This document shows positions 1-64,000 of a stretch of 64,000 nucleotides of DNA, piece after piece. Under the pieces are notes generated by a model. That model saw only the letters and a list, made by a program, of their open reading frames with translations. It ran no database searches and was not told where the DNA came from. The DNA lies in NCBI GenBank assembly GCA_902761055.1, contig CACWIS010000001.1:150158-214157 (forward strand), given 5' to 3'. The stretch comes from Oscillospiraceae bacterium (lineage in GTDB: Bacteria; Bacillota; Clostridia; Oscillospirales; Oscillospiraceae). How positions within the stretch are numbered: position 1 is the stretch's first letter; every line of letters starts with the position of its first letter. The position numbers and the translations under genes were made by a program.

Positions 1-536
1 AGTTTTTCATCGAGCTCGCCTCTCTCGTCGATCACGCCGACACGCGTGCCTCCGTCGGCGAGTATCCGGATCAGATCGCGCAGCGCAGTCGTCTTTCCTC
101 CTCCCGGCGGCGAGAGGATCAGCGTATTGACAAAGCCGTCTCCATACAGTTCGCACGCCGCCTCTTTGCATACGTCCGGCAGCTCGCGCGCAAGACGCAC
201 ACTGATCGAGGAATACCGGCTGTAGCCTGTCCCATGCTCCTGAACGCTTGCTCTGCCGCAAACGCCGAGACGCAGCGTACCCGTGCTGAAATACCCCTTG
301 CGCATCGATTCGGCGGCACTGTAAAGCGAGGCGCCCGTCGCCTTCTGGAGGACCCGTACAAGATCCTCTTCTTCGAGCTTCGGAGCGGATACCGGATGCT
401 CTGAAAAGCCGTAGCTGAGCGCCGGCGCTTGTCCGACGCGCAGACGCAGCTCTTCCGGATGATATCGCGCGTACGGCTCAAGCGCAGGAACATATTTTTG
501 CGGCAGCAGCGCCAACGCCGCAGCGAAAGGATCCAT
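1..536 (-). CDS. spoIIIAA: Stage III sporulation protein AA, 5' part only
   Basis: SpoIIIAA is the ATPase of the SpoIIIA-SpoIIQ channel that links mother cell and forespore during engulfment. The reading frame starts at ATG 536 and stays open to the left edge, so about 178 N-terminal residues are present and the C-terminal half is missing. Visible are the secretion-ATPase-like Walker A motif (SPPGGGKTT, about residue 147) and the family signature VIDERGE that follows it. The start is placed just downstream of a sigma-E-like promoter, with a modest GGAAGTGAG ribosome site. The rest of the spoIIIA operon would lie to the left. Identification rests on the Walker region plus VIDERGE, both characteristic of the family. 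Confidence 0.9.
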   Translation of the reverse strand, partial: MDPFAAALALLPQKYVPALEPYARYHPEELRLRVGQAPALSYGFSEHPVSAPKLEEEDLVRVLQKATGASLYSAAESMRKGYFSTGTLRLGVCGRASVQEHGTGYSRYSSISVRLARELPDVCKEAACELYGDGFVNTLILSPPGGGKTTALRDLIRILADGGTRVGVIDERGELDEK

Positions 537-556
537 GCTTCTCACTTCCCGTGGAC

Positions 557-584
557 AATATATGAGCGGCGGCAGGATTTATTC
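557..584 (-). promoter_or_regulatory. Sigma-E-like promoter of spoIIIAA
   Basis: Read on the minus strand, GAATAAA (584-578) and CATATATT (564-557) are 13 bases apart. They fit the known sigma-E consensus KMATAWW and CATACANT, with one mismatch in the -10. Position just upstream of ATG 536 agrees with known sigma-E control of spoIIIA in Bacillus. Confidence 0.6.
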
Positions 585-613
585 TTGAATCTTTCCACCC
601 CTTGTGCTATGAT
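585..613 (+). promoter_or_regulatory. Sigma-A promoter of the small membrane protein
   Basis: TTGAAT (585-590), a 17-base spacer and TATGAT (608-613) preceded by TGC, giving an extended -10. It overlaps the -35 side of the divergent spoIIIAA promoter. Confidence 0.7.
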
Positions 614-646
614 GCAACAGTAAAAAAAGATACGGAGGACATCTCT

Positions 647-1117
647 ATGGCCATGAAAATCATGTGGGCTGCCGCGATCTTTTTCGGCGGCTGGCTTTTC
701 TGTTATCTCTTCGGCAGACAACTCGTTTTTAATTTCAGCGCCGCGTATCCGATGATCAGGAAAATGCGCGCGAAGGACAAGGATCTGATCGCGCCGGGCG
801 CGGACAAATACACGAATATCTCCGTCCTGGTCTGCCTCGTGACGATCGCCATCGTCGCCTTTCTTGTCATCCGCTTCTGCAAACCCTATCTTTCGATCAG
901 CTTCTGCGTCGGCGCAGTCTCCGCCCTTCTCATGTATCTGCCTCATTCGCAGATCTCCGAGCGAAGCACCTTTGATCTCTTCTGCAACGCCTATTCGCGT
1001 TTTATCCCCGACGACGAACTGCGTACAGCTTTTTTCAACCGCGATCCGAAAGAGATCCGCAAGCGCGTTCGCGAAATGGGATACGAACCCGATTTTATCC
1101 CGACCTTCAGTGATTGA
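647..1117 (+). CDS. Small membrane protein of unknown function
   Basis: A 156-residue protein starting at ATG 647 behind a good GGAGG (634-638). An upstream TTG in frame was not used because it lies within the promoter. Three hydrophobic stretches (about residues 2-22, 60-80 and 85-102) suggest a small integral membrane protein. The C-terminal 50 residues are charged and soluble. I recognise no family. It is divergent from spoIIIAA and has its own sigma-A promoter and terminator, so it is a single-gene unit. Confidence 0.7.
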   Translation: MAMKIMWAAAIFFGGWLFCYLFGRQLVFNFSAAYPMIRKMRAKDKDLIAPGADKYTNISVLVCLVTIAIVAFLVIRFCKPYLSISFCVGAVSALLMYLPHSQISERSTFDLFCNAYSRFIPDDELRTAFFNRDPKEIRKRVREMGYEPDFIPTFSD

Positions 1118-1130
1118 AGTGAATAAAAGA

Positions 1131-1166
1131 AACCGGCTCACGGTCGATACCGTGAGCCGGTTTTTT
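1131..1166. terminator. Bidirectional Rho-independent terminator
   Basis: A 14-bp perfect stem (1131-1144 with 1149-1162), CGAT loop and T6 tail on the plus strand. T-rich sequence also follows on the minus strand, so it can end both the membrane protein gene and the ydcF-like gene. Confidence 0.85.
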
Positions 1167-1218
1167 CGTTCATTCAAAAAAAGCGATTGCCGCCAGGGCC
1201 TCCCGGGAGATGCGTCCT

Positions 1219-2259
1219 TCACGGCCCGAAGATCTGCAGCGCCAGCGGGAGCAGAACGCAAAGGCCGTAGCCGAGGACCGTCAGGATGAAATACCTGCGG
1301 CGTGTGAAAACGGCCGCAAACTCACGGATCACGGCGCTCGGCCAGTAATACCATGCGACTTTTGCGCCGATCCCGGTGCAGCGCATGTTCAGTTCGCGCG
1401 CCAGGAGGATACAGCGATAGACATGATAATTACTGGTCACCAGCGCAATTCGGCCGCCTCCGCCGTGTTCTTCAAGAAGCTGCCGGGAGAAACGCAGGTT
1501 TTCCTCCGTCGAGCGGCTGAAGCGCTCGAGAAGGATCTGTTCGTCCGGGACGCCTTTCTCCAGCAGATAAGCCCGCATGGCCTCCGCTTCCGAAACGGTC
1601 TCGTCGTCGCCCTGGCCGCCGCTGACAACGATCATTGCGCGTCCGCGGCTCTTGCGGAAGAGTTCAAGCGCTTTGTCGAGCCGATTGGCAAGGATGCGCG
1701 ACACGCGGTCACCGTCCAGCAGCGCGCAGCCGTGGACGATGATCGTATCAAACCGGCGGAGGTGCGGGAGGAGCTGCATATAGAGGGTATAAAGGATAAA
1801 GCTCAACAGCAGGGCAGAACCGTAAAGGACCGAGCCTATGAAAAACTGCAAAAGGATCGGAAGCGACGGATCGACGCGGCGCGTCAGATCTGTAAACACA
1901 ACAAGGAGCAGCGCGATCTCGGCGAGGGCCATGAACAGCCCGATCAGCAGGGAAAGAATGTTGTGAAAGGATCGGGATTCCTTTTTCAGCATCACGATCC
2001 CGTTCCAGATCAGCATGAGCGGGATCAGAAAAACAAACAGGGCAGCGGCCAGCCCGCAGGCGGCAAGCGCCTGCGGCGCGCTGCGGGTCAGGAAAGAGCA
2101 GACAGTCAGAAGGGTGAGAAAAAGCGCAGCGAGCAGCAGCGCACAGTTGAACAGCCGCTGCGGCCGGAGAATGGTGAAGGCGAACAGGACAAGCCAGCTC
2201 ACAGCCAGCAGGATCAGCAGGAAACGCGGCGTTTCCAGGAGCGTCGTCAGATCGATCAT
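1219..2259 (-). CDS. YdcF/SanA-like DUF218 membrane protein
   Basis: A 346-residue protein. The first 165 residues are five or so hydrophobic segments. A DUF218 domain follows from about residue 171 (DTIIVHGCALLDGDRVSRI, then VVSGGQGDDETVSEAEAM and VTSNYHVYR). DUF218 proteins such as YdcF, SanA and ElyC are membrane-associated and linked to envelope integrity and lipid-carrier metabolism; the exact reaction is not settled. Its start overlaps the stop of the upstream lipoprotein gene by four bases (ATGA), so the two are translationally coupled. Confidence 0.8.
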   Translation of the reverse strand: MIDLTTLLETPRFLLILLAVSWLVLFAFTILRPQRLFNCALLLAALFLTLLTVCSFLTRSAPQALAACGLAAALFVFLIPLMLIWNGIVMLKKESRSFHNILSLLIGLFMALAEIALLLVVFTDLTRRVDPSLPILLQFFIGSVLYGSALLLSFILYTLYMQLLPHLRRFDTIIVHGCALLDGDRVSRILANRLDKALELFRKSRGRAMIVVSGGQGDDETVSEAEAMRAYLLEKGVPDEQILLERFSRSTEENLRFSRQLLEEHGGGGRIALVTSNYHVYRCILLARELNMRCTGIGAKVAWYYWPSAVIREFAAVFTRRRYFILTVLGYGLCVLLPLALQIFGP

Positions 2260-3128
2260 TTCCTCGCCTCCCCGTTTTCCGTCTCCGTAGCGATACGGAG
2301 CGTCCCGTCGTCGAACGTCGTGACGACGGCGCCCGAAAGCGTATCGAAGCCCTCGATCCCGAGATCCGTGAGCAGGGAAAGCGTCTTCTCCTCGGCCGGC
2401 GCATCATCGGAAACGGTCATCACCGCATAGCGAGCGCCGCTTTTTCTCAGCAGCCTGGCGAGCTGCTTGCTGTAGCGGCCGTGGTGCGGCAGCTTGATCC
2501 AGTCGCAGCTCCAGTCGACGTCCGAGGCGAGCATCTGCCGGATACGGCCTTTTTCCGCGTCGCCGCAGAACAGGAAACGCCCGCCGCCGAAATCGAGCAT
2601 CGTGACAAGGGACATCTCGTTGTCGAAACCGTCCGCGCCCGCGTCAAAGGCAGAGGGGTCCTCCGCCGGGTAGACCGTGCATTCGGCCGTTCCGAGCAGC
2701 ATCGTCAGCGGCTCGGCGACGGCGGTCAGGCCCGGAAAGGCCGCCGCGGCGCGGAGGAAGCTGAAATACTCCTTCCCTCTTCCCTCATACGCGGGGCACA
2801 GGATCGTGCCGACCTCCACTTCTCCGAGGATCGCTGCCGCGCCGCCGACATGGTCCCTGTCGAAATGCGTGATCTGCAGGACGTCCAGACGCTTGATCCC
2901 GCGCGCGGCAAGCTCGCGGAGAAGAAGCGCGCCGTGCGCCTTCTCTCCGCAGTCGATGAGCATGCTGCTTCCGCCGCACTCGACAAGGATCGAGTCCGCC
3001 TTGCCGAGAGAAAAGACGGTGATCACAAGCTCATGCTCCGCACGCGGCGCGGTTTCCGGCTCGCCGCAGGCGCAGAGAGAGAAAAACAGGGCGAGAGACA
3101 GCAGCAGCGCGGTGATCCGTTTTAACAT
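2256..3128 (-). CDS. Secreted metallo-beta-lactamase-fold lipoprotein (ComEC C-domain-like)
   Basis: A 290-residue protein. The frame extends further upstream, into the tRNA, but ATG 3128 is preferred: it follows a strong GGGAGGG site and begins a lipoprotein signal peptide with lipobox LCAC (Cys about 21). The mature part carries the HxDxDH metal motif (THFDRDHVGG, about residue 88), GDAEKG, and a late LPHHGRYSK. This pattern is typical of stand-alone homologues of the ComEC/Rec2 beta-lactamase-like domain. It probably acts outside the cell as a phosphodiesterase or nuclease-like hydrolase; the substrate is unknown. Confidence 0.8.
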   Translation of the reverse strand: MLKRITALLLSLALFFSLCACGEPETAPRAEHELVITVFSLGKADSILVECGGSSMLIDCGEKAHGALLLRELAARGIKRLDVLQITHFDRDHVGGAAAILGEVEVGTILCPAYEGRGKEYFSFLRAAAAFPGLTAVAEPLTMLLGTAECTVYPAEDPSAFDAGADGFDNEMSLVTMLDFGGGRFLFCGDAEKGRIRQMLASDVDWSCDWIKLPHHGRYSKQLARLLRKSGARYAVMTVSDDAPAEEKTLSLLTDLGIEGFDTLSGAVVTTFDDGTLRIATETENGEARK

Positions 3129-3159
3129 GCCGGTCCCTCCCCCTTGTTTTGATAGGATC

Positions 3160-3188
3160 ATTATAACGGCTGTCGAAGCAAAAATCCA
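3160..3188 (-). promoter_or_regulatory. Probable promoter of the MBL lipoprotein
   Basis: A perfect TATAAT (3165-3160) lies 31 bases upstream of ATG 3128. The -35 candidate (TGGATT, 17-base spacer) is weak. Confidence 0.45.
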
Positions 3189-3207
3189 GCGCTCCATGAA
3201 AAGACAG

Positions 3208-3243
3208 AAAAAAAGATCCTGTGCATCATGTACAGGATCTTTT
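3208..3243 (-). terminator. Terminator of tRNA-Thr
   Basis: A 12-bp stem (3243-3232 with 3222-3211) directly follows the tRNA CCA end on the minus strand, with a T7 run in and after the distal arm. Confidence 0.8.
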
Positions 3244-3318
3244 GGAGCTGGAGGCCGGACTCGAACCGGCGACCTACGCATTACGAGTGCGTCGCTCTAC
3301 CGACTGAGCTACACCAGC
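3243..3318 (-). tRNA. tRNA-Thr (anticodon CGT)
   Basis: 76 nt on the minus strand with CCA encoded. The acceptor is GCTGGTG paired with CTCCAGC, with one T-T mismatch at position 6-67. Standard D-arm, T-arm (GCCGG-TTCGAGT-CCGGC) and anticodon loop ACTCGTAAT with CGT at 3285-3283 are visible. It reads ACG codons. It has its own strong promoter and terminator. Confidence 0.96.
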
Positions 3319-3357
3319 AGAGAACGGAAAAACAGGGTTTTCCTGAACGCAAGCGGT

Positions 3358-3386
3358 ATTGTAGCATAAAAGATGCGGCAAGTCAA
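3358..3386 (-). promoter_or_regulatory. Promoter of tRNA-Thr
   Basis: TTGACT (3386-3381), 17-base spacer and TACAAT (3363-3358) with extended TGC, 40 bases upstream of the mature tRNA. Confidence 0.85.
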
Positions 3387-3736
3387 CCGAAAATCATTCA
3401 AATTACAGATTGTATAAGGGTGTTACAAAAACGGAAAACGCCGAAAAAAACCGGAGGGATTCTTATATTATTCGTGCATTTTTTTGAGCAAAAGGCGGCG
3501 ATTACGAAATCGGAAACGGCTGAAGGAGAGCGGAAAAAAGACGACATAATCTGAAGCGATAATTTGTTTGCAAATAGTTATCAACATTTTCAACAGCTTT
3601 TTCAACACGCAGAATTTGTTGACGAACCGCAAAAAATCCGGAAGCCGAACGAAAAATGTCGAAACCGCAAACCGAGCATGGTTACAAAAAAGAAACAGTA
3701 AATAGTTTACATAATCATACTTGCCCGTCTGCCGGA
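3387..3736. other. AT-rich intergenic region with TTNTCAACA repeats
   Basis: No gene is supported here. The stretch holds three direct copies of TTNTCAACA at 3578-3586, 3587-3595 and 3599-3607, and one inverted TGTTGA at 3617-3622. A weak hairpin with a T-rich tail near 3690-3715 may terminate radC on the minus strand. Confidence 0.5.
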
Positions 3737-4411
3737 TCAGATGTATCCGGATTGGGCAAAAGATACATAGTCGTCGTCGGCAACAATGATATGGTCCTTG
3801 AGACGGATCTCCATGATCTTCAGCGCCTTTTTGAGTTCGTCCGTGAAGATCCGGTCCTCTGCGGACGGAAACGCATAGCCGTTCGGATGATTGTGTGCCA
3901 GAATGACGGTCGTGCACCTGCGGCGCACCGCGTCATCAACGATCTGACGGATGTTGATATTGATCGTGCTGAGCGTTCCGGATGCGACCTCGCTGCAGCT
4001 GATGATCCTGCCGCGGGCGTCCAAACACATGAGATAAGCCTTCTCTTCCGTCTCGTACTGCAGGATGGGGACAAAGTATTCGCCTGCGTCCGAGGAGGAA
4101 AGGATATAGCGCTGGCCTTTCAGCGGCTCGGTCGTATAGCGCCGGAGCGCCTCGCGCACCGTTTTGAGAAAGATCGCTGCATTTTCACCGATCCCCTCGA
4201 CTCGCTCCAGCTCGGAGGGGTCAGCATCCAGCACGCCGCGCAGCGAGTTGAAACGGTCAAGCAGTGCGTGCGCCAGCACGTTGGTGTCGCGGCGCGGGAT
4301 AGCATAGAACAGCAGCATCTCCAGAAACTGGATGTCGCTCATGCTCGCCGCGCCGTGCTCGGCAAACTGCTTTTTCATTCGTTCTCGATGTCCTTCGTGA
4401 ACGGACGTCAT
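3737..4411 (-). CDS. radC: RadC-family JAB/MPN protein
   Basis: A 224-residue RadC homologue. A helix-hairpin-helix region (about residues 55-85, with ERVEGIGENAAIFL) is followed by the RadC/JAB domain with the zinc motif HNHPNGYAFPSAED (about residue 173). These proteins have a metalloprotease-like fold; despite the name, a role in repair is doubtful. It lies 45 bases after tsaD in the same direction, with an AGAGGG ribosome site, so it may be the last gene of the uvrB operon. Confidence 0.9.
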   Translation of the reverse strand: MTSVHEGHRERMKKQFAEHGAASMSDIQFLEMLLFYAIPRRDTNVLAHALLDRFNSLRGVLDADPSELERVEGIGENAAIFLKTVREALRRYTTEPLKGQRYILSSSDAGEYFVPILQYETEEKAYLMCLDARGRIISCSEVASGTLSTININIRQIVDDAVRRRCTTVILAHNHPNGYAFPSAEDRIFTDELKKALKIMEIRLKDHIIVADDDYVSFAQSGYI

Positions 4412-4456
4412 ATCTTTTCCCTCTTTCCTCTACATTCTCCCTCAATTTCAGCGCCG

Positions 4457-5473
4457 TCAGGAAAAGGATGCGTTGAGGTCCATTGTTGCAAAGGCGTTGA
4501 GATCGCTCCCTGCGCGGACGCCCGCAAGATACTCGTAATAGCCCTGCGCGCCGATCATTGCGCCGTTGTCGCCGCAAAGCCGCAGCGGCGGGATAAAGAG
4601 CTCCAGGCCGTTTTCCGCGGCCGCCTTCTGAAAATCGGCGCGGATCCGCGAGTTGGCCGCGACGCCGCCCGCGACGACCAGACGCGCTCTCCTCTTTTCC
4701 TTTGCCGCGGCGATCGCGCGCGGGACAAGGCTGTCGCTGACCGCTTTCGTAAAGGAGGCGGCGAGCGCCCTGCGGTCCAGCTCCTCGCCTTTCTGCGCGG
4801 CGTTGTGGACCAGATTGATGACTGCGGTCTTCAGTCCGGAAAAGCTCATGTCGTAGGGGTTTCCCTCGATGTGGGAGATCGGGAAGCTGTACTTCGTATC
4901 GTCCCCGCCGCGGGAGAGCTCGTCGATCGGCTTGCCGCCCGGATAGGGCAGGCCGAGCACGCGCGCAGTCTTGTCAAAGCATTCCCCTGCCGCGTCGTCG
5001 CGCGTCTGTCCGAGGATCTCCATGTCCGTGTAATCCTTGACGTCAATAAGCAGCGTATTGCCGCCGGAGATCGCCAGGCAGAGGAACGGCGGCTCAAGCT
5101 CCGGATAGGCCAGATAGTTGGCGGCGATATGCCCGCGGATATGGTGCACGGGGACCAGCGGGACGCCGAGCGCGAGCGCGGCCGCCTTGGCGAAATTCAC
5201 GCCGACGAGCACGGCACCGATCAGCCCGGGCGCATAGCTTACGGCGACGGCGTCGATCTCCTCGCGCGTGATCCCCGCCTTTTCCAGCGCGCGCTCGGTC
5301 AGCAGCGAGATCGACTCGACGTGGCAGCGTGAAGCGATCTCCGGCACGACGCCGCCGTAGACGGCGTGCAGGTCGGCCTGCGAGAAGATCTGATCGGTCA
5401 GTATCGTTCTTCCGTCCTCGACGACGGCGACGGCCGTTTCATCGCAGGTGGATTCAAATGCAAGTATTTTCAT
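4457..5473 (-). CDS. tsaD: tRNA N6-adenosine threonylcarbamoyltransferase TsaD
   Basis: A 338-residue TsaD, which transfers threonylcarbamoyl to A37 of ANN-decoding tRNAs together with TsaB and TsaE. Seen are FESTCDETAVA at the N-terminus, the metal-binding HHIRGH (His 111 and 115), SGGNTLL and the C-terminal CGDNGAMIG. ATG 5473 is chosen over an upstream start because it overlaps the rimI stop (ATGA) and gives the family's usual N-terminus. Coupling with rimI is the common arrangement in Bacillota. tsaB is not in the window. Confidence 0.96.
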   Translation of the reverse strand: MKILAFESTCDETAVAVVEDGRTILTDQIFSQADLHAVYGGVVPEIASRCHVESISLLTERALEKAGITREEIDAVAVSYAPGLIGAVLVGVNFAKAAALALGVPLVPVHHIRGHIAANYLAYPELEPPFLCLAISGGNTLLIDVKDYTDMEILGQTRDDAAGECFDKTARVLGLPYPGGKPIDELSRGGDDTKYSFPISHIEGNPYDMSFSGLKTAVINLVHNAAQKGEELDRRALAASFTKAVSDSLVPRAIAAAKEKRRARLVVAGGVAANSRIRADFQKAAAENGLELFIPPLRLCGDNGAMIGAQGYYEYLAGVRAGSDLNAFATMDLNASFS

Positions 5474-5928
5474 GCTTTCTCTTCCTTGTCCATCCATAGT
5501 GTCATCAGGATCGCATCCTCGCGCGGACGCTCGTAATAGCCGCGGCGGCGGCCGACAGGCACAAAGCCCGCTTCGTCGTACAACGCGATCGCGGCCTCGT
5601 TATGCTCACGCACCTCAAGCATGACCGCCGCGAGCGATCTTCTTTCCGCGCGGCGCAGCATTTCCGCCACAAGTTCGCGGCCTATGCCGTTTCGCCGCGC
5701 GCCGGGCTCGACCGCGACGTTGGAAATGTCGCCCTCGTCGAGAACACACATCATCGTGACATATCCAAGCAGTCTGCCGCCACACTCCGCAACGAGGAAT
5801 TCATGCCGTTCGTCGGGGAGCTGAGCGGCAAACACCTCGCGGCTCCAGGGGTCGGAAAAGCAAGCCTTCTCCAGGCCCTCAAGCGCGTCAAGATCGGACG
5901 CGGCTGCGTCCCGGATCAGGATCTCCAT
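5470..5928 (-). CDS. rimI: Ribosomal protein S18 alanine N-acetyltransferase-like RimI
   Basis: A 152-residue GNAT acetyltransferase. The acetyl-CoA loop RRNGIG (about residue 80) and the closing ILMTLWMDKEEKA fit RimI length and fold. ATG 5928 has a GGCGGAGG site inside the end of polA; the frame upstream of it belongs to polA in another phase. It lies between polA and tsaD with a 2-base gap and a 4-base overlap, and the rimI-tsaD pairing supports the assignment. Confidence 0.88.
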   Translation of the reverse strand: MEILIRDAAASDLDALEGLEKACFSDPWSREVFAAQLPDERHEFLVAECGGRLLGYVTMMCVLDEGDISNVAVEPGARRNGIGRELVAEMLRRAERRSLAAVMLEVREHNEAAIALYDEAGFVPVGRRRGYYERPREDAILMTLWMDKEEKA

Positions 5929-5930
5929 GC

Positions 5931-8486
5931 TCAATGCGCCTCCGCCCAAGTTTTTCCGGACTTTGCCTCGCAGGACAGCGGGACGGAGAAGTTTACGACG
6001 CCTTCCATCTCCTCGCGCAAAAGGGTCTTGACGCGCTCGGTCTCGCTCTCCGGACACTCGACGATCAGCTCGTCGTGCACCTGCAGCAGCAGCCGGGCCT
6101 GCAGGCCCTCGTCGCGCAGGCGCTTCGCAACGTGCACCATCGCAAGCTTGATGACGTCGGCCGCCGTGCCCTGGATGGGCATGTTCAGCGCGACGCGCTC
6201 GCCGAAGGATCGCGTGTTGAAGTTGCTGCTTTTCAGCTCCGGCAGCGCGCGGCGGCGGCCGAAGAGCGTCGAGACATAGCCGTTCTCGCGGGCCTGTTCG
6301 ACGACGCGCTTCATATAGTCGCGCACGCCGTGGTACTTCTCGAGATAGGCCTCCATATACTCCTTCGCCTCGTAGGGGCGGACGTGGATATCCTGCGCGA
6401 GCGAGAAGGCGGAAATGCCGTAGACGATGCCGAAATTGACGGCCTTGGCGCGGCTTCGCAGCGTCGGCGTGACCTCCTCGAGCGGAACGTTGAAGACCTT
6501 GGAGGCCGTGACGGCGTGGAAATCCTCGCCGCTGAGGAAGGCCTCCTGCATGGCCCTGTCTCCGGAGATGTGGGCCAGCAGGCGCAGCTCGATCTGGCTG
6601 TAGTCCGCATCGACGAGCATGTTGCCCGGTGCGGCGACGAACATGCGCCGGATCTGCGCGCCGAGAGAGCGGCGCACGGGGATGTTCTGCAGGTTCGGCT
6701 CGGTCGAGGAGAGACGCCCCGTCGCCGTGACGGTCATCTGGAAGCTCGTGTGGATGCGGCCGTCCGGCGCGATGACTTTCAGAAGTCCCTCCGCGTATGT
6801 CGATTTGAGCTTTGTGAGCATGCGGTAATCGAGGATCTCTCCGACGATCTCATGCTTTCCGATCAGCTTTTCCAGTACATCGGCGTTCGTGCTCCAGCCG
6901 GTCTTGGTCTTCTTGCCTGAGGGAAGCTGCAGCTCATCGAACAATACCTCACCGAGCTGTTTGGGCGAGTTGATGTTGAAGGAATGGCCGGCGTGATCCC
7001 AGATACTGCGCTGCAGCGCGTCGATCTGATCGTTGAGGCTTTCGCCGAACTCATAGAGGGCCTTGCGGTCCACAAGAAAGCCGGCACGCTCCATCTCCGC
7101 GAGCACACGGCAGAGCGGAAGCTCGGCCGCGTAATAGAGCCGGTCCATTCCAAGCTCGCGCAGTTTGCCGTCCATCGGCTCATAGAGCAGCCAGGCGGCC
7201 TCCGCCCCGGCGCACTCATAGCCGAGATAGCGCGCGCTGAGCCGCGCGGGCGAATAGTCGCCGTCCGTCGCGTCGAGCAGGTAGCCCGCGAGCGCGGTGT
7301 CGAAAACAAAGCCGTCGACCGCAAGACCCTCGTCGAGCAACAGGCGGATGAAGTCCTTGACGTTGTGGGAGACGATCTTCTTGCGTACCGCCGCGCGCAG
7401 AAGCGCATTGTATCCCTCGCCGCAAAGCAACCAGGAGGCCGTATAAACAGTTTTTCCGTCGCAGAGCTCCACACCGTCGAGCCCGTCGCGCGGGACGAGC
7501 GCGATGGTCTCACAGCTCTCCAGCGAGGCGATCAGCGCACGCGCTTCGTCCTCGTCAGCAAGGCTCCTCTGCGGAAGAGCGGAGTGCCCGTCCGCGGAGG
7601 GAACCGCGCTCTCGTCGGGCATTACATTCCATTTTTCGATGAACTTGTTGAAGCCGAGGCGCTTGAAAAGCGGATAAAGCGCAGGCGTATAGTTTTCATG
7701 CCAGAGATTGTCCTCCGGAGAAAACTCCATCGGCACCTCGCGGAAGATGGTGGCGAGCCAATAGGAAAGCTTTGCGCTCTCCTCGCCCTCTGCGAGCTTT
7801 TTGCGCACCCCCTCCCTGATCTCAAGCTCCGGCAGAGCTGCGTAGATCTGCTCGACGCCGCCGTAGCGCCGCACGAGCTCCATCGCGGTCTTCTCTCCGA
7901 TGCCCGGCACGCCGGGGATGTTGTCGGAGCTGTCGCCCATCAGGGCCTTGAGGTCGACCATTTTCTCCGGCGTGAAGCCGTACTCCTCCGCAAAGCGCGC
8001 GGGGGTATAGAGGATCGTATCGGTCTGCCTTTTGGCAGTGCGCACGTTGCAGACCGTCGTGTTGTCCGATATGAGCTGCAGAGAGTCCTTGTCGCCGGTG
8101 ACGACCGTGCACTGCCAGCCCTGTTTTTCGCAGACGGAGGCCGCGGTGCCGAGGATGTCGTCCGCCTCGTAGCCGGGCAGCTCGTAGCGGCGGACGCCCA
8201 TCGCATCGAGCACGTCCTTCAGCACGGGCATCTGCGCGGCGAGCTCGTCCGGCATCGGACGGCGCTGGGCCTTGTAGCCCTCATAGGCGCGGTGCCGGAA
8301 GGTGGGATCCTTCAGATCGAAGGCCACGCACAGCGCGTCCGGAGCGACCTCGTCGAGCAAACGGCGCAGGATCGCGAGGAAGCCGTAGACCGCGTTGGTC
8401 GGCGTCCCGTCGGGTGCGGTCAGCGGACGCACGCCGTAAAAGGCGCGGTTGACGATGCTGTTGCCGTCGAGGATCATCAGATTCAT
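5931..8486 (-). CDS. polA: DNA polymerase I
   Basis: An 851-residue family A polymerase. The N-terminal 5'-nuclease (to about residue 290) shows YEADDILGT and GDSSDNIPGVPGIGEKTA. The polymerase domain carries motif A DADYSQIELR (about 624), motif B RSRAKAVNFGIVYG (about 675) and motif C VHDE (about 805). The intervening proofreading-like domain lacks the acidic residues expected of a 3'-5' exonuclease: the first motif region reads IALVPRDG. This matches the inactive exonuclease domain of Bacillus-type enzymes. It starts 9 bases after uvrB and acts in Okazaki-fragment processing and excision repair. Confidence 0.97.
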   Translation of the reverse strand: MNLMILDGNSIVNRAFYGVRPLTAPDGTPTNAVYGFLAILRRLLDEVAPDALCVAFDLKDPTFRHRAYEGYKAQRRPMPDELAAQMPVLKDVLDAMGVRRYELPGYEADDILGTAASVCEKQGWQCTVVTGDKDSLQLISDNTTVCNVRTAKRQTDTILYTPARFAEEYGFTPEKMVDLKALMGDSSDNIPGVPGIGEKTAMELVRRYGGVEQIYAALPELEIREGVRKKLAEGEESAKLSYWLATIFREVPMEFSPEDNLWHENYTPALYPLFKRLGFNKFIEKWNVMPDESAVPSADGHSALPQRSLADEDEARALIASLESCETIALVPRDGLDGVELCDGKTVYTASWLLCGEGYNALLRAAVRKKIVSHNVKDFIRLLLDEGLAVDGFVFDTALAGYLLDATDGDYSPARLSARYLGYECAGAEAAWLLYEPMDGKLRELGMDRLYYAAELPLCRVLAEMERAGFLVDRKALYEFGESLNDQIDALQRSIWDHAGHSFNINSPKQLGEVLFDELQLPSGKKTKTGWSTNADVLEKLIGKHEIVGEILDYRMLTKLKSTYAEGLLKVIAPDGRIHTSFQMTVTATGRLSSTEPNLQNIPVRRSLGAQIRRMFVAAPGNMLVDADYSQIELRLLAHISGDRAMQEAFLSGEDFHAVTASKVFNVPLEEVTPTLRSRAKAVNFGIVYGISAFSLAQDIHVRPYEAKEYMEAYLEKYHGVRDYMKRVVEQARENGYVSTLFGRRRALPELKSSNFNTRSFGERVALNMPIQGTAADVIKLAMVHVAKRLRDEGLQARLLLQVHDELIVECPESETERVKTLLREEMEGVVNFSVPLSCEAKSGKTWAEAH

Positions 8487-8495
8487 TTTCTTCCC

Positions 8496-10469
8496 TCACT
8501 TCTCTCCGCGCAGGCGGATGATCTCGTCGCGCAGCTGCGCGGCGATCTCGTATTCGAGCATCTGCGCGGCCTTGCGCATCTTGTTCTCGAGGTCTGCGAT
8601 CAGCTCTCTGCGCTCGCGCTCGGTCATCTTCACGCCGCCCTTTTTCGCGCCGCCCTCAGCCGCCGCGGCAGAGGTCGAGATCTCCAGCAGCTCGCGCACA
8701 TCCTTGGTGATCGTCTGCGGCGTGATGCCGTGGGCCCTGTTGTAGGCCGTCTGCTTGTCGCGGCGCCGCCGCGTCTCGTCGATGCAGGCGCGCATCGCGG
8801 GCGTGATCGTGTCGGCGTACATCAAAACGAAGCTGTCGGCGTTGCGGGCCGCGCGGCCGACCGTCTGGATCAGGCTCGTCTCGCTGCGCAGGAAGCCCTC
8901 CTTGTCCGCGTCGAGGATCGCAACGAGGCCGACCTCCGGAATGTCGAGGCCCTCGCGCAGCAGGTTGATGCCGACGAGCACGTCAAACTCGCCGAGGCGC
9001 AGGTCGCGGATGATCTCCATGCGCTCGATCGTGCCGACGTCGCTGTGCATATAACGGCAGCGTATACCGGAATTGAGCAGATAGGCCGAGAGCTCCTCCG
9101 CCATCTTTTTGGTCAGCGTCGTGACGAGCACCCGCTGCTTTTTTTCGATCTTGGCGTTGATCTCGCCGATCAGATCGTCGATCTGTCCCTCGACGGGGCG
9201 CACAAAGATCTCGGGATCGAGCAGTCCGGTCGGTCGGATGACCTGCTCGGCGATCTGCCCCGCGCGCTCGCGCTCGTACTCGCCGGGCGTGGCGGAGACG
9301 TAGATGACTTGGTCGATCTTGTCGTTGAACTCTTCAAATTTCAGCGGGCGGTTGTCGAAGGCCGAGGGCAGGCGGAAGCCGTACTCCACCAGGCTCTCCT
9401 TGCGGGCGCGGTCGCCGTTGTACATCGCGCGTACCTGCGGGACGGTGACGTGGCTCTCGTCGATGAAGAGCAGAAAATCCTTCGGAAAGTAGTCCATCAG
9501 CGTCATCGGCGCGCTGCCCGGCGCGCGGTTCGAGATCACGCGGGAATAATTCTCGATGCCGCTGCAGTAGCCAAGCTCCTGGATCATCTCGATATCATAG
9601 TCCGTGCGCTGGCGGATACGCTGCGCCTCGAGGAGCTTGTCGTGCGCCTTGAACCAGGCCTCCCGCTCGTCGCACTCCTTCCGGATCCGTTCGATGGCGG
9701 CGTCGAGCTTGTCGCGCGTCGTGACATAATGGCTGGCGGGATAGATCGCGGCGTGGCTCAGATAGCGGATCGGAACGCCGGTGAGGACATTGACCTCGCT
9801 GATGCGGTCGATCTCGTCGCCGAAGAACTCGACCCGGATCGCGCGGTCGTGCGAATAAGCGGGAAAGATCTCGACCGTGTCGCCGCGTACGCGAAACATG
9901 TTGCGCTCGAATGCGATGTCGTTGCGCTCATAGCGGATCTCCACAAGGCGGCGCAGCAGATCGCCGATCTCCCAATTCTGGCCGGGACGCAGAGATACGG
10001 TCATGGAGGCGAAGTCGTCCGGCTCGCCGAGACCGTAGATGCAGCTGACCGAGCTGACGACGATGACGTCGCGCCGCTCGAGCAGCGAGCAGGTCGCGCT
10101 GATGCGAAGCCGGTCGATCTCGTCGTTGGTGGAGGCGTCCTTTTCAATATAGGTATCCGTGTGCGGGATATAGGCCTCCGGCTGGTAGTAGTCGTAGTAG
10201 CTGACGAAGTACTCCACGGCGTTGTCCGGGAAAAACTCCTTGAATTCGCTGCACAGCTGCGCGGCCAGCGTTTTGTTGTGAGCCAGCACGAGCGTCGGGC
10301 GATTGACGCGCGCGATGACGTTTGCCATCGTGAAGGTCTTGCCCGAGCCGGTCACGCCGAGCAGCACCTGTTCCTCAAGGCCATTTTCAAGCCCCGTGAC
10401 AAGCGCGTCGATGGCCTCCGGCTGGTCGCCGGTCGGCTGATAGGGAGATTGCAGTTTGAAGCTGTCCAT
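8496..10469 (-). CDS. uvrB: Excinuclease ABC subunit B
   Basis: A 657-residue UvrB, the damage-verifying helicase-like subunit of nucleotide excision repair. Walker [11 protein letters not shown] (about 38), the DNA-wedging beta-hairpin region [16 protein letters not shown] (about 87), the DEAD-like DESH box ([10 protein letters not shown]), helicase motif [11 protein letters not shown] and a C-terminal UVR domain that contacts UvrC are all visible. Length is standard. It is the promoter-proximal gene of the uvrB-polA-rimI-tsaD(-radC) unit. uvrA and uvrC are not in the window. Confidence 0.98.
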
Positions 10470-10499
10470 AAGCGCTCCGTTCCATTGATCTATTTGTTT

Positions 10500-10528
10500 A
10501 TTATATCATGCCCGCGTGCAGTTCTCAA
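10500..10528 (-). promoter_or_regulatory. Promoter of the uvrB operon
   Basis: TTGAGA (10528-10523), 17-base spacer and perfect TATAAT (10505-10500), about 31 bases upstream of the uvrB ATG. No LexA/DinR-type operator was recognised. Confidence 0.8.
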
Positions 10529-10556
10529 CAAGAGAAACGGGAAAGTTTCACGCGCC

Positions 10557-10581
10557 GCGGCGGGAAATGCGCCGCTTTTTT
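10557..10581 (+). terminator. GC-rich hairpin with T6 tail between divergent promoters
   Basis: GCGGCG and CGCCGC (10557-10562 with 10570-10575) around a 7-base loop, followed by six T. No plus-strand gene precedes it, so it may block transcription antisense to uvrB. Confidence 0.4.
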
Positions 10582-10582
10582 A

Positions 10583-10612
10583 TAGACAGGAAATGGGATG
10601 CTGTGGTAAAAT
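10583..10612 (+). promoter_or_regulatory. Promoter of the PAP2 gene
   Basis: TAGACA (10583-10588), 18-base spacer and TAAAAT (10607-10612) with extended TGG. Confidence 0.55.
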
Positions 10613-10643
10613 CAGAAAAAAAGACGAAAGGAAACCGGAGTCC

Positions 10644-11285
10644 ATGACGGAAACTGCCTCGGCGCTGTGGATCAATTCCACTTTCGCCGGATTCGACATC
10701 GCCATCACGACCGCGATCCACAGGCTCTATGAGATCGGCGGCGGATTCTTCACCCCTTTTTTTGAATTCATTTCGATCCTCGGCAAGGGCGGCGCGTTCC
10801 TGATCTTCCTCTCGCTGCTGCTGACGCTCTACCGGCCCACACGCCGCTTCGGCACGGCGATGTGTCTCGGTCTCGCGCTCGGCGCGCTTGTGACGAACTG
10901 CTGTCTGAAGATTGTCATCGCACGGGCGAGACCATACGTGGATCAAAGCGGTATCTATTATCGCTTCTGGCAGCTCGTCGGCATGAATACCGAGAGCGAC
11001 AAGAGCTTTCCCTCCGGACATACGACGGCGGCCTTCGGCGCCTGTGTGCCGGTATTCCTGCTCGGGAACAAGCGCGTGAGCTGGACGGCGCTGCTCTTTG
11101 GGCTTCTGATGGGGATCGCGCGGATCTATCTCTGCGTCCACTATCCCTCTGACGTTGTGGCAGGTTTTTTGGTCGGCACGCTTGCGGGCTGCTGCGCGGT
11201 GATCATTGCCGCGAAGCTGCCGCACAAATGGTACGAGCTCGAATTCTTCAAACGAAAGGCTGGTGCGCACGAATGTTCGGATTAG
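10644..11285 (+). CDS. PAP2-family membrane phosphatase
   Basis: A 213-residue type 2 phosphatidic-acid phosphatase homologue with about five membrane segments. The three family motifs are complete: KIVIARARPY, PSGHTTAAFG and ARIYLCVHYPSD. Relatives dephosphorylate undecaprenyl pyrophosphate (BcrC), phosphatidylglycerophosphate or phosphatidic acid; sequence alone does not decide. A long open frame runs upstream antisense to polA-uvrB, but ATG 10644 follows both the promoter and a GGAAACCGGAG site. The next gene overlaps its end by 13 bases. Confidence 0.88.
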   Translation: MTETASALWINSTFAGFDIAITTAIHRLYEIGGGFFTPFFEFISILGKGGAFLIFLSLLLTLYRPTRRFGTAMCLGLALGALVTNCCLKIVIARARPYVDQSGIYYRFWQLVGMNTESDKSFPSGHTTAAFGACVPVFLLGNKRVSWTALLFGLLMGIARIYLCVHYPSDVVAGFLVGTLAGCCAVIIAAKLPHKWYELEFFKRKAGAHECSD

Positions 11286-11668
11286 GAAAGATCCGGCTCA
11301 AGGGCGTCGACAGGAAGTATATCCGCGACGAGGAGCACGTCGAGGATTACAGGAGCGCGCCTGCGATCGGGCGTGTGCGCTTCGGAAAGCTGTGCTTCTA
11401 TTACCGTGACCTCGGCGTGAAATACTATGTCCCCTATGAATACATTGAGCGCGCCTTCATCCGCATTAGCGAGACGCAGCCGGACGACAGCCCTCCGATC
11501 TATTACTACAGGCTCATTCTTGTGCATGAAGGAAAGGAATTCGCCAATCTGATCTTCAACAAGGAGAAAGAGGCGGACGACGCCCTCGCGACGCTGCAGG
11601 AATACGCGCCCGATATGGCCGTCGGCTACGTGCCGCCCGCCGGAGGGAAAAAACCGAGCTTCCGCTGA
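11273..11668 (+). CDS. Unknown small protein, paralogue of the gene at 24991
   Basis: A 131-residue soluble protein with no signal peptide or membrane segment. I do not recognise a named domain. It shares VPYxxxERAFIR, the preceding YYRD and the overall length with the protein at 24991-25353, so the two are paralogues of one small family. It overlaps the PAP2 gene by 13 bases and is probably co-transcribed with it. ATG 11273 has an AAAGG site 12-16 bases upstream. The residues shared by both copies (Tyr-rich core, ERAFIR) are the best guess at the functional surface. Confidence 0.75.
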   Translation: MFGLGKIRLKGVDRKYIRDEEHVEDYRSAPAIGRVRFGKLCFYYRDLGVKYYVPYEYIERAFIRISETQPDDSPPIYYYRLILVHEGKEFANLIFNKEKEADDALATLQEYAPDMAVGYVPPAGGKKPSFR

Positions 11669-11761
11669 AACGGCAGACGCTTTGCGTGCTCTTCTCCGCA
11701 TTGTCTGCAAAAGCAGGTGCGCAAAAACGGAACGATGCGCCGGGAGAGATGGGCGCCGAAG

Positions 11762-11799
11762 AAAAACAGCAGGCACTTTTTAAAGTGCCTGCTGTTTTT
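11762..11799. terminator. Bidirectional terminator
   Basis: An 18-bp stem (11762-11779 with 11782-11799) with A5 and T5 ends, so it can serve the PAP2 unit on the plus strand and rqcH on the minus strand. Confidence 0.85.
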
Positions 11800-11824
11800 C
11801 TCTGTGCGTATGCGGTGAATACGC

Positions 11825-13552
11825 TTATTGCACCGTTGTTTTCAGTCTCTCCGCAAGCGTCTCGTCGGGCGCGGCGAGGATCGTGGAGTAATCTGTATAG
11901 AGCACCGCGCCGGGCAAAGCCCCGGAGGGTTTTTTTACGTGCCTGACTTGTGTTATGTCAACCTGTACCTTCCCTGCCCCGCGGCCCTGCGAATAATAGG
12001 CGGCGAGTGAGGCGGCCTCCTCGAGCGTACGCTGCGGCGGCTCGACGCCGTCCGTGCGCAGGATGACGTGGCTGCCGTGCACGCGCTGCGTATGGAGCCA
12101 GAGATCGGTACGGCGCGCGAGCCTGAAGGTCAGCTCGTCGTTCTGGACGTTGCTGCGGCCGACCAGGATCTCAAAGCCGTCCGAGGAGCGGAAGCGCAGC
12201 GGCGCCTGCGGTTTGAAGCGCTCGCCCTTCTGCGTGTGCATCCGTTTGAGAAAACCGGTTGAAACGAGCTCCCGGCGGATATCTGCCAGGTCGCGTTCGG
12301 TCTCGGCGCGCTCGATCTCGTCGAGCACGGCGGCGAGATAGTCGCACTGCTTCTCGCCCTCGGCAATCAATCCGGTCAGATGCTCCTCCGCGGCCTTTTT
12401 GCGATTGAAATCCTTATACAGAGACGCGGCGTTCTGCTGCGGCGATTTGAGCGGGTCGAGCGGGATGCGGACCGGCTGGCAATCCTCGCGGAAATAGTCC
12501 TCGCAGACGAGCTCTCTCTCCCCTTTTTTCATCCGGTAGATATTGGCGGTGATCAGCTCCGCCTGCCGACGGATCTCCTCGCGTCCGGCCGTGTCGGCCA
12601 GTTCCCTTCTCTGCACGGCAAGCTTCCGTTCCAGGCGTTCATGCGCGGTTTTGACGGCGCGCAGCAGCTCCCGGCTGCGGCGACGGCGGCTCTCCTGCCT
12701 GTCTCGCCGTGCATAGAAGGCGTCGAGGAGCGCGGAAAAGCTCTCAAAGGATTCGCACTGTCCCTCCGGACCGTACTGATTGAGCGCCATGAAACTGAAA
12801 TCACGGGCAGCGCCGTCCACACTTACAAGCGTGGGCCGAAAGTCCCCCGCGGAGACCGTCTCTCGCAGCGCGATCGCGTTTTCTTTCAAAAGATCGACGT
12901 CCCCGCGGCTGCGAAAGGCGAGCTCGCGGCAGATCAGCGGCGAAAGGCCGGAGAAGCTGCGCAGCAGCTCTTTATCCAGTTCGGCGCCCCGCTCAAAGCG
13001 GAGGAGCGCAGCGGACAGCTCCTGTTCGCCGCAGGTAAAGAATGGCAATTTTTCCTGCCTCGGCGGCATACGGTAGAGCATACCCGGCTGCATGCCGCGG
13101 CCCTCGCCGGCGTATTCCATGCGGCGCAGGCAGTCGATGATCCGCCCGTCGGAGCCGACGAGGATGATGTTCGCACTGCGGCCGATCAGCTCGACGGCGA
13201 GCGTTTTGTCGCTCTCATCGCCCAGCTCGTCGCGCGACGTGAGACGGAAGAGCAGCATGCGCTCAAAGTCCGGCTGGACAAGCTCGCGGATGCGCGCGCC
13301 GACAAGGTGCTTGCGCAGCAGCATGCAGAACATCGGCGGCTCGGCGGGGTTTTCGAAGCTCTGCCCGGTGAAGTGCACTCGCGCGCCGGAGACGGCCGCG
13401 CTGATAAGCAGCCTGCGGTTTCCTTCCCGCGTGCGCAACGTGAGCAGCAGCACTTCCTTTTCCGGCTGCTGCACACGGTCGATCTTCGCGCCCTCGGCGA
13501 GTTCTTTCAGCTCCGCCGTCAGGGCGCAGAGCGTTACGGCGTCGAGCGGCAT
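11825..13552 (-). CDS. rqcH: Ribosome quality-control protein RqcH (NFACT/Rqc2 family)
   Basis: A 575-residue NFACT protein. Bacterial RqcH binds stalled 50S subunits and directs C-terminal alanine tailing of nascent chains. The NFACT-N domain starts MPLDAVTLCALTAELKE, a long charged coiled-coil follows (about 285-430), and the NFACT-R domain contains DLWLHTQRVHGSHVIL (about 490). ATG 13552 is chosen because it is one base from the mrnC stop with a GGGGAGCC site; the frame further upstream only overlaps mrnC. Older annotations call the family fibronectin/fibrinogen-binding. Confidence 0.92.
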   Translation of the reverse strand: MPLDAVTLCALTAELKELAEGAKIDRVQQPEKEVLLLTLRTREGNRRLLISAAVSGARVHFTGQSFENPAEPPMFCMLLRKHLVGARIRELVQPDFERMLLFRLTSRDELGDESDKTLAVELIGRSANIILVGSDGRIIDCLRRMEYAGEGRGMQPGMLYRMPPRQEKLPFFTCGEQELSAALLRFERGAELDKELLRSFSGLSPLICRELAFRSRGDVDLLKENAIALRETVSAGDFRPTLVSVDGAARDFSFMALNQYGPEGQCESFESFSALLDAFYARRDRQESRRRRSRELLRAVKTAHERLERKLAVQRRELADTAGREEIRRQAELITANIYRMKKGERELVCEDYFREDCQPVRIPLDPLKSPQQNAASLYKDFNRKKAAEEHLTGLIAEGEKQCDYLAAVLDEIERAETERDLADIRRELVSTGFLKRMHTQKGERFKPQAPLRFRSSDGFEILVGRSNVQNDELTFRLARRTDLWLHTQRVHGSHVILRTDGVEPPQRTLEEAASLAAYYSQGRGAGKVQVDITQVRHVKKPSGALPGAVLYTDYSTILAAPDETLAERLKTTVQ

Positions 13553-13553
13553 C

Positions 13554-13967
13554 TCACGGCTCCCCTTCCCCGCCGCCCTGCAGCGCGGCAAAGAGCTCGT
13601 TGAGCCGCTCGGTCCTGCCCTGCAGATAGAGCCAGCCGAAGAGGGCCTCAAGGCCCGTCGCGGCGTGGTATTCGCCCACCTGGGCGGCATGCGGGACGGA
13701 GTTGACGCGCGCGTTGCGGCCGCGGCGGTAGATCGTCGCCTCCTCATCGCTGAGAAGCGGCAGCACACGCTCTGCCGCGGCGGCCTGCGCCGGAGCGTTG
13801 ACGCGCGCCGTGGCAAGCTGATGCAGCTCGTGCACGGCGGTGTGTCCCTGCTCGCAGAGCGAAGCGCGGGTCATCAGCTCATAGACCGCGTCGCCGATAT
13901 GGGCGAGCCCGAGCATGCTGATCCGGTTGATCTGCGCAAGATTCATTTCCGGCTTGAAATAGTCCAT
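13554..13967 (-). CDS. mrnC: Mini-ribonuclease III
   Basis: A 137-residue RNase III-like nuclease without a double-stranded RNA-binding domain. GLAHIGDAVYELMTR matches the RNase III signature helix, and RGRNARVNSVP with EALFGWLYLQG are typical of MrnC. In Bacillus it matures 23S rRNA. It forms a two-gene unit with rqcH (1-base gap) and lies after the ftsK terminator. Confidence 0.92.
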   Translation of the reverse strand: MDYFKPEMNLAQINRISMLGLAHIGDAVYELMTRASLCEQGHTAVHELHQLATARVNAPAQAAAAERVLPLLSDEEATIYRRGRNARVNSVPHAAQVGEYHAATGLEALFGWLYLQGRTERLNELFAALQGGGEGEP

Positions 13968-13983
13968 ACGATCTCTCTTTCAA

Positions 13984-14013
13984 GAAAAAAGGGCGTTGGA
14001 AAACGCCCTTTTC
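13984..14013 (-). terminator. Terminator of ftsK
   Basis: An 11-bp stem (14012-14002 with 13997-13987), GGAA-type loop and T6 tail on the minus strand, right after the ftsK stop. Confidence 0.85.
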
Positions 14014-16713
14014 TCAATAGTCCTCATCCTCGTTCATTTGCTGCGCAAGGGCAAGATCACTGTCGCCGGCCATGCCGAGCTGGCGCTGGATCTCCAGCCA
14101 GCCCTCCCGGTCGACCAATACGCTGCGCGGCTTGGCGCCCTCGTAGGGGCCGACGATGCCGAGCTCCTCCATCTGATCGACGATGCGCGCGGCGCGGGAA
14201 TAGCCCAGCTTGACGCGGCGCTGGAGCATGGAGACGGAGCACTGTTTTGTCTCAAGGATCGCCTCGACCGCCTGGGGCAGCATCTCGTCGTAATCGCCCG
14301 CGGCGGAGGAACCCTCGTCCTCGCTCTCCTTGCCCTTTCCGCCGTCCTTGCCCTGCTCGGCGCGCGTCATGTATTCGCCGATCTCCTGATTGGTCTCGGC
14401 CTTGACGCCGGGGTTGTTCTCCTTGATGAAGTCGATCACGCGCTCGCGCTCCTCGTCGGAGACGAAGGCACCCTGTACGCGCGTCGGCTTGCCGCTGCCG
14501 AGCGGCGAATAGAGCATATCGCCCATGCCGATGAGCTTTTCCGCTCCGCTCTGGTCGAGGATGATGCGGCTTTCCATCGCGGAGGAGACCGCGAAGGCGA
14601 TGCGCGAGGGGATGTTGGCCTTCATCAGACCCGTGATGACGTCGGCCGAGGGCCGCTGCGTCGCGACGACGAGGTGCATGCCCGCGGCGCGGCCCATCTG
14701 GGCGACGCGGCAGATGCTCTCCTCGACTTCTTTCGCGGCGATCATCATCAGGTCCGCCAGCTCGTCGATCACAACGACGACCTGCGGCAGCTTGTCCTCG
14801 CCCGTGATCTCACAATGACGGTTGTAGCTCTCGATATCGCGCACGCCCGATTCAGAGAACAGGCGGTAGCGCTTGAGCATTTCCACGACGGCCCACTGCA
14901 GCGCGCCGGCGGCCTTTTTCGGCTCGGTCACGACGGGCGTGAGCATGTGCGGGATACCGCTGTAAATGCCCAGCTCGACCATTTTCGGGTCGATCATGAT
15001 GAACTTCACCTCATCCGGCCGGGCCTTGTAGAGCAGGCTGAGGATCAGCGAGTTCATGCAGACCGATTTGCCGGAGCCGGTCGTACCGGCGATGAGCATA
15101 TGCGGGAGTTTGGCGATATTGCCGACGATGCACTCGCCGCCGATATCCTTGCCGACGGCGAAGGAGAGGCGGGATTTCGCTCCGGTGAAACGCTGCGATT
15201 CCAGGATCGAGCGGAGATAGACCGTGCTGACGATCTTGTTGGGGACCTCGATGCCGACGGTGGAGATCTTCTCCGGGATCGGGGCGATGCGGACGTTGAC
15301 CACGCCGAGCGCCAGCGCGAGGTCGCCCGCGAGATTCGTTACGCGCGCGAGCTTGACGCCCTGCTCGAGCTCAAAATCATAGCGTGTGACCGTGGGACCG
15401 CGGATCACGCCGACGATCGACGCGTTGATGCCGAAGCTGCGGATCGCGTTCTCCAGGCGCTCGCGGTTGAGCGCGACTTCGTCGCGCGCGTCGCCGGCGG
15501 CGGAAAGGCCCTCGTTGAGCAGTTCGATGGGCGGGAAGACGTACTCGTCCGCAGCCTCGCTCTCGGTCTTGATGGACTGCGCAAGCGCTTCCTTCTCCTT
15601 TTCGATCTCGGCGCGTTTGGGACGCTCGGTCTTCGGCGGATCGGAGATCTCGGCCGTCACGGGCACGGTCGGGCTGACCTTGGCGGGCGCCGCGTTTTTC
15701 GGTCCGGCACGGTATTCCGTCCAGCCGCCGCCGATATCCTGACCGGAAAGGCTGACTCCTTTTGCGTTTTCGATCGAGCCGGAGGCCGCGGCCGTCTCCT
15801 CGGGCGTCTTGCGCCGTACCTTGGCGCGGGAGACCCCGGCGGGAAAACTCTGGTCGGGGATGTCCTCGAGACGGTTGAGCGGAAGGGCCTCTCCTTCTTC
15901 GCCGATCGGAATATCCGTTGAATATGTACGCGGCCGCGGCGCGGCTGCGGTCGCGATCCGGGGATCGGCGACGCGCGGCGGCCGTGCGCTGCGTTTTTCA
16001 ACGGCGGGGATGCGCTCCTGTACGACGGGTCCGGCCTCTTCCTCCGTCTCGTAATCGGCGGGATCATACGGGATCGACGCGCGCTCCTTAAACTTGTCGT
16101 AGGCGGCAAGCGTGTTGAAATTGATCGCCTTGATCAGGAAGAAAAGAAAAAGACCGGCAAAGACCGTGGCAGAGATGAAGCCGATAAAGGTGGAGCCTTT
16201 GAGAAACAGCTTCAGGATCTCAAACAAAAGCAGGGACAGCATACCGCCGACCACTCCGCCGCTCTGGAGGGACTGACCCTTGAGGAAAAGCGTGCGGGTC
16301 AGTTCCGGGAGGGCGGAATTGGCCGAATCGTTGAGAAAATAGATCTGGTTGAGCAGCGCCGCGAGCAGGATCGGAAGGACCAGCGCCGAAAAGACGCGGA
16401 AACGGACCGGACGGCCGCGATGCCGCAGCAGCGTCAGGCCGCCGAGCAGCAGCGCGACGGGCAAAATATAATAGCCGTAGCCGATCAAGCCCTTCAGGAT
16501 GTCGGTAAAGCCCGCCGTGACGGCGCCGCCGTAGTTGAAAAGGCCGACGACAGAGAGCGCCGCCAGGACGAGCAGCCCGACGCCGCCGACCTCGCGGCGG
16601 ATCGGACGCGCAGGCGCCGCCGTCTCGGTTTTCGGAGCGGCGGTATTCGCAGCTTTCTTCTTTGTTTTGGGAGCAGACGTTTTTTTTGTGCTGCTCTTGG
16701 AGCTTTTTGCCAT
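14014..16713 (-). CDS. ftsK: DNA translocase FtsK/SpoIIIE
   Basis: An 899-residue hexameric DNA pump that clears chromosomes from the septum and, in spore formers, moves DNA into the forespore. A Lys/Ala-rich start is followed by four membrane segments (about 43-195), a Pro/Arg-rich linker to about 390, the RecA-like motor with Walker A AGTTGSGKSVCMN, FIMIDPKMVELGIY and VVVIDELADLMM, and a C-terminal gamma winged helix for sequence-directed loading. It lies 15 bases after uppP and close to tepA, as spoIIIE lies beside tepA in Bacillus. Whether it acts as SpoIIIE or SftA cannot be told. Confidence 0.95.
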   Translation of the reverse strand: MAKSSKSSTKKTSAPKTKKKAANTAAPKTETAAPARPIRREVGGVGLLVLAALSVVGLFNYGGAVTAGFTDILKGLIGYGYYILPVALLLGGLTLLRHRGRPVRFRVFSALVLPILLAALLNQIYFLNDSANSALPELTRTLFLKGQSLQSGGVVGGMLSLLLFEILKLFLKGSTFIGFISATVFAGLFLFFLIKAINFNTLAAYDKFKERASIPYDPADYETEEEAGPVVQERIPAVEKRSARPPRVADPRIATAAAPRPRTYSTDIPIGEEGEALPLNRLEDIPDQSFPAGVSRAKVRRKTPEETAAASGSIENAKGVSLSGQDIGGGWTEYRAGPKNAAPAKVSPTVPVTAEISDPPKTERPKRAEIEKEKEALAQSIKTESEAADEYVFPPIELLNEGLSAAGDARDEVALNRERLENAIRSFGINASIVGVIRGPTVTRYDFELEQGVKLARVTNLAGDLALALGVVNVRIAPIPEKISTVGIEVPNKIVSTVYLRSILESQRFTGAKSRLSFAVGKDIGGECIVGNIAKLPHMLIAGTTGSGKSVCMNSLILSLLYKARPDEVKFIMIDPKMVELGIYSGIPHMLTPVVTEPKKAAGALQWAVVEMLKRYRLFSESGVRDIESYNRHCEITGEDKLPQVVVVIDELADLMMIAAKEVEESICRVAQMGRAAGMHLVVATQRPSADVITGLMKANIPSRIAFAVSSAMESRIILDQSGAEKLIGMGDMLYSPLGSGKPTRVQGAFVSDEERERVIDFIKENNPGVKAETNQEIGEYMTRAEQGKDGGKGKESEDEGSSAAGDYDEMLPQAVEAILETKQCSVSMLQRRVKLGYSRAARIVDQMEELGIVGPYEGAKPRSVLVDREGWLEIQRQLGMAGDSDLALAQQMNEDEDY

Positions 16714-16728
16714 GAAACGTTCCTTTCG

Positions 16729-17565
16729 TTAGCCGAAAATAACCGTGAGGATGATGCTCAGGACGCCGACGACCCAGCAGTAATACGCAAAGCCGCCGAA
16801 TTTCCCCTTGTTCGCGATGTACTTCAGCAGGCTGATCGAGGCGATGCCGGAGAGGATCGCAACGACCGTACCGACGAGATAGGCGGGCAGCAGCGACCAG
16901 TCGACGCCGCTCTTGATCGCTTTAGCAAAGGAGAGGATGTTGGCGCCCAGCACAGCCGGGAGCGAGAGCAGAAAAGAGAATTTGACCGCGAAATCGCGGC
17001 GCAGTCCCGTCGCAAGGCCGGCCGTGATCGTCGTTCCCGAGCGGGACAGGCCGGGGATCGTGGACACGGCCTGACAGATGCCGATGATGATCGCATCGAG
17101 CATGCCCATGTTTTTCTCGGTCTTTCTCCCCTGCCGCATCTTGTCGGCGACAAAAAGGATGCAGCCGGTCAGGACCAGCATGACGCCGATGAAAATGCTT
17201 TTATAGTATAGTCCCTCCATCATGTCGTTTATCGGCAGAATGAGGAACAGCGGCAGCGTGCCGAGGACGATCATCAGAAACAGCCGCGCCGCCGGATAGT
17301 GCGGCCGGCGCTCGCCCGCAAGAGGGCCGACGTTGAGAAAAGCAAGCACCTCGAAGAACATCTGAACGATATCCTGCCAAAAGACGACGCAGACGGAAAA
17401 CAGTGTGCCGAGATGGAGAAGGACATCGAAAAACAGATGACCGTCTTCGGTCGTGGTCAAATGAAAAAGGTTGTTGAGGATGGAGAGATGCCCGGATGAG
17501 GAAATGGGCAGAAACTCGGCGATCCCCTGGATCAGGCCGAGCAGTATCGCATTGAGTATTGTCAT
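16729..17565 (-). CDS. uppP: Undecaprenyl-diphosphatase UppP (BacA)
   Basis: A 278-residue multi-pass enzyme that recycles undecaprenyl pyrophosphate for cell-wall synthesis. Both family motifs are present: QGIAEFLPISSSGHL near the N-terminus and GLSRSGTTI near residue 175. Length and about eight membrane segments are standard. It precedes ftsK with a 15-base gap and has its own promoter. Possession of BacA-type phosphatase gives background bacitracin tolerance in known species. Confidence 0.95.
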   Translation of the reverse strand: MTILNAILLGLIQGIAEFLPISSSGHLSILNNLFHLTTTEDGHLFFDVLLHLGTLFSVCVVFWQDIVQMFFEVLAFLNVGPLAGERRPHYPAARLFLMIVLGTLPLFLILPINDMMEGLYYKSIFIGVMLVLTGCILFVADKMRQGRKTEKNMGMLDAIIIGICQAVSTIPGLSRSGTTITAGLATGLRRDFAVKFSFLLSLPAVLGANILSFAKAIKSGVDWSLLPAYLVGTVVAILSGIASISLLKYIANKGKFGGFAYYCWVVGVLSIILTVIFG

Positions 17566-17598
17566 CCTTCAAACCCCCATGTTCTTTCTAACTTAATT

Positions 17599-17627
17599 AT
17601 TTTATCACAAGAATCCTTATAAAACAA
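17599..17627 (-). promoter_or_regulatory. Promoter of uppP-ftsK
   Basis: TTGTTT (17627-17622), 17-base spacer and TAAAAT (17604-17599), about 33 bases upstream of the uppP ATG, in AT-rich DNA. Confidence 0.65.
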
Positions 17628-17672
17628 GGGTTTTCAGAATATTACGTAAACCTTTCCCGGCACTTCTCCCCA

Positions 17673-18317
17673 CTATGCTCCGGATATTTCACCGTGAAGC
17701 CAGTTCAAGGCGTCCGAAAGGGTGCCGAGCGAGTCGATCAGGCCCTTTTCCACCGCCTCCTCGCCGTAGATCACGCTGCCGACGTCGTTGGCCAACTCGT
17801 CAGTGTTTGTCATCAGACGCAGATATTCCTCGCGCGTGCAGCGCGAATGGGTCGTCACAAAACGGACGATGCGCTCCTGGATGCGCGCGAAATAGTTGTA
17901 GGTCTGCGGCACGCCGATCACGATGCCGTTGAGCCGCACCGGATGGATCGTCATGGCCGCCGACGGCGCGATGAAGCTGCGCCGCGCGGCGACGGCGAGC
18001 GGAACGCCGATGGAGTGTCCCCCGCCGAGCACAAGCGAGCAGCTCGGCTTGCTCATGCCCGCGATCAGCTCCGCGATCGCGAGCCCGGCCTCCACGTCGC
18101 CGCCCATCGTGTTGAGCAGGATCAGAAGCCCTCCGATCTCCTCGCTCTCCTCGATCGCGGCGAGCATCGGGAGGATGTGCTCATATTTGGTCGTTTTCGC
18201 GTCCTCGGCAAGCAGCTGGTGTCCCTCGATCTGGCCGATGATCGTCAGGCAGTGGATGCCGCGCAGGCCCGCGGCGCCGAGCTCGCGGATCTGCCGGATC
18301 TCATCTTTGTTTTCCAA
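17673..18317 (-). CDS. tepA: ClpP-fold protease TepA
   Basis: A 214-residue protein of the ClpP/crotonase fold. GGGHSIGVPLAVAARRS with a nucleophile-like Ser and MTIHPVR with the His match Bacillus TepA (YmfB), a translocation-enhancing protein thought to degrade signal peptides. The likely start is TTG 18317 (GAGGTG six bases upstream); a GTG at 18326 is possible. A start further upstream is excluded because the rnf terminator lies at 18355-18386. tepA next to spoIIIE is conserved in Bacillus; here uppP lies between them. Confidence 0.85.
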   Translation of the reverse strand: MENKDEIRQIRELGAAGLRGIHCLTIIGQIEGHQLLAEDAKTTKYEHILPMLAAIEESEEIGGLLILLNTMGGDVEAGLAIAELIAGMSKPSCSLVLGGGHSIGVPLAVAARRSFIAPSAAMTIHPVRLNGIVIGVPQTYNYFARIQERIVRFVTTHSRCTREEYLRLMTNTDELANDVGSVIYGEEAVEKGLIDSLGTLSDALNWLHGEISGA

Positions 18318-18354
18318 ATCCTTCACCTCGCCTTTAGCATATCCCGCAGGCGCG

Positions 18355-18386
18355 AAAAAAACCGGCCTGCATACGCAGGCCGGTTT
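18355..18386 (-). terminator. Terminator of the rnf operon
   Basis: A 12-bp GC-rich stem (18386-18375 with 18370-18359), ATAC-type loop and T-run on the minus strand. Confidence 0.88.
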
Positions 18387-18402
18387 CTGAAGGGGCATTT
18401 CT

Positions 18403-19206
18403 CTATTCAGCTTTCTCGAACCACTGAATGACGCCGCGCGGGCAGACATCGACGCAGTGACCGCATTTGACGCACTTGTCGTTGTCCACGACAGCGAGGT
18501 TGTCGACGACCTTGATCGCGTCGGCCGGGCATTCGCGCTGACATTTCATGCAGCCGATGCAGCCGAAGTCGCAGATCTTCATGACGCGGCCGCCCTTGTC
18601 CTTGTTGGAGCAGGCGGGCATGACGCGCTGGCTCTCCGGCAGGAGCTTGATGATGCTCTTGGGGCAGGCGTCCGCGCAGGCGCCGCAGCCGACGCACTTG
18701 GAGCGGTCCACCCGGGCGATGCCCTCGACGATGTGGATCGCGTCAAATTTGCACGCGCGCGTGCAGTTGCCCAGGCCGATGCAGGCGAAGGTACAGGTCT
18801 TGTTGCTTTTTCCGCCGAAAAGCATGGCCGCCCGGCAGTCCTGCGGTCCGGTGTAGTTGAAGCGCATCTCGGCGTGGCCTTCGCAGCCCGAGCAGGGTAC
18901 AAAGGCGATCCTGCGCTCTTCCATGCCGCCCGCGACGCCCATGATCTCGGCGACCCTGGCGGCCGTTTCCGCGCCGCCCGCGACGCATTTGTTCGTCGGA
19001 GCCTTGCCCGCAGCCACGGCTGCGGCGTAGCCGTCGCAGCCGGGATAGCCGCAGCCGCCGCAGTTCGCGCCGGCGAGGCACTGGCGTACCGCGGCCTGCT
19101 TGGGATCGACCTCGACATGAAAGACCTTGGAGGCGACGGCCAGCAGCGCGCCGAGCACAGCGCCCATCAGGCCGAGCACAAGAACGGAAAGAAGGATCGT
19201 ATTCAC
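18403..19206 (-). CDS. rnfB: Rnf complex subunit B
   Basis: A 267-residue electron-entry subunit. An N-terminal membrane helix (1-28) is followed by a four-Cys iron-sulfur motif (CLAGANCGGCGYPGC) and several 4Fe-4S ferredoxin motifs (CVGCGACADACP, CIGCMKCQRECP, CVKCGHCVDVCP). Rnf couples reduced ferredoxin oxidation with NAD reduction to sodium or proton export across the membrane. It is the last gene of the rnfCDGEAB order, the arrangement known from clostridia, and is followed by a strong terminator. Confidence 0.97.
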   Translation of the reverse strand: MNTILLSVLVLGLMGAVLGALLAVASKVFHVEVDPKQAAVRQCLAGANCGGCGYPGCDGYAAAVAAGKAPTNKCVAGGAETAARVAEIMGVAGGMEERRIAFVPCSGCEGHAEMRFNYTGPQDCRAAMLFGGKSNKTCTFACIGLGNCTRACKFDAIHIVEGIARVDRSKCVGCGACADACPKSIIKLLPESQRVMPACSNKDKGGRVMKICDFGCIGCMKCQRECPADAIKVVDNLAVVDNDKCVKCGHCVDVCPRGVIQWFEKAE

Positions 19207-19224
19207 AGCAGTACTCCCTCCCTC

Positions 19225-19809
19225 TTAAAAGACCTTCATGCCGCTGAAGCCCATGAAGGCCAGCGCGACCAGAGCGGCGGAGACCAGGCAGATCGGGAAT
19301 CCTTCGAAGCACTCGGGATACTCGGAGAACTCGACTCTCTCACGCACGGAGGCGAAGAGCACGATCGCAAGCAGGAAACCGATGCCGCCGGTGATGCCGT
19401 AAACGACGGATTCAATGAAGTTGTAGTGGTTCTGCACGTTGAGCAGCACCACGCCGAGCACGGCGCAGTTGGTCGTGATCAGCGGCAGGTAGATGCCGAG
19501 CGCGCTGTAGAGCGAAGGCACGGACTTTTTCAGGAACATCTCGACGAGCTGGACCAGCGCGGCGATGATGAGAATGAAGGCCAGCGTCTCAAGAAAGGCC
19601 AGACCGAGCGGGACGAGGATGTAGGTGTCGATCAGCCAGCAGATCGCCGAGGCCATACCCATGACGAAAACGACCGCGACGCCCATGCCGAAGGCGGTGT
19701 CTGTCTTGTTCGAGCAGCCCAGGAAGGGGCAGCAGCCGAGAAACTGGGAGAAGATGAAGTTGTTGATCAGGATCGCGCCCAGCGAGATGGAAATGATGTT
19801 GAACAGCAT
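19225..19809 (-). CDS. rnfA: Rnf complex subunit A
   Basis: A 194-residue six-helix subunit, homologous to NqrE and to RnfE. NNFIFSQFLGCCPFLGCS near the N-terminus and LPLITTNCAVLG in the middle carry the paired conserved cysteines that bind a membrane-embedded iron-sulfur centre with RnfE. Its ATG overlaps the rnfE stop by one base (TAATG), so the two are coupled. Confidence 0.97.
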   Translation of the reverse strand: MLFNIISISLGAILINNFIFSQFLGCCPFLGCSNKTDTAFGMGVAVVFVMGMASAICWLIDTYILVPLGLAFLETLAFILIIAALVQLVEMFLKKSVPSLYSALGIYLPLITTNCAVLGVVLLNVQNHYNFIESVVYGITGGIGFLLAIVLFASVRERVEFSEYPECFEGFPICLVSAALVALAFMGFSGMKVF

Positions 19810-20510
19810 TATTCTTCGACCTCCTCTTCCTCATCGTCCGCTTTGGCGGCGAGCTCTTTTCTCTTTGCGGACTTCTTGAGCGCATACTGCATCACGGCGA
19901 TCAGGATGCCCAGCGTCAGGAAGCCGCCGAAGGGCATCGTCAGCACCTTCGCGCCGTACTCGCCGGAGAAGATCGAGATGCCGGAGCCGGAGCCGTCCAT
20001 CGTGAAGCGGAAGCCCTCGGTGACGTCGATCAGGCCGCCGCCGAAGGTGCCCTTGCCGAGCAGCTCGCGCACGATGGACATGACGAGCAGCACGCAGGTG
20101 TAGCCGAGACCCTGGAAGATGCCGTCAAAGAACGAGGCGCCGACGGTGTTCTTCTGGCAGAAGGCCTCCGCGCGGCCGATGATGATGCAGTTGACGACGA
20201 TCAGCGGGATGAAAACGCCAAGCGCCTCGGAAAGCGCGGGGATAAAGGCCTTGAGCAGCAGGTCGACGATCGTGACGAAGCCCGCGATGACCACGACGAA
20301 GATCGCCAGACGGATCTCCTCGGGAATGATCTTGCGGATCAGCGAGACGACGACGTTGCAGCAGGTCAGGATGATCAGGACCGACAGGCCCATGCCCAGG
20401 CCGTTGAACAGCGAGGTCGTGATGGCCATCGTGGCGCACATGCCGATCTGCTGGACAAGGACGGGGTTGTTGGTGATCAGACCCTCTTTGAACTGTTTGT
20501 TGATGTTCAT
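19809..20510 (-). CDS. rnfE: Rnf complex subunit E
   Basis: A 233-residue membrane subunit paired with RnfA in inverted topology. NNPVLVQQIGMCATMA and IPLIVVNCIIIGRAEAF are the expected cysteine-bearing signatures. The C-terminus ends in a highly acidic tail. It sits 12 bases after rnfG and overlaps rnfA by one base. Confidence 0.97.
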   Translation of the reverse strand: MNINKQFKEGLITNNPVLVQQIGMCATMAITTSLFNGLGMGLSVLIILTCCNVVVSLIRKIIPEEIRLAIFVVVIAGFVTIVDLLLKAFIPALSEALGVFIPLIVVNCIIIGRAEAFCQKNTVGASFFDGIFQGLGYTCVLLVMSIVRELLGKGTFGGGLIDVTEGFRFTMDGSGSGISIFSGEYGAKVLTMPFGGFLTLGILIAVMQYALKKSAKRKELAAKADDEEEEVEE

Positions 20511-20522
20511 GTCTTCCCCTCC

Positions 20523-21062
20523 TTAGCCCAAAGCTTTGACAGCCTCGATCGCGGTGGCGACGGCGCCGGTGACCGCTTTGGAGGTGATCGTCGCGCCGGT
20601 GATGGCGTCGATGTCCTGGATCGTGATGGTCTCGTCCTTGCCGATGAAGGACTTGCGGAAGCTCACGCCGCGCTCGGAGGCGCTGGCCGCGACCTCGCCG
20701 AGACCGGAGGTTTCGGAGTGCTTGATGATCGAAATACCGGCGCACCTGCCGTCGCTGTCGACGCCGACCGCCATCGTGATGGAGCCCTGCGCGCCGGAGA
20801 AGGTCGTCTCGACGACGTGGCCAGCTCCGTTGTCGGCTGTGCTGATCTTGTCGATCGTGGACTTGTAGGCTTCAAACTGCGCGGGATCGACCGCGGTGAA
20901 GGAATCCGCGTAAGGCAGCACGGCCTTGTAGGCCTTTTCGGTCTTTTCTCTCTCGCGCGCGGTAATCGGGCCGATGGTGACGGCGTTGACCTCGCCGAGC
21001 ACGGCGGCCACGATCGCGCAGATCAGGAACAGGACGACGGTGAGTTTCAGGACTTTTTTCAT
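20523..21062 (-). CDS. rnfG: Rnf complex subunit G (FMN-binding)
   Basis: A 179-residue protein with one N-terminal membrane helix (about 5-23) and an extracytoplasmic FMN-binding domain. DAITGATITSKAV contains the TGAT sequence whose final Thr carries FMN covalently. Its ATG overlaps the rnfD stop by four bases (ATGA). It passes electrons along the membrane arm of Rnf. Confidence 0.96.
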   Translation of the reverse strand: MKKVLKLTVVLFLICAIVAAVLGEVNAVTIGPITAREREKTEKAYKAVLPYADSFTAVDPAQFEAYKSTIDKISTADNGAGHVVETTFSGAQGSITMAVGVDSDGRCAGISIIKHSETSGLGEVAASASERGVSFRKSFIGKDETITIQDIDAITGATITSKAVTGAVATAIEAVKALG

Positions 21063-22081
21063 TTCGCCGCCTCCTTTGCCGCCTTGGCGGCCGCTTTCTG
21101 TGCGGCGATGTCCTCCTTGCTGACGCCGAACTGGTGACGGCGGAAGCCCTTGTCGATCGCCCAGGTGCAGATGTTCATGATCAGGATACTGTAGGTGACG
21201 CCCTCGGGGTAGCTGCCGAAGTAGCGGATCAGCACCGTCAGCGCGCCGCAGCCGAAGCCGAAGAGCAGCTGGCCGGGCATCGTGACCGGGCTGGTGGCGT
21301 AGTCGGTGGCCATGAAGAAGGCCGCCAGGATCAGACCGCCGGAGAGCAGGTTGTAGACCATCCAGGAGAAGTTGTCATATCCCTCGTGGCCGAAGATCAG
21401 TGTCAGAACGGCGACGGTGCCGATGAAGCTGACGGGGATGCGCCAGGAGATGATCTTGCGGATGATGAGGTAAATGCCGCCGGCGAGCAGCGCGAGCTTG
21501 CAGGCCTCGCCGAAGCAGCCGGGCATGATGCCGAGGAACATTTTGCCGTAAGTATAATACTCGGGCATCGGCTGGCCGGAATAGAGGTAGCTCATCGGCG
21601 TGGCCATCGAGACCGCATCAAGTCCCATCGCGCGCGGCGAGACCCAGTTGGTCATGATGCCCGCGTAGGAGGCGATCAGGAACGCGCGGGAGGCCAGCGC
21701 GGGGTTGACGAAGTTCTTGCCGAGACCGCCGTAGAGCTGCTTGACGATGACGATGGCGAAGAAGTTGCCGATCAGCGGCAGCCACCAGGGCGCCGAGGTG
21801 GGCAGCGTCATCGCGACGAGCATACCGGTCAGGCAGGCGGAGAAGTCGAAGATCGAGGGCTCCTTTTTGGTCAGACGGCGGTAAGCCCATTCGTAGAACA
21901 CGGCCGAGCACATCGAGACCGCGACCATGAGCACCGGCTTGAAGCCGAACTCGTAGGCGGCCGCGAGCAGCGAGGGCAGAAGCGCGAGCATCACGTTGAG
22001 CATGATGCGCTTCGTGTCCATATTGGTCCTGACCTGCGGCTGATATGCCACGTCGAGGACGATTCTTTCTTTCTTATCCAT
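21059..22081 (-). CDS. rnfD: Rnf complex subunit D
   Basis: A 340-residue integral membrane subunit (NqrB family), about nine to ten helices, thought to form the ion path. DAVSMATPMSYL contains the Thr expected to bind FMN covalently. ATG 22081 is chosen because it overlaps the rnfC stop (TAATG); upstream sequence in the same frame is only a shadow of rnfC. It ends in an Ala/Lys-rich tail. Confidence 0.95.
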   Translation of the reverse strand: MDKKERIVLDVAYQPQVRTNMDTKRIMLNVMLALLPSLLAAAYEFGFKPVLMVAVSMCSAVFYEWAYRRLTKKEPSIFDFSACLTGMLVAMTLPTSAPWWLPLIGNFFAIVIVKQLYGGLGKNFVNPALASRAFLIASYAGIMTNWVSPRAMGLDAVSMATPMSYLYSGQPMPEYYTYGKMFLGIMPGCFGEACKLALLAGGIYLIIRKIISWRIPVSFIGTVAVLTLIFGHEGYDNFSWMVYNLLSGGLILAAFFMATDYATSPVTMPGQLLFGFGCGALTVLIRYFGSYPEGVTYSILIMNICTWAIDKGFRRHQFGVSKEDIAAQKAAAKAAKEAAK

Positions 22082-23433
22082 TACGCTTTCGCCTCCTTTG
22101 CCGCGGCTGCCTCGGCCGCCGCCTTTTCCTTGGCGGCCTTGGCCTGGAACATGAGCTTCGCGGTCTTGAACGCGTGGGTCAGAGGCATTCTCGCCGGGCA
22201 GTTGAACGAGCAGGAACCGCACTCAAAGCAGTCCGTGATATGGTACTTCTCCATCATCTCGTAGTCGCCCTTGGAGTAATACATGTACATGAACACCGGC
22301 TCGAGGTTCATCGGGCAGACCGTGATGCATTTGCCGCAGCGGATACAGGACGGATGCGGAACGGTCTTGTCTTCCTTCTCGGTGAAGAAGAGAACGCCCG
22401 AGGTGCCCTTGATGGTCGGAGCCTCGAAGCTGGTCGCGCAGATGCCCATCATCGGTCCGCCGAGGACGATCTTGCGCGGGGTCACGGCGAAGCCGCCGCA
22501 CTGCTCGGCGAGGTAGCCGAGCGGCGTGCCGACGCGCGTGAGCGCGTTGCAGGTCTTGTTCATCGCGCTGCCCGCGACGGTGACGATACGCTCGATGACC
22601 GGCTTGCCCTCGTAGCAGGCCTGGTAGATCGCATAGCAGGTACGCGTGGAGACCACGTTCGCGCCGACGCCGGAGGGGATGCCGCCGGGCTTGACCTCCC
22701 TGCCCGTAACGGCCTTGACCTGCATCTTTTCGGCGCCCTGCGGGTACTTGACCTTCTCGGGGACGATCTCGATGCCGTACTTCTCGGGGTGGAGGGAATT
22801 GAGCAGATCGATGGCGTCCTTCTTGTTGACCTCGATGCCGTAGTAGACCTTGTCGAGGCCGCTAGCGATGCGCACCAGCTCGATGCCCTTGAGCAGCTGC
22901 TCGGGGTAGTTCAGCATCGTCAGATGGTCGCCGTTGAGATACGGCTCGCACTCCGCGCCGTTGATGATGAGCTTGTCGACCTTGCCGATGCCGCCGCGGA
23001 TCTTGAACGCAGTCGGGAACATCGCGCCGCCCATGCCGACGACGCCGGCCTCGCGGATGCGCGTGAGGATCGCCTCGGGATCCCTGAGCTGCTCCTCGGT
23101 AAGAGGGACGAGATCCTCGCAGGGGGTGTCCTGATAATCATTCTCGATCACGACGGACATGATCATGTCGCCCAACGGATGCGGCCGCGGCTCGATCGCG
23201 ACGACCTTACCGGAGACGGACGAATGGACGGGCGCAGAGACGGGCGCGGGGTTCTCGCCGACCTTCTGTCCCATCTTCACGTAGTCCCCGACGGCGACGA
23301 TCGGCTTGTCAGGCGCGCCGATATGCTGCGCCATGGGAATGATCACCTGGGGTGGCGGCGTGACGACCGAGATCGGGATCTCGGGCGCTTTCATGTAATT
23401 GGGATGCACGCCGCGCTTGAAAGTATGGATCAT
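22081..23433 (-). CDS. rnfC: Rnf complex subunit C
   Basis: A 450-residue peripheral NADH-binding subunit. The flavin/NADH-binding fold shows GVVGMGGAMFPTAFK and NGAECEPYL, and two 4Fe-4S motifs follow (CIRCGKCITVCP and CFECGSCSFNCP). The C-terminus is an Ala/Lys/Glu-rich helix. ATG 23433 has a GAGGTGA site and lies behind the only promoter of the operon. The six genes are coupled by overlaps or short gaps, as expected for one membrane complex. Confidence 0.97.
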   Translation of the reverse strand: MIHTFKRGVHPNYMKAPEIPISVVTPPPQVIIPMAQHIGAPDKPIVAVGDYVKMGQKVGENPAPVSAPVHSSVSGKVVAIEPRPHPLGDMIMSVVIENDYQDTPCEDLVPLTEEQLRDPEAILTRIREAGVVGMGGAMFPTAFKIRGGIGKVDKLIINGAECEPYLNGDHLTMLNYPEQLLKGIELVRIASGLDKVYYGIEVNKKDAIDLLNSLHPEKYGIEIVPEKVKYPQGAEKMQVKAVTGREVKPGGIPSGVGANVVSTRTCYAIYQACYEGKPVIERIVTVAGSAMNKTCNALTRVGTPLGYLAEQCGGFAVTPRKIVLGGPMMGICATSFEAPTIKGTSGVLFFTEKEDKTVPHPSCIRCGKCITVCPMNLEPVFMYMYYSKGDYEMMEKYHITDCFECGSCSFNCPARMPLTHAFKTAKLMFQAKAAKEKAAAEAAAAKEAKA

Positions 23434-23465
23434 ATACGCTTCACCTCGCAGTATTTTACTTGTAT

Positions 23466-23495
23466 ATATTACCACAGAACGCGGTGTCGTGTCTA
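23466..23495 (-). promoter_or_regulatory. Promoter of the rnf operon
   Basis: TAGACA (23495-23490), 18-base spacer and TAATAT (23471-23466) with extended TGG. The -35 and spacing resemble the PAP2 promoter at 10583. Confidence 0.6.
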
Positions 23496-23611
23496 TGGTC
23501 AGAGGCGCAGAATCCGTCAAAATAGATAGATAAGTTTCTGACAAGCCTGTTAATTTCATGTCAGTTTGGCGTATTATCACAAAAAGAACGCGCAAAGATG
23601 TCGATAAGGCA

Positions 23612-23652
23612 GAAAAAGAACAGGCGGTCTTCCCGATCGGGAAAACCGCCTG
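23612..23652 (-). terminator. Terminator of the flavodiiron gene
   Basis: CAGGCGGT pairs with ACCGCCTG around an inner TTCCCGATCGGGAA stem; a T-rich tail follows on the minus strand. Confidence 0.8.
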
Positions 23653-23678
23653 CATGAAATGTCCGGTTCTGCCGTATT

Positions 23679-24881
23679 TCAGGCCCGGATATCCTGAGCG
23701 ATCGCGTCAGCCAGCGCATCGAGCTGCTCGAGCTGGCTCTCGGCCAGCGCGGACTTGAGCGCGATGCTCTCGCCGATGTAGTCGATATTCTTCAGTCCCG
23801 CGAGGATCTCGCGCATGACCTTGCCGCTCGTCGACGCCCAGCTTCCGTTTTCGATCAGGGCAACCTTGCGGCTCTGCAGGTTGTGCGCCGCGATATCGTG
23901 CAGCAGATTCTCCATCGTCACAAAGACGCCGGCGTTGTAGGTCGTGGCGGCAAAGACGAGATGGCTGCAGCGGAACGCATCGGAGACGATGTTGCTTGCC
24001 GGGATAACGGAGGTGTCGTGCATGCGCACGCGAACGCCGCGCTCGGCAAGCTTGACCGCGAGGATGTTCGCGGCGTTCTCGGTGTGGCCGTAGACGGACG
24101 CGTAGGCGATCATCACGCTCTTTTCCTCGGGCGTGTAGCTGCTCCACAGCAGGTACTTTTCGAGGAACGCGCCGAAGTCCCTGCGCCAGATGAAGCCGTG
24201 CAGCGGGCAGACATACCGGATGTCCAGCTTTGCGGCCTTTTTCAGCACGTTCTGCACCTGCGGGCCGTATTTCCCGACGATGTTGGTGTAGTAACGCCGC
24301 GCCTCGTCGAGGTGCTCGGTGAAGAAATCCGTCTCGTCAGCAAAGATGCGGCCGTTGAGCGCGCCAAAGAGGCCGAAGGCGTCAGCCGAGAAAAGGATCC
24401 CGTCGGTGGAATCGTAGGTCATCATGACCTCGGGCCAATGGACCATGGGCGCGTTGATGAAGTTCAGCACATGGCGGCCGGACGAAAACGTATCGCCCTC
24501 CTTGACCAGCGTGATGCGCGCGGACAGATCCATTGGGAAGAACTGGCCCAGCATGGTCTGGATCTTGGCGTTGCAGATGATCTTCACATCCGGGTAGCGG
24601 AGGATCAGATCCCCGACGGTATAGGCGTGGTCGGGCTCCATATGGGAGATGACGAGATAATCCAGTCCCCTTCCGCCGAGCGCGAAAGCCACGTTTTCAA
24701 AGAAGGTCTGATAGACCGCCTTGTCGACGGTATCGAACAGCACGGTCTTTTCGTCAAGAAGCAAAAAGGAGTTATAGGATACGCCCTCGGGAACGCTGTA
24801 AACGCCCTCGAAGCAGCTCAGACGCCGATCGTCTGCGCCGACCCAGATCAGATCGTCGAGAACTTTTCTTGTGCAGTGCAT
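23679..24881 (-). CDS. FprA-type flavodiiron protein (A-type flavoprotein)
   Basis: A 400-residue soluble enzyme that reduces oxygen or nitric oxide to protect anaerobes. The N-terminal beta-lactamase-like domain keeps the diiron ligands (SHMEPDHAYT, the His of NAPMVHWPE, the Asp of FSADAFG, the His of CPLHGFIWR). The C-terminal flavodoxin domain starts about residue 254 (MIAYASVYGHTENAA). No rubredoxin domain is fused. GGAGGAA precedes the ATG. It is a single-gene unit, divergent from the small protein at 24991. Confidence 0.95.
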   Translation of the reverse strand: MHCTRKVLDDLIWVGADDRRLSCFEGVYSVPEGVSYNSFLLLDEKTVLFDTVDKAVYQTFFENVAFALGGRGLDYLVISHMEPDHAYTVGDLILRYPDVKIICNAKIQTMLGQFFPMDLSARITLVKEGDTFSSGRHVLNFINAPMVHWPEVMMTYDSTDGILFSADAFGLFGALNGRIFADETDFFTEHLDEARRYYTNIVGKYGPQVQNVLKKAAKLDIRYVCPLHGFIWRRDFGAFLEKYLLWSSYTPEEKSVMIAYASVYGHTENAANILAVKLAERGVRVRMHDTSVIPASNIVSDAFRCSHLVFAATTYNAGVFVTMENLLHDIAAHNLQSRKVALIENGSWASTSGKVMREILAGLKNIDYIGESIALKSALAESQLEQLDALADAIAQDIRA

Positions 24882-24917
24882 GGCATTTCCTCCGTTCAGT
24901 ATTGGATTTATGCTTTG

Positions 24918-24946
24918 ATTCTACCATATTCCTGTGGCGCGCGCAA
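24918..24946 (-). promoter_or_regulatory. Promoter of the flavodiiron gene
   Basis: TTGCGC (24946-24941), 17-base spacer and TAGAAT (24923-24918) with extended TGG. Confidence 0.7.
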
Positions 24947-24954
24947 GGAATATG

Positions 24955-24963
24955 TGCTATGAT
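24955..24963 (+). promoter_or_regulatory. Extended -10 promoter of the unknown gene at 24991
   Basis: TGC plus TATGAT, the same extended -10 as at 605-613. The -35 region is poor and lies over the divergent promoter, so the two may compete. Confidence 0.5.
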
Positions 24964-24990
24964 GAGGAAAAAAGCAGGAGGTCTCCCCCT

Positions 24991-25353
24991 ATGGCAGACA
25001 AAAGGTTTTTCTCGCCCTCCGGTGCGGTCTGCGACGCCGCCGTCGAGTCGGATTTTGACAGGGCGGAGCGCTATGACAAAGTGTTCGTCGGCGCGCTTGG
25101 CGTGTACTACCGCGACGGTTTTCGCTTCAAATACGTCCCCTATCCCGCGCTTGAGCGCGCCTTCATCCGCGTGCAGGAGGTCAACGGCCGTCTCTGCTGC
25201 GGCAGGGCCGTGTTCGCCTATTTCCGTCTGGTCCTCGTCGTCGGAGGCCGGGAATGGGGCGATGTGATGAGCGAGGACGAAAAGGCCATGGACGACGCGC
25301 TCGCCGCCATCGCGCGGCGCTCCCCCTCCACGGCGATCGGATTCGTAAAGTGA
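24991..25353 (+). CDS. Unknown small protein, paralogue of the gene at 11273
   Basis: A 120-residue soluble protein with no recognised domain. VPYPALERAFIR and YYRDG match the protein at 11273-11668, and both end with a short AIGFVK/AVGYVP-like segment after a helical stretch rich in Asp, Glu and Ala. ATG 24991 follows a strong GCAGGAGG. It is a single-gene unit with its own terminator. Two unlinked copies in 14 kb suggest a lineage-specific family; function unknown. Confidence 0.8.
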   Translation: MADKRFFSPSGAVCDAAVESDFDRAERYDKVFVGALGVYYRDGFRFKYVPYPALERAFIRVQEVNGRLCCGRAVFAYFRLVLVVGGREWGDVMSEDEKAMDDALAAIARRSPSTAIGFVK

Positions 25354-25366
25354 CGGATCGTTCTGC

Positions 25367-25397
25367 GGCTCCCCTGTGCACAGGGGAGCCTTTTTTT
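25367..25397 (+). terminator. Terminator of the small unknown gene
   Basis: A perfect 24-base palindrome (25367-25390) followed by seven T. Confidence 0.85.
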
Positions 25398-25404
25398 GAA
25401 AATG

Positions 25405-25430
25405 TGCAAGATTTCCTCTCCTTTTTCGAC
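25405..25430 (+). promoter_or_regulatory. Possible ECF-type promoter of the first sigma operon
   Basis: TGCAAG, 16 bases, CGAC: the same spacing as the better candidate at 26899. Speculative. Confidence 0.25.
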
Positions 25431-25462
25431 TTGATGGATGAGGCGGAAAGGAAGTGACGCAT

Positions 25463-26020
25463 TTGGAGGATCGTGAGATCGTCGACCTGTTCTTCGAGCG
25501 CTCGGAACAGGCCATACGGGAACTGGACAAACGATACGGACAAGCCGTAAAGAAGACCGTGGGAAACATCCTGCGCGACAGCCAGGATGCGGAGGAGTGC
25601 GTGAACGACGCGTACCTGGGGGTCTGGAGCAGTATTCCGCCTCAGCGTCCGGACTATCTGGGCAGCTTTGTTTGCCGCATCGCCCGCAATCAGGCCGTGT
25701 CGCGTCTGCGCAGCGAGAAAGCGGCAAAGCGGAACCGCGGCTTCGACCTTGTGCTTGACGAGCTCTCTGAGATCATCCCCTCCGGCGCAGACCTTGAAAA
25801 GGAGCTGGAAGCAAAGGAGCTTGCGCAGGCCGTCGACCGTTTTCTTTCGACGCTGGATTACGGCGACCGCTTTCTCTTTGTCCGGCGCTACTGGTACGCC
25901 GACGGCGTCCGGGAGATCGCCGCCGCGACGGGCCGGAAGGAAAACCAGATCTCCGTGCGTCTTTTCCGCCTCCGCGAGAAATTGCGGAAAACTCTGGTTA
26001 AGGAGGGCCTGCTTGTATGA
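25463..26020 (+). CDS. ECF-type RNA polymerase sigma factor (first of two)
   Basis: A 185-residue sigma-70-family protein of ECF size. Region 2 shows SQDAEECVNDAYLGVWS and region 4 ends with an Arg/Lys-rich recognition helix (ENQISVRLFRLREKLRK). The proposed start is TTG 25463, eight bases after AAAGGAAG; GTG 25454 is possible but sits on the ribosome site. The anti-sigma gene overlaps its stop by four bases (ATGA). It is about 40% like the second sigma at 26965 by eye, so the pair looks duplicated. Confidence 0.88.
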   Translation: MEDREIVDLFFERSEQAIRELDKRYGQAVKKTVGNILRDSQDAEECVNDAYLGVWSSIPPQRPDYLGSFVCRIARNQAVSRLRSEKAAKRNRGFDLVLDELSEIIPSGADLEKELEAKELAQAVDRFLSTLDYGDRFLFVRRYWYADGVREIAAATGRKENQISVRLFRLREKLRKTLVKEGLLV

Positions 26021-26829
26021 ATCGGGAAAAGCTTTTCGATGCGCTCGCCGGGATCGACGAACGCTATGTCGGCGAGGCGCTGCACTACTCCCCCGAGGAT
26101 GCATCCGGCTCCTCGGAAAGGATCGTACACTTGAAAAAGAAACGTTTGATTTCCCTCGCTCTCGCCGCCGCGCTGGTGCTGGCGCTGGGCGTTGCGGCCT
26201 ACGCCGTATACTCCACCTATTCCGCGCGCGTCCCCGCGCCGGAGGAGAGCTTCCGCATCAGCTGGGAGGAAAACGCGAGCGGCTATATCGAATGGACGGA
26301 CGCGAAGCTCGCCGTGACCTTCCCCGAGACGGCGGAGAGCAGGGAGATCGAATTCCGCCCCGGCTGGCTGCCGGATGAGCTGAACTCGCTGAAGAGCGAC
26401 GAATGGCGCAGCCGTCTGACCGCGGAGCAGCTGGCAGATAAATATCCCGACATGACCGCCAGCCAGCCGCTGCTGATCGAGAGCTACTCCATGTCCATGT
26501 TCAACAACGGCGGCGCGCTGCTGCTGCTCTACTACACGCCGGAGGACATCATCGAGGAGCACTGGGACGAACAGGGCGTGGATGTGATGCGCTTCCATTG
26601 TACTCAGGTTCTTGAGGCGAACGCATACGCCCCGGAGCGAACGCTTGAAGAGGATATCCTCCTGATGTCCGATCCCGACGAGGGCTGGATCGTGCGTCTC
26701 GCCGGTGAGGTCGGGATGGATACGCTGGTGAAGGTCGCAAGGAATCTCGAGATCCGCGAGACCGGCAAAACGCTGCGCTACGACGACTTTGAGGATCACT
26801 ACACCTTCATGGACGGCGGTGTCGGTTGA
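26017..26829 (+). CDS. Membrane-anchored anti-sigma-like protein (first)
   Basis: A 270-residue protein. Residues 1-43 are cytoplasmic, a single membrane helix runs about 44-66 (LISLALAAALVLALGVAAYA), and the rest is an extracytoplasmic domain that resembles DUF4367-type sensor domains (it closes with TLVKVARNLEI). By position and topology it should hold the overlapping sigma factor at the membrane until a signal arrives. No protease site can be inferred. The assignment is by context and topology, not by a clear anti-sigma motif. Confidence 0.75.
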   Translation: MNREKLFDALAGIDERYVGEALHYSPEDASGSSERIVHLKKKRLISLALAAALVLALGVAAYAVYSTYSARVPAPEESFRISWEENASGYIEWTDAKLAVTFPETAESREIEFRPGWLPDELNSLKSDEWRSRLTAEQLADKYPDMTASQPLLIESYSMSMFNNGGALLLLYYTPEDIIEEHWDEQGVDVMRFHCTQVLEANAYAPERTLEEDILLMSDPDEGWIVRLAGEVGMDTLVKVARNLEIRETGKTLRYDDFEDHYTFMDGGVG

Positions 26830-26843
26830 TAATCCCAAAGCGG

Positions 26844-26878
26844 CAGGGACTGTCTTTTACGGCAGTCCCTGTTTTTTT
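26844..26878 (+). terminator. Terminator of the first sigma operon
   Basis: CAGGGACTG (26844-26852) pairs with CAGTCCCTG (26863-26871), followed by seven T. Confidence 0.85.
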
Positions 26879-26898
26879 GTGATATACTGGAAAAGAAA

Positions 26899-26924
26899 TG
26901 AAACCTTCCCCGTTTTTTGTCGTG
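26899..26924 (+). promoter_or_regulatory. ECF-type promoter of the second sigma operon
   Basis: TGAAAC (26899-26904), 16 bases and CGTG (26921-26924). This matches the known SigW-class pattern TGAAAC-N16-CGTA and suggests autoregulation. Confidence 0.5.
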
Positions 26925-26964
26925 TTCAGGGTTGAGAGCTCTTATCATGCAAAGGAGATTGACA

Positions 26965-27522
26965 ATGGAAGACGCAGCGATCGTCGATCTGTACTGGCAG
27001 CGTTCCGACAGGGCCCTGTCGGAAACCGACAAGAAATACGGCCGATACTGCCATTCGATCGCCTACCGCATCTGCGGGGCAGTCGAGGACGCGGAGGAAT
27101 GTGTGAACGATACCTGGCTGCGGGCGTGGAACAGTATGCCCACCGAGCGGCCCTCCGTATTGGGAGCATTCCTCGGCCGGATCACCCGAAACCTCGCCCT
27201 GGATCGCATCAAGGCGAGAAACACCGTCAAGCGCGGAGGAGGACAGGCGCCGCTGGCGCTCAGCGAATTGGAGGACTGTATCCCCGGCGGAACGAGCCCG
27301 GAACAGGCCGTTGAGGAAAAAGAACTGGAGGCCGTGATCGGACGCTTTGTTGCATCCCTGCCGAAAACAGAGAGAATCGTTTTTGTGCAGCGATACTTCT
27401 ATCTTATTCCGATCGACGAGATCTCCCGGGAGCTCGGTTTTCATCCCGGCAAGGTCAAAAGCATGCTGTTCCGCAGCCGTAAAAAGCTGCGGGCGGCCTT
27501 GGAAAAGGAGGGGCTGTCTTGA
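26965..27522 (+). CDS. ECF-type RNA polymerase sigma factor (second)
   Basis: A 185-residue ECF sigma factor. Region 2 shows VEDAEECVNDTWLRAWNSMP and region 4 shows LPKTERIVFVQRYFYLIPID with a basic helix (KVKSMLFRSRKKLR). ATG 26965 follows AAAGGAGA by six bases. The gene has the same length and layout as the sigma factor at 25463. The downstream partner starts with TTG overlapping its stop (TTGA). Confidence 0.92.
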   Translation: MEDAAIVDLYWQRSDRALSETDKKYGRYCHSIAYRICGAVEDAEECVNDTWLRAWNSMPTERPSVLGAFLGRITRNLALDRIKARNTVKRGGGQAPLALSELEDCIPGGTSPEQAVEEKELEAVIGRFVASLPKTERIVFVQRYFYLIPIDEISRELGFHPGKVKSMLFRSRKKLRAALEKEGLS

Positions 27523-28373
27523 ACTCGCTGACACTTCTGCGCGCTATGAACGGCATTCATGAGGAGGATGTCATCATGGCTGGAAAACACTATTTTATCA
27601 ACGATAAAAAAACGGTGCCCATCCGTGCGAAGCGGCTCGTCGCCTTTGCGATCGCCGCCGTGCTGATGCTCTCGCTGGGCATCGCGGCCTATGCGGCCTA
27701 CAACGCGGTCTCGACGCCGGAGGCCGCCGAGAAGGTCGCGCGCGAGCAGATCGCACAGTGGCGGGAGCTCGGACTGCTCAACCCGAACGTGGACTTTGAG
27801 CGAGAGGCGGACAAGATCATTGAGATCGAGGAGGAACAGGGCGGCTCGGCCTGGTACGGGCGGCTGTTCCCCCACAGCTTCGACGTCAGCTGGTACTTCG
27901 GGCAGAATCCATACAGCTGCACGCTGAACATCGACACCCTGGGTGGGAAGATCATGTATGCAGACTTCTTTGCCCGGGCGGACGCCGATGCGGTGCCGAC
28001 CGGCGAAGTCGAGTTGACCGTCGGGCCGGACGGAGAAACGAAAACCTTTTATTACTATGAAAACTACGAGGATCTCCTTTCTCCCGGTCAAACGGTCGAC
28101 GGCTTCTGCTCGGCGCTGGCCGAATACCGGGGCTATAACGGCTACCGCCTGGCGGATCGGGGCGACGCCGTCTATACCGAGGAATACGCAGCGTTTTACG
28201 GCGCTGTGGACGGCTCAACGCGTATGACCGACATCTTGTGGGACACGAGCGGGAATCACTATCTTGCCGTATTCTTTGACGGCGATCCCGAACAGGCGCC
28301 CGTGTATCTCGGTCTGATGCAGTATCCCGGCTTTGTCGGGATGGACGTCGGTATCCGTCACCCCGTCGGATAA
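27519..28373 (+). CDS. Membrane-anchored anti-sigma-like protein (second)
   Basis: A 284-residue protein with a 38-residue cytoplasmic part, one membrane helix (about 39-61, LVAFAIAAVLMLSLGIAAYA) and an outer domain of about 220 residues rich in Tyr and Asp. The membrane segment closely resembles that of the protein at 26017, but the outer domains differ, which suggests different signals. It starts at TTG 27519 behind GGAAAAGGAGG and is coupled to the sigma gene. Confidence 0.75.
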   Translation: MNSLTLLRAMNGIHEEDVIMAGKHYFINDKKTVPIRAKRLVAFAIAAVLMLSLGIAAYAAYNAVSTPEAAEKVAREQIAQWRELGLLNPNVDFEREADKIIEIEEEQGGSAWYGRLFPHSFDVSWYFGQNPYSCTLNIDTLGGKIMYADFFARADADAVPTGEVELTVGPDGETKTFYYYENYEDLLSPGQTVDGFCSALAEYRGYNGYRLADRGDAVYTEEYAAFYGAVDGSTRMTDILWDTSGNHYLAVFFDGDPEQAPVYLGLMQYPGFVGMDVGIRHPVG

Positions 28374-28390
28374 GCCCGTCACCAAAAGGA

Positions 28391-28429
28391 AAGCCCGTCT
28401 CTTTCACAGAGAAAGAGACGGGCTTTTTT
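28391..28429. terminator. Terminator between convergent genes
   Basis: A 15-bp stem (28391-28405 with 28411-28425), ACAGA loop and T6 on the plus strand. It also lies just beyond the stop of the minus-strand DUF364 gene. Confidence 0.85.
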
Positions 28430-29166
28430 CATCTTTTTTTCAGCAGGAACGGGACGCCCTCGCCGTAGGGCGAGCCGGGGGTGCTCTGCTCCACGCGGCG
28501 GCGCAGCGCGCCGCGGTCGGCGATCGCCATGCCGGCGAGCCGGTCGATCCCGAAGTCCAGCAGCGCAGGGCACATCGGAACGGAAGGGCCGGTCAGGATC
28601 GTGATCGCGTTGCCGCAGAGCTCGAGCAGGTGCGGCAGCGTCTTGTTGACGAGCGAGCTGCCCGTGATGATCACGAGGTCGCAGCGCGGCAAAAGCAGGT
28701 CGCAGGCGCTGTCGGGGTAGTCCCCCTCCTGCGGCGCACGCTCGAGGCGATAGACCTCTTTCGCCTGCTCGCGCAGGCCCTTCGGGCCGCGCATGTGCCC
28801 GACGATGCCGACGGTGCGGCCGCGCAGGTCGATGCCCTCGGTGCTGTACTTTTCAAAGGGCTCGTAGCTGCCGAGCGTCTCGATGCGCGCAGGCGTGTTG
28901 TAAAAAGCGTTCGCCGCGGCGAGACCGAAGGACGCTTCCTCAAGGTTCCAGCTCTTTGCGGCGCGCGCCGCCTCGCAGAGCGGAAGGCCGTCGAGCGATC
29001 CGAACATCGGCGCGATGCTCGTCCCCTGTGTGAACATCGCCATGCCGGAGCTGTCCGCGGTCTCGACGAGCGCCCACTGCTCGCCGCAGCGCGTGCGCTC
29101 GATCCGCTCCCCGGAGGCGACGCCGTCGATCAGCGCGTCATAGAGCGCGAAAAAATCATTCTTCAT
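28429..29166 (-). CDS. DUF4213/DUF364 family protein (putative metal chelation)
   Basis: A 245-residue soluble protein. GIVGHMRG in the middle and VIITGSSLVNKTLPHLLEL near residue 180 are typical of the DUF364 family, described as putative heavy-metal-chelating proteins with a Rossmann-like part. It overlaps the end of xdhC by 11 bases, so it shares its transcript. DUF364 and XdhC proteins are both associated with molybdenum-enzyme maturation in other genomes, which is the most likely link. No hydroxylase genes are in the window. Confidence 0.75.
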   Translation of the reverse strand: MKNDFFALYDALIDGVASGERIERTRCGEQWALVETADSSGMAMFTQGTSIAPMFGSLDGLPLCEAARAAKSWNLEEASFGLAAANAFYNTPARIETLGSYEPFEKYSTEGIDLRGRTVGIVGHMRGPKGLREQAKEVYRLERAPQEGDYPDSACDLLLPRCDLVIITGSSLVNKTLPHLLELCGNAITILTGPSVPMCPALLDFGIDRLAGMAIADRGALRRRVEQSTPGSPYGEGVPFLLKKR

Positions 29167-30172
29167 TGCGTCTGGCGCGCAGTTCGATCAGCTGCGCGGC
29201 GATGGAGATCGCGATCTCCGCGGGGGTCTCCGCCTTGATATCGAGGCCGATGGGCGAGGTGATGCGCGCAAAGACCTCGTCGGCGAAGCCGTACTCCTCC
29301 TTGAGCTTCCGGTACACGCCCGCCTTTTTGCGCGCACTGCCGATCACGCCGATATAGCAGGCGTCGGTCATCAGCAGCTGCGCCTGCACGACCGCGTCGA
29401 AGGCGTGGCCGCGCGTCAGCACGCAGGCGTAATCCTCTTCCGTGACAGTGACGCTGTCCGCGATATGCTCAAAGTCGCCGAGGATCACTTCCTCCGCATC
29501 CGGGAAGAGGGCGCGCGTGGCGAACTCCGGCCGGTCGTCCATCGCGACACAGCGGAAGCCGACGTGTGAGAGCACCGGGACGAGCTCCTGCGCCACATGG
29601 CCGCAGCCGAAGACATAGACGCGGCCCGAGGAGTTGATCTGCTCAACGTAGAGATCGCGCCCCTCCTTCTGTACGCGGCCGGGACGGCGGGAGAGTTCCC
29701 CCGCAAGCCAATCCGGCGCGCCGACGCCGACGAAGCCGTCCTCGCGCGTATAGAGGCCGATACGGCCCTTGTCCGCGATATCGCTGATGAGCCACAGATC
29801 GCGGCCGGAGGCGAAGTAGCCCTCCGCTTTTTCGGCGATCTCCAGCGTCTTTTCATCGCCCGCCGGGAGGAAGCCGAAGAAAACGCTGACCGCGCCGCCG
29901 CAGATCATGCCGAGATCCTCGACGTCGTTGCGCGTGAGATTGAAGCCGTGCTCGAAGGAGGCTTTTTCCTCCAGCACCTTCTGCGCCATCTGCTCGCTGC
30001 GGTATTCGACCGCGCCGCCGCCGATCGTGCCGCAGAGGCGGCCTTCTTTCCCGATCAGCATGCGCGCGCCCGCGCCGCGCGGCGTCGCCCCGGACGATGC
30101 GATGACCGTGACGAGCGCCAGATCCTCCCCGGCGCGCAGGCGCTCGGAGATCAGACGGAACATTTTTCTCAT
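29156..30172 (-). CDS. XdhC/CoxI family molybdenum-cofactor maturation protein
   Basis: A 338-residue protein. The N-terminal XdhC_CoxI domain has VIASSGATPRGAGARMLI and CGTIGGGAVEY; the C-terminal Rossmann domain has VYVFGCGHVAQELVPVL (about residue 185) and IGVIGSARKKA. XdhC inserts sulfurated molybdenum cofactor into xanthine dehydrogenase-type enzymes. It follows the DUF1015 gene by six bases. Such proteins in clostridia often serve selenium-dependent molybdenum hydroxylases; that is only inference here. Confidence 0.88.
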   Translation of the reverse strand: MRKMFRLISERLRAGEDLALVTVIASSGATPRGAGARMLIGKEGRLCGTIGGGAVEYRSEQMAQKVLEEKASFEHGFNLTRNDVEDLGMICGGAVSVFFGFLPAGDEKTLEIAEKAEGYFASGRDLWLISDIADKGRIGLYTREDGFVGVGAPDWLAGELSRRPGRVQKEGRDLYVEQINSSGRVYVFGCGHVAQELVPVLSHVGFRCVAMDDRPEFATRALFPDAEEVILGDFEHIADSVTVTEEDYACVLTRGHAFDAVVQAQLLMTDACYIGVIGSARKKAGVYRKLKEEYGFADEVFARITSPIGLDIKAETPAEIAISIAAQLIELRARRNEE

Positions 30173-30178
30173 GTGGCA

Positions 30179-31393
30179 TTACTCCTTTGTACGCTGTAAG
30201 GATTTGATTTCCCGACACTCGAGATAATAGCGCTTCTCCTCGGCGAGGCCCATGGAAAAGGTCTTGCGCGGAAGGACGCCGCTTTTCCCGATGCTGTCAA
30301 AAAGCGTATTTTTGTCGATGGGAGGCATCAGAAAAGCGATCGAGCGCTCCTGCCGCGAAAGCGCGACGGCCACGTCGCCGCCGTGGATATAGTCGATCTC
30401 GCCGCCGTGCGCTTCGAGCCAGGCGTCGAGCGCCCGCTGCAGCGCGGCGAGCGGAAGCGTATCCGGGCCGAAGCAGAGCGTCCCGCTCTTTTCCGCCGCA
30501 TGCCATTCGACCGGCGCCCCGCCGCGCGCACAGCCCTTTTGCAGCGTCGCGAGCAGCGCTTCCGGTTCGACGTTCCGTACGATGCGGTGGATCGGCTCGA
30601 AGCGCTGCGCGGGGTCGAACAGGTTTTCCAGCTCGACCGTCGCATAGCGCGCCGGATGCTCCGTCCCGGCAAGGCTCGGATCCTTTGCCTTCAGCGCCTC
30701 CCAGCAGGACTTTGCGGCCGCGAGCGAGTGGTTTCCGTCGCCGACGGCATAGCAGAAGCCGCCGTCCGTGCCGCGCTCGTATGCGGCGAGCGCCGCGTCG
30801 AAGCGTGCGGCCGCCGCGCCGCCGACCAGGTAGCCGGCCAGATGGCCGCCGCCCTGCATCAGCTCGAGCTCGTAGAGCTTCTCCCCTCTTTCCGCGTTCT
30901 CGAGCAAAGCGCAGGTCGGATCGCTGCACAGCAGCAGGACATGGGACAGCTCAAGCGCCGCGTCCTCGCGGATGCGGACGCGCGGCGGGATGCGTGAGAC
31001 GACGGTCCTCTCCGTCGCGCGGACCGGCGTGCGTGCGTCCTCACGGTAGTCGTATTGCTCGAGGTCGAGGAGACAGATCACACCGCGGCGGACCGTTCCG
31101 TCATGCAGCGTGCGTTCGACAAGGATGTAAGCCTCGGGGATGCGGCGGAAGATTTCCCGGGAAAGGTATTCCTCCATCGTCCGGTCGATAGCCGCGATCC
31201 GCTCCGCGTCGTTCCCGCCGAGCTCCGCCTCCGGCAGGATGATGTGATATGCAGAGGGCGCGTCGCCGACGAGGAGCGCCGTCCGACGCCAGTAGTCCGG
31301 CTGCGAAGTGAACTGGTCACAGGCGACGACCGGCCATTTATTCAGAAACTGATCCTCCGGGATCAAGAAAGTACCGCGTTTCAAAACAGGCAT
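30179..31393 (-). CDS. DUF1015 family protein
   Basis: A 404-residue soluble protein of the DUF1015 family. The signature GDGNHSLAAAK (about residue 218) is clear, together with ERTLHDGTVRRGVICLLDLEQYDY. The function is unknown; in other Bacillota it is often next to serine biosynthesis genes, which are absent here. It lies after the glmM terminator and 6 bases before xdhC, so it heads the DUF1015-xdhC-DUF364 unit. Confidence 0.82.
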   Translation of the reverse strand: MPVLKRGTFLIPEDQFLNKWPVVACDQFTSQPDYWRRTALLVGDAPSAYHIILPEAELGGNDAERIAAIDRTMEEYLSREIFRRIPEAYILVERTLHDGTVRRGVICLLDLEQYDYREDARTPVRATERTVVSRIPPRVRIREDAALELSHVLLLCSDPTCALLENAERGEKLYELELMQGGGHLAGYLVGGAAAARFDAALAAYERGTDGGFCYAVGDGNHSLAAAKSCWEALKAKDPSLAGTEHPARYATVELENLFDPAQRFEPIHRIVRNVEPEALLATLQKGCARGGAPVEWHAAEKSGTLCFGPDTLPLAALQRALDAWLEAHGGEIDYIHGGDVAVALSRQERSIAFLMPPIDKNTLFDSIGKSGVLPRKTFSMGLAEEKRYYLECREIKSLQRTKE

Positions 31394-31448
31394 CCGACAT
31401 CCCTCATTTGCAGCCGCTTTTTGAGATCATTATACCATCTCTGTCAAG

Positions 31449-31481
31449 AAAAAAGAGGAAGCCGGATATGACCCGGCTTCC
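31449..31481 (-). terminator. Terminator of the nagB-glmM operon
   Basis: GGAAGCCGG/CCGGCTTCC stem (31481-31473 with 31465-31457), 7-base loop and a T-rich tail (TCTTTTTT) on the minus strand. Confidence 0.85.
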
Positions 31482-31494
31482 GTGAGAGATCGGA

Positions 31495-32841
31495 TTATGC
31501 GAGGTGTCCCTTGGACGCGATGACCGCGATCACGTCGTCAACATATTTCTCGCAGATCTCCTTCGTCCCGGCCTCAACCATGACGCGGATGACCGGCTCG
31601 GTCCCGCTCTCGCGCACAAGGATGCGGCCCGTGTCGCCGAGTTCTTCGCCGACCTTTCTGACCGCCGCCTGCACGTCGGGGTCGTTCTGCGCCTCAGGCT
31701 TGGATTTGACGCGGACGTTCTTGAGCACCTGCGGGTAAAACACGACGGGCGCGGCGAGTTCGCTCATCGGCTTCTCTCTGTCGAGCATGACCTCCATCAG
31801 CTTCAGGCTCGTCAGGATGCCGTCGCCGGTCGTGGCATGCTCGGTAAAGATCACGTGGCCGGACTGCTCGCCGCCGATCTTGTGGCCGTTCTGGACCATA
31901 TTCTCATAGACGTATTTGTCGCCGACCTTGGTCTTCTCGTAGCCGACGCCCACGGCGTCGAGCGCCTTGTAAAGGCCGAAGTTCGACATGACCGTCGTGA
32001 CGACCTTGTTGTTGGCGAGCTTGCCGTGCTCCTTCATGTAAAGGCCGCAGATATAGATCGTATGGTCGCCGGTCACGACATTGCCCTTTTCGTCGACGCA
32101 GATGCAGCGGTCGGCGTCGCCGTCATAGGCAAAGCCGACGTCCAGGCCCTTGTCGACGACGAATCTCTGCAGATGCTCGATATGCGTGCTGCCGCAATTG
32201 GTGTTGATGTTATAGCCGTCCGGCTCCGCGCTCATGACGTAGGTCTTTGCGCCGAGCGCGTCGAAGACGCTCTTGGCGATCTGCCAGGCGGCGCCGTTGG
32301 CGACGTCGAGACCGACCTTGACGTCCTTGAAGCTGAAGCGGGAGAGCGAGATCAGGTAGCCGATGTAGCGGTTGCGGCCCGCAACGTAGTCGACGGTGCG
32401 GCCGATCTGCTCGCGCTCGGCAAGCGGCAGCTCGAGCTTGCCGTCGATGTAGTCCTCGATGCCAAGCAGCGTCTCCTCGTCCATCTTCTCGCCGTTGTTG
32501 TTGACGATCTTGATGCCGTTGTCGTAGAAGGGGTTGTGCGAGGCGGAGATCATGATGCCGCAGTCGAAATCGTCCACGCGCGCGATATAGGACACGGAGG
32601 GCGTCGTCGTGACGTGCATGATGTAGGCGTCCGCGCCCGAGGCCATCAGGCCCGCGCAGAGCGCGTATTCGAACATATAGCTCGAGCGGCGGGTGTCCTT
32701 GCCGATGACGACCTTGGCTTTTTTATTCAGCCTTGCGCCGTAGTACCAGCCGAGATAGCGGCCGATCTTGATGGCGTGCTCATAGTTGAGATCCTTGTTG
32801 GCTTCGCCGCGGAAGCCGTCGGTGCCGAAGTATTTACCCAT
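31495..32841 (-). CDS. glmM: Phosphoglucosamine mutase
   Basis: A 448-residue GlmM, which converts glucosamine-6-phosphate to glucosamine-1-phosphate for UDP-GlcNAc and peptidoglycan synthesis. The phosphoserine loop MISASHNPFYDNGIK (about 97), the metal loop DGDADRC (about 241) and the phosphate-binding RESGTEPVIRVMVE (about 412) are intact. It follows nagB with a one-base gap and is the last gene of the ribozyme-controlled operon. Confidence 0.96.
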   Translation of the reverse strand: MGKYFGTDGFRGEANKDLNYEHAIKIGRYLGWYYGARLNKKAKVVIGKDTRRSSYMFEYALCAGLMASGADAYIMHVTTTPSVSYIARVDDFDCGIMISASHNPFYDNGIKIVNNNGEKMDEETLLGIEDYIDGKLELPLAEREQIGRTVDYVAGRNRYIGYLISLSRFSFKDVKVGLDVANGAAWQIAKSVFDALGAKTYVMSAEPDGYNINTNCGSTHIEHLQRFVVDKGLDVGFAYDGDADRCICVDEKGNVVTGDHTIYICGLYMKEHGKLANNKVVTTVMSNFGLYKALDAVGVGYEKTKVGDKYVYENMVQNGHKIGGEQSGHVIFTEHATTGDGILTSLKLMEVMLDREKPMSELAAPVVFYPQVLKNVRVKSKPEAQNDPDVQAAVRKVGEELGDTGRILVRESGTEPVIRVMVEAGTKEICEKYVDDVIAVIASKGHLA

Positions 32842-32842
32842 A

Positions 32843-33634
32843 TTACAGTCTCTCTTTCCTTTCGATATCCAGGAAATATTTGTACGTGTCGACGGTCAGC
32901 TCGCCGCAGGCGGCCTCGTCGCAGGCGATGATCGCGCCGTTGTGCATCTGCAGGGCGCTGCAGGTCCACTTGTGGCTGACGTTGCCCTCGACCGTGGCGG
33001 CAAGCGCGCGGGCCTTGTTGTGGCCGCTGATGAGCACGAGGACTTCCCTGGAGTCCGTGACCGTGCCGATGCCGACGGAGAGCGCCTGGGCGGGGACCTT
33101 CTCAGGATCGCCGCCGAAGAAGCGGCTGTTGACGATGCGCGTGTCGGTCGTGAGATCGCGCACGCCGGTGCGGGACGTCAGCGAGGTGAAGGGCTCGTTG
33201 AAGGCCAGGTGGCCGTCCACGCCGATGCCGCCCATGAAGAGGTCGATGCCGCCGTAGGAGGCGATCTTTTCCTCATAGCGGGCGCACTCGCCCTCCGGAT
33301 CGTCGGTCATGCCGTTGAGGATGTTGATGTTCTCCGGCTTCATGTCCACGAGATGATCGAAGAAAGTGTCGTGCATGAAGTACCAGTAGCTCTGGTCGTG
33401 CTCGCGCGGCAGGCCGAGATACTCGTCCATGTTGAAGGTCACGACGTTGGCGAAGGAGAGCTCGCCCGCCTTGTTCATGCGGATCAGCTCCTTGTAAACG
33501 CCGATCGGGGACGAGCCGGTCGGCAGGCCGAGAACGAAGGGCCTGTCTTCTTTGTGGGCCCTGATCTTCGCGGCGATGTAAGCGGCCGCCCATTTGCTCA
33601 TTTTATCGTAGTTGTCCTGAATAATGACTCTCAT
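32843..33634 (-). CDS. nagB: Glucosamine-6-phosphate deaminase/isomerase
   Basis: A 263-residue NagB that interconverts glucosamine-6-phosphate with fructose-6-phosphate and ammonia. LGLPTGSSPIGVYKEL binds phosphate, TFNMDEYLGL carries the catalytic Asp, and MGGIGVDGHLAFNEP the second acidic site. ATG 33634 with AAGGAG nine bases upstream is preferred to an earlier in-frame start. Placement in one operon with glmM behind a glmS ribozyme suggests a biosynthetic rather than catabolic role; nagA is absent. Confidence 0.94.
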   Translation of the reverse strand: MRVIIQDNYDKMSKWAAAYIAAKIRAHKEDRPFVLGLPTGSSPIGVYKELIRMNKAGELSFANVVTFNMDEYLGLPREHDQSYWYFMHDTFFDHLVDMKPENINILNGMTDDPEGECARYEEKIASYGGIDLFMGGIGVDGHLAFNEPFTSLTSRTGVRDLTTDTRIVNSRFFGGDPEKVPAQALSVGIGTVTDSREVLVLISGHNKARALAATVEGNVSHKWTCSALQMHNGAIIACDEAACGELTVDTYKYFLDIERKERL

Positions 33635-33653
33635 TTGATGTGCTCCTTGCCCT

Positions 33654-34310
33654 TCAGATTTTTTCAACGATCACGCCGTTGTCTTTGAAAATGCTGTTCT
33701 CCGGGACGACGCCGCGAACGCAGGAGGTCGGATAGATATTGCTGTGGCGGCCGACGACCGTGCCGGGATTGCACACGCTGTTGCAGCCCACTTCCACATA
33801 GTCGCCGAGCATCGCGCCGAACTTCTTGATGCCGGTCTCGATCTGCTCGGTGCCGTTGTGGACGACGACGAGCTTCTTGTCGGACTTGACGTTCGAGGTG
33901 ATGGAGCCCGCGCCCATGTGCGAATAGTAGCCGAGGATCGAATCGCCGACGTAGTTGTAATGCGGGGTCTGGACGTGGTCGAAAAGGATCACGTTCTTCA
34001 GCTCCACGCTGTTGCCGACGACGCAGTTCGCGCCGACGAGCGCCGAGCCGCGGATGAACGCGCAGTGCCGCACCTCGGTCTCCGGGCCGATGATGCAGGG
34101 CGCGCCGAGATAAGCGCTCGGGAAGACCTTGGCGGTCTTGTGCACCCAGACGTGCTCGGCGACTTCTTCATAGTCCTCGCCCAGCGTGGGGCCGAGCTGC
34201 AGGATGAACTCCTTGATCCCCTTGAGCGCTTCCCAGGGGTAAGTGAACTGCAAAAGATAATCTTTTGCAAGCGTATGGTCGAGATCGTACAGATCTTTTA
34301 TCGTATACAT
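33654..34310 (-). CDS. Left-handed beta-helix acyltransferase resembling the GlmU C-terminal domain
   Basis: A 218-residue hexapeptide-repeat protein. NYVGDSILGYYSHMGAGSIT resembles the acetyltransferase active-site region of GlmU (HxxYxGD...GAGxIT), although the uridylyltransferase half is missing. A helical N-terminus (1-65) precedes the repeats. It is the first gene after the glmS ribozyme and lies 19 bases before nagB. A likely job is acetylation of glucosamine-1-phosphate, or nucleotide-sugar transfer in the same pathway. GGAAAGG precedes ATG 34310. Confidence 0.8.
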   Translation of the reverse strand: MYTIKDLYDLDHTLAKDYLLQFTYPWEALKGIKEFILQLGPTLGEDYEEVAEHVWVHKTAKVFPSAYLGAPCIIGPETEVRHCAFIRGSALVGANCVVGNSVELKNVILFDHVQTPHYNYVGDSILGYYSHMGAGSITSNVKSDKKLVVVHNGTEQIETGIKKFGAMLGDYVEVGCNSVCNPGTVVGRHSNIYPTSCVRGVVPENSIFKDNGVIVEKI

Positions 34311-34354
34311 CGTTGCTTTCCTTTCCGTAAGGATTCGGCAAAAAGCCGTATCGG

Positions 34355-34500
34355 CGTCAAGAGAGGCTCTGTTACAGTGTTCATTCTGCTTTTTCTTCTC
34401 TCTCTGACGGCCCGCCGATCCTGGCCGTGACAGCATCCGCCGAGTCTTTCGACAACTGTCAGTCCTCGTCAACCGCTTCGGGTCCCGGCGCTAATAACGC
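34355..34500 (-). ncRNA. glmS ribozyme (GlcN6P-activated self-cleaving riboswitch)
   Basis: On the minus strand the leader contains the conserved core TTATTA/GCGCC (cleavage expected between 34492 and 34491), GTTGACGAGG, GTTGTCGAAAG and CTCGGCGGATG. The helix TGACAG/CTGTCA sits exactly as in known glmS ribozymes, followed by a CGGCC/GGCCG helix and a distal AGAGAG/CTCTCT helix. Glucosamine-6-phosphate is the known cofactor; cleavage leaves a 5'-hydroxyl mRNA that is degraded. It lies between a strong promoter and the acyltransferase-nagB-glmM operon. No glmS gene is present. Confidence 0.93.
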
Positions 34501-34580
34501 TCCCTGCTCCTTTCCGGACCGTTATTTTACTTCTCTGAACGGGTCCGCATCAGAGATCGGGCCCTTTCAAATTCTAATGT

Positions 34581-34609
34581 ATTATACTCTATATCCTGCT
34601 GAAAATCAA
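34581..34609 (-). promoter_or_regulatory. Promoter of the ribozyme-controlled amino-sugar operon
   Basis: TTGATT (34609-34604), 17-base spacer and perfect TATAAT (34586-34581). It predicts a leader of about 265 nt, of which the ribozyme is the main part. Confidence 0.85.
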
Positions 34610-34672
34610 TGAAAAACTGTTTGGAACCACAAGGCCTTGTGTCAGCGCGATCCGTGCCGGCGCATAATCTGT

Positions 34673-34701
34673 TTGTAATCGGCGGCGGGACGTGGTATGC
34701 T
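34673..34701 (+). promoter_or_regulatory. Promoter of the ROK-like kinase gene
   Basis: TTGTAA (34673-34678), 17-base spacer and TATGCT (34696-34701) with extended TGG. Confidence 0.6.
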
Positions 34702-34726
34702 TGAAAAAAAAACAGGAGGCTGTTTC

Positions 34727-36313
34727 ATGATAAAGAACCGGATCCACCTCGGTGAAAGCGGCGCTTCGCTCTGGCTGCCGGAGCTGCGTGAGAGCTTCGC
34801 TCGCTCTGCGGACGTCGAACGGATCGTCGTCCGTCTCTCGGGCCGCCACTACGGCGTGCGCGAGCGCGAGCTGTTTCTGCCGACCGCGCAAGACGGCGCA
34901 GAACGGGATTTCCTGCTCCGCTATCTCTCGGCAAACATATATAATCTTCTCTCCGCCTACAGTGCGTCGGAGCTTTGCGTCTTCTGCGGCGGCGGCACGG
35001 CGGAGCTCGTCCGCGCGCTCCCTCCCCTCTTTGAAGGCGGCGGGCTCGGAAAGGTGAGCAGCGTTGCGCTCCGCATATACGGCGGGCTCGCGTTCCGCAT
35101 TTCTCCGCTCGATGAATACGCTCCGACGGAAAACGCGGCGTCCGCGGTCTCCCTCGATCTTCCGCGGCGTCTGCGCGGCCGTGTCCGCGCGTCGGCAGAA
35201 AAAAGCTGCGTCGGGATCGACGTCGGCGGAAGCGATATCAAGCTGGCCGTCTCCTGCCGCGGCAGCCTGTTGTACACAAAAGAGTATGACTGGAATCCCG
35301 CCGCCTCCCCGACCGCCGACGGGATCACGGAGCCCATCCTCGCGCTGGTGCGCGAGGCGGCCGGACGGATCGCCCGTGAAGGCGGCACGCTCGACGCCGT
35401 GGGGATCAGCTTCCCCGACGTCGTCATCGGCGACCGTATCGTCGGCGGCGAGACGCCCAAGACGAAAGGCATGCGGGAAAACGCGGCGCTGGACTATGAG
35501 ACGGAGTTCGCAAAGCTGCGGGAGCTGCGCGCCGCGATCCTGCCTCTCTGCGCGCCGGGCGCCGCCGTACGTCTCACGAACGACGGCAACATGTCCGCCT
35601 ATACCGCGGCGGTCGAGCTGGCCGAAGGCGGCGCGGACGAAGCGATCCGCGGCGGGGTCGTCGCGCACTCGCTCGGTACGGATCTCGGTACCGGCTGGCT
35701 GCTCTCCGACGGTACGATCCCCGCGATCCCGCTGGAGCTTTACGATCTGCTGCTCGATCTGGGCGATCTGCCCGCCGCCGCACTCCCTCCGGCGGATCTG
35801 CGGAGCACGCGCAACGAGAACTCCGGCATGCCCGGCGTACGGCGCTATCTCGGCCAGGCCGCGGCCTATCGTCTTGCCTGGACGCTGGACCCCTCGCTCC
35901 TTGACGGATTCGTCCGCCGCGAGGGAGAACTGCTGACGATCCCGACCGCGCCCGAGGATCTGCGCAAGCCCTGTCTGGAGCATCTCATGCGTCTTGCCGC
36001 CGAGGGAGACGGATCCGCGGAGGAGATCTTCCGCCGGATCGGGAAAAACCTCTCTGTCGTCGCGCAGGAAATGAACTGGCTTTTCGGTCAGACGCCGCCG
36101 AGCCGTTTTCTTTTCGGCCGCTTCGTCAAATCCCGCCGCTGCTTCGAGCTGCTCTGCGAGGGCTTCGGCGCGGCCGGGACCGGGATCCGCCTGATCGCCG
36201 CTGACGACGATCTTGCCAACACGCCGCTGATGCGGCAGCTCGCGCAGATGCCCGGCGTGAGCGTCGCCCAGTTCGCCCAGGCGATCGGCGCGATCTATTA
36301 CGCCGCCGAATAA
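34727..36313 (+). CDS. Oversized ROK/hexokinase-fold sugar kinase-like protein
   Basis: A 528-residue protein, while ROK kinases are usually about 300. Residues 1-160 form an extra N-terminal domain I do not recognise. The actin-like ATPase core starts with CVGIDVGGSDIKLAV (about 162), has VRLTNDGNMSAYTAA (where ROK enzymes have NDANAAA) and AHSLGTDLGTGWLL as the second phosphate loop. The ROK zinc motif is not seen. It may phosphorylate a sugar or act as a sensor. ATG 34727 follows ACAGGAGGC. It is a single-gene unit, divergent from the amino-sugar operon. Confidence 0.7.
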   Translation: MIKNRIHLGESGASLWLPELRESFARSADVERIVVRLSGRHYGVRERELFLPTAQDGAERDFLLRYLSANIYNLLSAYSASELCVFCGGGTAELVRALPPLFEGGGLGKVSSVALRIYGGLAFRISPLDEYAPTENAASAVSLDLPRRLRGRVRASAEKSCVGIDVGGSDIKLAVSCRGSLLYTKEYDWNPAASPTADGITEPILALVREAAGRIAREGGTLDAVGISFPDVVIGDRIVGGETPKTKGMRENAALDYETEFAKLRELRAAILPLCAPGAAVRLTNDGNMSAYTAAVELAEGGADEAIRGGVVAHSLGTDLGTGWLLSDGTIPAIPLELYDLLLDLGDLPAAALPPADLRSTRNENSGMPGVRRYLGQAAAYRLAWTLDPSLLDGFVRREGELLTIPTAPEDLRKPCLEHLMRLAAEGDGSAEEIFRRIGKNLSVVAQEMNWLFGQTPPSRFLFGRFVKSRRCFELLCEGFGAAGTGIRLIAADDDLANTPLMRQLAQMPGVSVAQFAQAIGAIYYAAE

Positions 36314-36330
36314 TGCGGATCGAACAGTCA

Positions 36331-36361
36331 AAAACTCCCCGGGAAGATCCCGGGGAGTTTT
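36331..36361. terminator. Bidirectional terminator
   Basis: A 13-bp stem (36331-36343 with 36349-36361), A4 and T4 at its ends, between convergent genes. Confidence 0.85.
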
Positions 36362-36396
36362 CTTATTGTATTGCTGTGCTGATCTGATATTTGCTT

Positions 36397-39300
36397 TCAG
36401 CCGCCGACCTCCGGCGTGCCCGTGCCGCTGTGCTCCACCCACTTTGCATACAGCGTGGTATTGCTGTTGACAACGTAGTCTTCCGCATCCAGATAGCCTT
36501 CACAGACCACCTGCGTTCCTTCAGGGTCCAGACACCAGCCGGCAAAGTCTTTCCCTTCCTGCGTCAGCGAGAAGAACTCGAGATAACGATCATAGACCGA
36601 GGCGAGGTTCTTTCCCTTCGGAATATCGATCGAGAATGAAGCAGAAGTATAGGCATAGCCGGGCTCCTCGTATACGAACTGTCCTCCGTTGGCATCCAGC
36701 GTGAGCGTACAGCCGGGTACGCGCTTGGCATACAGCGTCATATCTTTCGTGGGAACGAAGCCGTTGCGGATCGGGCTTCCGCTGAATTTTGAGTTGTTAT
36801 ACCATTCCGTGGTATAGCCGTTCGCACCCCAATAGACCTCCGGGAAATAGACGCTGTTGTCGCGCAGTACCTTCATCCAATCAGTTGACGGTCCTTCGTC
36901 GTAATAAAGGTGCCCATTGTTCTTCGCTGCGTTTAAGGTCAGCTTCCAGGCGCTCGCCCACTTGGCGTAGAGCGTCATGTCGCTTTCGGGGACGAAGTCA
37001 TAGAGATCGTATTCACCCGCGATCTGATCACCCGTGCCGGCTGCGTCCAGATACCAGCCGACGAGCGCCGTATGCTGGTCGTGATGCTCGACAGCGCCGG
37101 TGAAGCGGAGCGCTTCCCCTACCGGGACAAGAATCGTCTCGAAAGTCATGCTGTCAACGCCGTACAGATACCCGCCGTTCGCTTCGATCTTGACCGTATA
37201 AACCGCTGTTTTGACGACCGACAGGGATACTGTGCCGTTGAAGGATTCATTCCAATTGGCGACCGAGATCTTATACGTTTCCCCCGCTTCCAGATAGCAG
37301 ATCAGACGGGCCGGGTCTTCACCATACTGCCAGGCGTCGACGTACATTTCATAACTGAAATCTTCAATGGCAAGCCAAAACCCACTCGCCTGATCCGGGC
37401 GAATCACATAATATCCGCTCTCCGCAGGAGTGAAGATCGCAAAGTCCGCCATACCGCCGTTGACCACGATGTTGTTGCTCCCGACAGTGAGGTCCAGTGC
37501 GCGTTCCCACTTCGCATACAGGGTCATGCTGCTCTCGATCGGCGTATTGTCAAGGTCGAAGGCTTCGCCCGTGCAGTCCGGGTCCTCATACCAGCCGCGG
37601 AACAGGAGCGTCGGATCGCAGGGCCCGATATCAGGGTATTCGGGAGCGGTCGTTCCCTTTGGGATCCGCTGAGTCAGCAGCTCTTCGCCAGATTCGTAGA
37701 AGTAACCGCCGTTGGCGTCAAAGGTGAGATCAACGCTCTCTACTCGGATCGCGGTCAACTCCATGTCATGTGTCGGCACATCCTCGTCGGGGTCGAATAT
37801 CTCACCGGTCGCTTCGTCAATCCAGCCGATGCAAATATAATCCCCATCATAGTAGACCTCGGGGCAATACATGCCGAACGTGCGGCCTTTCGGGACATAG
37901 ACCTCCACCGGTTCGTCTGCCTCATTGCCGTTCAGATGTCCGCCGCCCGGCGCATTGAAAGTGATCTTCCAACCGTCGACCCACTTGGCATAGAGATTCA
38001 GATTTGAGCTCACATAGACCATGTCAAGGTAGGAGCACACCAGAGTTTTGCAAGAGCTCTCCTTATACCAGCCTGCGAAAGCGCGTCCGTTGTTTTCAAA
38101 GCCGTAGCTGTGGCCCCAGAAATAATCGCCTTCGTCGAACTGGAACACGAGGACGGGAGACAATTCCCCGCCGTATGCCGTGATACCGCCGTTGCCGTGC
38201 AGCGTGACGACATATCTCATCTCTCCGCCGTAATCGGGAAGGAGCGACCACTTTGCATACAGCGTCTTATTGCCGGTGGAGCCTTTCGCGATTTCGTAAA
38301 CCGGCTTTTTGAATTTTGCGTCGAGGAACCAGCCCTCAAACACATAGCCTTCTCTCCACGGGGTCTCCAATTCAAAGGTTTCGTCCTCGATGGTATAGCT
38401 CTGCTTCCACGGCGTTTCGGCAGGACCGACGTTCTTGTAGGTCAGCGTGTAGCGGGCAGGCGACCAGATCGCATACAGCGTCACGGTCTTTTCGTTCTCC
38501 GCCGTGAGGTTGCCGACCTTCTCCTTATTCCCGTACACCTTGTAATTGACAGGATCGTACCATCCAGCAAACAAATAGCCGGTACGCTTAAAGCCATTCG
38601 AGTTCAAGGTATACCGTGAACCGTTCACGCACCCTTTCATTGCCTTTGTTTTTCCGGAAGTTGCGTCGTTTCCGTTGAAATTAATCGTGTACGTGACCTT
38701 GCCGCTCCATTTTGCGTACAACGTCTTGTTGCCGGTCGATCCCTCCGGAATGACCCACTGATCTCCCATATTTTCAACGGGATTCTTGAACTTGGAATCC
38801 AGATACCAGCCTTCGAACTTGTATCCGGGGCGCTGCGGCGTCGGAAGGTACAAGGGGGCCTCGATCGTGTAGGTCGTGGCATAATCATCACCAAGTTCAC
38901 CCAGCGCCGGCGTGACGCCCTTGTACGTGATCTTGTACTCGATCGGCGCCCAAACGGCGTACAGCGACGTGTCTTCCGTAATCGACACATTTTTCTGCTT
39001 GTTATTATAGTCTTTGCCATCACCAAGTACTTTGCTCCAGCCGAGGAACTTGTAGCCCGGGTGCGCGAAGCTGTTTGCACTTAGTGTATAGCCTTTGCCG
39101 ACCTTCAGTCCTTCCTGGTTCTTCACGCGGCTTTCGCCGGTCAGCGGATCGATGGCGACAGCGCCGGTTGCGGGATCAACATCATAGAAGCTGATCCTGT
39201 AACTGGGCGGATCCACCTCCTTCCACCGAGCGTACAGCGTCTTATTGCCGGTCGATCCCTCCGGAATGATCCCGTTTTCAACGGGTTTTTTGAACTTGGA

Positions 39301-42300
39301 ATCAAGATACCAGCCGTTAAAGATCCAACCGTCTCGCACCAACGGCTCAAGTTCAATCCGCACGTGCACGTTATAGGTCTGAGGATTGGGATTGTTATCG
39401 CCAGACACCACATTCTTATACGTGATCGTGTACTCGTTCATAGACCAGACAGCGTACAACGTCACCGTCTCTCCGACGCCGGTCGCATAGTTCGAGTGCT
39501 TGGACTTGTTCTTGTACTCGACCTCTCCGTCGGGCGTCGTGCTCCAGCCGAGGAACTTGTAGCCCGCGCGCGTAAACTTGACCGCGGGCAGCTTGTAGCT
39601 CTTGCCGCATGCCAGGTTGAGCATGTCGTCCATGCTCCCCGTTCCGCCGTTCGGATCGAACCGGACATTGTAACGGTGCGCCACCCACTGTGCGTACAGT
39701 GTGATCGTCTTGCCCGAGCCGGTAGTAAGATTCTCAATGGTCTCCCCGTCGCCAAAGAAGGTCCCTTTGCCATTGGCCTTGGTGTTCCAGCCGGCGAAGG
39801 TATAGCCGTCGCGCCAGTACGTGTTGTACGGGATCGTGTAGGGCGAGTCATAGCCGCAGTAGCCGCCGTCGCCCGACATATCTCCCTGGCCGCCGTTCGC
39901 GTTGAACACGATCCGGTAGCGGATCGGCGTCCAGATCGCATACAGGCGCACCTCGTCGACGCAGGTCGTCGGATCGGCCGGGTCGCAATTCAGATTCTTA
40001 ACCTTTTCGGCGTTTCGATACAGAATGTCGCCGATCTCGGGGTAAGGATCTTTGCTCCAGCCCGCGAAGAGATAGCCCGACTTTGTAAAGGCATTGGCTG
40101 TCAGCGCCGTCGTCTTGTCAAAGGTCATGGTCTGGCTCTTCATGCTGCCCTTGCCGCCGTTGGCGTCGAAGACGACCTTGTATTTCATCGGCGCCCACTG
40201 CGCATAGAGATGCACGACCGCGCCGTCTGTCTTGCTGAGGCTCTTCACCGTTGCGCCGACGGAATACGACGTGCCCTTGCCGTTGGCCATGGTATTCCAG
40301 TTTTTCAGCGTGTAGCCGGGACGCGCGGCGGGGAAATAGTCAAGCTTAAAGGTCTTGCCGACGCCGACCGAGAAGTTCACTCCCTCATCCTGCGCGCTGG
40401 CGTGGAAGCGGATCGTATAGCTGTTCTCTACCCAGTTGGCGTACAGATTCACGACCTTATAGTCGCTGGGGGGATCGGGATCGAGAACAACATGGCTGTC
40501 GTTTACACGCGTGACCGCGCTGCCGTCGCCGTTCTCATTCGTATACCAGCCGCCGAAGCGAGAATCCGCTTTCTGCGGCTCCGGGATCCTGGAAATATCG
40601 CCGCTGGTGGTGTAATAAGGCTGCTCAGGCGCTATCACAAAGGCGCCGCCGTTGGCGTCGAAGTAGATCTCATAGGGCACCTGCGTCTTTGCATACAGCG
40701 TCATGTCTCCGTCCGGCGTCAGTCCGGAAACGTCGACGTACTGTGTGAAGGCGGCATCCGCGTACCAGCCGAGGATCGAGACGGGCATTCCTTTATCGTT
40801 CAGGATCACCGTTGTGGGCAGATCACGGTTGCTGAGCCTCGCACCATACGGAAGAGAACGCGTCAAAACAGAGGTATTATATCCCGCAAAAACGCCGCCG
40901 CTTACTTCAAACGTGATCACGCTGCCGTACGTCCAGCCGGCATACAGTTCCGCGGGAGAGGTATAATCGAGCCGCTGGCCGTAGGCAAAGACAAGCTCTG
41001 TGCATTGCGGATCCGCATACCAACCGGTGAACGCCAGGCCATCCGGATGTGTGAAGCCGACCGTCTCGGCATAGAAATGGTCTTCCTCTGTAAGTGTAAG
41101 AGACAGGGATTCTGATATATCCCCGTTGCCGTAGTCGATGAATCCGCCGTTACCGTGGTAGAGGGTGTTCCATGCCCTGGCGTATTTGACATAGAATGTC
41201 ACGTCGCCGGTGGGGATATAGGTGCTGAAATCTACTCTCTGCCCGCTGCAGTCAGGCGTAAGATACCAATACCAGCCTACCGTGTTCGAATCATTGACGC
41301 AGGAAGGGACTCGTTTTGTGATCGGACGGCCTTTCGCGCTGTAGAAAGAATAGGTCGTCTGATCGCCGTAGTTGGAGATGCGTCCGCCGTTCGCATCGAA
41401 CGTGATCCTCCAGCCGTCCGTCACCCACTTTGCGTAGACGGTCAGGTCTTCGGTGATCGTAATCAGGCCGACCGGCTGTGTACAATCCGCATCGTAATAC
41501 CAGCCCGCGAATGCGGCTCTCTCGTCATTGTCGTTTTCGATACGCGAGACGAGATAGCTGTATCTGTCGGATCCCGGGTCCACGACGGCGTTTTCGTTGA
41601 TATGCAACACCTCGGTCGTGTGCTCGGGATCGTCATAGAAATATCCGCCGTTGGCGTCGACGGTCAGCTCGTACTGTCTGATCTGCTTTGCATAAAAGGT
41701 CGTTTCGGCTGTGATCGGCAAAGCGCGGACCTGAGCCAGGGTGGCCGGGATGCATTCCGGCGTCATGTACCATTCCGTGAAATACTGATGCTCGGGGTCC
41801 GGATCATTGCTGAAGAGCACCGGCATGTTCCTAACCCGCGAGCCGCTGCGCACATACTGGCTCGCGCTCGTTCCGCCGCCTTCAAAAGTGCCGCAGTCGT
41901 TGGCGTCGAAGGTGACAAGAATGCCCGTTTCCCAGCCGGCGTACAGCGTCACGGCTGAATTGACGGTAAGGCCGTGATCCTCGTCGGCGGCAAATTCGGT
42001 GCAGTCCGGATCGTAATACCATTTGCCGCTGAAGACCAGGCTCGAATTACCGGCTCTCTGAACCACCATCTCCGAATCGGGAAAGGATGTTCCGATGGGA
42101 ATCTGATAACTGCGCGTCGTATACTCCGGATCAGGCCCGAAGAATCCGCCGTTGGCGTTCAGCGTGATCCTTGCGGCGGGGACCGTGTGTCCGTAGAGCG
42201 TGACGTCGCTCTGCGGCAAATTGCTCCACGGATAAATCGGCGCCCCTTCATATTGGTCGTTCAGATACCAGTCGTTTTCAAAAATGGAGTTTTCGTCATC

Positions 42301-44376
42301 CGGGACGACACACGGAAAAGCAACCGCATCGCCGGGGTTGAATTCGACGGAATATACGCTCTGGCTGTTTTCCGAGAAAGTGCCGCCCTCAATAATGAAG
42401 GTAATCGTATTGGGCAAACTCCAGCCGGCATACAGGTTCACCAGCTTGATGTTTTCGGGGCTGTCAGGATCGACCATGCTGTCGTTCAGCTCCGTGACCG
42501 CGCTGCCGGAGCACGCCGCATCGGTATACCAGCCGTTGAAGCGCCGGCTGGGATCGCTGTTCTCCGGCGCCGGGCTTCTGGAGATATCGCCGCTGGTGGC
42601 GTAGACATCATACTCGGTATCCGAGGGATCGTCGAAGAAGTATCCGCCCTGGGCGTCGAAGTGGATCTTATAGGGCTTGACCATCTCAGCGTACAGCGTA
42701 AATGCGCTCTCCGGCTTGAAATTGTTCGTATTGATACTCACGGTGCAAGCCGGATCCGCATACCAGCCGAGGATCTGAAGAGGCAAGTAAATGTCGTCCA
42801 TGAACGCGAACTGAGGCAAAAGCTGCGGGTTGAGCTTCTGGCCTTTGGGGACGTAAAGCGTCCTCGTGCCCTGATTCTCGGTGCCGGCAAAATAGCCTCC
42901 GCTGACGTTGAGCGTGATCTCCCAGCCTTCGGCCCACTTGGCGTATACGGTCTTGTCCTCGGTGATCGTGATGCTCCCGGCCGGCTGGGTGAATGCCCGG
43001 TCAAAATACCAGCCCGCGAAAGCCAAGCCCTGTACGGGAGCTGTGATCTCTGAAAGGATGTAACTGAAGGGCTGATCGTTCAGGTTCACGCTTCCGCCTT
43101 CGGTAAAATGCCAGACCTCGGTCGTGTTCGTCGGATCGTCATAGAAATACCCGCCGTTGGCGTCGAGAGTCAGCGTGTACTGCAGGACCAGCTTGGCATA
43201 ATAGGTCGTTTCCTCGGTGATCGGCACACCCCGGACATTGATTTGCGCTCCGGTGCATTCCGGCGTAAGATACCATTCGGTAAAAGATGTATGGTCCGGA
43301 TCGGTGCTGACGATCGCGGGAACGTTTCTCGGCGCAGAACCGCTGCGCACATAGCAGGTCGCGGTCGTGCCGCCGCCTGCAAAGCTTCCGCAGCCGTTGG
43401 CGTCAAAGGTGACCAGAATGCCCGTTTCCCAGCCGGCGTACAGCGTCACGTCCGAATTGACGGTAAGGCCGTGATTCTCGTCGGCGGCAAACTCGGTGCA
43501 GTCAGGATCGTAATACCATTTGCCGCTGAACACCGTGCCAGGGGTATCGCTCACAGGAGCCTCTCCCTCCGAGACGACCCGGAACACATCCCCCACAGCC
43601 ACATCATAGCTGTAGGTCTTATGCTCGCTGCCTTCCCAAAAGTGTCCTTGCGTGTTGGCGTTCAGCGTGATCGTCGCAGCGGGAAGCGTGCGGCCGTAAA
43701 AGGTGGTATCCTCCTCCGGCTCGTAATACCAGGGATCCACAGCCTGGCCGCTGTAGTCGGCGTTCAGGTACCAGTTCCCGTCGAATATGCTGCCGTCATC
43801 GGCGTTTATGGCCGGAGTCTCAATGCTCTCTCCGGGCTCGACTTCGACGGTATATACGCTTTGCTCGTTTTCCGAAAAGACGCCGCCTTCGATGATGAAT
43901 GTGATCGTATAGGAATCGGGTCCGAGATTGGCCTCAGATGACGCGATCCCCGTTTCCTCTTCGATCGACAGTTCTTCCGAAACTTCCGGATCGTCCGGGT
44001 TCTCCGGATCATCCGGGTTTTCCGGATCGTCCGGGGTCTCCGGTTCGTCCGGGTTTTCCGGATCGTCCGGGGTCTCCGGATCGTCCGGGGTTTCCGGATC
44101 GTCCGGGACTTCCGGATCGTCCGGGGTCTCCGGTTCGTCCGGGGTCTCCGGATCGTCCGGGGTCTCCGGTTCGTCCGGGGTCTCCGGTTCGTCCGGGGTC
44201 TCCGGTTCGTCCGGGGTCTCCGGTTCGTCCGGGACTTCCGGATCCGTCGGCTCGGCCGGAGTTTCGGTCTGGGTGTTCACGTCCTCGTCCGCATAGACGC
44301 CGATCGCCATCGCGGGCATCAGAGAGAGCACCATGCACATGCAGAGCAGAAGGGCTATGAGCTTCTTCAGTTTCAT
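36397..44376 (-). CDS. Giant secreted InlB-type B-repeat (Flg_new) protein
   Basis: A 2659-residue exported protein. A signal peptide (1-29, ending near VYA) is followed by an acidic low-complexity linker of PETPDEPE/DDPE units (about 36-135) and then about 28 Listeria-Bacteroides/InlB B-repeats, each with GWY...LYAKW. Near residue 2290 a non-repeat beta-sandwich (LTVGSNNIVVNGGMADFAIF, PPC-like) interrupts the array. The C-terminus ends GTGTPEVGG: no LPXTG, SLH or membrane anchor is seen. B-repeats in known proteins are stalks for adhesion or cell-wall contact. It has its own promoter. Confidence 0.9.
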   Translation of the reverse strand: MKLKKLIALLLCMCMVLSLMPAMAIGVYADEDVNTQTETPAEPTDPEVPDEPETPDEPETPDEPETPDEPETPDDPETPDEPETPDDPEVPDDPETPDDPETPDDPENPDEPETPDDPENPDDPENPDDPEVSEELSIEEETGIASSEANLGPDSYTITFIIEGGVFSENEQSVYTVEVEPGESIETPAINADDGSIFDGNWYLNADYSGQAVDPWYYEPEEDTTFYGRTLPAATITLNANTQGHFWEGSEHKTYSYDVAVGDVFRVVSEGEAPVSDTPGTVFSGKWYYDPDCTEFAADENHGLTVNSDVTLYAGWETGILVTFDANGCGSFAGGGTTATCYVRSGSAPRNVPAIVSTDPDHTSFTEWYLTPECTGAQINVRGVPITEETTYYAKLVLQYTLTLDANGGYFYDDPTNTTEVWHFTEGGSVNLNDQPFSYILSEITAPVQGLAFAGWYFDRAFTQPAGSITITEDKTVYAKWAEGWEITLNVSGGYFAGTENQGTRTLYVPKGQKLNPQLLPQFAFMDDIYLPLQILGWYADPACTVSINTNNFKPESAFTLYAEMVKPYKIHFDAQGGYFFDDPSDTEYDVYATSGDISRSPAPENSDPSRRFNGWYTDAACSGSAVTELNDSMVDPDSPENIKLVNLYAGWSLPNTITFIIEGGTFSENSQSVYSVEFNPGDAVAFPCVVPDDENSIFENDWYLNDQYEGAPIYPWSNLPQSDVTLYGHTVPAARITLNANGGFFGPDPEYTTRSYQIPIGTSFPDSEMVVQRAGNSSLVFSGKWYYDPDCTEFAADEDHGLTVNSAVTLYAGWETGILVTFDANDCGTFEGGGTSASQYVRSGSRVRNMPVLFSNDPDPEHQYFTEWYMTPECIPATLAQVRALPITAETTFYAKQIRQYELTVDANGGYFYDDPEHTTEVLHINENAVVDPGSDRYSYLVSRIENDNDERAAFAGWYYDADCTQPVGLITITEDLTVYAKWVTDGWRITFDANGGRISNYGDQTTYSFYSAKGRPITKRVPSCVNDSNTVGWYWYLTPDCSGQRVDFSTYIPTGDVTFYVKYARAWNTLYHGNGGFIDYGNGDISESLSLTLTEEDHFYAETVGFTHPDGLAFTGWYADPQCTELVFAYGQRLDYTSPAELYAGWTYGSVITFEVSGGVFAGYNTSVLTRSLPYGARLSNRDLPTTVILNDKGMPVSILGWYADAAFTQYVDVSGLTPDGDMTLYAKTQVPYEIYFDANGGAFVIAPEQPYYTTSGDISRIPEPQKADSRFGGWYTNENGDGSAVTRVNDSHVVLDPDPPSDYKVVNLYANWVENSYTIRFHASAQDEGVNFSVGVGKTFKLDYFPAARPGYTLKNWNTMANGKGTSYSVGATVKSLSKTDGAVVHLYAQWAPMKYKVVFDANGGKGSMKSQTMTFDKTTALTANAFTKSGYLFAGWSKDPYPEIGDILYRNAEKVKNLNCDPADPTTCVDEVRLYAIWTPIRYRIVFNANGGQGDMSGDGGYCGYDSPYTIPYNTYWRDGYTFAGWNTKANGKGTFFGDGETIENLTTGSGKTITLYAQWVAHRYNVRFDPNGGTGSMDDMLNLACGKSYKLPAVKFTRAGYKFLGWSTTPDGEVEYKNKSKHSNYATGVGETVTLYAVWSMNEYTITYKNVVSGDNNPNPQTYNVHVRIELEPLVRDGWIFNGWYLDSKFKKPVENGIIPEGSTGNKTLYARWKEVDPPSYRISFYDVDPATGAVAIDPLTGESRVKNQEGLKVGKGYTLSANSFAHPGYKFLGWSKVLGDGKDYNNKQKNVSITEDTSLYAVWAPIEYKITYKGVTPALGELGDDYATTYTIEAPLYLPTPQRPGYKFEGWYLDSKFKNPVENMGDQWVIPEGSTGNKTLYAKWSGKVTYTINFNGNDATSGKTKAMKGCVNGSRYTLNSNGFKRTGYLFAGWYDPVNYKVYGNKEKVGNLTAENEKTVTLYAIWSPARYTLTYKNVGPAETPWKQSYTIEDETFELETPWREGYVFEGWFLDAKFKKPVYEIAKGSTGNKTLYAKWSLLPDYGGEMRYVVTLHGNGGITAYGGELSPVLVFQFDEGDYFWGHSYGFENNGRAFAGWYKESSCKTLVCSYLDMVYVSSNLNLYAKWVDGWKITFNAPGGGHLNGNEADEPVEVYVPKGRTFGMYCPEVYYDGDYICIGWIDEATGEIFDPDEDVPTHDMELTAIRVESVDLTFDANGGYFYESGEELLTQRIPKGTTAPEYPDIGPCDPTLLFRGWYEDPDCTGEAFDLDNTPIESSMTLYAKWERALDLTVGSNNIVVNGGMADFAIFTPAESGYYVIRPDQASGFWLAIEDFSYEMYVDAWQYGEDPARLICYLEAGETYKISVANWNESFNGTVSLSVVKTAVYTVKIEANGGYLYGVDSMTFETILVPVGEALRFTGAVEHHDQHTALVGWYLDAAGTGDQIAGEYDLYDFVPESDMTLYAKWASAWKLTLNAAKNNGHLYYDEGPSTDWMKVLRDNSVYFPEVYWGANGYTTEWYNNSKFSGSPIRNGFVPTKDMTLYAKRVPGCTLTLDANGGQFVYEEPGYAYTSASFSIDIPKGKNLASVYDRYLEFFSLTQEGKDFAGWCLDPEGTQVVCEGYLDAEDYVVNSNTTLYAKWVEHSGTGTPEVGG
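41100..43930 (-). repeat. Second-order duplication inside the B-repeat protein
   Basis: Two multi-repeat blocks, about 42410-43930 and 41100-42410, match in the same order (TFIIEGG...FSENxQSVY, FSGKWYYDPDCTEFAADE, LYAGWETGILVTFDAN, ANGGYFYDDP). The matching points are offset by about 1.5 kb, or 500 residues. This is duplication of a whole group of repeats rather than single units. Confidence 0.75.
43990..44240 (-). repeat. 18-base tandem repeats encoding the PETPD(E/D) linker
   Basis: About fourteen near-identical 18-base units (TCCGG-A/T-TCGTCCGGGG-type on the plus strand) with only third-base and Glu/Asp changes. Copy number could change by slippage in steps of six residues without breaking the frame. 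Confidence 0.9.
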
Positions 44377-44436
44377 GCTTCCGTACCTCTTTCAGAAAAA
44401 GATTACTGTTCTTTTTATCCTAAGATATACCAATTT

Positions 44437-44466
44437 ATTATATCACCTTTTTTTCCGCTCCGTCAA
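44437..44466 (-). promoter_or_regulatory. Promoter of the giant B-repeat gene
   Basis: TTGACG (44466-44461), 18-base spacer and perfect TATAAT (44442-44437), giving a leader of about 55 nt. Confidence 0.7.
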
Positions 44467-44480
44467 GGACATGGCTGGGA

Positions 44481-44520
44481 AAAAAAGCAAAAGAGCAATG
44501 GCGGCAAGCCATTGCTCTTT
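44481..44520 (-). terminator. Terminator of the flippase-licD unit
   Basis: A 13-bp stem (44520-44508 with 44502-44490) with a T-rich tail (TTTTGCTTTTTTT) on the minus strand. Confidence 0.8.
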
Positions 44521-44557
44521 AACGGCATGATCAAAGGAGGATCGATCCGTCGCGCAG

Positions 44558-45340
44558 CTATTCTTCCTCGGAATAATGCTTTGCTTTCCTGAATTCTTCC
44601 CCCACCGGCGTCATATAGTCGCCGTATAAATTTGTCAGGTATTCATCATAGTGCGTTATGGCCATATAGGTTCTGTCTTCAAACGCGATATCCGCTATCT
44701 CATTGAACCATTTTTTGGGATAACGTTTATAGCAGCCTTTTGAATTGTAGCTATAAAAAGCATAGCAGCTCGTTTTATCACTGCTTGATATGCAGGAGCG
44801 TTCAAACCATTTTGCAGCGCGTTCATGTCCGACAATACGTCCCAAAAAGTCTGTAATACCCCAAAGCCTTTTTGATTTTTTTGAAAATACAGCGTACTGC
44901 GGCGGTTTCCCCATCATGCCGGACAGAAGACGGTTCTCTGTTGCCTTAAGCCACGCAATTTGCTTGTTCTCCGGCGCGTTGTCCATCGGGAAGATCGACA
45001 CCCAGGGATTGGTGATCGAATCTCCTTTTTTCTCCATTCCGGGAATATCATAGTTCGGGTTGATCACCGAAAAGGTCGCCGGATTGCAGGGATGGCCGAC
45101 GATAAAGTCTTCTCTCTTCTCTTTCTCGTAAACCGCCTCGAAACGTTCGAACTCGCTGCGTACCATGCTGACATCCGCATCGTCGTCCCATGGGATAAAG
45201 CCCTTATGTCTCACGGCGCCGAGCAGCGTTCCGTCTGAGAGCGTGTATTTGATATCGTGTGCTCTGCATACGCGGTCGATATCATCCATAATGATCAGCA
45301 GCTGCTCATGCAGTTCAGCCAAACCGTAACTGTTATCCAT
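44558..45340 (-). CDS. LicD-family phosphotransferase
   Basis: A 260-residue LicD/FKRP-type protein. The hallmark YTLSDGTLLGAVRHKGFIPW followed by DDDADV (about residues 32-58) contains the metal-binding aspartates. Known LicD enzymes attach phosphocholine or other phospho-substituents to teichoic acids and surface glycans. It overlaps the flippase gene by 8 bases, so the substrate is probably the glycan exported by that flippase. No choline kinase or cytidylyltransferase genes are nearby, so phosphocholine is not certain. Confidence 0.9.
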   Translation of the reverse strand: MDNSYGLAELHEQLLIIMDDIDRVCRAHDIKYTLSDGTLLGAVRHKGFIPWDDDADVSMVRSEFERFEAVYEKEKREDFIVGHPCNPATFSVINPNYDIPGMEKKGDSITNPWVSIFPMDNAPENKQIAWLKATENRLLSGMMGKPPQYAVFSKKSKRLWGITDFLGRIVGHERAAKWFERSCISSSDKTSCYAFYSYNSKGCYKRYPKKWFNEIADIAFEDRTYMAITHYDEYLTNLYGDYMTPVGEEFRKAKHYSEEE

Positions 45341-46802
45341 CCTCTTTTTCTTCTCCTTTTAGCTTTGTTATCAGTCCCAGCCATCTGTCTCTGGAAAAGA
45401 ATACGCACATGCAAAGCAGCGCGATCAAGGACCATCTGATCGCTCCCCACCGGTACAGCGGGAGGCACAGCAGAGAAAGCGCCAACATGATGCCTGAGAC
45501 GGCCAGCATCGCTCTGATATCGATCAGATCGCTCATCTTCATATTCTCTTCGGCAAGGCTTTTTCTGAGCAGCAGAAAGTGTCCGATACAGATCGTGAAA
45601 AACCCTGCCATAGTAGTATAGCTCGCCGCAACAAAACCGTATCTCGGGATGAACAGGGCATTGAGTACGATATTAACGACCATGCCAACTGTGGAAGCCG
45701 CTGTCACATAGCTGTTTTTACCGAAGAAAAGCTCAATGTTTGAAAAGATCGTATATACGAAAATCAGATAAACGCTGTAGACAAGCGCCGGTATACAGTA
45801 AACACCCTCATAGTATTCTTTTCTGGCGAGGAGTTTCATCAGCTCCGGGGCAATCAGATTGATCGCAAGGACGCAAATCGCCACCAGTACAATGAGCAAA
45901 TTGATCATACGTCGGACGCCCGTGCATTCCCGCGTCTTCAGCTTACGATACAGCCATGGGACAAAGGCACCGTCAAGCGCTTCCGTAACAGCCAGAAGCA
46001 CGAAAGCCGCCGAGTGGGCGACGGAGTATATACCCGTATCCCCTGCCCCGGAATAATGATTGATCATGATCCGGTCACACTGGTTCAGCACGACCTTTGA
46101 GAGATTGTAAGGGACGAGTACGATTCCCGTTTTAAGCGAATATCTCCAATACTTTCCGCTGTAAAAGACCTTGCCTCGCGCCATCATCCCCGCATACAGG
46201 ACGATTCCGATGAGGATCTGAATCCCAACAGCCGCCAGGATCCTTGTGTAGCCCGGATTTAAGGGAATGTCCAGGCATAAAATCGCGATGATCCCGCAGA
46301 AAGGCTGTAAAACAATGTATAGCAGAGATACGATTACGACGCTTTTATAATGATAGTCAAATCGCTCCCGCCGGATCCAGCAATAATACGGAACATATAC
46401 AAGAACGTGCGCAAAAAGAAGCAGGATCAGAAATCCGGGCAGACCGATAATGCTCTCCAGCCGAGTGCGGAAAACAAGATAAAGGACAAAGTATGCTCCG
46501 ACAGAGGCGGTAATGAATCCCAGTGTTGCGGAGATAAATCTGTCTCTGTCTTCGCTGAATTTTACCAGTCCGACATTGAAAACATCGCTGAACAAATAGA
46601 GGGTAAACAGGATCTTGACGATCTGAAACCAGGAATTATAGACATTGAATACGCCATATTGTTCGGTTGTCAGGATCCTTGTAAAGATCGGCGTTACCAG
46701 AACATCGACAGCGTCCTTCAGAACTCCGCAGAAAACGAACCATACGGAGGCCTTGAGCGCCAGATCCATGTTCCGGTACCGCTTGCGAATACGATCTATC
46801 AT
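45333..46802 (-). CDS. Wzx-like polysaccharide flippase
   Basis: A 489-residue protein with about fourteen membrane segments, of the MOP superfamily (polysaccharide transporter type). The N-terminus has GVLKDAVDVLVTPIFTRILTTEQYG, the usual family start. Such proteins flip lipid-linked oligosaccharides across the membrane. It is coupled to licD. No glycosyltransferases are adjacent, so this is a small satellite of a glycan pathway encoded elsewhere. AT content is higher here than in neighbouring genes, which may hint at a different origin. Confidence 0.88.
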   Translation of the reverse strand: MIDRIRKRYRNMDLALKASVWFVFCGVLKDAVDVLVTPIFTRILTTEQYGVFNVYNSWFQIVKILFTLYLFSDVFNVGLVKFSEDRDRFISATLGFITASVGAYFVLYLVFRTRLESIIGLPGFLILLLFAHVLVYVPYYCWIRRERFDYHYKSVVIVSLLYIVLQPFCGIIAILCLDIPLNPGYTRILAAVGIQILIGIVLYAGMMARGKVFYSGKYWRYSLKTGIVLVPYNLSKVVLNQCDRIMINHYSGAGDTGIYSVAHSAAFVLLAVTEALDGAFVPWLYRKLKTRECTGVRRMINLLIVLVAICVLAINLIAPELMKLLARKEYYEGVYCIPALVYSVYLIFVYTIFSNIELFFGKNSYVTAASTVGMVVNIVLNALFIPRYGFVAASYTTMAGFFTICIGHFLLLRKSLAEENMKMSDLIDIRAMLAVSGIMLALSLLCLPLYRWGAIRWSLIALLCMCVFFSRDRWLGLITKLKGEEKEDG

Positions 46803-46926
46803 GTCTTTTATCTCACCAAATCGGATATCATGTTCGCGCAGCCGTTCTAATTAAGCTTTGATTAAACCGGATAAGACGTCTTCGCGACGGATCCGCAGGG
46901 ATCCGCCGTATTGCCGTTTTGCGGGC

Positions 46927-47427
46927 TTAAGGCGCTTCCGGAAGCTCGATCGCGCCGTTGCTTATCGTCGGCTGTTCGCCTCCTGCCGGGGCGGGGCTTT
47001 CCTCCGTCGGCTGGGGGGAAGGGCTTGGCGATACCGACGGCGGCGGTGTCGCCGCGCTTGTGTCCGTCGGCTGCGGCGTCGGCGTAAAATCGGGGATCTC
47101 CAGCTCCGGAAGCTCCGTCGTCGTTCCGCCGCCTCCGGCGGGGACTGCGCTCTGCCCTGCGGGAGAGCCGGCCTCGTTTTTCTCGGGCAGCGCCGACTCG
47201 CTGTCCTGCACCTCTTGCTCGGCCGCGGACGGAGCGGCAGCTGCCGACGGCTCGTTCCGATCCGATCCTTCCACAGAGGAATCCGCATCGGCCGGCTTGG
47301 TCTGCTCCGTCTGCCGTGCTTCCGGTCTGCCCGACTCTCCCCGACGCCCGGCGAGCGCGGTGATCGCTGCGGCGCAAAGCAGCAGGACAAGAACGACCGC
47401 GATGATCCAGATCCAGGCTTTCTTCAT
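46927..47427 (-). CDS. Pro/Ser/Glu-rich membrane-tethered protein
   Basis: A 166-residue protein with one N-terminal membrane helix (about 4-27, WIWIIAVVLVLLLCAAAITAL) and a fully low-complexity extracellular part rich in Pro, Ser, Glu, Ala and Thr. No domain is recognisable. Such tails act as wall-spanning spacers or are mucin-like and glycosylated. It lies 47 bases after the transglutaminase/LRR gene in the same direction, so the two may be co-transcribed. A real gene is likely from its signal-anchor start, but the function is open. Confidence 0.65.
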   Translation of the reverse strand: MKKAWIWIIAVVLVLLLCAAAITALAGRRGESGRPEARQTEQTKPADADSSVEGSDRNEPSAAAAPSAAEQEVQDSESALPEKNEAGSPAGQSAVPAGGGGTTTELPELEIPDFTPTPQPTDTSAATPPPSVSPSPSPQPTEESPAPAGGEQPTISNGAIELPEAP

Positions 47428-47474
47428 CTGCTTACCTCTTTTTCTTCGAATCCGCCGCTTTTCGCACCAAGCGC

Positions 47475-50400
47475 TCAGAAAGTGTCGGTTTCGCCGCTCT
47501 CGCCGTTGATATAGCTGTCTGCGGCCTGATAGTAGTAGTACAGCGAGGCGAGCGCCGTGCGTGCCGTCAGGTTGTCGAAGATCTCAAGGCTCGAGGTGAG
47601 GGCCGCGTACACGTAGCTCAAGGCCGAGACCGTGACCGTGCAGCTCCCTCCGGCGCTGAATACGATCGTGTGAGCCGTGCCCAGCTCATGCGCCGCGATC
47701 GAGGGGATCGTGACTCTGTAGCGTCCGTCCGGCTGGCTCACGGCATTGACGGGTTTTCCGTCCAGCGTCGCGGAAACAGGACCGGAGAAGCCGCTGCTGA
47801 GTTTGAAGAAGACGTTCAGATCTGTTTTGGAACCGAGGTCCAGCGAGTAGGTGATCCTCTCGACCTGCGCGGAGCCGGGATCCTTGACAAAGGCATAGGC
47901 GGCCGCGGCGGCGCATGCCGCGCTGATCTCCGCGTTGCCGGGGATCGCGCCGCCCGTCATGGCCGCGTGTTCCTCGTCAACTGTCCAGCCGTTTTCGGAG
48001 GCCAGGAATGGCTGAACATTTGTGCCGTAGCTTGCGATCGCGTTTACCATGTCGATGACGCGGTCCGAATAGTCGCTCTGGTGTTCCTGAACGTAATCGA
48101 TGTAGTCTTTTGCACTGTAACCCTGTGTGACCGTGCCGCCGCTGCCGTAGTGAAAGACCGCCGTGATCGTGTCCGCCATCTGGACGGAATTGATATAGCA
48201 GGTGAAGCCGTAGTAACCGTCGCCGCCGGGGTTGGTGTGTCCGGCGTCGAAGGGATCCGTCTGCTCGTTGCCGTTAACGATAAAGCTCATATAGCTTGCA
48301 GCTTTTTCCGCGTCAGACAGCTGCGAAAGATTCATGTAGAAGTTGACGCCGATCTCTCCGCTGAGGAGCAGGGTGTGTGCGACAAAGGAAGGCACAAAAT
48401 GGAGCGACGCCTCCGTCAGACAGTCGTTGCCGTCTTCAAAGATGATGACGTCCCAGTCGTCCTGTGTGCCGGCATAGTATACGTCGGCAAGGGACGCGCA
48501 GCCCGCGAACGCATTTTCATCGACGCTCATCAGGCTCAGCGGCAGGGAAACGCTCGCAAGGCTTGAGCAATTCCGAAAAGCGCCGCTTTCAATGGTTTCC
48601 ACGCCCTCCGGGATCACAACGCTCGTCAGCAGCGCGCAGCCGCTGAAAGCGTCCGCCCCGATGAGCGCCACGCCCTCCGGGAGCGTGTAAACGCCCGTTT
48701 TTCCGAGAGGGCACAAAAGCAGCGTTTGCTGCTCGTTATCGAACAGCACGCCGTCACAGGAGGAGTAGACCGTGTTATCGGAAGCGACGGAAATGCAAGA
48801 GAGGCTCTCGCAGCCGTCAAAGCAATGCTCGCCGATGCTCGTCACAGTAGCGGGGATCGTGACTTCCGTCAAAGACAGACAATCTTCGAAGGCGCTTTCC
48901 CCGATCTCCGTCACGCCGAACGGGATCGCCGCGCTTCCGATCGAGGCCAATCCATAAAACGCATTGTTTCCGATAGAGTGAAGATTGGCAGGCAGCGTCA
49001 GCGACGTGATACTCTCACAATAAGTATTCCACGGTCTGTCCTGCGGAGCGGCGTAATCCGCCATATCGCCCTGGCCGGTGAGCACCATCGCCCAATCGGT
49101 ATCGATCGACCAGTAGAGCATATTCGCATTTTGCGGTCCGCAGGAGCCGGAGAAGCGCACATCTCCGTCGTCATAAGTGACCGTCGTGGTCTTCAGCACG
49201 TCATAGGTCTCGCTTACGAGCGCATCCCATGCGGTCTTCGCGCCGCCAAAGCGGACATGCGCAAGCGCGTCACAGGCGGAGAAAGCATACTGGCCGATCG
49301 CCGTCAGGCTCGCGGGCAGCTCCGCATAAACCAGTGCGTCGCAGCGCAGGAAGGCATTGGCCGCGATCTCCGTTACGCCTTCCTCGACCGTCAGCTCCTC
49401 AAGAGAATGCAGCAGGGCGAAAGCATAGGTCCCGATCCGCGTCACCCCGGAGCGGACCGTCACAGAAGTGATGCTGTCCGCATAGCTTGCCCAGGGCGCG
49501 TCCTCATTGACGCCGATGTTCCGCATCTGCCCGGAGCCGTCGATGATCAGCTTGCCGTTATCATACAGCTCCCAGGTGACGCCCGTGCCGCAAGTGCCGC
49601 TGTACAGGGGCTTGAGCGGGATCGTCAGATCGTCCGTTGAAAAGAGCGAAAACATGCTGCTGTTGTAGGTATACGTGATGCTGGCGCCGCCTGCGGAAAA
49701 GACATAGCCGCTCGTCACGTCTCCGCTTTTCGCGCGTTCGAGGAAAAGGAAATTCGGATAACCGATCGTACCGGAGTCGCAGTTCGTAACGTCGACCAGA
49801 TAGTTTTTTCCGTCACCCCTGCGCACGACGTTCCACATGTGCGCCCCTGCGCCCGTGCCGCCGTCCATTCCGCCGGACACGGAAATGCAGCGCGTCCCTT
49901 CGGAAAAGCTGGAAAGGTCGCAGAGGTACTGGAAGGCCTTGGAATACCCCTCGCATACGACCTTGGTCGTGCTGTCATTGTCAAAGACCCAGATCAGCTG
50001 CCAGGGATTGCCGTAGGGAGCGTTATTTTGCACTGCGGCGTAGTTGTAATCCACGCGGGCGCAGATCTCGGTGAGATAACTCTCCAGTTTGGCCTGGTCG
50101 GAATCGGAAGCATGTGCATTGACGATGCTCTGCGCATTCTGCATCGTGGTCTGCACGCTCTGTCCGATCGAGGTGTCAAAAGCGTACGCCCCTCCGTTGA
50201 GCGCATACTCCTGGGCAACTCTGAATTTGAACGAATAGCTGCCGCTGATACTCAGAAGCGTCCCGTCATAAGAAATACCGTAGCGGGAGGAAACGCCGAT
50301 GGTTTTGTTGAACCAGTAAAGATCGTAGGGCTTATCCGCAAGCAGCGCGCTCATGATGGTCTGAACGCTGATCATTTCCCCTACCTTCAGCGCGAGCGCG

Positions 50401-51305
50401 TCCTTTGCTTCCTGGGTGATGCTGCCGTTGCTGACGATCGTTACATTTCCAAGTTCGGCAGACGTCCAGCCGCGCTGCGCGAACGGCATATCATCGACGA
50501 GGATCGAGAACTCGGTGGAGGAACTCTCTCCGTCGGCAACCTTCTTGATCTCGGGAGCGAGAATGGAGTACGCGTATGCGTTCACGCCGCTCAGGCGGTC
50601 GCCGGCCGTTGAGCCGCGCATACGGGGACGGGGATAGAGCGTGCGGTCCACGTAGGAGGCGAAAAGCGTATCGTTGTCGGCAAGGCCGCTGTCGCTGAAG
50701 CTGATCGGTCCGATCTCGACATAAGCGGTGATGATTTCGGCCGGTTCCTCTCCGTCGTTTTCCTCTCCGTCGTCCTGCGGGACGACCGCCGTGAGGACGA
50801 CCGGAAGAGACGTGCTCTCCGCCGTCACGGTAAAGCTTTCTCCGACAAGCGGGGCATACCCTTCGCAGAAAGCGTCATAGGTATAGACGCCGGGAAGCAG
50901 GAGATAGGCGCCGTCGGGTTCGGCAGAGAGCGCGTTCCCCTCCGCGTCGCAGACCGTGAGGATCGTCTCCGCCGGATCGAGCGTGAAAACGACGCGGAGC
51001 GCCGTTTCTTCGCCGCTGCCGCTCTCGGCTTCACCCGGCTCTTCTGCGAGCTGGTTCGCTGCGGGCTCGGCGGCGTTCTGCTCCGCCTCCTGCATGAGCG
51101 GCGGATCGCACGGCGTCTCCTCTTCGTCCGCAGCCTGCCCGACCGCGCCGGAAGAGCTTTCTTCAGCCTCTTCCTTCACGATCTCTTCCGTCTGCTCGCC
51201 GCCCGCTTCCTCATCCTCCCCGACAGCAAAGACCGCCGCGGGCAGCATCGAGACGCAGAGCATGACGCAAAGGCATACAGCCAGGATGCGTTTCACCAGA
51301 TTCAT
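47475..51305 (-). CDS. Secreted transglutaminase-like and BspA-type leucine-rich-repeat protein
   Basis: A 1276-residue exported protein. Signal peptide (about 1-28), acidic linker, a beta-rich region, then a transglutaminase-like core with the triad Cys (CEGYSKAFQYLC), His (AHMWNVVRRG) and Asp (YLVDVTNCD) at about 430-520. BspA-type LRR_5 repeats follow (about 590-960, units like GVTEIAANAFLRCDAL) and then a C-terminal beta-rich domain. No LPXTG or other anchor. BspA repeats bind host matrix or other bacteria in known cases; the transglutaminase part may cross-link or cleave proteins. ATG 51305 has GGAGGA at the right distance. Confidence 0.88.
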   Translation of the reverse strand: MNLVKRILAVCLCVMLCVSMLPAAVFAVGEDEEAGGEQTEEIVKEEAEESSSGAVGQAADEEETPCDPPLMQEAEQNAAEPAANQLAEEPGEAESGSGEETALRVVFTLDPAETILTVCDAEGNALSAEPDGAYLLLPGVYTYDAFCEGYAPLVGESFTVTAESTSLPVVLTAVVPQDDGEENDGEEPAEIITAYVEIGPISFSDSGLADNDTLFASYVDRTLYPRPRMRGSTAGDRLSGVNAYAYSILAPEIKKVADGESSSTEFSILVDDMPFAQRGWTSAELGNVTIVSNGSITQEAKDALALKVGEMISVQTIMSALLADKPYDLYWFNKTIGVSSRYGISYDGTLLSISGSYSFKFRVAQEYALNGGAYAFDTSIGQSVQTTMQNAQSIVNAHASDSDQAKLESYLTEICARVDYNYAAVQNNAPYGNPWQLIWVFDNDSTTKVVCEGYSKAFQYLCDLSSFSEGTRCISVSGGMDGGTGAGAHMWNVVRRGDGKNYLVDVTNCDSGTIGYPNFLFLERAKSGDVTSGYVFSAGGASITYTYNSSMFSLFSTDDLTIPLKPLYSGTCGTGVTWELYDNGKLIIDGSGQMRNIGVNEDAPWASYADSITSVTVRSGVTRIGTYAFALLHSLEELTVEEGVTEIAANAFLRCDALVYAELPASLTAIGQYAFSACDALAHVRFGGAKTAWDALVSETYDVLKTTTVTYDDGDVRFSGSCGPQNANMLYWSIDTDWAMVLTGQGDMADYAAPQDRPWNTYCESITSLTLPANLHSIGNNAFYGLASIGSAAIPFGVTEIGESAFEDCLSLTEVTIPATVTSIGEHCFDGCESLSCISVASDNTVYSSCDGVLFDNEQQTLLLCPLGKTGVYTLPEGVALIGADAFSGCALLTSVVIPEGVETIESGAFRNCSSLASVSLPLSLMSVDENAFAGCASLADVYYAGTQDDWDVIIFEDGNDCLTEASLHFVPSFVAHTLLLSGEIGVNFYMNLSQLSDAEKAASYMSFIVNGNEQTDPFDAGHTNPGGDGYYGFTCYINSVQMADTITAVFHYGSGGTVTQGYSAKDYIDYVQEHQSDYSDRVIDMVNAIASYGTNVQPFLASENGWTVDEEHAAMTGGAIPGNAEISAACAAAAAYAFVKDPGSAQVERITYSLDLGSKTDLNVFFKLSSGFSGPVSATLDGKPVNAVSQPDGRYRVTIPSIAAHELGTAHTIVFSAGGSCTVTVSALSYVYAALTSSLEIFDNLTARTALASLYYYYQAADSYINGESGETDTF

Positions 51306-51443
51306 TGTCAAATCCTCCGATGTTATCGTTTTCGCATATCGTACGACAGGCAGCCGTTCGATACAACGAGATAAGTCCCCATAATATATCTATGTTACTT
51401 TATCACATAATACGGCAAAATGCAATCGGAAAGCTGTTCCGCC

Positions 51444-51487
51444 GGGAAAGCAAATCAGCCGCAAAGCTGGCGGCTTTGCGGCTGATT
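51444..51487 (-). terminator. Probable terminator of the deacetylase unit
   Basis: A 15-bp stem (51487-51473 with 51467-51453) on the minus strand, with only a short interrupted T-run after it. Confidence 0.6.
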
Positions 51488-51502
51488 ATGCTTTTGGCTG
51501 TT

Positions 51503-52573
51503 TTACACGGCCTTGGTGGCTTCGCCCATCGTGACGGATTCCTGGAACAGCGGCAGGAACACGTAGCCTTTCTCCTGAAGCTGCGGGATCGCCTCGCGCA
51601 TCGCAACGAGCGTGTTGACGTTCCAGTCGTGGCCGAGGATCATCGCGATCTTCTTCTCGGAGATCTGCGTCATGGCGCGGGTGATCTCCAGGCTGGACGA
51701 GGGGAGCTTTTCCGGCGCGCCCGCATCGTAAAGATTGCAGTTCCAGTCGACCCACTGATAGCCAAGCTCTTCGATCACGCTCGGCGCGGTCGGGACAAAG
51801 GAGCGCCCCCATGCCGATCCGCCGGGGAAACGAAAGATGCCGGGATGGAAGCCCGTGACCTCATAGAGCCATGCGTCCTGCAGTTCGATCTGCTCACGGA
51901 AGCTCTCGGCAGAGCGGTAGACCGGGCCGTCCCCGTTCGTGACGTGTGCGTAGCTGTGGTTCTGCACGCTGTGTCCGCTCGTCATCTCGCGGCGCAGCAT
52001 CTCTTCCTCGTTCGGTGAATCGTTCGCCATGTTCGCGGCAAAGAAGGTCACATGGACATTGTCCATCGCGTCGAGCGCGTCGAGGAAGTTTGACGTGATG
52101 TAGGTCGGCCCGTCGTCCAGCGTCCAGTAGCAGATACGGACCTCGGACTCGCCGCTCTGGATCTTCTCTTCCAGCTTGCGTATCTTTAATGCGTATTCCT
52201 TGCGCATCGCCTCGACGGTGCCCTGCATGTCCTCGTCCCGAGCGATCTGCGCCTCCAGCTCGGCAAGCTGCGCGTTCTTCTCTTCGGTCTCGGCCCGGAG
52301 CTGCTCGAAGCTGTCGGCGATCGCGATCCCCTCGGGGCCGACGTTGCGCAGATCCGCGTGCAGCTGCTCGAGCCGCTCCGCGGTCTCGCGCTCGGCTGCG
52401 GCGGTGTTTTGCCTTGTCTGCTCGGTCATCGCTTCAATGGAAGCGAGCTTCTCGTCATACTTCGCGGAGGGAAAACAGACGGACATGTAGAACATGTATC
52501 CGAGGAAGCCCACGGCCAGGATGGCAACGATCAGGAGAACGGTATTAGTCGTCCGAAAGAAGCTCTTCAACAT
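51503..52573 (-). CDS. Membrane-anchored polysaccharide deacetylase with coiled coil
   Basis: A 356-residue protein: membrane helix (about 11-33), a long coiled coil (about 40-135) and a NodB-type carbohydrate esterase 4 domain. Catalytic motifs are TLDDGP (Asp pair), HSVQNHSYAH (metal His pair), RFPGGSAWG and VDWNCN. Relatives remove acetyl groups from peptidoglycan N-acetylglucosamine and give lysozyme resistance. It overlaps the upstream gene by 29 bases, and both proteins have a helix plus coiled coil, so they may form a membrane complex. Confidence 0.9.
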   Translation of the reverse strand: MLKSFFRTTNTVLLIVAILAVGFLGYMFYMSVCFPSAKYDEKLASIEAMTEQTRQNTAAAERETAERLEQLHADLRNVGPEGIAIADSFEQLRAETEEKNAQLAELEAQIARDEDMQGTVEAMRKEYALKIRKLEEKIQSGESEVRICYWTLDDGPTYITSNFLDALDAMDNVHVTFFAANMANDSPNEEEMLRREMTSGHSVQNHSYAHVTNGDGPVYRSAESFREQIELQDAWLYEVTGFHPGIFRFPGGSAWGRSFVPTAPSVIEELGYQWVDWNCNLYDAGAPEKLPSSSLEITRAMTQISEKKIAMILGHDWNVNTLVAMREAIPQLQEKGYVFLPLFQESVTMGEATKAV

Positions 52574-53114
52574 AATCCCTCCCCTGCTCGTACTGGTCGT
52601 AGATCGACATATAGTATTTGAATTCCTCCTGCGACTCCATCTCGCGGATCCGGCTCTCGGCGTCCGCGATGGTCTGATCCAGCGCGCCCATATCCTGCTC
52701 CATGCGGCTCATTTCGTTCTTCGCCTCGCGCAGGATCTCCTCGGAGACGGCCTTCCGCTCCGCGATATGCGCCTCGGAATCGGGATTTGCGACGTCGTAC
52801 TCCGCCATAGCCGCGTCAAGCTCGGCATTGGCGGCGTCGATGACGGCGTCATGCTCCGCCTTGATCACGGTGTATTGCTCGTAGAAGAGGATCCCCGCGT
52901 AGCCTGCCGCCAGGATGACGGCGATCAGCAGGAGCATGATGAGCAGCTTCCCGACGGGAAAGCCCGCTTCCCGCCCGGCAGCGCGCGCTCGTTCAGCGGC
53001 GTGCTCACGCTCAGGGGATTCCGTTTCGACGTGCTTTTTATGTTTCTCCGGGCTCTTTGTCTCTTTTTCATGCGCGGCGTGATGATGCGCGCTGTGGGAG
53101 CCGTGTTCACTCAT
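52545..53114 (-). CDS. His-rich membrane protein with coiled coil
   Basis: A 189-residue protein. Residues 1-55 are rich in His, Lys and Glu (HGSHSAHHHAAHEKE), a membrane helix runs about 57-78 and a charged helical coiled coil fills the rest to about 170, ending in DYVEELLSDD. No known domain. The 29-base overlap with the deacetylase gene and similar architecture suggest a partner or scaffold. The His cluster may bind zinc or nickel. ATG 53114 has only a weak ribosome site; an in-frame earlier start is possible. Confidence 0.7.
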   Translation of the reverse strand: MSEHGSHSAHHHAAHEKETKSPEKHKKHVETESPEREHAAERARAAGREAGFPVGKLLIMLLLIAVILAAGYAGILFYEQYTVIKAEHDAVIDAANAELDAAMAEYDVANPDSEAHIAERKAVSEEILREAKNEMSRMEQDMGALDQTIADAESRIREMESQEEFKYYMSIYDQYEQGRDYVEELLSDD

Positions 53115-53156
53115 ATCTTTTTCTCGCTCTTTTCTTTGTGTTCTCAAAGCGTCCGT

Positions 53157-53184
53157 ATTATACGCCCTTTTTCATTATTTGAAA
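53157..53184 (-). promoter_or_regulatory. Promoter and hairpin before the His-rich gene
   Basis: Perfect TATAAT (53162-53157) with TTTCAA 16 bases upstream. The same stretch forms a GCCCTTTTC/GAAAAAGGGC hairpin that may also end the preceding gene. Confidence 0.45.
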
Positions 53185-53188
53185 AGGG

Positions 53189-55642
53189 CTATCCGCAAAT
53201 TCCCACGCCCTCGAGTTCCGCAAAAAGCTGCCCGGCGTCGTGCAGCGGCCGGACGTAGCCCTCGAGCATCCTGGCCTTTGCGGCCAGCCCCCGGGAGCGG
53301 GGGTTGATGAAGATCCGGCATTTTTCCCGGCCGTTACGCGCTTCCTGGATCAGGTTGAGCGCTGCGGAGTTGCCGTCGAAGGCAAGCAGGACCGAAGGCG
53401 TCCGCTTGAAGATCTCATAGGAGAAGCTCTTGTAAAGGCCCATGCCCGAGCTTTCGATCGAAACGATGATCTCGATGCGCGCAGCGCGGAGCCGGGCAAG
53501 CTCCGTGCGGCTGACCCTGCTCGGAACGAGCGCAAAGATGCGGAAGCGTCCCGCGGCGCGGCGTACGAGATAGCCCTCCTGACCGGAGAGCGTGTGTCCG
53601 ACGACGAAGAAGCAGCGCTCCGGATCTGCGTCGGCAAGCAGGGCGTCGATGATCTCCCGCTCCTCGGCCCGAAGGATGCTGCGGTGGCGGCTGTTGTTGA
53701 AGCTGCCCCCGGCCACAACGACGGGAGTCATTCCCGCGGGCAGCGGGGAGATCCGGTCTTGCAGCGCCTCTGCCGCGTCGAGCTTCTCGCCGCCCTGCCA
53801 GAGCTTCTCCTGCGTCTTCTCCATGCTCTCGAGACGCAAACGGTAATACTGCTCCAGATCGCCGCCGGGAAAGCTCTCGCGAAACAGATCGTCCTTCATG
53901 GCGAAGACGCGTCTGCTCTCGTCGAGGATCGTATCCTCCGCGCCGCGCATCGCCAGCAATTCCTCATGCGTCAGGCCGAGGAGCTTTTCCAGACTCAGCT
54001 CCTCGTCAATCGAATTCGTCCCGTACAGCGCGCCGCCGTCCGTCCCCTGGACGCAGCGCACGCCGGCGGCAAGATACTGCCGCAGCGGGTGCCTCGCAAG
54101 ACGGCTGAGATTGTTCAGGCGCACGTTCGAGGTGATCTGAAATTCCAGCGTCACACCGCATCGGCACATGTCCTCCAGGAGTTTTTTTCCTTTCGCGCTT
54201 CTGAGGTCGCAGGTATAAAGGCCGTGGCCGAGCCGGAGCGGCGGGAAGTCCTGGCCGGGCTGCAGCGCCTCGTCCACGCAGCAGATGCTGTTCGCCACAT
54301 TGTCGCGCAGGCTGTCGTTCTCGCCTGCGTGGATGCGGATCACGAAGCCCGGCGTCTCTCCCGCGAGCTTGACCAGCTCGCGGATAACGCCGCGCAGCTC
54401 CAGAACGTCGTTGATCTCCTCGCCGACGATGTCGCTGCCAGCCACATAGGGGTCGGAGGCGATGGCGCGCAGACAGCGCAGGTTGTCTGCCAGATAGTCG
54501 TCGGGCGTCACGCGGTCGCGCACGATCGTCAGCGGGATGCGGCGGATGCCCGCGAGGAAGCGCAGCAGCACGCCGGTCTCGCGCGTGACGGTCGGCATGA
54601 TCTCGTGGATTTGGCGCAGCCGGGCGGGAAACTCCTCCCGGTTGAGCAGCGCGGTGTCCGTGATCTCGGCGTATTCGATGCCGTGCCGGCGGTATTCGCG
54701 CGCGATCCACAGCAGCAGGTCCTGATAGAGCGTGTTGCCGCGGTATCGGTCATCCTCGCGGTCGCGCCGCATCTGCGCAGCGTATGCGCAGACCTCGCGG
54801 TCGGGGATGCTGTCGGTGTTGATGCCGCTGAACGGCTTGTCCGAGCGCTGCCCCTTTGTGAACACATAGCGGTAAAGGTAGACTTTTTCCAGATCGGCAA
54901 ACACCGCCTGGCCGTCCTTCGGGATGGTCAGCGAGTTGCGGATCTTCTCGATGTTATAGGCTGCGTCCGCGCTGTTGCCGAGCAGGAGCTCGGCAAAATT
55001 GATGAAGGTGAGATCGTCGATGCGGCGCTCGCGGTGCTTTCCGGTCAGCGGCAGCTCGCCGATCGTCTGCTCGACCGTTCTGCGCTGTTCCTCCAGCGCG
55101 GCGATCTGCCCGGGCGTGCAGCGCAGCCGGAGTTTTTTCACATAATAATAGGGGTAGCGGATCTGGTGCACGATGCCGAGCGCGATCAGCACGTCCGGCG
55201 GCAAGTTGCCGTTCATGTGCGTGTGCAGGTCCGTCCGGAACTTGCAGTCGCCGCGGATATAGGTCTTGACGATCGTTTTTTCCACGCCGAGCCGATAGTC
55301 CTTTGTTTGGCTCATCAGCGTCTTTGAGATGGCGGGGATCGAAGCCTTGAGCTCGACTCGCCCGTCGGGGAAGATGTTGGCGATCTTGGTGTTGCCCAGG
55401 CGGAGGATATACATTTTGCGGTTGTCGCCGTCGTAGTAACAGGGGATCTCGCCGCGGAGGATCAGCCGCCCGTCCCGGTCCTCGGTCGGTTCGAGCCCGC
55501 AGAGCCGGGCGAGATTGCAGATCAGATTTCCGCTGTGATGATTGGGCGTGCGGATCACGTGGAAAAGCCGTTCGCCGTCCATGTAGAGCTCGACCGCGAT
55601 ATCCTTTTCCCGGTCAAGGTAGAACTGCTGGAAATAGATCAT
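53189..55642 (-). CDS. Adenosine-deaminase-like metalloenzyme with extra N- and C-terminal domains
   Basis: An 817-residue protein, more than twice the usual adenosine deaminase length. An unrecognised N-terminal region (1-130) precedes the amidohydrolase core with HTHMNGNLPPD (His 140 and 142), RIHAGEND (about 434), LGHG, TSNVRLN and GTDGGALYGTN (metal Asp about 533). About 200 residues are inserted between HxH and HAGE. From about 640 a Rossmann-like domain follows (VVVAGGSFNN, FFVVGHTLSGQEGYL), possibly SLOG-like. Likely a nucleoside or nucleotide deaminase; substrate unknown. Single-gene unit with a strong promoter. Confidence 0.8.
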   Translation of the reverse strand: MIYFQQFYLDREKDIAVELYMDGERLFHVIRTPNHHSGNLICNLARLCGLEPTEDRDGRLILRGEIPCYYDGDNRKMYILRLGNTKIANIFPDGRVELKASIPAISKTLMSQTKDYRLGVEKTIVKTYIRGDCKFRTDLHTHMNGNLPPDVLIALGIVHQIRYPYYYVKKLRLRCTPGQIAALEEQRRTVEQTIGELPLTGKHRERRIDDLTFINFAELLLGNSADAAYNIEKIRNSLTIPKDGQAVFADLEKVYLYRYVFTKGQRSDKPFSGINTDSIPDREVCAYAAQMRRDREDDRYRGNTLYQDLLLWIAREYRRHGIEYAEITDTALLNREEFPARLRQIHEIMPTVTRETGVLLRFLAGIRRIPLTIVRDRVTPDDYLADNLRCLRAIASDPYVAGSDIVGEEINDVLELRGVIRELVKLAGETPGFVIRIHAGENDSLRDNVANSICCVDEALQPGQDFPPLRLGHGLYTCDLRSAKGKKLLEDMCRCGVTLEFQITSNVRLNNLSRLARHPLRQYLAAGVRCVQGTDGGALYGTNSIDEELSLEKLLGLTHEELLAMRGAEDTILDESRRVFAMKDDLFRESFPGGDLEQYYRLRLESMEKTQEKLWQGGEKLDAAEALQDRISPLPAGMTPVVVAGGSFNNSRHRSILRAEEREIIDALLADADPERCFFVVGHTLSGQEGYLVRRAAGRFRIFALVPSRVSRTELARLRAARIEIIVSIESSGMGLYKSFSYEIFKRTPSVLLAFDGNSAALNLIQEARNGREKCRIFINPRSRGLAAKARMLEGYVRPLHDAGQLFAELEGVGICG

Positions 55643-55682
55643 CCCCGGCGCCCCTTTCGTCTTGTTCGTTCTTTAATCATAT

Positions 55683-55711
55683 ATTTTGCCATTCGTGCGC
55701 CGACTTGTCAA
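55683..55711 (-). promoter_or_regulatory. Promoter of the deaminase-like gene
   Basis: TTGACA (55711-55706), 17-base spacer and CAAAAT (55688-55683) with extended TGG, about 40 bases before the ATG. Confidence 0.7.
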
Positions 55712-55767
55712 CCGCATCCTGCGCCGGAGAGACCGATCCCGCACGGCTGCAGCCGAGCCGCGCGGCA

Positions 55768-55796
55768 TTGACAGACGGAGAAAAAACGATTATAAA
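55768..55796 (+). promoter_or_regulatory. Promoter of the DUF4298 gene
   Basis: TTGACA (55768-55773), 17-base spacer and TATAAA (55791-55796). Confidence 0.8.
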
Positions 55797-55827
55797 ACAG
55801 GTATGCGGACATAAAGGAGCGATAAAA

Positions 55828-56184
55828 ATGGCTGTTTTTTCTGACCGGGAGCTTCCTCTGTTCCCGGAGGCGCGGGAGCCCGCGGACGCAGCGGCGCGCG
55901 TGCAGCGGATGGAGGAGCTTTTCGACATGCTGACGCAGGCGCTTGATGAAACGCCGGAGCGGATCGCGACGGACGCCGCGCTGATCCGGGCGGCCCGTGA
56001 TTTATCGGCATATCAGAGCGGCGGCGAGTGGCTGATCGACTATCAGCTCGACGAGCTCGGCCTGCTCCCGGCTTCGCTCAAGCGGGGCGTGCTGTCCCAG
56101 GACGGCCTGTACGACCTGCTGTGCAGCCCCGAGGTCGAAGCGGCGCTTGCGGAAACGCAAGCCGGCCCTGAGCAAGCAGAATAA
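55828..56184 (+). CDS. DUF4298 domain protein
   Basis: A 118-residue soluble, mostly helical protein. YQSGGEWLIDYQLDELGLLP and LKRGVLSQDGLYDLL match the DUF4298 pattern, a family of unknown function common in gut Bacillota. ATG 55828 has AAAGGAGCG eight bases upstream, which excludes an earlier in-frame start inside the promoter. It is a single-gene unit with its own promoter and terminator, divergent from the deaminase-like gene. Confidence 0.8.
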   Translation: MAVFSDRELPLFPEAREPADAAARVQRMEELFDMLTQALDETPERIATDAALIRAARDLSAYQSGGEWLIDYQLDELGLLPASLKRGVLSQDGLYDLLCSPEVEAALAETQAGPEQAE

Positions 56185-56203
56185 GCTCGGCGTTCACCGA
56201 TCG

Positions 56204-56246
56204 AAAAAGAGAGACGGGCATCCTTCCGGGGCTGTCTCTCTTTTTT
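56204..56246. terminator. Terminator of the DUF4298 gene
   Basis: AAAAAGAGAGAC (56204-56215) pairs with GTCTCTCTTTTT (56234-56245); A- and T-runs at both ends make it possibly bidirectional. Confidence 0.8.
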
Positions 56247-56371
56247 GATTATATGGAATATAAAGAAAACAGCTCGTACAGTTTCCGAAAACGGTACGCA
56301 GCTGAAATTTCTGCATGTGCGGCCTATGATCATATTGCAAGAGGTCAGCGGTGTAGCAACCTTCCTTGACC

Positions 56372-56412
56372 GAAAAGGAAACAGCCACCCTTTCAGGTGA
56401 CTGTTTCTTTTG
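56372..56412 (-). terminator. Hairpin terminator of the putative 44-residue ORF
   Basis: AAACAG-CCACC pairs with GGTG-CTGTTT with a short loop and T-rich tail on the minus strand; it overlaps the stop at 56393. Confidence 0.5.
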
Positions 56413-56527
56413 GTGGAGATAAGATTTCCATAGGGCATCTGTACCAGAGCTCTTCGGGCAAGAGATAGACCAGCGGAAGATAGCGAAGGTTGCTGTCATA
56501 TGGAATTTTGAAAGAAATAGCAGGCAT
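56393..56527 (-). CDS. Putative 44-residue small protein
   Basis: A short frame starts at ATG 56527 with AGAGG seven to eight bases upstream and ends at TGA 56393, directly in a hairpin terminator. The product starts MPAISFKIPYDSNLRYLPLV and has a hydrophobic middle (LPLVYLLPEELWY). No family is recognised. The ribosome site plus terminator argue for a real small gene; the AT-rich setting and short length argue for caution. It may be a remnant of a longer gene. Confidence 0.35.
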   Translation of the reverse strand: MPAISFKIPYDSNLRYLPLVYLLPEELWYRCPMEILSPPKETVT

Positions 56528-56926
56528 TAAAAATACCTCTATTTATTAACGACAAACATAGATATGAAATGTTACCATAAAAACATACTTAACAAAAAAT
56601 TCATGGATATTATACGACAGATTCCATCCCGCGTCCACAGAAATGTGTCGAAGAAAAGATAAAACCCATGAAAGAAATCCGAATATTCGCAGTCGAATGT
56701 CTTTCATGGGTGCGCAAGGATAGATGCGAAGCATCGCAAGGGGTGCAGCCCCTTGAACGGAGCAGTGCGACGCGAAAAAGAACGCTCGGGCGTCTCGCCA
56801 TACTTCGTAGGACGCACAAACGGGCCAGCCGAAGCTGACCCGTATAGAAGTGCGCCATTCGGCTTGTCGGATTTTCCGATCTTCCCGGATCCTGCGTTGT
56901 TTTTTGCCAACACCTTTGTTATAATT

Positions 56927-56935
56927 ATTCTTGGA
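56927..56935 (+). promoter_or_regulatory. Extended -10 promoter of the PRPP synthetase gene
   Basis: TGT plus perfect TATAAT (56930-56935). TTGCCA lies 20 bases upstream, too far for a standard -35. Confidence 0.55.
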
Positions 56936-57012
56936 AGATGCGTTTCCCCTGTCTTCACGGAAGACAGAGAAGACTGAAAAGCAAACTGCCCCAAGTGAAG
57001 GAGTGAATAAAC

Positions 57013-58104
57013 ATGTCCGGAAAAATCGGTATCATCGCATTGAAATCGGCAGAAAAAACCGGAAACCGGATTGCGCAGATCCTATCCGAATGGCGGAGCG
57101 GGGAGTCGTTTCTGATCGAAGCGGAATGCCCGCGCTTCAGCAGCGGCGAAGGAAAGTGCGTCATCCGCCGATCGGTACGCGACAGGGATGTTTATATCCT
57201 TGTGGACGTATGCAATTTCTCGCTGCGGTACCAGATGTTCGGCGAGAGCAACCGCATGTCTCCGGACGATCACTATCAGGATCTTAAGCGGGTCATTGCC
57301 GCCTGCAACGGAAAGGCGGAGCGAATCACCGTGATCATGCCCTTTCTGTATGAGGGACGGCAGCACCGAAAGACGACCCGCGAGTCTCTGGACTGCGCCG
57401 TGATGCTTCGCGAGCTGGAGAACATGGGCGTCCACAGCCTGATCACCTTCGACGCGCATGATCCCCGGATGCAGAACGTGGTCCCGCTGATGGGGCTGGA
57501 AAACGTATCGCCGGCGCTGCAGTTTACACAGGCCTTTTTAACCGAGTACGAGGATCTGCGGATCGACGGCGAACATTTGATGTTCATCGCGCCGGATGAA
57601 GGAGCGACGGAGCGGGTCGTGTTTCTGGCCTCGCTTTTCGGCGTGAATATCGGCATGTTTTACAAGCGCCGGGATTATACCCGGATCGTGAACGGATCGA
57701 ACCCCGTCATCGCGCATGATTTCTGCGGAACTTCTGTCGCGGGGATGGACGTGATTGTGGTGGACGACATGATCGCCTCCGGCGGCAGCATGCTGGACAC
57801 GGCCCGACAGCTCAAGGAGATGGGCGCGCGGAGAGTCTTTATCTTCTCGTCCTTCGGATTGTTCACAAGCGGCCTTGACAAATTTGACAAGGCCTTTGCC
57901 GACGGCTGGTTTGACCGGATCTTCACCACCAATCTGGTGTACCAGAAGCCGGAGCTCAAGGAACGGGAATGGTACTTCTCCGTGAATATGGATCGCTATC
58001 TCGCGGCCCTGATCGACACGCTCAACAGGGGCGATACCCTGGAAAAGCTGATCAAACCGGCGGAGAGGATCAAACAGATGCTGGATCTGTATAACGCCGG
58101 GTAA
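57013..58104 (+). CDS. Divergent ribose-phosphate pyrophosphokinase
   Basis: A 363-residue PRPP-synthetase homologue, longer than the usual 310-320. The phosphoribosyltransferase-type PRPP loop VVDDMIASGGSMLDTA (about 250), the flexible-loop KRRDYTRIV and MPFLYEGRQHRKTTRES at the ATP-binding region are recognisable, but the region that canonically reads FGYARQDRK differs. It makes PRPP for nucleotide, His and Trp synthesis, or may be a specialised paralogue. ATG 57013 has GAAGGAG upstream. A canonical copy elsewhere in the genome would support a specialised role. Confidence 0.85.
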   Translation: MSGKIGIIALKSAEKTGNRIAQILSEWRSGESFLIEAECPRFSSGEGKCVIRRSVRDRDVYILVDVCNFSLRYQMFGESNRMSPDDHYQDLKRVIAACNGKAERITVIMPFLYEGRQHRKTTRESLDCAVMLRELENMGVHSLITFDAHDPRMQNVVPLMGLENVSPALQFTQAFLTEYEDLRIDGEHLMFIAPDEGATERVVFLASLFGVNIGMFYKRRDYTRIVNGSNPVIAHDFCGTSVAGMDVIVVDDMIASGGSMLDTARQLKEMGARRVFIFSSFGLFTSGLDKFDKAFADGWFDRIFTTNLVYQKPELKEREWYFSVNMDRYLAALIDTLNRGDTLEKLIKPAERIKQMLDLYNAG

Positions 58105-58170
58105 AAGCCCGGGAAACGGAGAAGGCCGAAAAAACGAGCGCGCTCCGCTCTTTGTATTTGTATCACGACT

Positions 58171-59439
58171 ATGAATATCAATACCCTTGCCGTGCTCGCT
58201 CCGCTGCTGCTTCTCGCGGGGCTGGGCTTTACCGTTTGGATCGACCCTTATATCGGTCGGGAGCGGCGCCGCGTCATGCTGCTGATCGTCGCTTTGTGCC
58301 TGAGCCTGATCGCGCAGAATGTCCTGGAATACCGCTGCGCCATCACGCAGCCGAGGGTGCCGGAACGAACGCTGCTGGCGATCTACGGTTATTCCGTACG
58401 CCCGGTGATCCTGATCCTGTTTCTCTATATCGTAAAGGAGAAAAAGGAAAAGCTCCGGCTCTGGTGGGTCCTGGCGGCGATCAACGCGGTCGTTTATCTT
58501 TCGGCGCTGTTTTGCCCCATCAGCTTCTGGATCGACGAGTGGAACTTTTATCACGGCGGTCCACTGGCGTCGTCCTGTGTCCTGTGCAGCGCGAGCCTGC
58601 TGGCCGTCCTGTTCCTGAATGCGATCCGCGGCCGCCGCGAAAACGGGAAGTGGAGCCTGTGGATCCCGGTCTTCGTTTTCTTCATGATCGTCGCGTCCGT
58701 CTGCCTGGATTATCAGGTGAAGGAGGGACAACTGCCGATCTCGTTTCTGACGATCGCGATCACGGTCGGCAGTGTGTTCTACTACATCTGGCTGCACCTG
58801 CAGTTCGTCCGCGAGCACGAGCGTGATTTGATGGCGGCGCAGCGCATCCAGATCATGGTGACGCAGATACAGCCCCATTTCCTGTTCAACGCGCTCAACA
58901 CCATCCGCGCCCTGTATGCCAAGGATCCGCCTTTGGCGGACAGGACGCTGGAGGATTTCAGTACTTACCTGCGGCAGAATCTGGAATCTCTGAGCCAGGT
59001 CGGGCTGATCCCGATCACCAAGGAGCTGGAGCATACCCGCCTGTACGCGGAGATCGAGTCGCTCCGCTTTCCCAATATCCGTGTGGAGTACAGGATCGAG
59101 GATGAGAGCGTTGCGATCCCTGCGCTGACGATCCAGCCTCTGGTGGAGAATGCGATCCGCCACGGCGTACGCGGCCGAAAGGAAGGCGTTGTGACCGTTT
59201 CAACTGCGCGCGAAGGAGCGGTGCATCGCATCACGGTCGAGGACAACGGCGCGGGCTTCGACCCGAAGGCGGAAGAGCTCTCCGAGGAGACGCATGTCGG
59301 CCTCCGCAACGTAAGGGACCGGATCGAGCAGATGTGCGGCGGAACGATGGTCGTGAACAGCGAACCCGGCAAGGGCACTCGCGTCACGTTGATGATCCCG
59401 GATAGCGAACGCGAAGGCAAAAAGGAGCAGGAAAAATGA
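58171..59439 (+). CDS. LytS/YesM-type sensor histidine kinase
   Basis: A 422-residue membrane kinase. About six membrane segments (1-210) form the sensor, without an obvious extracellular domain. A coiled linker leads to the His_kinase box QIQPHFLFNALNTI (phospho-acceptor His about 235) and the HATPase domain (QPLVENAIRHGV, DNGAGF, GLRNVRDRIEQMCGG). The pair with the regulator at 59436 overlaps by four bases (ATGA). No clear ribosome site precedes ATG 58171, which is unusual for the window; a small hairpin lies upstream. Confidence 0.93.
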   Translation: MNINTLAVLAPLLLLAGLGFTVWIDPYIGRERRRVMLLIVALCLSLIAQNVLEYRCAITQPRVPERTLLAIYGYSVRPVILILFLYIVKEKKEKLRLWWVLAAINAVVYLSALFCPISFWIDEWNFYHGGPLASSCVLCSASLLAVLFLNAIRGRRENGKWSLWIPVFVFFMIVASVCLDYQVKEGQLPISFLTIAITVGSVFYYIWLHLQFVREHERDLMAAQRIQIMVTQIQPHFLFNALNTIRALYAKDPPLADRTLEDFSTYLRQNLESLSQVGLIPITKELEHTRLYAEIESLRFPNIRVEYRIEDESVAIPALTIQPLVENAIRHGVRGRKEGVVTVSTAREGAVHRITVEDNGAGFDPKAEELSEETHVGLRNVRDRIEQMCGGTMVVNSEPGKGTRVTLMIPDSEREGKKEQEK

Positions 59440-60236
59440 ACGTGATCTGTGTAGATGACGAGCCTCTGGCTGTAGAGTATACCCTGAGCCAGTGCGCCCG
59501 CCTGAACGAAATCAACGAGGCCAGGGGCTTTACCGACGCGAAGCAGGCTCTGGACTGGCTTCGCGGCCATCCGGCGGACGCGGCGCTGCTGGATATCAAT
59601 ATGCCGGAGATCGACGGCATCTCGCTGGCGGCACGGATCAAGGAGCTGCATCCGCAGACGGCGATCCTGTTTCTGACCGCGTACCGGGAATATGCCTTCG
59701 ATGCGTACGCGGTACACCCGGCGGGCTATCTGCTCAAGCCGGTGCCGCTGGAAACGCTGGCGGAGGAGCTGCGCTACGTGCGCGGAGAAAAGCCTTTGTC
59801 CTCGCCCGCGCATATCCGGGTCAAAACCTTCGGCAATTTTGACGTCTACGTAGACGACAGGCCGGTCAGCTTCAAACTGGCGAAAAGCAAGGAGCTCCTG
59901 GCGTATCTGGTGGACAAGCAGGGATCCGGGGTCTCGCGCGCGGAGGCTTTTGCGGCAATCTGGGAAGACCGTTTGTATGACCGGAAGCAGCAAAAACAGT
60001 TTGACGTGTATATACGCTCTCTCCGGGAGACGCTGCGGGAATACGGCATCCCGGAAATGATGGAGATGGAGAAAGGCATGCTGCGCATCCGGCCCGACCG
60101 CTTTACCTGTGATGCCTATCTCTTCTACTCCGGAGATAGCGACGCGATCAACGCCTACCGCGGAGAATACATGAGCTCCTATTCCTGGGCCAACATGACG
60201 GAAGCGATCCTGTATTGGAAAACAACGAACCGATAG
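59436..60236 (+). CDS. Response regulator with SARP/OmpR-like winged-helix output
   Basis: A 266-residue regulator. The receiver domain has VDDEPLAVE, phospho-acceptor Asp in LLDINMPEIDG (about 53), the Thr/Ser in FLTAY and Lys in LLKPVP. The output (about 127-215, VKTFGNFDVYVDDRPVSFK, ELLAYLVDKQG) is a winged helix of the OmpR/SARP type rather than the LytTR domain usual for LytS partners. A short helical tail follows, resembling the start of a BTAD domain. Targets may include the genes downstream, which lie after a terminator. Confidence 0.9.
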   Translation: MNVICVDDEPLAVEYTLSQCARLNEINEARGFTDAKQALDWLRGHPADAALLDINMPEIDGISLAARIKELHPQTAILFLTAYREYAFDAYAVHPAGYLLKPVPLETLAEELRYVRGEKPLSSPAHIRVKTFGNFDVYVDDRPVSFKLAKSKELLAYLVDKQGSGVSRAEAFAAIWEDRLYDRKQQKQFDVYIRSLRETLREYGIPEMMEMEKGMLRIRPDRFTCDAYLFYSGDSDAINAYRGEYMSSYSWANMTEAILYWKTTNR

Positions 60237-60262
60237 AACCGGAACCGACTAACATAAGTTAT

Positions 60263-60299
60263 CCGCTCTTTTTCAGATTTATGAGAAAGAGCGGTTTTT
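60263..60299 (+). terminator. Terminator of the two-component operon
   Basis: CCGCTCTT (60263-60270) pairs with AAGAGCGG (60287-60294), extended by an inner TCA/TGA stem, and is followed by T5. Confidence 0.8.
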
Positions 60300-60399
60300 C
60301 TTTGGACATCCTTAGGACACCGCCAGTTACAATAAATACAAAAATGGGGATTCATGCAGCTGACAGAAGAAGCAGATCAATGGGGAAAGGAGAACGTCA

Positions 60400-60684
60400 A
60401 TGGCAGATCGCAAAGATGAAGTCTTGCAAAGCCAGGATCAGATGAAAACAGCCAGCGGCGGCGAAGGTCCCCTCGGCGTGTACAGACCGGGTTTTCCGTA
60501 TAAAAATGAGTCTCTGCAGTTTTTTCGGTCGTGTGTCGGGGACGATATTTACCGTAAGGCAATGAACAGCGATGCGGGGCGCGCGCATCATTATACCGTC
60601 GCCCGGGCGTTTTTGAATCAATCCGACTGGGAAAAATTTGTCTGGATCGAAGAACACGGCTCTCTGGACAGTTTTCCGCGATAA
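60400..60684 (+). CDS. Small unknown protein
   Basis: A 94-residue soluble protein with no signal peptide and no recognised domain. It has a polar start and a Phe/Trp-rich helical second half. ATG 60400 has an excellent AAAGGAGAA seven bases upstream, which makes it a credible gene. It lies between the two-component operon and the triple-fusion gene, 66 bases before the latter, and may share its transcript. Confidence 0.7.
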   Translation: MADRKDEVLQSQDQMKTASGGEGPLGVYRPGFPYKNESLQFFRSCVGDDIYRKAMNSDAGRAHHYTVARAFLNQSDWEKFVWIEEHGSLDSFPR

Positions 60685-60750
60685 GACGGAGACATTCGCC
60701 CGGATACCTATGATTGTAACAAATTGAAAGATACTTGGAGGGCTCGCTCA

Positions 60751-63402
60751 ATGGAAAAGCGTAAGAACAGACGAACGGCCATGATTGCCGGCTTGATCCT
60801 CTTGGTCGTACTCCTGGCGGTTGCTTCGGCTATTCTTTTTCATCCGGAGGAAGAAACGAAATCCACGCCGCTGACTGCCTGTTGGACCTCAGATTCCGCG
60901 GCGGCGCAGAGTCTCAGGGACTTTGTGGCACAAGTGACCGATCCGGAGAACGAAGCCGGCTTCATTCCCGAAAAGGACCGTATTGCCGTGTTTGATATGG
61001 ACGGCACGCTGGCCTGCGAAACGTATTATACCTATTACGATACGATGATGTTTATCGAGTATTGCCTGGTGGATCATCCGGAGCGGGTCTCCGATGAACT
61101 GAAGCAGGTGGCCGCATCTATCAAGCCCGGATACACGGCGGACGAGAACCTGGCAAGAAACTTCGCCAAAGCGTATGCCGGGATGACCATGGAGGAATTC
61201 TACGAGTACGCGGTCGAATTCGGGCAAAAGTATACCGAAAGCTTTCAAAACATGCGGTACATCGACAACGCCTATCTGCCGATGGTGGAGCTTGTCAGAT
61301 ACCTGTATGAAAACGGCTTTACGATCTATGTGATCAGCGGCACGGAGCGCACCACGACCCGGGCGATTATCGCCAACTCTCCATACGGGGAATACGTCAC
61401 GCCGAACCACGTGATCGGCACGGATTTTGAAGTCAAACAGGCGGGGTATGAGGATGTCTCGTCGAATATGAATTTCAAGTATGAAAACGGCGACGAGCTG
61501 GTCATCACCGGCGGCTTTATCCAGAAAAACCTGAACGGCAACAAATCCATTTACGTTGAAAGAGAGATCGGACGGAGGCCGGTGCTTGCTTTCGGGAACA
61601 GCGGAAGCGACACCAGCATGATGAATTATACGATCGACAGCAGGAACCCCTATCCCGCGCAGGCCTATATGATCGTCGCGGACGACGATATCCGGGAATG
61701 GGGCACCCAGGACTGGGAGGCAAAGTCTGCGGATTATACAGCAAAAGGCTTTATCCCGATCTCCATGAAAAACGACTTTGCCCAGATCTACGCAGACGGC
61801 ATTGCCAAGGCGCCCGAACAGTATCGGGAGCGTGAAGCTGAAATGTCCGCCGCTCTGGATTACAGCGTCACGGACAGTTGGGCGTACTTTGAAATGGGCG
61901 AGGATCGGGACGTGGACGTGTTCCTGATCTGCCCGACCGTGGACACGAGAAGCGAAACAAACGCCTTTGATCTCAACGATAAACTCAAAGGGAATTTCAT
62001 CTACGCCCTTGATCTGGAAAAGGGTATATTCGAGGAGACGGGACGTCTGTTTTCCCCGTATTATCGGCAGATGTCGATCAACGCCTATACTCTGCCGGAA
62101 GCAGAACGGGAGAAGGCCAGACAAGTCGCCTATAAGGATGTTTCCGACGCGTTCCGCTGGTATCTGGATCATGAAAACGAGGGCCGCGGGATCATTCTCG
62201 CGGGCTTCTCGCAAGGCGGAGAGATGTGCCTGGAGCTTCTGAAGGAGTTTTATGGCGGAGAGAGCGAAGAAGCGTCGGCTCTGCGCGACAGACTGATCGC
62301 CGTCTATTCCATCGGCTGGAGCGTTACGGAAGAGATGACGGAAGCCTATCCCCAGATCATCCCCGCGTACGGAGAGACAGACGTCGGTACGGTCGTCAGC
62401 TTTGACTGTGAGGACGGCAAGGTGACGGAGACGATCATTATCCCCGCGGGGATGAAAGCGCTGTCCATCAACCCGCTGAACTGGAAGACGGACGGCACGG
62501 TCGCCGACAAGTCGCTCAACCTCGGCGCGGTCATGCAAACCGACGCCGAGCCCATTCCCGCTCTCTGCGGCGCTTATATCGGCGATCGCGGCGAGCTGAT
62601 CGTGACCGACATCAACGCGGCGGATTATCCCCCGGGACTTGATATTTTCCCGGAAGGAGCGTACCATCTGTACGACTATATGTTCTTCTTCACGAATCTG
62701 AAGGAAAACGTGGCTGCCCGCACGGCCGCGTGGCTGGCGCAGCAGGAGGCGGACGTCATTCTCTCGGACGACTCCTCCGGCTTCGTGCTGCTGAGCGAGG
62801 CCGTACCCGACGTCATTCTGGAGATCCGCTACTATTCGACCTATAATTTCGTGGGAGACCGCATAGACGGATATGAAGAACCGCTGGCCATGCTGACCTT
62901 GGAGGCCGCCGCCGCGCTGAAGGAGGTCAGCGACGAACTCATGGGCATGGGCTACCGACTGAAAATCTTTGACGCGTACCGTCCGCAGATGGCCGTTACG
63001 CATTTCATGAACTGGGCGCTGGATGCAGACGATACCCGGATGAAAGACTACTTCTATCCTGAACTGGACAAGGTCGTTCTCTTCCCTCAGGGGTATATTG
63101 CGGAGCATTCCGGCCACAGCCGGGGCAGCACGGTGGATCTGACGCTGTTTGATATGAACACGGAGCAGGAAGTCGACATGGGCGGCACCTTCGACTACTT
63201 CGGCGAACTCAGCCACCCGGACTATACCGAAATCACGGAAGAGCAGTACGCGATGCGTATGCTGCTGCGTGAAGTCATGATGAAGCACGGCTTCCGTCCG
63301 CTGGAAGAGGAATGGTGGCACTTCACCCTGGAGGACGAACCTTACCCGGATACGTATTTCACCTTCCCGATCAACAGCGAATCCCTGGATGACGCCGCGT
63401 GA
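60751..63402 (+). CDS. Membrane-tethered fusion: HAD phosphatase, DUF3089 hydrolase, VanX-like D-Ala-D-Ala dipeptidase
   Basis: An 883-residue protein with one N-terminal membrane helix (about 10-32), so the rest should be outside the cell. Domain 1 (about 50-330) is a HAD phosphatase: FDMDGTLACE (about 81), ISGTERTTTRA, FGNSGSDTSM. Domain 2 (about 370-640) is a DUF3089 alpha/beta hydrolase with nucleophile elbow AGFSQGGEM (Ser about 486). Domain 3 (about 680-880) is a VanX/peptidase M15D domain with FDAYRPQMAV, HSGHSRGSTVDLTL (metal His and Asp, about 785) and EEEWWHF. All three look catalytically complete. ATG 60751 has GGAGG nine bases upstream. Confidence 0.85.
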   Translation: MEKRKNRRTAMIAGLILLVVLLAVASAILFHPEEETKSTPLTACWTSDSAAAQSLRDFVAQVTDPENEAGFIPEKDRIAVFDMDGTLACETYYTYYDTMMFIEYCLVDHPERVSDELKQVAASIKPGYTADENLARNFAKAYAGMTMEEFYEYAVEFGQKYTESFQNMRYIDNAYLPMVELVRYLYENGFTIYVISGTERTTTRAIIANSPYGEYVTPNHVIGTDFEVKQAGYEDVSSNMNFKYENGDELVITGGFIQKNLNGNKSIYVEREIGRRPVLAFGNSGSDTSMMNYTIDSRNPYPAQAYMIVADDDIREWGTQDWEAKSADYTAKGFIPISMKNDFAQIYADGIAKAPEQYREREAEMSAALDYSVTDSWAYFEMGEDRDVDVFLICPTVDTRSETNAFDLNDKLKGNFIYALDLEKGIFEETGRLFSPYYRQMSINAYTLPEAEREKARQVAYKDVSDAFRWYLDHENEGRGIILAGFSQGGEMCLELLKEFYGGESEEASALRDRLIAVYSIGWSVTEEMTEAYPQIIPAYGETDVGTVVSFDCEDGKVTETIIIPAGMKALSINPLNWKTDGTVADKSLNLGAVMQTDAEPIPALCGAYIGDRGELIVTDINAADYPPGLDIFPEGAYHLYDYMFFFTNLKENVAARTAAWLAQQEADVILSDDSSGFVLLSEAVPDVILEIRYYSTYNFVGDRIDGYEEPLAMLTLEAAAALKEVSDELMGMGYRLKIFDAYRPQMAVTHFMNWALDADDTRMKDYFYPELDKVVLFPQGYIAEHSGHSRGSTVDLTLFDMNTEQEVDMGGTFDYFGELSHPDYTEITEEQYAMRMLLREVMMKHGFRPLEEEWWHFTLEDEPYPDTYFTFPINSESLDDAA

Positions 63403-63419
63403 TGAAAACATAAACCCAT

Positions 63420-64000
63420 ATGATTTGTTCAAATAAAGAACTCCGAAGCTCGCGCCAGTATGAGCTGGATCTCCTGCGGGCGGCGGCGACGGTCAGTATG
63501 ATCCTCTGCCACTGCGCCATCCGGCTGGGAGAGCATCTGCCCGGATATGAGCAGGATCCCACGCCTTTATGTTCGCCATGGGCGTGGGGGTCGTGTACTC
63601 CCGCCGGAACAGCCCGGCCGAGCTTGCCCGCCGGGGCGTCCGGCTCTATATCCTGGGCTTCATCCTCAATTTCCTCCGCTACGGGATCTATGCGCTGGCG
63701 GACGGGCTCCTTTCGGGCGAGTTCATGGAAGAAACCGTGTATGCGCTTGTCGTGCAGGATATCCTCCACTTTGCCGGCCTGGCGCTGATCGTCACGGGGC
63801 TGTTCAGGCAGTTGAAACTGAAAGCGGCGCATATCTTTCTCATCGGTTTGGCCCTGTCCGCGCTGGGCGGGCCGCTGGCCTTTGTCTTTCAGGGAAGCGC
63901 GGCCGCCAACTACTTCCTCGGGCACTTTCTCGTGACGACGGAGGACGACTCCTGTTTCGCGTTTTTGAACTGGTACGTCTTCGTCGCGTCCGGGATCCTC
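63420..64000 (+). pseudogene. Frameshifted multi-pass membrane acyltransferase, cut by the window edge
   Basis: The first frame (63420-63560) encodes a typical start of a DUF1624/acyltransferase-3-like membrane protein (QYELDLLRAAATVSMILCH). The matching continuation is in another frame from about 63566 (FMFAMGVGVVYSRRNSPAEL, then RLYILGFILNFLRYGIYA) and stays open to the right edge. About 20 residues usual for the family appear missing at the junction, so a small out-of-frame deletion is likely rather than a single-base error. The ribosome site is poor. Relatives acetylate sugars at the membrane. Confidence 0.6.

Follow-up and report, generated by a model that had tools for sequence, protein, structure and literature searches.

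A peripheral sub-type of the glmS ribozyme heads nagB operons in Clostridia

The glmS ribozyme is a textbook case of one RNA class bound to one gene. Of the 463 glmS ribozymes in the 2011 survey of McCown et al., reportedly only two were located outside glmS mRNAs, and these exceptions could be nagB-linked. What, then, does a ribozyme of this class do at the head of an operon that holds nagB and glmM, and lacks glmS? The question is raised by a 64,000-nucleotide stretch of Oscillospiraceae DNA, analysed as a whole and called here the window, in which the following features were recognized.

34609-34581, minus strand: promoter-like site TTGATT-17-TATAAT, from a consensus scan only (10/12 matches)
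34503-34350, minus strand: glmS ribozyme, RF00234, 61.1 bits (E 1.3e-11; gathering score 37), model positions 1-167 (Rfam cmscan of the whole window)
34378-34385, minus strand: L4 apical loop of the ribozyme, AAUGAACA in place of a GNRA tetraloop (columns 221-228 of alignment A2)
33654-34310, minus strand: acetyltransferase of the hexapeptide type (partial match to TIGR03992, and Pfam Hexapep)
32843-33634, minus strand: nagB, glucosamine-6-phosphate deaminase family (TIGR00502, 372.9 bits, cut-off 236.9)
31495-32841, minus strand: glmM, phosphoglucosamine mutase (TIGR01455, 535 bits, cut-off 447.55)

The curated threshold of RF00234 is passed by the window ribozyme, in agreement with the original prediction of a glmS ribozyme in a minus-strand leader. 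The same prediction placed the leader between a promoter and a GlmU-like acyltransferase-nagB-glmM operon devoid of glmS, a layout borne out by the promoter-like site, found about 77 nt upstream of the ribozyme match, and by the profile matches of the three ORFs, which correspond to acetyltransferase, nagB and glmM. Nineteen bases separate the acetyltransferase gene from nagB, a single base nagB from glmM; DUF1015 and XdhC-type genes, the 3' neighbours, are probably outside the operon. No terminator-like site was found in a scan of 34250-34760, and so none between the ribozyme and the first gene. Cleavage is predicted within AGCGCC, presumably between 34492 (A) and 34491 (G). The surroundings of the operon include a divergent ORF of 538 aa (34697-36313, plus strand), unmatched in both Pfam and NCBIfam at 0.001, with a VGIDVGGSDIKLAV stretch that in our judgment resembles the motif of ROK or ASKHA sugar kinases, and a secreted-looking repeat protein of 2659 aa (36397-44376, minus strand), featuring PDEPETPDEPE runs and many GWYxD..LYAKW-like repeats.

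Sequence conservation in the leader was monitored in alignment A2, made without structure and including 72 nagB-linked ribozymes (71 distinct), the window's among them. Four of the 66 + 10 candidates were excluded: L177; L215, which duplicates L075; and L078 and L079, where the P4 part of the Rfam match strays from the real helix. Core columns are invariant or nearly so across the 72 ribozymes, and AGCGCC, GACGAGG and TCGG(C)GG, which we take to be the core motifs of the glmS ribozyme, are also visible in alignment A1. With the paired structure taken from the Rfam consensus, double changes occur in 18 of the 29 pairs of P1-P4, 96.6% of the cells are paired and 206 are double-changed; when the 3' partners are slid by 1-3 columns as a control, 29.7-50.7% of the cells are paired, and at most 44 double-changed.

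The periphery of the ribozyme is distinctive. By alignment column, L4 is an A-rich loop of 8 nt (AAUCAACA and close variants) in 72/72 nagB-linked ribozymes, and a GNRA loop in 35/35 ribozymes of the family located before glmS or glmM. A folding script run on the 72 returned the octamer in 65, GNRA in none, other loops or no loop in 7. The P1 arm is short, 14-18 nt being found from column 18 to 77 in 70/72. The GNRA L4 is a trait of RF00234 that the nagB-linked ribozymes do not share; the trait is peripheral, and its lack marks a sub-type rather than an exclusion from the class. The glmS ribozyme of B. subtilis and T. tengcongensis (RF00234) and the window's have in common the core, the P1-P4 layout, the A-rich internal loop in P4 and the leader position. 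They differ because the window's, rather than preceding glmS, heads acetyltransferase-nagB-glmM, and has an A-rich octaloop as L4 and a short P1 arm. According to passages of PMC11602151, the L4 GNRA loop docks into P1 in B. subtilis, and both sides are sensitive to mutation; the octaloop should by analogy dock into P1 differently, or not at all.

Among rows excluded from A2, the octaloop is present in L078, L079 and L215, missing in L177 (4630-4876), a nagB-linked ribozyme in which no GNRA is evident in L4 either. In a survey of 70 ribozymes of the class, sorted by pattern, 59 carry GNRA (including L327, which matches both patterns), three the octaloop (L312, L315 and L317), seven neither loop, and one has no core. 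The octaloop-type ribozyme L315, in G702, resides 156 nt before a glmS gene, the product of which is 49% identical to the GlmS of the window's genome; L315 is a possible intermediate or the possible result of an exchange. The sub-type is therefore not strictly bound to nagB, and the notion that octaloop and nagB always go together is weakened by both L315 and L177. We conclude that the leader contains a true ribozyme of the glmS class, which belongs to a peripheral sub-type and has a regular target besides glmS.

The distribution of the pairing was analyzed at three levels. In 300 genomes of the family, surveyed with strict filters and few candidates scored per genome, 45 have a glmS ribozyme (one match each, 44 above the gathering score). 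As judged from neighbouring ORFs, 34 of these are located before glmS, 10 before nagB, and one, in G036, before glmM; in the window, one of the ten nagB-linked cases, the first gene is the acetyltransferase. A contig scan with the window NagB detected at least 571 coding relatives in at least 593 stretches. The best 80 were kept, a sample of near relatives of the window NagB which is informative on these only, and were analyzed with a covariance model built from the 45 family ribozymes. A ribozyme was found upstream of nagB, on the same strand, in 66 of these 80 closest loci (the best 80 of at least 571), with scores of 64.8-108.2 bits, and was not found in the other 14 of the best 80; a weak match in L161 (15.3 bits) is outside the 66. 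Rfam's own glmS model passes in 16/16 sampled relatives. A fuzzy regular expression for the core matched 70/80 loci but gave 47 hits in shuffled sequence, and covariance models were used instead. With L159 assigned to genome G178 and L215 to genome G289, the search of related genomes for a ribozyme next to nagB, suggested by the original prediction, yielded at least 74 distinct genomes, mostly draft MAGs, a count which, as the others, takes no account of shared ancestry.

A class-wide draw revealed glmS ribozymes in 150 of 391 genomes. Seventy places were classified (the 30 best and 40 weaker of those listed), the 30 best being scored as glmS whenever glmS was matched at any position of the 3-kb locus: 66 places are associated with glmS, one with nagB-acetyltransferase-glmM, one with acetyltransferase-glmM, and two with neither. 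Class-wide, glmS is still the rule for the ribozyme. Two glmS ribozyme matches, L324 (G512) and L343 (G433), have neither glmS nor nagB downstream within the stretch fetched.

The ribozyme constantly heads the cluster, although the order of the genes behind it varies. In the 66 ribozyme-bearing loci among the best 80, the first of the genes sought is nagB in 47, acetyltransferase in 17 and glmM in 2. Acetyltransferase and/or glmM are also in view downstream in 59/66, in several orders, and nagB is alone in view in 7/66. In the family's ten nagB-linked cases, acetyltransferase and glmM are next to nagB in five, and nagB is alone in the stretch seen in the other five, once at a contig end. Genes for acetyltransferase or glmM are still found near nagB in 8 of the 14 ribozyme-less loci, 9 when a 26% glmM match in L218 is included. 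The glmS gene lies further downstream on the same strand in 4/66 loci (L163, L169, L172 and L191), and ends just upstream of the ribozyme in L199, L200 and L209; the cluster glmS in at least 4 of the 42 glmS-bearing genomes could share the switch. In G036 (locus L077) a GNRA-type ribozyme heads glmM, acetyltransferase and a distant NagB-like gene (34%), as if the pathway had captured the ribozyme on a separate occasion. In G685 the ribozyme is located before acetyltransferase-glmM, with nagB not in view.

The acetyltransferase matches TIGR03992 with 141.1 bits over profile positions 212-393, below the full-length cut-off of 292.1, and the PDB entries 5z09 and 2ggo with E values of about 4e-22. 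By homology, it is a probable glucosamine-1-phosphate N-acetyltransferase. It corresponds to the acetyltransferase half only of the full-length bifunctional GlmU, and matches the C-terminal half of the archaeal enzyme (TIGR03992; PDB 2ggo, 5z09), from which it differs in being a stand-alone protein of 218 aa without the nucleotidyltransferase half. The acetyltransferase half of GlmU gave no match at 1e-40 in 10/10 ribozyme-nagB members of the family (in four only the uridyltransferase half was found, in six no GlmU match at 1e-40), and was matched in 16/21 ribozyme-glmS genomes. The same half is also missing in 13/16 family genomes with neither ribozyme-nagB nor ribozyme-glmS, and its lack, once regarded as strong support for an aminating NagB, was accordingly downgraded to weak support.

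The window NagB passes the TIGR00502 cut-off; its matches among solved structures are NagB chains listed under the name glucosamine-6-phosphate deaminase. It contains D141, H143 and E148, and these residues and R172 (numbers presumably those of the E. coli protein, D141, H143 and E148 being in our understanding the catalytic residues) are kept in 76/76 ribozyme-linked NagBs. R158 and K160, which we take to be residues of an allosteric GlcNAc6P site that some NagBs lack, are present in the five solved NagB chains (PDB) compared. At these positions G and R are found in 76/76 ribozyme-linked NagBs, and in 17/17 other NagBs of the clade as well, and R158G/K160R was dropped as a marker of ribozyme-linked NagB, being clade-wide. 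In a quick tree of 109 rows, from which one match of at most 200 aa and one copy of the window's gene were omitted, ribozyme-linked NagBs are confined to one clade of 93 rows, 76 ribozyme-linked and 17 not; long branches adjoin the clade, and finer points of the tree were not used.

Does NagB replace GlmS, as originally predicted? For the window's genome, a 1.89-Mb draft which is 80.7% complete, replacement is not supported. The supposed absence of glmS had to be dropped, an intact gene (TIGR01135, 770.7 bits) being located at C21:11703-13535, on a contig other than that of the operon. The gene has no ribozyme, that of the window being the single glmS ribozyme found across the 80.7%-complete draft. 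A nagA gene (272.7 bits) resides on contig C16, again away from the operon. The combination that would have told against the prediction, a glmS with its own ribozyme and a nagB linked to nagA, was thus not found. Replacement fits some of the relatives: glmS was not found in 11 of the 59 distinct ribozyme-nagB genomes (thresholds E 0.001 or 1e-60), three of which have a stated completeness of 100, 94 and 65%. In five of the 11 (G004, G131, G312, G328 and G345) nagA was also not found at E 1e-40. G131, scored 100% complete, and G004, scored 94%, both keep ribozyme-nagB. The G004 ribozyme passes Rfam (42.4 bits); that of G131 scores 33.6 bits, under the gathering score, although it has both core and octaloop; the low score is probably due to a long insert that separates the P4 with the octaloop from the rest.

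Where glmS is retained, it often lies among nitrogen genes. The window's genome has, in this order, asnB (oppositely oriented), an amt gene fused to a PII domain, glmS, and the gene for glutamine synthetase III.

L034 6864-8549, window's own genome: ammonium transporter-PII fusion, directly upstream of glmS

A nitrogen gene (at least one of GSIII, Amt, GltB, GltD, GlnA and AsnB) was found within 10.5 kb of glmS in 16/21 ribozyme-nagB genomes (group A) vs. 2/20 ribozyme-glmS genomes of the family, a difference (Fisher 2.5e-5) to be read as descriptive only, as shared ancestry and contig extent are uncorrected. With family members only the figures are 6/7 vs. 2/20 (Fisher 6e-4), descriptive as well, the gene set having been chosen from open clustering of the same group A and B loci. 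Names were assigned to the families from the NCBIfam and Pfam matches of a single member per family, the six reference proteins all coming from group A loci. Group A is made up by 21 neighbourhoods, 7 from family members and 14 from the 42 glmS-bearing genomes, picked roughly by glmS score. It omits G319 (identical to G178), G322 and G327; glmS and nagB are in the same cluster in G322 and G327, as in the retained G347, and the proportion is 16/23 if G322 and G327 are counted as negatives. Elsewhere, nitrogen genes are found by glmS in 3/8 genomes with glmS and no ribozyme, in G036 (1/1), and in 0/2 ribozyme-glmS genomes that carry an additional glmS copy without a ribozyme, when this copy is considered. 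G109 and G264, which belong to the window's genus and have a nagB of the clade with no ribozyme found, also have glmS by nitrogen genes; the relocation of glmS may therefore be older than, or separate from, the move of the ribozyme. The placement is most naturally read as putting glmS, in these genomes, under a putative control by nitrogen limitation. No other known RNA was found at gathering score in eight glmS neighbourhoods of ribozyme-nagB genomes. An ANTAR-domain regulator is encoded beside type I glutamine synthetase in L223 (8310-8897), with matches in L219, L224, L227, L262 and L267; the protein is a candidate regulator of the glmS clusters.

Indirect evidence points to NagB working in the aminating direction. 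GlcN6P feedback makes sense only for an enzyme that produces GlcN6P or commits it to a pathway, and this part of the original prediction, that product feedback suits an aminating NagB, is supported; the pairing recurs in at least 74 distinct genomes. The switch is on nagB and not on glmS, since a single ribozyme was found in 49 of the 50 ribozyme-nagB genomes searched, though 42/50 have glmS (E 1e-60); at most 44 candidates per genome were scored in this search, with strict filters. The fiftieth genome, G321, holds L162 and a second match, L346, on contig C106 (35.1 bits, under the gathering score), which is octaloop-like, broken off in P4, near the contig end and beside an ORF that we take to encode an IS3-type transposase. 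Amination is further favoured by the 11/59 ribozyme-nagB genomes in which glmS was not found, five of them with nagA not found either, and by the frequent location of the retained glmS next to nitrogen genes. A match to nagA was detected in 27/59 ribozyme-nagB genomes (none at E 1e-40 in 32/59), and in these 27 NagB could also serve catabolism. Passages of PMC4281351 describe NagB as catabolic in most organisms, amination usually requiring high substrate; they report that the Giardia enzyme is efficient in forming GlcN6P from Fru6P and ammonia, that GlcNAc6P does not modify it, and that Entamoeba is said to be without GlcN6P synthase. In passages of PMC12385614, yeast engineered with Pyrococcus GlmD makes glucosamine with ammonium. 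The anabolic NagB of Giardia lamblia and the window's are both NagB-family proteins, and would have in common the synthesis of GlcN6P from Fru6P and ammonia, which for the window's is a proposal; the window's, unlike the former, is bacterial, has deaminase-filed matches and is encoded in an operon under a ribozyme.

The reading which we regard as likely is that NagB aminates under GlcN6P feedback and forms an ammonia-fed entry to UDP-GlcNAc, GlmS being the route used at nitrogen limitation, lost in some genomes; our confidence in this mechanism was lowered by the GlmU recount and by the sub-threshold ribozyme of G131. NagB would convert fructose-6-phosphate and ammonia to GlcN6P, GlmM would convert GlcN6P to GlcN1P, and the stand-alone acetyltransferase GlcN1P to GlcNAc1P. 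When abundant, GlcN6P would make the ribozyme cleave the operon mRNA, the fragment with a 5'-OH would be degraded by RNase J, and the operon would fall silent, an end-product feedback on the ammonia-fed entry reaction. GlmS, where kept, would probably take over at ammonia scarcity, as GS-GOGAT backs up GDH, and is assigned this role because it is usually ribozyme-free and often in a nitrogen-assimilation cluster. In the GDH/GS-GOGAT pair too a direct ammonia route stands beside a glutamine-dependent one, but here the nitrogen is that of amino sugars, and the likeness is one of analogy, not homology. The broader proposal, that a large set of Clostridia from gut and rumen has a two-track entry to UDP-GlcNAc, with octaloop-ribozyme NagB using ammonia and a ribozyme-free GlmS in a nitrogen-limitation cluster using glutamine, some members relying on NagB only for peptidoglycan, is in our estimate barely more probable than its negation, and was lowered on the same two grounds.

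Other explanations must be weighed against these. NagB might be catabolic, or work both ways, the ribozyme acting on glmM and acetyltransferase and trimming UDP-GlcNAc synthesis as a whole, while NagB is a mere passenger or serves as a relief valve. The nagA match in 27/59 ribozyme-nagB genomes would suit such an arrangement, as would the loci in which acetyltransferase (17/66) or glmM (2/66) comes first, the G036 ribozyme before glmM-acetyltransferase with the distant NagB-like gene (34%) further on, and G685, where acetyltransferase-glmM follows the ribozyme and nagB is not in view. Yet nagB comes first in 47/66 loci and is alone in view in 7, G131 and G004 keep ribozyme-nagB while glmS and nagA were not found there, and for a deaminase less NagB at high GlcN6P would amount to positive feedback; we hold this explanation to be unlikely. 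A different role for the ribozyme, that of an ON switch, in which cleavage at high GlcN6P would make a catabolic nagB mRNA more stable or release it, matches the usual catabolic role of NagB. In Bacillus, however, RNase J degrades the cleaved glmS mRNA, and RNase J was found in 21/21 genomes searched (20 ribozyme-nagB genomes and G036). Degradation of mRNA after glmS ribozyme cleavage is also described in passages of PMC11477304 and PMC10043782, and the ribozyme is therefore taken as an OFF switch. With the partner genes biosynthetic, and no terminator-like site found between the window ribozyme and the first gene, an ON switch appears very improbable. Least credible is a non-functional ribozyme, orphaned by rearrangement. 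Orphaned riboswitches are discussed in passages of PMC2258182, but the occurrence in at least 74 distinct genomes, the conserved core, the 206 double-changed cells and the shuffled gene order speak for selection. An aminating NagB under GlcN6P feedback is thus retained, and the operon is best read as a counterpart of the glmS feedback circuit in which GlmS is exchanged for an enzyme that uses ammonia.

No published description of a nagB-linked glmS ribozyme was found in the titles, abstract openings and passages covered by a literature search; both terms occur in PMC10668854 and PMC7967978, whose passages do not describe the pairing. If a second target is broad and conserved, the class would be shown to sense GlcN6P on behalf of any enzyme that produces it, and would gain a structural sub-type devoid of the GNRA loop, the docking of which into P1 is important in B. 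subtilis. The ribozyme-nagB pairing would let nature itself test in which direction NagB, normally filed as catabolic, works; an annotation that labels these genes deaminases and reports some of the genomes as lacking glmS would mislead. The pairing suggests that many gut and rumen Clostridia can make the first amino sugar of the cell wall directly from ammonia.
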